From Gammaproteobacteria bacterium (GTDB taxonomy: Bacteria; Pseudomonadota; Gammaproteobacteria; Pseudomonadales; Pseudohongiellaceae), in contig RKSA01000052.1 of the NCBI GenBank assembly GCA_007571115.1, positions 1-32,883 on the forward strand: DNA of 32,883 bases. Direction: 5' to 3'. Position numbers and translations under genes: made by a program. The notes beneath the pieces are model-generated. The model saw nothing but the letters and a program-made list of their open reading frames with translations, was not told the origin of the DNA and did not search any database. Below, piece by piece: positions 1 through 32,883 of this stretch (the first letter of the stretch is position 1; each line of letters starts with the position of its first letter).

Positions 1-25
1 CTGAGAAAGGGAAGGGGGCGAGGGA

Positions 26-1447
26 GTGGCTGGCTACGAAGCGGATCTGCCATCGATCTTGCCGCCCTTGCTGGCAACTCTGCACGCGATCGCCTCAAGG
101 CAGGTTGTTCTTTCGCTGGGGATCGGCAGTCTCGCCTGATTCTGCCTCTTGCACGGTCTCGACCCCTTGCGCGGGCTGCCATTGGCGATCGATGGAGTGA
201 TCGGGGTGTTCAGCGACCCAGGCGATACCCGGGTGCTCGTGTTCACCCTGATCGTCGGCAGCCTGATCGCGACCATCGAGAGCCTGGGAGGAGTTCGCGG
301 CTTTGTCAGGCTGCTGGAAAACCGCGCCTGGGTCAACAATCCCCGGCGCGCCAAATGGCTTGCCTGGTTCGTCGGCATCGTCGTGTTCATCGAGTCGAAC
401 CTCACCTTGCTCGTGGCGGGGTCGATCGCTCGCCCGCTGTTCGATCACTACCGCATCGCGCGGGAGAAACTCGCCTACATCATCGACTCGACTTCGGCGC
501 CCGTCTGCATCCTGATTCCGCTCAATGCCTGGGGCGCCATCGTGCTCGGGCTGCTCGCCTCTGCGACGATCGACAATCCCGTCGAGGTCTTCATCAGTGC
601 GATTCCGTTCAATTTCTACCCGCTGCTGGCGATCGCGTTCTGTGCCTTCGCCATCTGGCGTGGCCTCGATCTTGGCCCGATGAAAGCCGCAGAGCAGCGC
701 ACCGCAGGAGGCGAGCCGCTCTGGCCCAAGGCGACGCCAATGCTCGACCCGGCAACGCTCGCAACGACTGAAACGAGCAATGAAGCCGACCGGGCGCGCT
801 ACATGATCGTGCCGATCGCCGTCATGGTCGTCGCCATGCCCAGCTTCCTCTACCTCACCGGTGGCGGCGACATCACCGCAGGCTCGGGCTCGACCTCGGT
901 GCTTTGGGCGGTATTGCTCGCGGTGGCGTGCTGCTGGCTGCTCGCGCTCGTCGGTCGCCGTGCCGGAATCGAGGAATTGATGCGGACCTTCCTGCGCGGG
1001 GCAGGGGGGATGTTGCCGGTTTCGCTGATCCTGCTGTTCGCCCTCGCCCTGGGCGATGTCGCCAAGGCCCTTGGCACGGGAAGCTATGTGGCGCAGCTTG
1101 CCAGCGACACGATTCCCTCGTCGCTGCTGCTGCCGCTGCTGTTCGTGCTTTCCGCCTTCATCGCCTTTTCGATCGGCTCGAGCTGGGGAACGTTTGCCAT
1201 CATGATCCCGCTGGCGATGCAAATCGCGCTCGCCCTCGGGCTCGGGCCGGCGTATTTCCTCGCTGCGGTGCTATCGGGAGCGGTGTTCGGCGACCATGCA
1301 TCGCCGATCAGCGACACGACCGTCGTTGCCTCGATGGCCTCGGCCACCGACCATATCGACCATGTCCGCACCCAGCTTCCCTATGCCCTGATCTGCGCAG
1401 CGCTGGCGAGCCTCGCCTTCCTGCTGCTCGGCCTGCTGGCTTTCTGA
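26..1447 (+). pseudogene. NhaC-family Na+/H+ antiporter; full-length frame interrupted by an in-frame TGA at 137-139 (ORF track lists 149..1447 from a TTG)
   Basis: Frame-2 translation VAGYEADLPSILPPLLATLHAIASRQVVLSLGIGSLA*FCLLHGLDPLRGLPLAIDG... then FIESNLTLLVAGSIARPLFDHYRI..LAYIIDSTSAPVCILIPLNAWGA, typical of the NhaC family. GTG at 26 is preceded by the purine-rich gggggcgaggga. Family assignment is firm; pseudogene status is uncertain (could be sequencing error, readthrough or downstream start). Confidence 0.6.
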
Positions 1448-1451
1448 CGCC

Positions 1452-4022
1452 ATGTCGATTCAGTCTGTCAGCGACGATTACCGCAATCTCGTGGAGCTGA
1501 ACTACCAGCTCTACAACGGCCTGCTGCTCACCCTGCCCCTCGATGCGGTGCAGCAGACCGGAGTGGTGCTGCCATTGCTCGAAGAGGCGTGTCGGCAAGG
1601 ACTCGCGGCAGGAGTCGACCCCGAGCGGATTCTCACCGATTTCTTCGCCAACCAGCGCCCCGGCCTCGACGAGGAGCAGCAGCTCGCCTTTCTCTTCAAG
1701 GTCATTCAATACGTTGAACGGCAAATCGTATTGGTCGATGCCCTCGAGGACGCAGCCTACGAAAAGATTCACGACACTGCGCGAAGATGCGACCTGCGCG
1801 ACCTTGCAGCCCGGGTCAGCGCTGACAATTTGCAAGACGAACTGCTCGCCTTGCTCGAACGCTTCCAGGCCCGGGTAACCCTGACCGCGCATCCGACGCA
1901 GTTCTACCCAGGCCCAGTGCTCGCGATCATCACCGACCTGACCGAGGCGATCCGCGCCCAGGACATCGGTCGTGCGCGCAATCTGCTGCAGCAGCTCGGC
2001 AACACGCCATTCTTCAACAAGCGCAAGCCGACCCCCCTCGACGAAGCCGTCAATCTTGGCTGGTACCTGGGGAATATCTTCTATCCGGCGATCGGTCGCA
2101 TTCATCGCCAACTCGCCGAACAGCTCGATTCCGGCTATCGGCCCAATCCGCACCTGCTCAGCATCGGCTTCTGGCCGGGGGGGGACCGCGACGGCAACCC
2201 CCTCGTGACTGCCGAGATCACCACCAAGGTCGCGGCGAAGCTGCGCGACCTGATCGTGGCGCGCTACCACAGGGATGTTCGCAAGCTGAAGCGCCGCCTC
2301 AGTTTTGCCGATGTCTACGAGCGCCTCGAAGAGATCGAGCATCGCTTGCATCGCGAACTCGTCAACGAGCTCGACATGGCCTATGCCTCGCCAGGGCAGT
2401 TGATCGCCGAACTCGAGCAGGTCCGCGCGCTCGTGGTCGAGCGCTACCAGTCGCTGTACCTGAACCTGCTCGATTCGTTCCTGCTCAAGGTCAGGACTTT
2501 CGGCTTCCATTTCGCCAGCCTCGACATCCGCCAGGACTCGCGAGTGCTCGCGGATTGCCTGAAGCGAGCGATCGTGAACAATCCCGAAGCCTTTCCCGAG
2601 AATTTCGCTTCGCTTGACGAGGCCGGACAAGTCGATTTCCTGCTGGGTTTCGATCAGGAGCTGTCCTGGGACGGAAGCGGCAGCGATGCCACCGCGCCAT
2701 TGCTCTCGGACACGATCGAGTCCCTCGCCCTGATGCGGCAGATCCAGCAAGGCAATGGCGAGCTTGCCTGCCATCGCTACATCATCAGCAATTGCCGGGG
2801 CGCTCTCGACGTCGCCACCCTGCTCGCATTGCTGCGCGGCACCGGCTGGAGCGAGCCTTCGGTCGACGTCGTGCCGCTGTTCGAAACGATCATCGATCTC
2901 GACCAGGCCGGCGCCTGCATGGCTGCGCTATACGCAAACCCCCGCTATCGCGAGCATGTGCGGCGGCGAGGCAGCAGCCAGACCGTGATGCTTGGCTTCT
3001 CCGACGGCACCAAGGATGGCGGCTATGTCACCGCGAACTGGTCGATTTTCAAGTCCAAGGAGGACATTACCCGGGTGTCGCGGCAGGCGGGGATCGAAGT
3101 GCATTTTTTTGATGGCCGCGGCGGTCCGCCGGCCCGGGGCGGTGGCAGCACCTACGAGTTCTACTCGGCGCTGGGCAAGGAGATCGAAAGCAACCAGATC
3201 CAGTTGACCGTGCAAGGCCAAACGATCAGCTCGCATTACGGCGCCAGGGAGGCTGCCGAGCACAATTTGCGGCAACTGCTCGCTGCGGGGCTGGAAAACA
3301 ACCTGTTCGACCGGCCTGAAAGGCAGCTCGATGCAGCGCAACGCGAACTGCTCGAGCAATTGTCACGGATCAGCTTCGAGCACTACCAGCGTTTCAAGTC
3401 GCACCCGGAGTTTCTGCCGTATCTCGAACAGATGAGCACGATGAGCTACTACAGCCAGTCGAACATCGCCAGCCGACCGCCGCGACGTGGCGGCGACCAG
3501 GCCGATTTCTCGAGTCTGCGAGCGATTCCCTTCGTCGGCGCCTGGGGGCAGCTCGGGCAGAACGTTCCAGGCTTCTATGGCCTCGGCGCGGCACTGCAGC
3601 AACTGGCCGGGGCAGGGCGCCTTGCCGACCTGCAGGCGCTCTACCGGGGCAGCCGCTTTTTCCGCGCGCTGATCGGCAACAGCATGCAGAGCATGAGCAA
3701 GGCCAATTTCCAGTTGACCGCGCATATGGCCGAGCACCCTCGCTTCGGCGCGTTCTGGCGGCAGATCCACGAGGAATTTCGCTCGAGCAGGGAAATGGTG
3801 CTGCGCGTTTCGGGGCAAAAGGCCTTGCTCGAGGACAATCCCGCGAGCCGCCGCAGCATCGAGCTGCGGCAGCGCATCGTCCTGCCGCTGCTGGTCATCC
3901 AGCAGTTCGCCTTCCTGCGGATCAACCGCGAGGGCCTTGCCGAGGCCGAACGCGAGCGCTACCGGAAAATGATCATCCGCTGCATGTTCGGCAACATCAA
4001 CGCCTCGCGCAATTCAGCCTGA
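1452..4022 (+). CDS. ppc: phosphoenolpyruvate carboxylase
   Basis: 856 aa; motifs LTAHPTQ, FHFASLDIRQDSR, MLGFSDGTKDGGYVTANW, FFDGRGGPPARGGG. Confidence 0.95.
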   Translation: MSIQSVSDDYRNLVELNYQLYNGLLLTLPLDAVQQTGVVLPLLEEACRQGLAAGVDPERILTDFFANQRPGLDEEQQLAFLFKVIQYVERQIVLVDALEDAAYEKIHDTARRCDLRDLAARVSADNLQDELLALLERFQARVTLTAHPTQFYPGPVLAIITDLTEAIRAQDIGRARNLLQQLGNTPFFNKRKPTPLDEAVNLGWYLGNIFYPAIGRIHRQLAEQLDSGYRPNPHLLSIGFWPGGDRDGNPLVTAEITTKVAAKLRDLIVARYHRDVRKLKRRLSFADVYERLEEIEHRLHRELVNELDMAYASPGQLIAELEQVRALVVERYQSLYLNLLDSFLLKVRTFGFHFASLDIRQDSRVLADCLKRAIVNNPEAFPENFASLDEAGQVDFLLGFDQELSWDGSGSDATAPLLSDTIESLALMRQIQQGNGELACHRYIISNCRGALDVATLLALLRGTGWSEPSVDVVPLFETIIDLDQAGACMAALYANPRYREHVRRRGSSQTVMLGFSDGTKDGGYVTANWSIFKSKEDITRVSRQAGIEVHFFDGRGGPPARGGGSTYEFYSALGKEIESNQIQLTVQGQTISSHYGAREAAEHNLRQLLAAGLENNLFDRPERQLDAAQRELLEQLSRISFEHYQRFKSHPEFLPYLEQMSTMSYYSQSNIASRPPRRGGDQADFSSLRAIPFVGAWGQLGQNVPGFYGLGAALQQLAGAGRLADLQALYRGSRFFRALIGNSMQSMSKANFQLTAHMAEHPRFGAFWRQIHEEFRSSREMVLRVSGQKALLEDNPASRRSIELRQRIVLPLLVIQQFAFLRINREGLAEAERERYRKMIIRCMFGNINASRNSA

Positions 4023-4039
4023 GGCGGTTCGGCCCGCCT
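4022..4039. terminator. possible bidirectional hairpin between convergent ppc and AbgT genes
   Basis: aggcgg-ttcggc-ccgcct: 6-bp stem, 6-nt loop, overlapping the ppc stop; no T-tract. Confidence 0.3.
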
Positions 4040-4043
4040 GGCC

Positions 4044-5618
4044 TCACGGCATGGTGAAGGAAACCGGAGCGGCCGGACCCAGCGGCAATCCCGCATAGAC
4101 CCAGAAAACCGTCAGCAGCAGGCCGGCGAGCAGCAGGAAGATCGAGTACGGCAGCATTGTCGCGACCAGGCTGCCAAGGCCGAACTCCTTTTGCCAGCGC
4201 TGGGCGAACACCAGCACGAGCGGGAAATACGGCATCAGCGGCGTGATGATGTTGGTCGCGCTGTCGCCGACGCGATACGCTGCGGTGCTCATCTCGGGAG
4301 AGATGCCGACAAGCATCAGCATCGGCACGAGTACGGGAGCGAGCAGCGCCCATTTCGCGCTCGCCGAGCCGATGAACAGGTTGAGCACGGCGCCAAAAAT
4401 GATGATCGAGGCCATGAGCAGGCTGTCGGGAAGGCTCGAGCTTTCCAGCACGGCAGCGCCGTGAATCGCGAAGATCAGCCCCAGGTTCGACCAGTTGAAC
4501 ATCGCCACGAAATGCGCTGCGGCGAAGGCGAGCACGAGGTAGTACGCCATGTCCCCCATGGCTGACTGCATCATCGCGATCAGGTCGCGATGGTTGCGGA
4601 TCGTTCCAGCCGCAGCGCCATAGGCCCAGCCGGCTGCGAGAAAGACGACGAAGAATGCCGCGACCAGCGACTGGAACAGCGGCGTGAAACGCCCTTCGGC
4701 GGGTGCCGATTCGTCGATCAGCGGCGTTCCGGGAGCGATGCAGAGGGCCACCCACAGGGCAACGACTGCGAGCACCGTCCAGCCGGCCCACTTCAGCCCT
4801 GCGCGCTCGCAATCGCTGATTCCGACATCGGGATCCTTGAGGATCGCGTTGGCGTCCTCGCCGCCGGCGCCGAGGGGAGTCAGGCGCGGCTCGATGACGC
4901 GGTCGGTGATGTACCAGATGACCGGCAGGAACAGCAAGGTCATGGCGATGATGAAATAGGCATTGCCGGCGATATTCGCGTCCCAGGCCGGCAGGATCGT
5001 CTCGGCAGCGGCTTCGGTGATGCCGAACAGCAGGGCGTCGAGCTGGCCAGGAAGCAGGTTCGCCGAAAAGCCTCCGGAAACGCCGGCGAAGGCTGCGGCG
5101 ATTCCGGCGATCGGGTGCCTCCCTGCAGCGGCGAAGATCACTCCCGCGAGGGGGATGAGCACCACGTATGCGGCGTCGGCGGCAAGATTGCCCAACATTC
5201 CGACCAGGGCCACCGCCGGAGTCAGCAGCAGCTTCGGCACATTGCTCACCGCAGCGCTCATGGCGGCGCCGAGCAGCCCGGAACGTTCGGCGACTCCTGC
5301 GCCGAGCATCACCACGAGCACGTAGCCGAGCGGGTGGAAGCCCGTGAAGGTCGCGGGCATGTCGACGAGCAGGTGGCGGATATTGTCGGCCGAGAGCAGG
5401 CTTTCGGCGCGAATCGCCAAGGCATTGCCAGCGGCGTCGACCTGGGTCGGATGCAAGGCGTACAGGCCCATCGCTGCAGCGACGACGCTGACCGCGATCA
5501 CCGCAGCGATGCAGTAGAGAAAGATCACTACCGGGTCGGGAAGCCGGTTGCCGCCACGCTCGATCCAGCCGAGAATGCCGCCGGCCCTGTCTGGCTTGCT
5601 GATGGAATCGGAAGTCAT
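4044..5618 (-). CDS. AbgT-family (p-aminobenzoyl-glutamate type) transporter
   Basis: Start MTSDSISKPDRAGGILGWIERGGNRLPDPVVIFLYCIA, preceded by aaagaggagaaa on the minus strand; LTPLMPYFPLVLVFAQRW near the C-terminus and overall hydrophobic AbgT-like pattern. Confidence 0.85.
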   Translation of the reverse strand: MTSDSISKPDRAGGILGWIERGGNRLPDPVVIFLYCIAAVIAVSVVAAAMGLYALHPTQVDAAGNALAIRAESLLSADNIRHLLVDMPATFTGFHPLGYVLVVMLGAGVAERSGLLGAAMSAAVSNVPKLLLTPAVALVGMLGNLAADAAYVVLIPLAGVIFAAAGRHPIAGIAAAFAGVSGGFSANLLPGQLDALLFGITEAAAETILPAWDANIAGNAYFIIAMTLLFLPVIWYITDRVIEPRLTPLGAGGEDANAILKDPDVGISDCERAGLKWAGWTVLAVVALWVALCIAPGTPLIDESAPAEGRFTPLFQSLVAAFFVVFLAAGWAYGAAAGTIRNHRDLIAMMQSAMGDMAYYLVLAFAAAHFVAMFNWSNLGLIFAIHGAAVLESSSLPDSLLMASIIIFGAVLNLFIGSASAKWALLAPVLVPMLMLVGISPEMSTAAYRVGDSATNIITPLMPYFPLVLVFAQRWQKEFGLGSLVATMLPYSIFLLLAGLLLTVFWVYAGLPLGPAAPVSFTMP

Positions 5619-5679
5619 TGGATATTTCTCCTCTTTGCCCTCTTTGTCTTCGCCTTCTTTGGCTTCATGACAGTTGCTT

Positions 5680-6855
5680 TCATGGATGGTTGATTTCGTG
5701 CAGAACGCGGCGCAACACCGCAAGCGCCTCGTCGATTTCCTCGCGCTCAACGTTCAGGGGCGGCAGCAGGCGGATGCTGTTGTTGCCGCCTTTCACGGCG
5801 AGCAGCCCCTCGCGGCGCAGGCGCGCGAGGAATTCGCCAGCATCGACCCTCAGGAAGACTCCGATCATCAGGCCGAGGCCGGAAACCTCGGTGATCGATC
5901 GCGGCCAGGCTTCCTGGAGAGCGCGAAGCTCGCCGATGAGCCGCTCGCCGTTGCTGCGAACCTGCTGCAGGAAGCCTTCCGTGCAAATCTCGCTGACCAC
6001 GGCATCGGCCACCGACATTGCCAGGGGATTGCCGCCAAAGGTGCTGCCGTGGGAGCCTGCGGTCATGGGCCGGGCAACGCTCTCCCGGCTCAGGCAGACG
6101 CCAACGGGGAAGCCGCCGCCAAGCCCCTTGGCCGAGGCGAGAAGATCGGGTTCGACGCCGAGCCGCTGATGCGCGTAGAAAGCGCCGCTGCGGCCAGCGC
6201 CGCATTGCACCTCGTCAAACATCAGCAGGATTCCGTGCTGCCGGCAAAGCTCCCGGACCTCGCCGAGGTAGCCGGGGTCGGCAGGGCGGATGCCTCCTTC
6301 GCCTTGCACCGGCTCGACGATCACTCCGGCGGTTCGCCCGCTGATCGCCGCTTGCAGCGCCTCTGCCGAGCCGAACTCGACCTGATCGAAGCCGCTGTCG
6401 CCATCGAGGAAGCCCTCGCAATGGACGGGGTTCGCCGCAGCGGCGATCGTTGCCAGGGTGCGGCCATGGAAGGCCTGGGTCAATGCGATGATCCGCTTGC
6501 GCTCGGGATCGCCATTGGCAAAATGGTAGCGGCGCATCATCTTGAAGCCGCATTCGACGGCCTCGGCGCCGGAATTGCAAAAAAAGGCGCGGTCGGCAAA
6601 GCACAGCTTGGTCAGTTTTTCCGCGAGCCGCTCTGCAGCGGGAATGCGGAACAGATTGGAAACGTGCCAGAGCTGCCGGGCCTGCCCGGTCAAGGCCTCG
6701 ACCAGGCGCGGATGGCAGTGGCCGAGGCTGTTGACGGCGATCCCCATGGCGAAATCGAGGTATTTCCGGCCAGCCTCGCAGTAGACGTGGCTGCCGGCGC
6801 CGTGGCTCAGGACGAGTTCCCGGGGGCCGTAGTTTTCCAGCAGTGCGTGACTCAT
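5680..6855 (-). CDS. argD: acetylornithine/succinyldiaminopimelate aminotransferase
   Basis: MSHALLENYGPRELVLSHGAGSHVYCEAGRKYLDFAMGIAVNSLGHCHP; EPVQGEGGI; LMFDEVQCGAGRSG; GSTFGGNPLA. Upstream-extended ORF (to 6918) considered less likely. Confidence 0.9.
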   Translation of the reverse strand: MSHALLENYGPRELVLSHGAGSHVYCEAGRKYLDFAMGIAVNSLGHCHPRLVEALTGQARQLWHVSNLFRIPAAERLAEKLTKLCFADRAFFCNSGAEAVECGFKMMRRYHFANGDPERKRIIALTQAFHGRTLATIAAAANPVHCEGFLDGDSGFDQVEFGSAEALQAAISGRTAGVIVEPVQGEGGIRPADPGYLGEVRELCRQHGILLMFDEVQCGAGRSGAFYAHQRLGVEPDLLASAKGLGGGFPVGVCLSRESVARPMTAGSHGSTFGGNPLAMSVADAVVSEICTEGFLQQVRSNGERLIGELRALQEAWPRSITEVSGLGLMIGVFLRVDAGEFLARLRREGLLAVKGGNNSIRLLPPLNVEREEIDEALAVLRRVLHEINHP

Positions 6856-6969
6856 GAAGGCGATGGCCCGAATTTTTGACAGTTTCGGCGGTTTCAGCCG
6901 CAGCGAGTGCGCTATCATGCGTCATCACGCCGATTGATTCAACGATTGATTGAACGATGGAGGTCGCCG

Positions 6970-7614
6970 ATGTTCGCCGCCAGGCAATTGCCCGGGCGTG
7001 AAGACGCCTTGCCGGATCGCTCCTGCTCGCTGGAAAATGCGCCGGGATTCGAACCCATGCACCACGTCCACGGTCGGCGCATCTGCGAGCCGATGCCCGA
7101 TGGCCTGGAGCGTGCCGTGTTCGGCATGGGCTGTTTCTGGGGAGCGGAGCGCCTGTTCTGGCGTCTTCCCGGCGTGTACAGCACTGCCGTCGGCTATGCC
7201 GGCGGGATCACCGCCAACCCTTCGTATCGCGATGTATGCAGTGGGCGCACCGGCCATGCCGAAGTCGTGCTCGTCTGGTTCGACCCTGAACAGATCTCCT
7301 ATCCGCGCCTGCTCGCTGCGTTCTGGGAGAACCACAATCCGACCCAGGGAATGCGCCAGGGCAATGACCAGGGCACGCAGTACCGCTCGGCGATCTATAC
7401 GCTCGATGCCGGCCAGGACGCTGCCGCCGGAGCCAGCGAGCAACGCTGCCAGAGCTTGCTCGAAGAGCGTGGTCTCGGGAAAATAACCACAGAGATCAAA
7501 ACACTGGAACAATTTTATTATGCAGAGGATTACCATCAGCAATACCTCTCCAAGAATCCTTCGGGGTATTGTGGCCTCGCCGGTGCGGGTATCTGCATGA
7601 CAGAGGCAGTCTAG
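6970..7614 (+). CDS. msrA: peptide-methionine (S)-S-oxide reductase
   Basis: [73 protein letters not shown]; start [18 protein letters not shown] with upstream ggagg. Confidence 0.95.
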
Positions 7615-7633
7615 TTTCAGGGAGTTCCTGATC

Positions 7634-8686
7634 GTGTCCGAAGCGGCTACCGGGGAAAACACCGACAAAACGGTGAGCAAGGAGACCGATGCAACGGCCT
7701 GCGGAACCGTCGCCCGGAAGGCCGATAGAGAGGCCGGCGGAAAGACTGGTAGAGAGACTGATAGAGGGATCGGCAGAGAGGCCGGCCGAAAGATCGAGAA
7801 GCAATCGAGCCGCCTCGTCGTGGCGATTTCTTCCCGGGCGCTGTTCGACCTTGCCGACAGCCACCGCATCTTCGAGGAGCAGGGCCTCGCTGCGTACCGG
7901 GAGCACCAGATCGCCGAAGAGAACGAGCCCCTGAAGCCCGGGGTCGCTTTCAACCTCGTCAACAAGCTGCTCAAGCTCAACGACGTGCTGGAAAAGCCGG
8001 CCGTCGAGGTCATCCTGCTGTCGCGCAACAGCGCCGACACGGGTCTGCGAATCTTTCACTCGATCCAGCACTACCAGTTGTCGATCAGCCGCGCCGCCTT
8101 CTGCAGCGGCAATAGCCCGTATCGCTACATTCCCGCTTTCGGCAGCCAGTTGTTTCTTTCCCTCGACGGCGCCGACGTCCGCCAGGCCCTCGAGCTTGGC
8201 GTCGCCGCAGCGACGATCATGCCGGCCCGGCACAGCAAGAAGGCTGACGACCATCTGAAGATCGCCTTCGACGGCGACGCCGTGCTGTTTTCCGACGCTG
8301 CGGAAAAGATCTACCAGGAAGAGGGGCTCGAGAGTTTCGCCAGAAAGGAGCGCAAATCAGCGCGGCAGCCCCTCGAAGGAGGCCCCTTCAAGCCGTTTCT
8401 GGCGGCCTTGCAGCAGATCCAGATGGCTTTTGCCGATGGCGAGGCGCCGATCAGCACCTGCCTCATCACGGCGCGCTCGGCGCCGGCCCACGAGCGGGTC
8501 GTGCGCACTTTGCGCGCCTGGAACATCCGCATCGACGAATCGCTGTTTCTCGGCGGAATGACCAAGGCGCCGTTCCTGCAGGCCTTCGAGGCCGACATCT
8601 ATTTCGACGATCACCGCGAATACTGCGATTCGGCGAGCGACCTCGTCGCCACCGGCCACGTTCCCCACGGCGTGCTCAATCCCTGA
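7634..8686 (+). CDS. 5'-nucleotidase (NT5C1-like family) with low-complexity N-terminal extension
   Basis: LVVAISSRALFDLADSHRIFEEQGLAAYREHQIAEENEPLKPGVAFNLVNKLLKLN...EVILLSRNSADTGLRIFHSIQHYQLSISRAAFCSG; GTG start. Confidence 0.8.
   Translation: MSEAATGENTDKTVSKETDATACGTVARKADREAGGKTGRETDRGIGREAGRKIEKQSSRLVVAISSRALFDLADSHRIFEEQGLAAYREHQIAEENEPLKPGVAFNLVNKLLKLNDVLEKPAVEVILLSRNSADTGLRIFHSIQHYQLSISRAAFCSGNSPYRYIPAFGSQLFLSLDGADVRQALELGVAAATIMPARHSKKADDHLKIAFDGDAVLFSDAAEKIYQEEGLESFARKERKSARQPLEGGPFKPFLAALQQIQMAFADGEAPISTCLITARSAPAHERVVRTLRAWNIRIDESLFLGGMTKAPFLQAFEADIYFDDHREYCDSASDLVATGHVPHGVLNP
7721..7804 (+). repeat. in-frame degenerate 12-nt tandem repeat (ADRE-AGGK-TGRE-TDRG-IGRE-AGRK-IEKQ)
   Basis: Units gccgatagag ag / gccggcggaaag / actggtagagag / actgatagaggg / atcggcagagag / gccggccgaaag, then a degenerate seventh. 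Confidence 0.75.
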
Positions 8687-8775
8687 CGCGAATCCGCGCT
8701 TGACAGCGTGAGGGGCCAAGCGGGGGAGCGCCCCCTTCAAAGCCCGGAATATCTTCCACGAAAAACGATTTGCGT

Positions 8776-8804
8776 TTGACAGCGCGGGAGGCCGAACCTA
8801 GAAT
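8776..8804 (+). promoter_or_regulatory. sigma70-type promoter of tRNA-Ala
   Basis: TTGACA (8776-8781), 17-nt spacer, TAGAAT (8799-8804), GC-rich cgccg discriminator, tRNA starts at 8822. Confidence 0.8.
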
Positions 8805-8821
8805 CGCCGTTCGCCTGCGAT

Positions 8822-8897
8822 GGGGCCTTAGCTCAGATGGGAGAGCGCAACGCTGGCAGCGTTGAGGTCACCGGTTCGATCCCGGTAGGCTCCACCA
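8822..8897 (+). tRNA. tRNA-Ala, anticodon GGC, CCA encoded
   Basis: GGGGCCT acceptor pairs with AGGCTCC; anticodon arm CAACG-CTGGCAG-CGTTG; T-loop GGTTCGATCCC; CCA end; 76 nt. Confidence 0.97.
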
Positions 8898-8907
8898 GTC
8901 GGCGAGT

Positions 8908-8926
8908 CGGCCTTGTCCGGCCGGTT
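8908..8926 (+). terminator. possible tRNA terminator hairpin
   Basis: CGGCC-ttgtcc-GGCCG followed by GTTT. Confidence 0.3.
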
Positions 8927-8957
8927 TCCAGCGCATGGCGTGATCGACTGCAACGAT

Positions 8958-10262
8958 TCACGCCGAATTTCCAGCGAAACGCCCCACCGGGTAATCCCTC
9001 TTGACCGGTCCCCGATAGAGTTGCCGCGGCCGGCCGATCTTGTAGGCGCCGCTGAGCATCTCGTTCCAGTGCGCCATCCAGCCCGGCGTGCGGCCGGTGG
9101 CGAAGATCACGGTGAACATGCTCGTTGGGATGCCAAGCGCTCGCAGGATGATTCCGGAATAGAAATCGACATTGGGGTAGAGCTTGCGCTCGACGAAGTA
9201 GTCGTCCTCCAGGGCGATCTGTTCGAGCCGCCTGGCGATGCGGAACAGCGCACCATCGGCGGCCGCGCCGACTTCCTCGAGCACCCGGTCGCAGGCTTCG
9301 CGCATGACCGTCGCGCGAGGGTCGAAATTCTTGTACACGCGGTGGCCGAATCCCATCAGCCGGTACGGGTCGTCGGGATCCTTGGCGCGGCGGATGAACT
9401 CGTCGATGCGACTCTCCGAGCCGATTTCGAAGAGCATTTTCAGCACCGCCTCGTTGGCGCCACCGTGGGCCGGCCCCCACAGCGCTGCGATTCCCGCAGC
9501 GATGCACGAGAAGGGGTTGGCGCCCGTCGAGCCGGCGAGCCGCACCGTCGAGGTCGAGGCGTTCTGCTCGTGGTCTGCGTGCAGGAGGAAGATCAGATCC
9601 ATGGCCCGGGCGAGCACCGGGTTGATATCCTGCTCCTCGCAGGGAGTGCCGAACAGCATGTGCAGGAAGTTTTCCGCAAACCCCAGCGAGTTGCGCGGAT
9701 ACATGAAAGGCTGGCCGACGCCGTGCTTGTAGCACATCGCTGCGAGGGTCGGCATCTTGGCGATGATTCGCTGCGCCACCAGCATGCGATGCTCCGGGTC
9801 CGAGATGTCGAGGCTGTGATGGTAGAAGGCCGACAGGGCGCCGGCCACGCTGACGAGCATCGACATCGGATGGGAACTGCGCGGGAAGCCTCGGAAAAAC
9901 TGGTGGATCTGCTGATCGACCATGGTGTGGTAGCGGATGTTGTTCTCGAATTCGAGCTTTTCTCCGGCCTCGGGCAGTTCGCCGTGCAGCAGCAGGTAGC
10001 AGGTTTCGAGGAAGCTTGAATGCTCGGCGAGCTGCTCGATGGGATAGCCCCGGTGCAGCAGCACGCCATCGTCGCCGTTGATGAAGGTGATGTCCGAATC
10101 GCAGGCCGCAGTGGACATGAATCCGGGGTCGTAGGTGAAAATGCCTTGCTCGCTCAGGCCGCGAACGTCGATCACGCTGGGGCCGGCACTGCTTTCGTGA
10201 ATGGGCAGCTCGACCGTCCCGGGCTCGCCGTCAATCGTCAATCGCGCTGTTTTCCTGGTCAT
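8958..10262 (-). CDS. gltA: citrate synthase (type II)
   Basis: 434 aa; [100 protein letters not shown]. Confidence 0.96.
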
Positions 10263-10360
10263 CGACTCCTCCTCTCAGAACCATGCCATCAAGGCAGGGC
10301 TTGCATGACGAGGCCCGATTCCCCCGCGACTGCACGACTGCCAAACCCGCAGCGACGGCC

Positions 10361-10389
10361 ATACTAGGAACAGACCCCGCTCTTGTCAA
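10361..10389 (-). promoter_or_regulatory. predicted sigma70 promoter for gltA
   Basis: Minus strand: TTGACA (10389-10384), 17-nt spacer, TAGTAT (10366-10361). Confidence 0.7.
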
Positions 10390-10403
10390 ATTGCGGCCCT
10401 CGT

Positions 10404-10432
10404 TTGTCATGGGGCCTTGCTGCGAATATACT
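10404..10432 (+). promoter_or_regulatory. predicted sigma70 promoter for the sdh-suc cluster
   Basis: TTGTCA (10404-10409), 17-nt spacer, TATACT (10427-10432), about 28 nt upstream of the sdhC GTG. Confidence 0.7.
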
Positions 10433-10460
10433 TTCGCTGGCCTTGGAGACAGCTCTGCCA

Positions 10461-10841
10461 GTGAAAGCGAAAAGCGCCAGACCGACCAACCTGAACGTGT
10501 TCAGCATGCGCTGGCCCGTGACCGCGCTCGTTTCGATCAGCCATCGCATCTCGGGAGTCGTGCTGTTTTTGGCGACGGCCCTGCTGCTCTGGCTGCTCGA
10601 TCTATCGCTCGCTTCCGAGGCGGGTTTCGAGCGCGCAGCGGCCTGGCTCGGCTCTCCGTGGGCAAAAGCCGCGATCTGGCTGGTCGTCACGGCCTTGCTT
10701 TGCCACCTCATCGCGGGGTGCAGGCATCTGCTCATGGATGTCGGCATCGGCGAGTCCTGGCGCGCTGGCAGGAACGGCGCGATCATCGTCGCGCTGCTTG
10801 CTGCGGCCGGCGCGATTCTCGCGGGGCTGTGGATATGGTGA
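10461..10841 (+). CDS. sdhC: succinate dehydrogenase cytochrome b556 subunit
   Basis: [37 protein letters not shown]...[21 protein letters not shown] start chosen as it gives the usual RPxNL N-terminus. Confidence 0.88.
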
Positions 10842-11206
10842 CCAATGCGACCAGCCTTGGTCGCTCGGGCCTGTTCGACTGGCTGGTGCAACGCCTCAGC
10901 GCCCTGATCGTGCTCGCCTGGACCCTGTGCGTGCTTGGCAGTGCGCTGCTGATGCCCGAGTTCGATCACGCACACTGGCGGGCGCTGTTCGACTCGCCGG
11001 CGATGCGCATCTTCAGCCTGCTCGCCTTGCTTTCGCTTTGTGCCCACGCCTGGGTCGGAATCTGGACTGTCAGCACCGACTATCTCAACGAGGCGCATCT
11101 CGGCAGGTGGGCGACCTTGCTGCGGCTTTCGGTGCAGCTTGCCTGCGCCCTGCTCACTGCGGTCTATCTGCTCTGGGGAGCGCAAATCTTCTGGGGCGGG
11201 GCATGA
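10835..11206 (+). CDS. sdhD: succinate dehydrogenase hydrophobic membrane anchor
   Basis: [30 protein letters not shown]...[18 protein letters not shown]; overlaps the sdhC end and the sdhA start. Confidence 0.88.
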
Positions 11207-12975
11207 GCGCATTGCGCAGCATCACCTTTGACGCGATCATCGTCGGTGGCGGTGGCGCCGGAATGCGGGCCGCCTTGCAGCTTGCGCAGTCGGGCTTTCG
11301 CACCGCAGTGCTGTCGAAGGTGTTCCCGACCCGCTCGCATACCGTTTCCGCCCAGGGCGGGATCACCTGCGCCATCGGCAGCGCCGACGCGGAAGACGAC
11401 TGGCGCTGGCACATGTACGACACGGTCAAGGGTTCCGACTACATCGGCGACCAGGATGCCATCGAGTACATGTGCAAGGAAGGCCCGCAGACCGTTTACG
11501 AGCTCGAGCACATGGGGCTGCCGTTTTCCCGCACCGCCAATGGCCGAATCTACCAGCGCCCTTTTGGCGGCCAGTCGAAGAATTTCGGCAAGGGCGGCCA
11601 GGCAGCGCGGACCTGCGCTGCGGCCGATCGCACCGGCCACGCGCTGTTGCACGCGCTCTACCAGGGCAATTTGAAAAGCGGCACGGTGTTCCTCCACGAA
11701 TGGTATGTCGTCGATCTCGTCACCAACCAGGATGGCGCGGTCACCGGGGTCAGCGCGATCAACATCGAGGACGGCGAAGTCTGCCACGTCGAGGCCGCAG
11801 CGACGGTGCTCGCCACGGGCGGGGCAGGGCGGATCTACGCATCGACGACCAATGCCCTCATCAATACCGGCGATGGAGTCGGCATGTGCCTGCGAGCCGG
11901 CTTTCCTGCCCAGGACATGGAAATGTGGCAGTTCCATCCGACCGGGATCCATGGCGCCGGAACCCTGGTCACCGAAGGCTGCCGGGGCGAAGGCGGCTAT
12001 CTCGTCAACCGCGACGGCGAACGCTTCATGGAACGCTATGCGCCCAACGCCAAGGATCTTGCCGGTCGCGACGTGGTCGCGCGGGCCATGGTGCTCGAGG
12101 TGCTCGAAGGCCGCGGCTGCGGCGAGCAGGGCGATCATGTCATGCTCAAGCTCGATCATCTCGGCGCCGAGGTGCTCAATGCCAAGCTGCCGGGAATTCT
12201 CGAGCTGTCGCGAACCTTCGCCCACGTCGACCCGGTTCGCGAGCCGATCCCCGTCGTGCCAACTTGCCACTACATGATGGGAGGCATTCCGACCACGGTC
12301 CACGGTCAGGCGCTGCAAATCGATGCGAGCGGCGCCGACGAGCCGATTCCGGGGCTGTTCGCTGCGGGGGAGGCGGCCTGCGTTTCGGTTCACGGCGCCA
12401 ACCGCCTCGGCGGCAACAGCCTGCTCGACCTCGTCGTGTTCGGCAGGGCCGCCGGCAAGAAGATCGAGGAGCTGCTGCAACAGGGCCTGCAAATACGCAA
12501 GGCCGCAACCGGGGACGTCGAGAAGAGCCTCGAGCGGCTGCGGCGGCTCGACGAATCGCGCTCGGGCGAGAGCACTTCCGCATTGCGTGCCGAACTGCAG
12601 AACATCATGCAATTGCATTTCGGCGTGTTCCGCACCGGCGAATTCATGCGCGAGGGAATCGCCAGGCTCGCCGAACTTGGGCCGCGCATCGATTCGCTCT
12701 GGCTCGAGGACAAGAGCGCCGCCTTCAACACCGCGCGGATCGAGGCGCTGGAACTGGGCAATCTGTTTGCCGTCGCCGAGGCTACGGCGATCGCCGCCGA
12801 AGCGCGCAACGAAAGCCGCGGCGCCCACGCCCGGGAAGACTACCGCGAACGCGACGACGCGAACTGGCTTTGCCATTCGCTGTATTTTCCCGGGCGCAGG
12901 GAAACCGGCAAGCGCCAAGTCAACTTCCAGCCCCAGACGATGGAGGCTTTCGCGCCCCAGGCGCGAACGTACTAG
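11203..12975 (+). CDS. sdhA: succinate dehydrogenase flavoprotein subunit
   Basis: [81 protein letters not shown] overlap with sdhD. Confidence 0.96.
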
Positions 12976-13007
12976 CAAAGCAGAGCACATGATGCATTTA
13001 CGTAGAC

Positions 13008-13368
13008 TCGAACAGCCCCGCACGAAGCCTCAACCTCACTCCCCCCTTGAGGGGGAGTCGCAGAGAGCAAGCCGTCAGGCGCAGCTCGATGCGGTGGGGG
13101 GAGCCCCGGCCGGCGAAGCCGGCGGGAAGCGTAGCTTCCCGAGGGGCGAACGACTTGCCGTGGATGGCAAGGCTGGGGTTTGTCGAAGTCGATGCAGTTG
13201 CGCCAGGGGATGCCTGCACAACCCATCGGATCTCCAGCAAAAGGCGCAGCCGATGCGACTTGGCCACTGGCGCCGTGCCGGCGCTACCCCCCACCGGCGC
13301 ACCTGCGGGCTGACGCCCTTGCCTTGCCGACTCCCCCTCAAGGGGGGAGTGATGCTGGGGCTGCTCGA
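13008..13368. mobile_element. non-coding inverted-repeat (MITE/BIME-like) element between sdhA and sdhB
   Basis: Perfect 23-bp inverted repeat actccccccttgagggggagtcg (13038-13060) / cgactccccctcaaggggggagt (13328-13350); outer arms tcgaacagcccc (13008-13019) / ggggctgctcga (13357-13368) with one mismatch; inner imperfect arms around cggtgggggg / ccccccaccg; no convincing CDS inside. Confidence 0.65.
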
Positions 13369-13417
13369 AGTTCCATGGAAGGGGGCAGGTGTTGGGGTTT
13401 CGTGAGGTGATACAGTC

Positions 13418-14125
13418 ATGCTAGTCAGCATTTATCGTTACAACCCGGAGTGCGACGACAAGCCGGCGATGCGGGATATCGAAGTCGAGGTGCCTGCTGA
13501 TCGCGACCTGATGGTGCTCGACGTGCTCGAGCTCGCCAAGGCCAAGGATCCGTCGATCACGTACCGGCGTTCGTGCCGTGAAGGCGTGTGCGGCTCCGAC
13601 GGCATGAACATCAATGGCTTCAATGCCCTTGCCTGCATCACTCCCTTGTCGAAGGCTCTCGGCAAGGGGAAAAAGCTGGTGCTGCGGCCGCTGCCCGGCC
13701 TGCCGGTGATTCGCGACCTCGTCGTCGACATGACGCAATTCTACCGGCAGTTCGAAAAGGTCAAGCCGTACCTTATCAACGACGAACCGCCCCCGGCGAT
13801 CGAGCGCCTGCAAAGCCCCGAGCAGCGCGAGCAGCTCGACGGGCTCTACGAGTGCATTCTTTGCGCGTGTTGCAGCACGAGCTGCCCGTCGTTCTGGTGG
13901 AACCCAGACAAGTTCATCGGCCCCGCCGGACTATTGCAGGCCTACCGCTTCCTCGCCGATAGCCGCGACACCGCGACCCGGGAGCGCCTCGCCGAGCTCG
14001 ACGACCCGTTCAGCGTGTTCCGCTGCCGGGGAATCATGAATTGCGTGTCGGCCTGCCCGAAAGGGCTCAATCCGACCCAGGCGATCGGCAAGATCAGAAC
14101 GATGCTCGTGCAGGAAGGAACGTGA
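13418..14125 (+). CDS. sdhB: succinate dehydrogenase iron-sulfur subunit
   Basis: SCREGVCGSDGMNINGFNALAC; YECILCACCSTSCPSFWWN; CRGIMNCVSACPKGLNP. Confidence 0.96.
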   Translation: MLVSIYRYNPECDDKPAMRDIEVEVPADRDLMVLDVLELAKAKDPSITYRRSCREGVCGSDGMNINGFNALACITPLSKALGKGKKLVLRPLPGLPVIRDLVVDMTQFYRQFEKVKPYLINDEPPPAIERLQSPEQREQLDGLYECILCACCSTSCPSFWWNPDKFIGPAGLLQAYRFLADSRDTATRERLAELDDPFSVFRCRGIMNCVSACPKGLNPTQAIGKIRTMLVQEGT

Positions 14126-14162
14126 GAACACGAGAACGTGAAAATACGGGAACGTGAAATGG
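14115..14162 (+). repeat. three 16-nt tandem repeats at the sdhB/sucA junction
   Basis: aaggaacgtgagaaca / cgagaacgtgaaaata / cgggaacgtgaaatgg; gaacgtga at 14118, 14134, 14150. Confidence 0.8.
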
Positions 14163-14204
14163 AAGCCAGCGAAGCCGGAATCGCCTGATAGCGGAACATT
14201 GACC

Positions 14205-17101
14205 ATGCAGCCCAACCTCATGGAAAGCGCGATGGAAACGCTTTGGCGAACCGGCCACCTGTCGGGAGGCAGCGCCGAGTACGTCGATGGCCTCTACGAA
14301 AGCTATCTCGCTGACCCCGCCTCGGTTCCCGAGCAATGGCGCGATTTCTTCGCCTCGCTGCCATCGGCTCACGCTGATGCGAGCGCCAGCGAGGTTTCCC
14401 ATTCCCGGGTTCGCGACGATTTCCGCGAACTCGGCAAGACCAGCCGCTACGTTCCCGTGCTCAGCAACGACGCGGTGGTCAATTCCGAACACGAGGGAAA
14501 GCAGGTCAGCGTACTCGAGCTGATTAGCTCCTACCGCGAGCGCGGCCACCAGAAAGCCTCCCTCGATCCGCTCGGACTGATGCGCAGGGAGCGGGTCGCC
14601 GACCTCGAAATCGAGTTCCACGACCTGTCGCCGATCGACCATTCGACGATTTTCCAGACCGGAGGCCTGTTCATCAGCAAGCCCCGGGACAGCCTGCGAG
14701 GTCTCATCGACACCCTCGAGCGAATCTACTGCGGCTCGATCGGCTACGAATACATGCATATCGTCAAACTCGCCGAAAAACAGTGGATTCAGCAGGAAAT
14801 CGAAAGCCAGGAAGGCTATCTGCGCTTCAGCAACGAGGAAAAGAAACATCTGCTCGAACGCCTCGCAGCAGCCGAAGGCCTGGAAAAGCACCTCGACGGC
14901 AAGTACCCGGGAACCAAGCGCTTCGGCCTCGAAGGCGGCGAAAGCCTGATCCCCTTGCTCGACGAGGTCGTGCAGCGCGCCGGCGGCTATGGAGTCAAGG
15001 AAGTCGTGCTCGGCATGGCGCATCGCGGCCGCCTCAACGTGCTCGTCAACATCCTCGGCAAGAACCCTTCCGAGCTGTTCGACGAGTTCGAAGGCAAGGC
15101 GGTCTATCAAAGCTCGGGGGACGTCAAGTACCACCAGGGCTTTTCCTCGAACATCATGACCTCCGGCGGCGAAGTCCACATGGCGCTGGTGTTCAACCCC
15201 TCGCACCTGGAAATCGTCGCTCCCGTCGTCGAGGGCTCGGTCCGCGCGAGGCAGTCGCGGCGGGGAGACCGGCAAGGCGACCTGGTATTGCCGGTGATCG
15301 TCCACGGCGACGCAGCCTTTGCCGGGCAGGGAGTGGCCATGGAGACCTTCCAGATGTCGCGTACCCGGGCCTTTGCCACCGGAGGCACCGTCCACATCAT
15401 CATCAACAACCAGATCGGCTTCACCACGAGCCGCCAGGACGACGCGCGCTCGACCGAATACTGCACCGATGTTGCGAAAATGGTGCAGGCGCCGATTTTC
15501 CACGTCAATGCCGACGACCCCGAAGCCGTGCTGTTCGTCACGCGGCTGGCGCTCGATTTCCGCTACCAGTTCAAGAAGGACGTCGTCATCGACCTGGTCT
15601 GCTACCGGCGCAAGGGCCACAACGAGACCGACGAGCCAGCGATCACCCAGCCCCTCGCCTACGAGAAAATCCGTTCGCACAAGACGACCCGGGCGCTGTA
15701 TGCCGAGCAGCTCGCCAGGCAGGATGTCGTCTCCGCTGCCGATGCCGAAGAACTGGGCACGAGCTATCGCGCCGCCCTCGATACCGGCGAGCACGTCGTC
15801 AAGAGCCTCGTCAACGAGCCCTCGGTGGAACTGTTCGTCGACTGGAGCCCCTATCTCGGTCACGACTGGAGTCCCCACTACCAGACCTCGATGCCCCTGG
15901 AGAACCTTCGTGCCCTGGCGCGCAAGCTTGCTGCCGTGCCTTCGGACTTTCAGCTTCATCGCCAGGTGACGAAACTGATGGCCGAGAGGCGGCGAATGGC
16001 CGAAGGCGAGATTCCCGCCGACTGGGGCTTTGCCGAATCCCTCGCCTATGCGAGCATTCTCGTCAGCGGCAACAAGGTCCGCATCACCGGCCAGGACTGC
16101 GGTCGCGGCACTTTCGCCCATCGCCATGCGGTGCTGCACGACCAGCAGACCGGTGCCGAGCACGTTCCCTTGCAGCAGCTCGCCAAGGACCAGGGCTCGT
16201 TCACGATCTACGATTCGCTGCTCTCCGAGGAGGCGGTGCTCGCCTTCGAGTACGGCTACGCGACGACCACGCCCAACGCCCTGGTCGTCTGGGAAGCGCA
16301 ATTCGGCGATTTTGCCAATTCCGCCCAAGTCGTGATCGACCAGTTCATCACCAGCGGCGAGCACAAGTGGCAGCGGCTTTGCGGGTTGACGATGCTGCTC
16401 CCCCACGGCTACGAAGGGCAGGGGCCGGAACATTCCTCGGCACGGCTCGAACGCTTCCTGCAGCTTTGTGCCGAGCACAATATCCAGGTCTGCCTGCCGA
16501 CCAACTCGGCCCAGGTGTTCCACATGCTGCGCAAGCAGGTGCTCTGCCCGCTGCGCAAGCCCCTCATCGTCATGTCGCCAAAAAGCCTGCTGCGCAGGAA
16601 GGAATGTGCAAGCAGCCTCGAAGAGCTCGCCAACGGCACTTTCCAGGTCGTGCTCGACGATCCGTCAGCTCCATCCCCCGAGGCGGTGCGCAAGCTCGTG
16701 ATCTGCGCTGGCAAGGTATACTACGATCTTGATGAAATGCGCCGCAGCCATGGGATTGCCGATACCGCCATCGTCCGGCTCGAACAGCTCTACCCGTTTC
16801 CCCACGAGGATTTCCGCCGTTGCATCGCTCGCTACCCTGAGGTGCGATCAGTGACCTGGTGCCAGGAAGAGCCGATGAACCAGGGCGCCTGGTATTCGAG
16901 CCAGCACCACATGCGCAAGGCGATCGGCGAGCAGCATCCGGAAATCTGGCTCGAGTATGCCGGGCGGGCTGCGTCGGCCGCTGCCGCTGCCGGCTATCTG
17001 GCGCTGCATTTGCAACAACAGGACCAGTTCCTGCGTGACGCGCTCGGCCTTGAGCAAGCCGCAACCGCCACGCAAAGCGAAACGAAACGGAAGCAAGGAT
17101 C

Positions 17102-17105
<4 letters not shown>
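14205..17105 (+). CDS. sucA: 2-oxoglutarate dehydrogenase E1 component
   Basis: [99 protein letters not shown]. Confidence 0.96.
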
Positions 17106-19808
<2,703 letters not shown>

Positions 19809-19842
19809 CGCTATGCAGCGCCAGGCGAAAAGGAATTTCCCG

Positions 19843-21012
19843 ATGAATCTGCACGAATACCAGGCCAAGCAACTGTTCGCCGAGTACGGCCTGCCGGTTG
19901 CACCATCGCTCACGGTCGATTCGGCTGCCGCAGCAGCAGCCGCCACCGGGCGGCTCGGCGGTTCGCGCTGGGCGGTCAAGGTGCAGGTCCACGCCGGAGG
20001 TCGCGGCAAGGCCGGCGGAGTCAAGATCGTCAAGGATGCCGTGGTAGCCCGGCAGTTCGCCGAGCACTGGCTCGGTCGCCGCCTCGTTACCGCGCAGACC
20101 GGCGGCAACGGCCAGCCCGTGCAGCGGATTCTCGTCGAGCGATGCGTCGATATCACCAGTGAGTTTTATCTTGGCGCGGTGATCGACCGTTCCTCGCAAC
20201 GAATCGTTTTCATGGCCTCCACCGAAGGCGGGGTCGATATCGAGCAGCTGGCGCAGCAAACCCCGGAAAAGATCCTTCGCGCCAGAACCGACCCGCTCAC
20301 CGGCGCCCAGGCCTTCCAGGGGCGCGAGCTCGCTTTCGCCCTCGGTCTCGAAGCCGGGCAGGCCAACGATTTCGCTGGGGTCTTCCTCTCCCTGGCCAGG
20401 CTTTTTCAGGAGCTTGACCTGTCGCTGGTCGAAGTCAATCCCCTCGTGCTGACCCGGCAAGGCGAGCTGAGCTGCCTCGACGCGAAGATCAATGTCGATG
20501 GCAACGCCTTGTATCGGCAAGCAAAGCTGCGCGAGCTGCACGACCCTTCCCAGGACGACGAGCGCGAGGCGCTCGCGGCTCGCTGGCAGCTTAGCTATGT
20601 CGCTCTCGACGGCAATATCGGCTGCATGGTCAATGGCGCTGGCCTGGCCATGGCGACCATGGACATCGTGCAATTGCACGGCGGCAGCCCTGCCAATTTC
20701 CTCGACGTCGGAGGCAGCGCCACCGCCGAGCGAGTCGCCGAGGCATTCAAGATCATCCTCGCCGAGCAAGGCGTTCGCGCCGTGCTCGTGAACATCTTTG
20801 GCGGCATCGTCCGTTGCGACCTGATCGCCGAAGGAATCATCGAGGCGGTTCGCGAAGTCGGAGTCAGCGTTCCGGTGGTGGTCCGCCTCGAAGGCAACAA
20901 TGCTGACAAGGGCCGGGGCAAGCTCGCCGCAAGCGGCCTCGACATCTTTGCCGCTGACAGCTTGCAGGACGCAGCGAGCAAGGTCGTCGCGGTCGCCGGA
21001 GAGGCGCCATGA
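19843..21012 (+). CDS. sucC: succinyl-CoA ligase subunit beta
   Basis: [79 protein letters not shown]. Confidence 0.96.
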
Positions 21013-21908
21013 GCATCCTCGTCGGCGCTGCAACCAAGCTTATCTGCCAGGGGATCACCGGCGCCCAGGGAAGCTTTCACACCGGGCAGGCGATCGCCTA
21101 CGGAACCCAGGTCGTCGGCGGAGTGACTCCGGGCAAGGGAGGGCAGAGCGAGCTCGGCGTTCCGGTTTTCAACACGGTCCGCGAGGCCGTCGCCGCAACG
21201 GGCGCCAACGCGAGCTCGATTTTCGTTCCGGCGCGGTTCTGCCTCGATTCGATCCTCGAGGCTGTCGACGCCGGCCTGCCGCTGATCGTCTGCATCACCG
21301 AAGGCGTGCCCACCCTCGACATGCTGCTCGCCAAGGCTCGCTGCGATGCGGCTGGAGTTCGCCTGATCGGCCCCAACTGCCCCGGCGTCATCACTCCGGG
21401 CCAATGCAAGATCGGCATCATGCCCGGCGATATCCACCTGCCGGGCAAGGTCGGGATCGTGTCGCGCTCGGGAACCCTGACCTACGAAGCCGTGCAGCAG
21501 ACGACCGACCACGGCTTTGGCCAGTCCTCCTGCGTTGGAATCGGCGGCGACCCGATTCCCGGCTCGAGCTTTGTCGACATCCTGCAACTGTTCGAGCAGG
21601 ATCCGGCCACCGAGGCGATCGTCATGATCGGCGAGATCGGCGGCAGCGCCGAGGAAGAGGCCGCAGCCTTCATCGCCGGGCACGTCAGCAAGCCCGTGGT
21701 CGCGTACATCGCCGGAGTCGCCGCGCCGCCGGGGAAACGCATGGGGCACGCCGGAGCGATCATCGCTGGCGGCAAGGGAACCGCAGCGGAGAAATTCACC
21801 GCCCTCGAAGCCGCCGGAGTGACGACGGTACGCAGCCTCGCCGATATCGGCTCGGCACTCGCCCGGGCAACGGGCTGGCAGTCCGCCACGCCCCGCGAGC
21901 GGTCGTGA
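21009..21908 (+). CDS. sucD: succinyl-CoA ligase subunit alpha
   Basis: [79 protein letters not shown]. Confidence 0.96.
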
Positions 21909-22007
21909 GCAGACATGGGCTTCAACACCTTCGCAAACTTGTGTTAGGCTCTCGGTCATGAGGACGCAGATCTTCTTCCACCAATGGACGACAACTCAGG
22001 AAAGCAC

Positions 22008-22856
22008 ATGAAAAATCGTACTATCGGCAATGTCATCGTTGCGTTGCTGCTGGCGGGCCTTGCGGGGCTCGCCCAGGCGCAGGAGGCCCAGGAAACCCAG
22101 GAGGCGCCGCCACAAGAGCGGCCCGAACCTGAAATCCTGGTCGACAGCAGCATGATTGATCGGGCGATGAGCGCTCTTGGAGAGAAGTATCGCGAATCGG
22201 CCGAGGTGCAGCAGCAGCTTGTCCGGCTCGCGGATTCGGCGGGTTCGAGCTTCGAGCAGTTCAAGCGGGCCAACGACTCGCTCGAGTCGCTGCTCGTTCT
22301 CAACGCCGGCTATCGCAGGTCGATCTCGATCCAGGAGGAGAACATCGCGACCCTCGACGAGTCGATCGCTTCCGTGGAAGAGGTCACGCGCAACATTCCC
22401 CTGCTCATGGAGAAGATGCTCGTCGCCCTCGAGGAGTTCATTGGCGGCGACTATCCCTTCCTCGTCGAGGAGCGGCGCAACCGCATCCAGTTCGCGCGTG
22501 ACGCCATCGACAATCCCGATGTGTCGATCGCCGAGAAGTTCCGCCAGGTGCTCGTCATGTACCAGGCCGAAACTTCCTACGGAAGGACGATCGAGACCTA
22601 CCCCGACACGATCGACATCGATGGCGCCCCCCGGGACGTCAACATCCTGCGAATCGGTCGCGTCGCCCTGATCTACCAGACCACCGACCGGCAGGAAACC
22701 CGGGCCTGGGACAATCGCGCCAGGGAGTGGGTCGAACTGCCCCCCGGGCAATACCGCACTCCGGTGCAAAGCGCGATCCGGGTCGCGTCGCAGCTCGATG
22801 CGCCGCGAATCATCGAACTGCCTGTTCTGGCGCCGGAGGAGGAGGTTGCACAATGA
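22008..22856 (+). CDS. DUF3450-type periplasmic protein of a TonB cluster
   Basis: Signal peptide MKNRTIGNVIVALLLAGLAGLAQA; LLVLNAGYRRSISIQEENIATLDESIASVEEVTRNIPLLMEKM; first gene of the ExbBD/TonB cluster. Alternative start at 21984. Confidence 0.8.
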   Translation: MKNRTIGNVIVALLLAGLAGLAQAQEAQETQEAPPQERPEPEILVDSSMIDRAMSALGEKYRESAEVQQQLVRLADSAGSSFEQFKRANDSLESLLVLNAGYRRSISIQEENIATLDESIASVEEVTRNIPLLMEKMLVALEEFIGGDYPFLVEERRNRIQFARDAIDNPDVSIAEKFRQVLVMYQAETSYGRTIETYPDTIDIDGAPRDVNILRIGRVALIYQTTDRQETRAWDNRAREWVELPPGQYRTPVQSAIRVASQLDAPRIIELPVLAPEEEVAQ

Positions 22857-24250
22857 AAGCTTTCATCAATCATTTGGGAACCGTTCTCGCCACAGGCGCT
22901 CTGCTTGGAGCCTCGGCCCAGCTCGCTGCCCAGCAGCCTGCCGATCTCGTCGAGCTGCTCGATCTCGTCGAGCAGGACCGCGTCGCCGAGTCCGAGGAAT
23001 ATCGCCAGCGGCTCCAGGAATTCGAGGACAATGCCGAGCGCCAGGAAGAGATCCTGCGAATCACCAATGAGCGGATCGTCGAGCAGGAGCGCCTGCAAAC
23101 CCGCCTGAGCAACGAATTCGAACGCAACGAGATCACGATCAACGACAAGCGCGAGATCCTGCGCGATCGCCGCGGCGACCTCAACGAGCTGTTCGGCACC
23201 TTGCAAGGCGTTGCCGGCGATTTCCTCAGCACTTTCGAGAACTCGCTCATCAGTGCCCAGTATCCGGGCCGCTCCGAAGTCGTCGAAGGCTTCATCGAGA
23301 AGGCCGGCAGCGAAATCCAGCAGCTCGACATCGCCGAGATGGAGCGCTTCTGGTTTCTCATGCACCAGGAACTGACCGAGTCGGGGCGCGTCGTCTCGTA
23401 TCCCGGCGAAGTCGCCATGCCCAATGGCGACATGGTCAGCCAGACCGTCACCAGGATCGGCGCCTTCAATTCGATTTCCGACGGCCAGTACCTGAGCTAT
23501 ATCGGCGACATCGGCCATTTGCAAGTATTGCCGAGGCAGCCCGACTCGGGCTATCTCGCCATGGCTCGCGAGCTCGAGGACGCCAGGGAAGGCTTCGTCA
23601 GGGCCGGAATCGACCCGACCGGCGGCGTTGGCGGCCAGGTATTCGCCAATCTCGTCAACTTCCCCACGATTTACGAGCAGGTTCGCGACAATTCCGGGAT
23701 CATCGGTTTCATCATCATTTTTGTCGGCATCGTCGGAATCCTGATCGCCTTCCTGCGCCTGCTGATCCTTTCCCTCGTCTCGCTGAAGGTGCGCAGGCAG
23801 TTGGGCAACAGCGAGCGACTTAGCAAGGACAATCCACTGGGGCGAGTGCTGCTGGTCAGCGAATCGAACCCCGATGTCGATACCGAAACCCTCGAGCTCA
23901 AGCTCGGCGAGGCGATCCTGCAGGAAACGCCTTCGCTGGAAAGCATGTTGACGCTCATCAAGATGATCGCGACTATCGCTCCCCTGGGCGGCCTGCTCGG
24001 AACGGTGACGGGAATGATCCAGGTGTTCCAGATGATTACCGTCTATGGCGCCGGCGACCCGACGATCATGGCAGGGGGAATTTCCCAGGCATTGATGACT
24101 ACCGTGCTCGGCATCGTCGTCGCGATTCCGACGATCTTCATGCATACCGTCGTCAAGAGCCGCGCCGACAGCATCACCCATGTGCTCGAGCAGCAGGCGA
24201 CGGGAATGATCGCGCTGAAAGCCGAGCAGAAGGCGAAGGCTGCGAGCTAG
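22853..24250 (+). CDS. long MotA/TolQ/ExbB-family proton channel protein (TtpC-like) with N-terminal coiled-coil extension
   Basis: Signal-like N-terminus MKAFINHLGTVLATGALLGASAQLAAQ, coiled coil, C-terminal TolQ/ExbB domain MIATIAPLGGLLGTVTGMIQVFQMITVYGAGDPTIMAGGISQALMTTVLGIVVAIP. Confidence 0.88.
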   Translation: MKAFINHLGTVLATGALLGASAQLAAQQPADLVELLDLVEQDRVAESEEYRQRLQEFEDNAERQEEILRITNERIVEQERLQTRLSNEFERNEITINDKREILRDRRGDLNELFGTLQGVAGDFLSTFENSLISAQYPGRSEVVEGFIEKAGSEIQQLDIAEMERFWFLMHQELTESGRVVSYPGEVAMPNGDMVSQTVTRIGAFNSISDGQYLSYIGDIGHLQVLPRQPDSGYLAMARELEDAREGFVRAGIDPTGGVGGQVFANLVNFPTIYEQVRDNSGIIGFIIIFVGIVGILIAFLRLLILSLVSLKVRRQLGNSERLSKDNPLGRVLLVSESNPDVDTETLELKLGEAILQETPSLESMLTLIKMIATIAPLGGLLGTVTGMIQVFQMITVYGAGDPTIMAGGISQALMTTVLGIVVAIPTIFMHTVVKSRADSITHVLEQQATGMIALKAEQKAKAAS

Positions 24251-24274
24251 CCGAAGCGAGGCGAAGAAACGATC

Positions 24275-24805
24275 ATGTACCTGTTCATTCTCGACATCGT
24301 TGACGCGATCAGCTCGTTCATGCAGCGCGGCGGCCCCGTGCTCAACGTGATCGCGATTCTGCTGTTCCTGAAATGGTCGCTGGTGTTCGAGCGCATATGG
24401 CATCTCAACACGACGCACCGGCAGAACGTGAAGCACACCCTCGCCGAGTGGAACTCGCGCCAGGACACCAATTCCTGGGCGGCCCGGCAGATCCGCGCGA
24501 TGATGATCTCGAAGATCTCCCTCGATGTTCGCTCGACCTTGCCGATCATCGAGGTATTGGTGACGATTTGCCCTTTGCTCGGTCTCATTGGCACGGTGAC
24601 AGGAATGATCGAGGTGTTCTTCGTCATGGCGCTGACCGGAGGGGGCGACGCCAAGTCGATGGCTGGAGGAGTGTCGAAGGCGACGATTCCGACGATGGCG
24701 GGAATGGTCGGGGCGATTTCAGGAATCTTCGCCTACAACTACCTGAAGGGGTGGGTTGACCGGGATCTGGAACTGCTCGAGGACCATTTGCCACTCAGCC
24801 ACTAG
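24275..24805 (+). CDS. ExbB-like proton channel protein
   Basis: LPIIEVLVTICPLLGLIGTVTGMIEVFFVMALTGGGDAKSMAGGVSKATIPTMAGMVGAISG. Confidence 0.88.
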   Translation: MYLFILDIVDAISSFMQRGGPVLNVIAILLFLKWSLVFERIWHLNTTHRQNVKHTLAEWNSRQDTNSWAARQIRAMMISKISLDVRSTLPIIEVLVTICPLLGLIGTVTGMIEVFFVMALTGGGDAKSMAGGVSKATIPTMAGMVGAISGIFAYNYLKGWVDRDLELLEDHLPLSH

Positions 24806-24822
24806 ACGCGCACCGGGCAGCA

Positions 24823-24916
24823 AGGCCGGAGCCGAATAGGGCGGAACCAAGAAGGCAGAACTGAACAGGACAGAACCGAAAAAGCAAACCGAAAAGAGCA
24901 GAACAGAAAACCAGGA
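24823..24916 (+). repeat. purine-rich degenerate ~15-nt repeat leader upstream of exbD
   Basis: ggcggaaccaagaa / ggcagaactgaaca / ggacagaaccgaaaaa / gcaaaccgaaaagag / cagaacagaaaacca. Confidence 0.55.
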
Positions 24917-24919
24917 GCA

Positions 24920-25333
24920 ATGCCGATGAAATCGGGCTTAATGAAAAGAGCGGAAAACCAGGAGGCCGGCGAGATCGATCTGACGCCGATGCTCGACGTC
25001 GTGTTTATCCTGCTCATCTTCTTCATCGTCACTTCGGTGTTCATCAAGGAAGCCGGCATCGACGTGACGAAGCCCGAGGCGTCGACGAGCCTGAGCCAGT
25101 CCGGCGACCTGATCCTGATCGCGGTGGGAGTCCAGGGCGACATCTGGATCGACGGCGACCAGATCGACCCGCGCTTCATTCGCTCGCGCTTTGAGTTGCG
25201 CCTTGCCGACGCCCCCAATTCGGCGGTGGTCATCCAGGCCGACCAGAACGCAAACAACGGGCAGGTCATGCGAATTCTCGAAGCCGCCCGGGAAGCCAAT
25301 ATCAAGGACGTCTCATTTTCGACCGAGACATGA
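24920..25333 (+). CDS. exbD: ExbD/TolR-family biopolymer transport protein
   Basis: GEIDLTPMLDVVFILLIFFIVTSVFIKEAGIDVTKPEA; alternative start at 24926. Confidence 0.92.
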   Translation: MPMKSGLMKRAENQEAGEIDLTPMLDVVFILLIFFIVTSVFIKEAGIDVTKPEASTSLSQSGDLILIAVGVQGDIWIDGDQIDPRFIRSRFELRLADAPNSAVVIQADQNANNGQVMRILEAAREANIKDVSFSTET

Positions 25334-25355
25334 CGCAAACTTGGGAGCACAGCAA

Positions 25356-25976
25356 ATGATCGTTGTCCGATGGCTTGTTTCAGTCGCCTTGGCGGTTTGC
25401 ATCACCGGCGGGCTGTTCTATTTCATGCAATACCTGATCGCTACCGGCGAGCGTTTCTCTGAGCCGATCAACGTGATCCGCATCGTTGACGCGACGATGC
25501 CCGACATCGAGCTCGACGTCATCGAGGAGGTCGAACGGCCCGAGCCGATCGAGGAAATCGTGCAAAACGAGCCCGAGGCCGATGAACGCGAGTTCGATCC
25601 CAGTTCGGGCCCGTCGCTGGCGATCGTCCGCACCGACGTCGATATTGGTGGCGGAATCGACCTGACCCCCGCGACGATCAGCACCACCGATGGCGACTAT
25701 CTGCCCCTCGTGGCGATCGCCCCGCAGTATCCGACCCGGGCCGCCCAGCGGGGGATCGAGGGCTGGTGCCTCGTTAACTTCACCGTCGATGCTCTCGGCA
25801 ATGTCGTCGAGGACAGCATCGTCGTCGTCGATTCCGAGCCGCCGAACATCTTCGACCGCTCGTCGGTTCGCGCCGCAGCGCGCTTCAAGTTCCAGCCCCG
25901 GGTCATCAATGGCAAGGGCGTAGAAGTCCCCCGGGTGCCATACGTGTTCCGCTACGTGCTGAGCGACGACGAATGA
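25356..25976 (+). CDS. TonB-family energy transducer, copy 1
   Basis: MIVVRWLVSVALAVCITGGLFYFMQYLI N-terminal anchor; C-terminal PQYPTRAAQRGIEGWCLVNFTVDALGNVVEDSIVVVDSEPPNIFDRSSVRAAARFKFQP. Confidence 0.9.
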   Translation: MIVVRWLVSVALAVCITGGLFYFMQYLIATGERFSEPINVIRIVDATMPDIELDVIEEVERPEPIEEIVQNEPEADEREFDPSSGPSLAIVRTDVDIGGGIDLTPATISTTDGDYLPLVAIAPQYPTRAAQRGIEGWCLVNFTVDALGNVVEDSIVVVDSEPPNIFDRSSVRAAARFKFQPRVINGKGVEVPRVPYVFRYVLSDDE

Positions 25977-26096
25977 CAGACGAATGATGCCGGGGCGATC
26001 GCGCAGCATCGACCCGGCAGGGCAACATGGCAAGAGTGCGCGTCAAGGCCGCTGGTTAGGGCCACAGCTTGAGGAAGACATGGGAGGAACAGAACG

Positions 26097-26708
26097 ATGA
26101 TCATTTTCCGCTGGCTCGTTTCGCTGGTCCTTGCGGTGGGAATCACCCTGGGGCTGTTCTACTTCATGCAATCCCTGATCGACACCGGCGACCGCGTGTC
26201 GCAAAAGGTCGCGGTGGTCAGGGTCGTCGATGCGACGATGCCGCATTTCGAGCCCGAGCTGGTGACGAAAATCGTCCCGCCGCAACCGATCGATCCGCCT
26301 GCCACGGAGGATCCCCCCCCGCAAAGGAAAGCGGTTGTCGTTGGCAATTCCCTCGGACCGGTTTTCAAGCCGACAGTCACCACCGGCGGAACTGGCCCAG
26401 ACACTGGGCAGCTTGATGGCATGGGGGACGGTGATCTCCTGCCGCTGATCATCGTCTCTCCGCAATACCCGGCTCGCGCCGCCCAGCGAGGCATCGAGGG
26501 CTGGTGTACCGTGCGTTTCACCATCGACGCCCAGGGCAATGTCGTCGAGAACAGCATCGTCGTCGTCGATGCCGAGCCGCCGGACATCTTTGATCGCTCG
26601 TCGATTCGCGCTGCGGCGCGCTTCAAGTACAAGCCCCAGGTTGTGTACGGCGAGGCCATGCCGGTGTACGGCAAGCAATACCGTTTCCACTACCGGCTGG
26701 AAGACTGA
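26097..26708 (+). CDS. TonB-family energy transducer, copy 2
   Basis: MIIFRWLVSLVLAVGITLGLFYFMQSLI; PQYPARAAQRGIEGWCTVRFTIDAQGNVVENSIVVVDAEPPDIFDRSSIRAAARFKYKP. Confidence 0.9.
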   Translation: MIIFRWLVSLVLAVGITLGLFYFMQSLIDTGDRVSQKVAVVRVVDATMPHFEPELVTKIVPPQPIDPPATEDPPPQRKAVVVGNSLGPVFKPTVTTGGTGPDTGQLDGMGDGDLLPLIIVSPQYPARAAQRGIEGWCTVRFTIDAQGNVVENSIVVVDAEPPDIFDRSSIRAAARFKYKPQVVYGEAMPVYGKQYRFHYRLED

Positions 26709-26710
26709 CA

Positions 26711-28090
26711 ATGATGCGCGTCGTCTCGATGAACCGGATGCTCGGACTTGCCCTGGCCTTGCTGCCGGGCTTGGTGTTGCTGCTGTCCCAGCCCGGCGGG
26801 CTGGCTCTCGCCGGCGAGGAGGCGCGACCGCCGCCGGAAGCGCGAACCGCCGACACCCTCGGCCCCCAGGTGATGCGAGCGATCAGCGAGATCCAGGAAC
26901 TCATGGCGCCCGAAGATCCCGAAGAGCAGCCCGACATGGCCCAGGCCAAGATCGAGCTCGACGAGCTTCGCGAACGCCGCTGGGAGCGAATGAACGACTT
27001 CGAGAAGTCGACCCTGCTCAATTTCTACACCAACTACTACCTCGCCATGGAAGACTTCGACGGCGCACTGCGGATCTTCGAGGAGATGCTCACCATCGAG
27101 CAGTTGCGCGAGGATACCCGGCGCCGCACACATCGCTCGCTAGGCCAGTTGTATGCCGCCGAGGAAAACTGGCAGAAGTCCATCGACAATTACGAAGCCT
27201 GGCGCGAGCTGTCCCTCGAGGAGGACGAGATCGTCTTCAAGGGCCTGTCCTACGCGAACTACCAGCTCGACAACATGATTCCCGCCAGGGATTACTGGAT
27301 CGACTACATGAAGCTGAGCCTGAGCAATGGCGAGGAGCTCGGTCGCGAAGACTATGCCTATCTCAACGGCGTCTATTTCACCCTGGAGAGCTTCGAGGAA
27401 GCGCTGGAACTCACCAAGAGCATGATCGTCAAGTTCGATGACCCCACCGACTGGCACAACCTCAGCGCGATCTACGCAAGCCTCGACCGCGAGGAGCAGC
27501 GCGTGCAATCGCTGAACCTGAGCTATTTGCGCGGCCTGCTCGACGACGACACGCGCTACCTGAACCTCGGCCAGTCCCTCGCGAGCATGGAAATCCCGCT
27601 GAGCGGGCGCAAGATCATCGACGACGGCTTCGCCAAGGGGCTCATCCCTGACGACCTCGACAACAACACCACCATGGCGCAAATGTCGATGCTTGGCACC
27701 GAATACGACGAAGCGCTGCAACCTGCGGTCAGGGCCGCCGAACTTGACGATACCGGCAAGTCCCACGATACCCTCGGCTACCTCTACTACGTGCTGAACC
27801 GCTACGAGGAGTCGGCCGAGGCTTTCCGCGAGGCTCTCGACAAAGGCGAACTGAGAGACCGTTCGGACACCCTGCTGTTCCTCGCCCGAGCGCTGTTCGA
27901 GATCGACGAGTTCGACGCCGCGATCCAGGCAGCAAGAGATTCGGCCGAAGCTGGCGATCAACAGGCCCAGCAATCGGCGAACGACTACCGCCGCTTCATC
28001 GAGACCAGCAAGGAGCGGCACAATGTCATCGCCGAACGCCGCGCCGAGGCGATCGACTTCTACGAGACCTATCCCTCGCTGCTCGATTGA
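26711..28090 (+). CDS. tetratricopeptide-repeat protein of the TonB cluster
   Basis: Signal-like N-terminus; helical repeats such as GYLYYVLNRYEESAEAFREAL and FLARALFEIDEFDAAIQAARDSAEAG. Confidence 0.75.
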   Translation: MMRVVSMNRMLGLALALLPGLVLLLSQPGGLALAGEEARPPPEARTADTLGPQVMRAISEIQELMAPEDPEEQPDMAQAKIELDELRERRWERMNDFEKSTLLNFYTNYYLAMEDFDGALRIFEEMLTIEQLREDTRRRTHRSLGQLYAAEENWQKSIDNYEAWRELSLEEDEIVFKGLSYANYQLDNMIPARDYWIDYMKLSLSNGEELGREDYAYLNGVYFTLESFEEALELTKSMIVKFDDPTDWHNLSAIYASLDREEQRVQSLNLSYLRGLLDDDTRYLNLGQSLASMEIPLSGRKIIDDGFAKGLIPDDLDNNTTMAQMSMLGTEYDEALQPAVRAAELDDTGKSHDTLGYLYYVLNRYEESAEAFREALDKGELRDRSDTLLFLARALFEIDEFDAAIQAARDSAEAGDQQAQQSANDYRRFIETSKERHNVIAERRAEAIDFYETYPSLLD

Positions 28091-28105
28091 CGAGGCCAGC
28101 GAAGG

Positions 28106-28133
28106 CTTGAATTTCCCGCCCGAGCCCCCACTA
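28106..28133 (+). promoter_or_regulatory. predicted sigma-32 heat-shock promoter of htpG
   Basis: CTTGAAT (28106-28112), 13-nt spacer, CCCCACTA (28126-28133), close to the consensus CTTGAA / CCCCATTA. Confidence 0.65.
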
Positions 28134-28191
28134 CGTGGGCAGGCCGAGAGCCTCGCGGCCCGTTTTGCCCACGCAAGCTTGAGGGAGAGCC

Positions 28192-30207
28192 ATGGCCGAG
28201 ACAGCGAATACCGAAACCGCGAATACCGAAACAACAAGCACTGAAACAACGGGTGCCGAAACAACGGGCACTGAAAAAAAAGGCACTGAAACAAAAGGCT
28301 TTGAAACCGAAGCCCGGCAGCTCCTGCAGCTCATGATCCACTCCTTGTACAGCAACAAGGAGGTGTTCCTGCGAGAGCTCATTTCCAACGCTTCCGACGC
28401 CGCCGACAAGCTGCGCTTCGCAGCGCTGTCAAACCCCGAATTGCTCGGCGAGGCGCCGGACTTGCAAGTCCGGGTGGAAGTCGATTCCACAAACAGCACG
28501 ATCGTCATCGCCGACAACGGCATCGGCATGAGCCGCGACGAGGTCGTAAGCAACCTCGGAACGATCGCCCGTTCCGGAACCGCCGAATTCCTCGAATCCT
28601 TGACCGGCGATCAGCAAAAGGACTCGCAGCTCATCGGCCAGTTCGGCGTCGGCTTCTATTCGGCCTTCATCGTCGCCAAGGAAGTCGAGGTGCTGACTCG
28701 CAAGGCAGGCGCCGCAGCGAGCGAAGCCGTGCATTGGCAGTCGAAAGGCGAGGCATCGTACTCGATCAGCGAGGCGGAAAAAACCGCGCGGGGCACCGTT
28801 ATCACCTTGCACCTGAAAGACGGCGCCAAGGAGTTTTCCGATGCCTACCGTCTGCGCTCCATCATCAAGAAATATGCCGACCATGTTTCCATCCCGGTAT
28901 TGATGGAAGAGCCGGCCCATGACGAAGTCCCCGATACCGGCGACAGCACGGAAAACAAGGCCGGGAACAAGGCCGAAAAGCGTTACGAACCCGTCAACGA
29001 AGGCAAGGCGCTCTGGACTCGCTCGCGCAGGGACATCAAGAAAAAGGAGTACCAGGAGTTCTACAAGCACATCAGCCACAACTTCGAAGACCCCCTCGAC
29101 TGGAGCCACAACCACGTCGAAGGCAAGCTCGAATACACGAGCCTGCTGTTCCTTCCCAGGCGCGCCCCCTACGACCTGTGGAACCGCGACGGCGCCAGGG
29201 GCCTGAAACTGTACGTGCAGCGCGTTTTCATCATGGACGAGGCCGAGCAGTTCCTGCCACTGTACCTGCGTTTCGTCAAGGGAATTCTCGATTCCAGCGA
29301 CTTCCCGCTCAATGTGTCCCGGGAGCTGCTGCAAAACGACCCCAAGGTCGAGAAAGTCCGCGCCGCCCTGACCAAGCGCGTGCTCGACCTGATCACGCGC
29401 TTCAGGAAAAAGGACGCCGAAGCCTATGCCGGCTTCTGGAAGGAATTCGGCCAGGCATTGAAGGAGGGCCCCGCCGAGGACTACGCCAACCGCGAGAAGA
29501 TCGCCTCGCTATTCCTGTTCAGCAGCACCGAATCAGTCGCCGACGAGCAAGACCGCAGCATAGAGGACTACGTCGCGAAAATGGCAGAGGGCCAGGAAAA
29601 GATCTACTACCTGGTCAGCGATTCGCTGAAAGCCGCGCGCAACAGCCCGCACCTGGAAGTTTTCCGCCAGAAGGGCATCGAGGTGCTGCTGCTGCACGAC
29701 CGCATCGACGAATGGCTGATGGGCCACCTGCACGAGTTTGACGGCAAGCCTTTCCACGATGTCGCGCGGGGCAAGCTCGATCTTGGCAAGCTCGCAGAAG
29801 AGCCCGACAAGGCTGAGAGCGATAGCGACGATGACAACGGCAGCGACAATCCCTTGCTCAAGCGAATCGGCGCCAGTCTCGGCGAGCAGGTCAAGGAAGT
29901 GCGGGCAACGCGACGCCTCACCGATTCGCCTGCCTGCCTCGTCGTCGACGAGAACGACATGGGGCTGCAAATGCGCAGAATCATGGAAGCTTCAGGCCAG
30001 AAGCCTCCCGAGGCGAAGCCGATTTTCGAAGTCAATCTAGAACACGCCCTCTTGCAAAGGCTCGATCAGGAAGCCGACGAGGACCGCTTCTCCGACCTGG
30101 TGACGATCCTGTTCGGCCAGGCGGCTCTGGCCGAAGGTCGAGGCCTTGCCGACCCGGCAAGCTTTTCCAGCCGGCTCAACAAGCTGCTGCTCGAATTGAC
30201 CGCCTGA
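28192..30207 (+). CDS. htpG: molecular chaperone HtpG (Hsp90)
   Basis: [67 protein letters not shown]. Confidence 0.96.
28201..28305 (+). repeat. seven in-frame 15-nt tandem repeats encoding (T/K)xxxE at the HtpG N-terminus
   Basis: [35 protein letters not shown]; e.g. acagcgaataccgaa / accgcgaataccgaa / acaacgggcactgaa. Confidence 0.9.
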
Positions 30208-30220
30208 CCGGGCGAGGCGC

Positions 30221-31972
30221 CTACATGCGCTCGAGGGTTTCGATTCCGAGCAGGGCGAGGCCCTGTTCGAAGGCGTGCTCGGCGAGCCGCACCAGGGCGA
30301 TTCGCGAATCCCTCACCTGCGCGTCGGCCTTGAGGATCGGGCAGTTTTCGTAAAAGCGCATGAAGCTGCCGGCGAGCTCGTAGAGATAGTTGCAAAGCAG
30401 GTTCGGATAGCATTCGCTGGCGACGAGCTCGACGAATTCGGGCAGTTGCAGTATCTTCAGCAGAAGCGAGCGCTCCTCGCCGCTCGCAAGCTGCGTCAAG
30501 CGGCAAGCAGCCGAACCCTCTGCGTGCTTGCGCAGCACGCTCTTGATCCGCGTGCAGGCATAGAGCAGATAGGGTGCGGTATTGCCGTCGAAGGACAGCA
30601 TCGTCTGCCAGTCGAACACATAGTCGCTCATCCTGTTCTTGCTCAGCTCGGCGTACTTGACTGCGGCGATGCCGACCGTCGCGGCGATTTTCCGCCTTTC
30701 GCCCTCGTCAAGAGCGGGATTTTTCTCGCTGACGAGCGCGAAGGCCCGCTGCACTGCCTCGTCGAGCAAGTCGGCGAGCTTTACCACGTCTCCCGAACGC
30801 GTCTTGTACGGCCGGCCATCCTGGCCCATGATCGTGCCGTGGGCGATGTGTTCGAGCGAAAGCTGCGCCGAAGCGAACCCGGCGGCGCGAGCCACGGCGA
30901 AAACCTGCTCGAAATGCAGCGACTGCCGAGAATCGACGACATACAGCGAGCGGTCGGCGGCGAAGTTCCGCGAACGAAGCCGTATCGAGGCAAGATCGGT
31001 GGTCGCATAGAGATAGCCGCCGTCGGATTTCTGCACGATCACCGGCAAGGCCTCGCCGTCCTTGCTCTGGAATTCAGGCAGGAACACGCATTGCGCTCCA
31101 GCGGATTCCTCCAGCAGGCCCTGCTCGCGCAATTCGCTGACCACGCCGGGCAATTCGTCGTTGTAGCGGCTTTCGGCGTCGAGATCGGAAAGCTGCAAGT
31201 CGACGCCGAGGCACTGGTAAATGTCCTGGCAATGACGAAGCGATTCGTCGATGAAGCGCCGCCAGACTTGGAGAGACTCCGCATCGCCGCCTTGCAGCCT
31301 GACGACGCTTTGCCGCGCGCGTTCGGCAAATTCGGCGTCCGCGTCGAACTTGCCCTTGGCAGCCTTGTAAAAGCTTTCCAGGTCTTCGAGCTCGGCTTGC
31401 AGCAGCTCGGCATTTGCATCGAGCTCGCTCATGTAGGCGATCAGCATGCCGAATTGGGTGCCCCAGTCGCCGACGTGATTTTGCCGGATCACTTCGTGGC
31501 CGAGCCGCTCGAACACGCGACCGAGACAATCGCCGATCACGGTTCCGCGCAAATGCCCAACGTGCATCTCCTTGGCAAGGTTCGGCGAGGAATAGTCGAC
31601 GACGATTTTCTGCCGCTTCGGCCTAGGGGCGATCAGCGCCTGGGGGTCGCCGAGCACGGCGTTGCCGTGGCGAACGAGGGCCGCATCGCTGAGGCGGAGA
31701 TTGATGAAGCCCGGGCCTGCGACTGCGGCGCTCGCGATGATTCCCTGCGCATCGCCTTCCTGAGCCTCCCCGATCGCCTCGACCGTCGCCTCGGCCAACT
31801 GCCGCGGCTTGCGCGCGCTCCGGCCTGCGGCCGCCATGACACCATTGGCCTGGTAGTCGCCGAACTGCGGCCGCGACGCTGTGATCACGTTCGGCTCGCT
31901 GTCGGCAAGCCCCGAAGCTTCGCGCAAGGCCTTGCCGACGATGCGCGACAGTTGCTGCCTAAGATTTTCCAT
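30221..31972 (-). CDS. argS: arginyl-tRNA synthetase
   Basis: VDYSSPNLAKEMHVGHLRGTVIGDCLGRVFERLGHEVIRQNHVGDWGTQFGMLI; RPYKTRSGDVVKLADLLDEA; start MENLRQQLSRIVGKAL. Confidence 0.95.
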   Translation of the reverse strand: MENLRQQLSRIVGKALREASGLADSEPNVITASRPQFGDYQANGVMAAAGRSARKPRQLAEATVEAIGEAQEGDAQGIIASAAVAGPGFINLRLSDAALVRHGNAVLGDPQALIAPRPKRQKIVVDYSSPNLAKEMHVGHLRGTVIGDCLGRVFERLGHEVIRQNHVGDWGTQFGMLIAYMSELDANAELLQAELEDLESFYKAAKGKFDADAEFAERARQSVVRLQGGDAESLQVWRRFIDESLRHCQDIYQCLGVDLQLSDLDAESRYNDELPGVVSELREQGLLEESAGAQCVFLPEFQSKDGEALPVIVQKSDGGYLYATTDLASIRLRSRNFAADRSLYVVDSRQSLHFEQVFAVARAAGFASAQLSLEHIAHGTIMGQDGRPYKTRSGDVVKLADLLDEAVQRAFALVSEKNPALDEGERRKIAATVGIAAVKYAELSKNRMSDYVFDWQTMLSFDGNTAPYLLYACTRIKSVLRKHAEGSAACRLTQLASGEERSLLLKILQLPEFVELVASECYPNLLCNYLYELAGSFMRFYENCPILKADAQVRDSRIALVRLAEHAFEQGLALLGIETLERM

Positions 31973-32029
31973 GCCCTGACAAGTCGATTTCCCCAAGCGG
32001 CGGAATTGTACAACATCCCCTCAGCCCCG

Positions 32030-32067
32030 ATGCCCATGCGCCCATGCGCCGATGCTCCGATGCGATA
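32030..32067 (+). repeat. 8-bp-period tandem repeat (ATGCGCCC-like) in the argS/rlu intergenic region
   Basis: ATG at 32030, 32036, 32044, 32052, 32060; units atgcgccc / atgcgccg / atgctccg / atgcgata. Confidence 0.75.
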
Positions 32068-32099
32068 CAATCGCCGCATCACTCCGATGCTCGCCGATC

Positions 32100-32883
32100 A
32101 TGACCAAGGAAACCGGCAAGGCACGGCTGCTTGCCGTCCCCGAGCGATTCGCTGGGCAAAGGCTCGACAATTTCCTCCTGCGCGAATTGAAGTCTCTGCC
32201 CAGGTCGAGAATCTATCGCCTCGTCCGCAAGGGCGAGGTGCGGGTCAATCGCGGGCGCTGCAAGCCTGAAACGCGCCTTTCCCCCGGCGACCAGGTGCGA
32301 ATCCCGCCGCATTTCGCCAGCCAGCCAGCGCGAATCCTCGCGCCGAGCGAAAAGTTGCGGCAGAGGCTGGAGAGCTGCATCCTGTTCGAGGACGAAGCGA
32401 TGCTGATCCTGAACAAGCCCGCCGGAATGGCGGTCCACGGCGGCAGCGGAGTCGCTCTCGGCCTCATCGAGGCATTGCGCCAGCTCCGCCCCGAATGGCT
32501 CGAGGCCGAGCTTGCCCACCGCCTCGACCGCGACACTTCAGGATGCTTGGTCATCGCCAAACAGGGAGCCTTCCTGCGCCATTTCCAGGCCGAATTGCGC
32601 GCTGGCGCGGTCGAAAAGACCTACCTCGCCCTCGTCCACGGCGCCTGGCCCGAAGCGCTTGCATCGATCGATCTGCCCCTGCGCAAGAACCAGCCGAGCT
32701 CCGGCGAGCGCCTCGTTCGCCCCAGCACCGGCGGCAAGCGCGCCAGGACCGGCTTCCAAATCCGCGAACGCCTTCCAGGCGCCACCCTGCTCGAAGTCCA
32801 TCTCGAAACCGGCCGCACGCACCAGATCCGCGTCCACTGCCAAGCCGCCGGCCACGCCATCATCGGCGACAGCAAATACAGCC
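32100..32883 (+). CDS. RluC/RluD-family 23S rRNA pseudouridine synthase, 3' end truncated by window
   Basis: MTKETGKARLLAVPERFAGQRLDNFLLRELKSLPRSRIYRLVRKGEVRVN (S4 domain); AHRLDRDTSGCLVIAK catalytic motif; LETGRTHQIRVH. Absent from the ORF track because no stop is reached. Confidence 0.93.
   Translation, partial: MTKETGKARLLAVPERFAGQRLDNFLLRELKSLPRSRIYRLVRKGEVRVNRGRCKPETRLSPGDQVRIPPHFASQPARILAPSEKLRQRLESCILFEDEAMLILNKPAGMAVHGGSGVALGLIEALRQLRPEWLEAELAHRLDRDTSGCLVIAKQGAFLRHFQAELRAGAVEKTYLALVHGAWPEALASIDLPLRKNQPSSGERLVRPSTGGKRARTGFQIRERLPGATLLEVHLETGRTHQIRVHCQAAGHAIIGDSKYS

Follow-up and report, generated by a model that had tools for sequence, protein, structure and literature searches.

The window, the whole stretch of DNA that we analyzed, is 32,883 nucleotides long and contains an sdh-suc operon in which sdhA, sdhB, sucA, sucB, lpd, sucC and sucD were recognized with Pfam. 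The genes overlap by 4 nt at the sdhD-sdhA, sucA-sucB and sucC-sucD junctions, and the remaining junctions that we read are short gaps. A first-pass annotation of the sequence had drawn attention to a gap of 442 nt between sdhA and sdhB amid this compact cluster, and the coordinates and Pfam matches bear this out. Both genes are intact, and the order of the operon is normal on both flanks of the gap. No intrinsic terminator or sigma-70 promoter was found in the gap. sdhB starts with ATG at position 13418, where most close relatives have GTG; the ATG start is possibly a compensation for lost coupling. Elsewhere in the window, a tRNA gene (8822–8894, + strand) lies just past the 3' end of gltA (complement, 8958–10262). 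The features at the junction are as follows.

11203–12975, + strand: sdhA, 590 aa (Pfam).
12976–13417, + strand: whole sdhA-sdhB intercistronic gap, 442 bp.
13008–13019, + strand: outer 12-nt arm, pairing with 13357–13368 (92%).
13016–13101, + strand: left end unit (a 'B-unit' in inverted orientation), with further copies dispersed through the genome.
13036–13060, + strand: left 25-bp perfect terminal inverted repeat, holding the hairpin CTCCCCCCTTGAGGGGGAG at 13039–13057.
13092–13101, + strand: inner 10-nt arm, pairing with 13287–13296 (100%).
13098–13220, + strand: structured core module, 134.3 bits with covariance model R1, sense with the operon.
13103–13147, + strand: three-way junction of the core, with closing stem 13103–13107/13143–13147 and hairpins 13109–13123 and 13124–13140.
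13154–13171, + strand: core hairpin 3, CTTGCC-GTGGAT-GGCAAG; the family loop is ANGGAN, and its first A is G here.
13202–13213, + strand: core hairpin 4 region, GCGCCAGGGGATGCC; the family C-ANGGAN-G loop is broken by an extra G.
13266–13362, + strand: right end unit ('A-unit'), the piece dispersed most often.
13328–13352, + strand: right 25-bp perfect terminal inverted repeat, holding a hairpin at 13331–13349.
13404–13410, + strand: GAGGTGA, the likely Shine-Dalgarno sequence of sdhB from sequence inspection, downstream of the element.
13418–14125, + strand: sdhB (Pfam).

The longest perfect inverted repeat in the gap is 25 bp, compared to 13 bp for the longest among 40 shuffled sequences. 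It is enclosed in 53-nt arms (13026–13078 and 13310–13362) that are 79% complementary. The annotation was right that a perfect repeat is present here but gave its length as 23 bp. The outer 12-bp arms with one mismatch, the inner complementarity and the hairpin within each arm that it described were all recovered. The hairpin is a 19-bp palindrome with two occurrences in the window; chance would not be expected to produce it, even if three mismatches are allowed. The very large RNA structure that had been proposed was also predicted, with a folding energy for the gap of −241.8 kcal/mol (z = −7.9). The perfect terminal inverted repeat, the length of ~360 bp (less than ~600 bp) and the lack of coding sequence are features of MITEs. 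The description of the element held overall but missed that 13098–13220 is a separate, widely distributed structured module.

The host genome is a 1.9-Mb draft in 257 contigs, 88% complete, with the window as contig C201. Using the gap as query, we obtained 52 BLAST matches in this genome, on 23 contigs besides that of the window. The pattern of the 19-bp palindrome was present at 12 sites, compared to none for the reversed control. Read side by side, the copies elsewhere are combinations of three modules: the A-unit, the related B-unit and the core. Because the modules are combined in varied ways, the gap is a mosaic and not one simple element. The A- and B-units also occur alone, by eye commonly near gene ends, and the palindromic end units are seen in both orientations, alone, paired or around cores. 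Some cores stand by themselves, others form a tandem array where contig C78 ends, and on C207, C96, C85 and C20 and in the window the core is linked to an A-unit. The occurrence of the end units alone or combined elsewhere gives good support to a BIME- or MITE-like non-autonomous insertion. The array on C78 (10767–11076, L017) consists of truncated core units of ~70 bp. On C6, C85 and C128 (L008, L009 and L005), similar coding sequence (...WTLQMEMAHRASAFEPGHWGIQIG...) adjoins several A-unit copies.

The sdhA-sdhB gap was measured in ~105 relatives in which both genes were found. In nearly all of them it is 8–138 bp, usually 12–31 bp, compared to 442 bp here; the values of −1 and 1 in two relatives probably reflect gene-call offsets. 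The gap is 15–25 bp in the nearest same-genus genomes (G056, G018, G022, G030, G063, G021 and G033). There is a second empty site in the sister genomes: G022 has a full-length insertion at a junction that is empty in G056, where a query made of the joined flanks aligns straight across with no gap of element size. The first-pass proposal of a MITE- or BIME-like non-autonomous element, and the genome search and empty-site comparison that it called for, have thus come out in its favor. The element is not a conserved single-copy sequence, and repeats elsewhere and empty sites are both present.

G037 is the clear exception among the relatives, with an sdhA-sdhB gap of 368 bp. Its insert (L125) shares the core of the window element and the orientation of that core, and the GGA loops are intact. 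The outer arms are completely different from those in the window, and the two inserts have no flank sequence in common. In a tree of SdhA and SdhB, the window species lies beside (G037,(G018,G033,G030)). We also considered an ancestral insertion common to the window species and G037, which we do not favor. Because that reading needs precise loss in G018, G033 and G030, and because there is no shared flank or arm sequence, we prefer the simplest reading, that these appear to be two independent insertions; alternatively, there may have been one old insertion followed by turnover.

We aligned 26 cores from the window genome and sister genomes. In the core, a three-way junction made of a closing stem and two hairpins is followed by hairpin 3 and by hairpin 4, which is short. 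When this structure is imposed on the alignment, 98.0% of the cells pair, and both sides have changed in 12 of the 27 pairs. Covariation was 0.224, compared to 0.107 ± 0.008 when shuffled and 0.05–0.07 (maximum 0.073) when slid. Covariance model R1 had 15 matches in the window genome and at least 30 in each of the eight sister genomes richest in copies (G018, G021, G022, G030, G033, G037, G056 and G063). Matches in other same-genus genomes had lower scores, and in an order-wide sample of 343 genomes from 131 genera, weaker relatives of the core were matched (E ≤ 1e-4) in 21 genomes and 14 genera. There was no gathering-level Rfam match over the element, and the permissive matches were chance-like. 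The matches listed in a literature search with the literal sequences were all unrelated, and a search for dispersed CsrA-binding repeats found nothing matching. The core is apparently a widespread, previously undescribed structured family, and it is a candidate for a new RNA-like family. GU and AC mismatches in the core stems are balanced (38 and 35; 29 and 30 in solo cores), so the stems give no RNA-strand signal and no support for selection on pairing at the RNA level. Long tandem and nested core arrays are present in G063 (L354, G063:C1:1052167-1056129; L264, L286, L344 and L345), with extra hairpins inserted within hairpin 3 of some core units.

Gene context was determined for 97 non-redundant sister loci, with genes called by a codon-position score and not curated. 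Between codirectional genes, solo cores were predominantly in the sense orientation (25 sense, 2 antisense; p = 6e-6). For copies with outer arms the orientation was 15 to 9, a bias that is not significant. In 15 solo cores, the reading frame upstream stops exactly at the TGA within the GGTGAGG of the core. Cores in other families, too, begin at a stop codon, commonly after a terminal glycine. In G025, G045 and G055 (L268, L270 and L272), the 5S rRNA terminator is directly followed by a core, in front of which the 3' end of the 5S rRNA is repeated in inverted form, like a fold-back copy. In G030, G120 and G351 (L357, L396 and L385), a 5' fragment of a tRNA, ending in the D-loop region, is followed by a core and then by the intact tRNA, and the target seems to have been duplicated. 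The fragment in G030 and G120 belongs to a direct repeat of roughly 75–90 bp.

In full sister copies, the outer arms have the form GTCGCCG-N-CAGCGG ... CCGCTG-N'-CGGCGAC. Over 61 copies, the variable part has 56 distinct sequences. Its two sides are 94% complementary in the same copy, and the match between different copies is only 47.5%. Such copy-specific arms could result either from selection on the stem or from template-switch correction of palindromes. Another dispersed repeat, AGATTCTGCGACTGCGC...GCGCAGAATGACG, often adjoins elements in sister genomes (L292, about 1700–1755; L171, L172 and L168).

Hairpins 3 and 4 have C-ANGGAN-G in nearly all of 129 distinct near-full-length copies. The loop A, the GGA and the closing C-G are ~90–99% conserved in these copies, and the two N positions vary. 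Ten of the exceptions at hairpin 3 have a shorter AGGAT loop, as in ACAGGATGT. The consensus for CsrA/RsmA is (A/U)CANGGANG(U/A) (PMC6692469), and CANGGANG apical hexaloops are high-affinity (PMC4894983). The loops of the core family match this hexaloop consensus; those of the window copy do not. The window copy has GTGGAT in hairpin 3 and AGGGGAT in hairpin 4. Because both loops are degenerate, predicted CsrA binding is doubtful there, and the copy is probably a weak or dead candidate CsrA site. In copies from other families the stems are wholly changed, and most loops keep C-ANGGAN-G; R1 was built from sequences with GGA loops and contains them, so the distant matches are biased towards such loops, and some matches are without them (L279, L281, L398 and L399). 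There is a csrA gene in the window genome and in the carrier genomes. By analogy with the known RNAs RsmU and RrA/RrB/RrF, binding of CsrA/RsmA where mRNAs end is the likeliest function of the core family. We give an even chance that intact members work as RNAs in this 3' position, with the paired C-ANGGAN-G hexaloops as their CsrA/RsmA sites.

The annotation had also proposed a search for an IS or RAYT-type transposase with matching ends. A RAYT link is not supported: there were no matches to Y1_Tnp (PF01797) in the window genome, which is 88% complete, or in the eight copy-richest sister genomes. The same search was positive in controls and in many other relatives, including other same-genus genomes. 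A DUF559 endonuclease (PF04480), the other candidate mobilizer searched for, was rejected because it is absent from the window genome. REP palindromes have a GTAG or CGTC tag at the foot (PMC3733652), and neither tag lies within 5 nt of either palindrome in the window. No target-site duplication was apparent by eye in the copies, the ends of which are not sharply defined. The insert works like a BIME or MITE, yet it has neither the RAYT nor the tag of a REP or REPIN. It resembles BIMEs and REPINs (PMC2817692, PMC3116915) in having short, dispersed, intergenic palindromic units that are combined in both, alternating orientations. It differs in that a structured core of 120 nt separates the units, that the arms are copy-specific in the sister species, and that the RAYT gene and the tag are lacking. 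Like MITEs, it is shorter than 600 bp, non-coding and multi-copy, with perfect terminal inverted repeats and empty sites in relatives, including the one in G056. Unlike MITEs, it has end units that are also found alone, no target-site duplication was seen, and no parent transposase was identified with PF01797 and PF04480.

The core can also be compared to known CsrA/RsmA-binding RNAs. RsmU (PMC7694677) binds RsmA and derives from the 3'-UTR of a Xanthomonas gene, a position like that of solo cores, and it has GGA motifs in hairpin loops. RrA, RrB and RrF immediately follow the 5S rRNA where E. coli rRNA operons end (PMC8144298), like the cores in G025, G045 and G055, and also have GGA loop motifs. 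In contrast to these RNAs, the core recurs as a dispersed structure with covariation and without an Rfam match, and its CsrA binding is a prediction. CsrR1 and CsrR2 of Alcanivorax, another marine gammaproteobacterium, are predicted CsrA-sequestering sRNAs with several GGA motifs (PMC9788540). By their description, they are two sRNAs and not a dispersed repeat family.

The insert is multi-copy and modular, its site is empty in relatives, and its core has base-pair covariation. We are fairly confident that the gap is a non-autonomous composite dispersed repeat, with two opposed palindromic end units around a structured core, inserted between sdhA and sdhB after the split from the sampled relatives. 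The units would have spread at the DNA level, through an enzyme or through hairpin-templated replication errors. At the locus, this part of the sdhA-sdhB mRNA would most likely fold into a single very large hairpin that separates the two cistrons; sdhB would be started from its own Shine-Dalgarno sequence, and the effect on the operon is expected to be modest and mostly tolerated. An assembly artefact or misjoin within the contig is very improbable. In favor of it, the draft genome is fragmented and contigs end at several of the other copies; against it stand the intact sdhA and sdhB, the normal operon order on both sides, and the comparable insert in an independent genome, G037.

The short palindromes, the many dispersed copies, the paired inverted units and the mosaic structure are also what a classical REP/REPIN-BIME would have, its palindromes being REPs paired in inverted orientation and mobilized by a RAYT (TnpA-REP) HUH transposase, and other same-genus genomes do have RAYT-type Y1_Tnp genes. 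We consider this unlikely given the missing Y1_Tnp and tag, and given arms in sister species that vary from copy to copy, unlike REPs; a RAYT since lost may have been a past mechanism. It is also quite unlikely that the insert was selected here as a riboregulator that acts in cis on sdhB and sets the SdhA:SdhB ratio, possibly via CsrA. Central carbon metabolism is under Csr/Rsm control, the core is sense with the operon, and G037 has this core at its sdhA-sdhB junction too, with intact GGA loops and other arms. However, G018, G033 and G030, the sisters of G037, are without the insert; two insertions with no common flanks or arms point to independent events or to one unstable insertion; the canonical loops are lost in the window copy; and the element is dispersed over many unrelated genes. 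Somewhat doubtful, yet with a larger share of the probability, is maintenance of the palindromes at the DNA level only, in which template switching at hairpins keeps complementarity without any RNA function. It would account for copy-specific arms that are near-perfect internally and for the symmetric GU/AC mismatches, as symmetric DNA-level correction predicts. It leaves unexplained the conserved single-stranded ANGGAN loops, the sense bias of solo cores, and the conservation of loops across families despite the change of the stems.

On its own, the window locus is a fairly ordinary insertion, and the core family behind it is of greater interest. Tentatively, and at somewhat less than even probability, the sequences suggest that the core is a family of structured RNAs, selfish or semi-domesticated, and that it spreads at gene 3' ends (CDS stop codons, 5S rRNA and tRNAs), giving these a stop codon and paired C-ANGGAN-G hexaloops. 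It would thereby turn tens of unrelated transcripts per genome into CsrA/RsmA sites, and its full-length form would have self-complementary outer arms private to each copy. If true, a sense-specific gene-end repeat with the motif of a global regulator would be a mobile-element route to rewire or titrate the Csr/Rsm network. The copies described here give concrete loci for this question, including the same junction hit in two species, and their copy-specific complementary arms are a natural system to separate structural selection from palindrome-correcting mutation.
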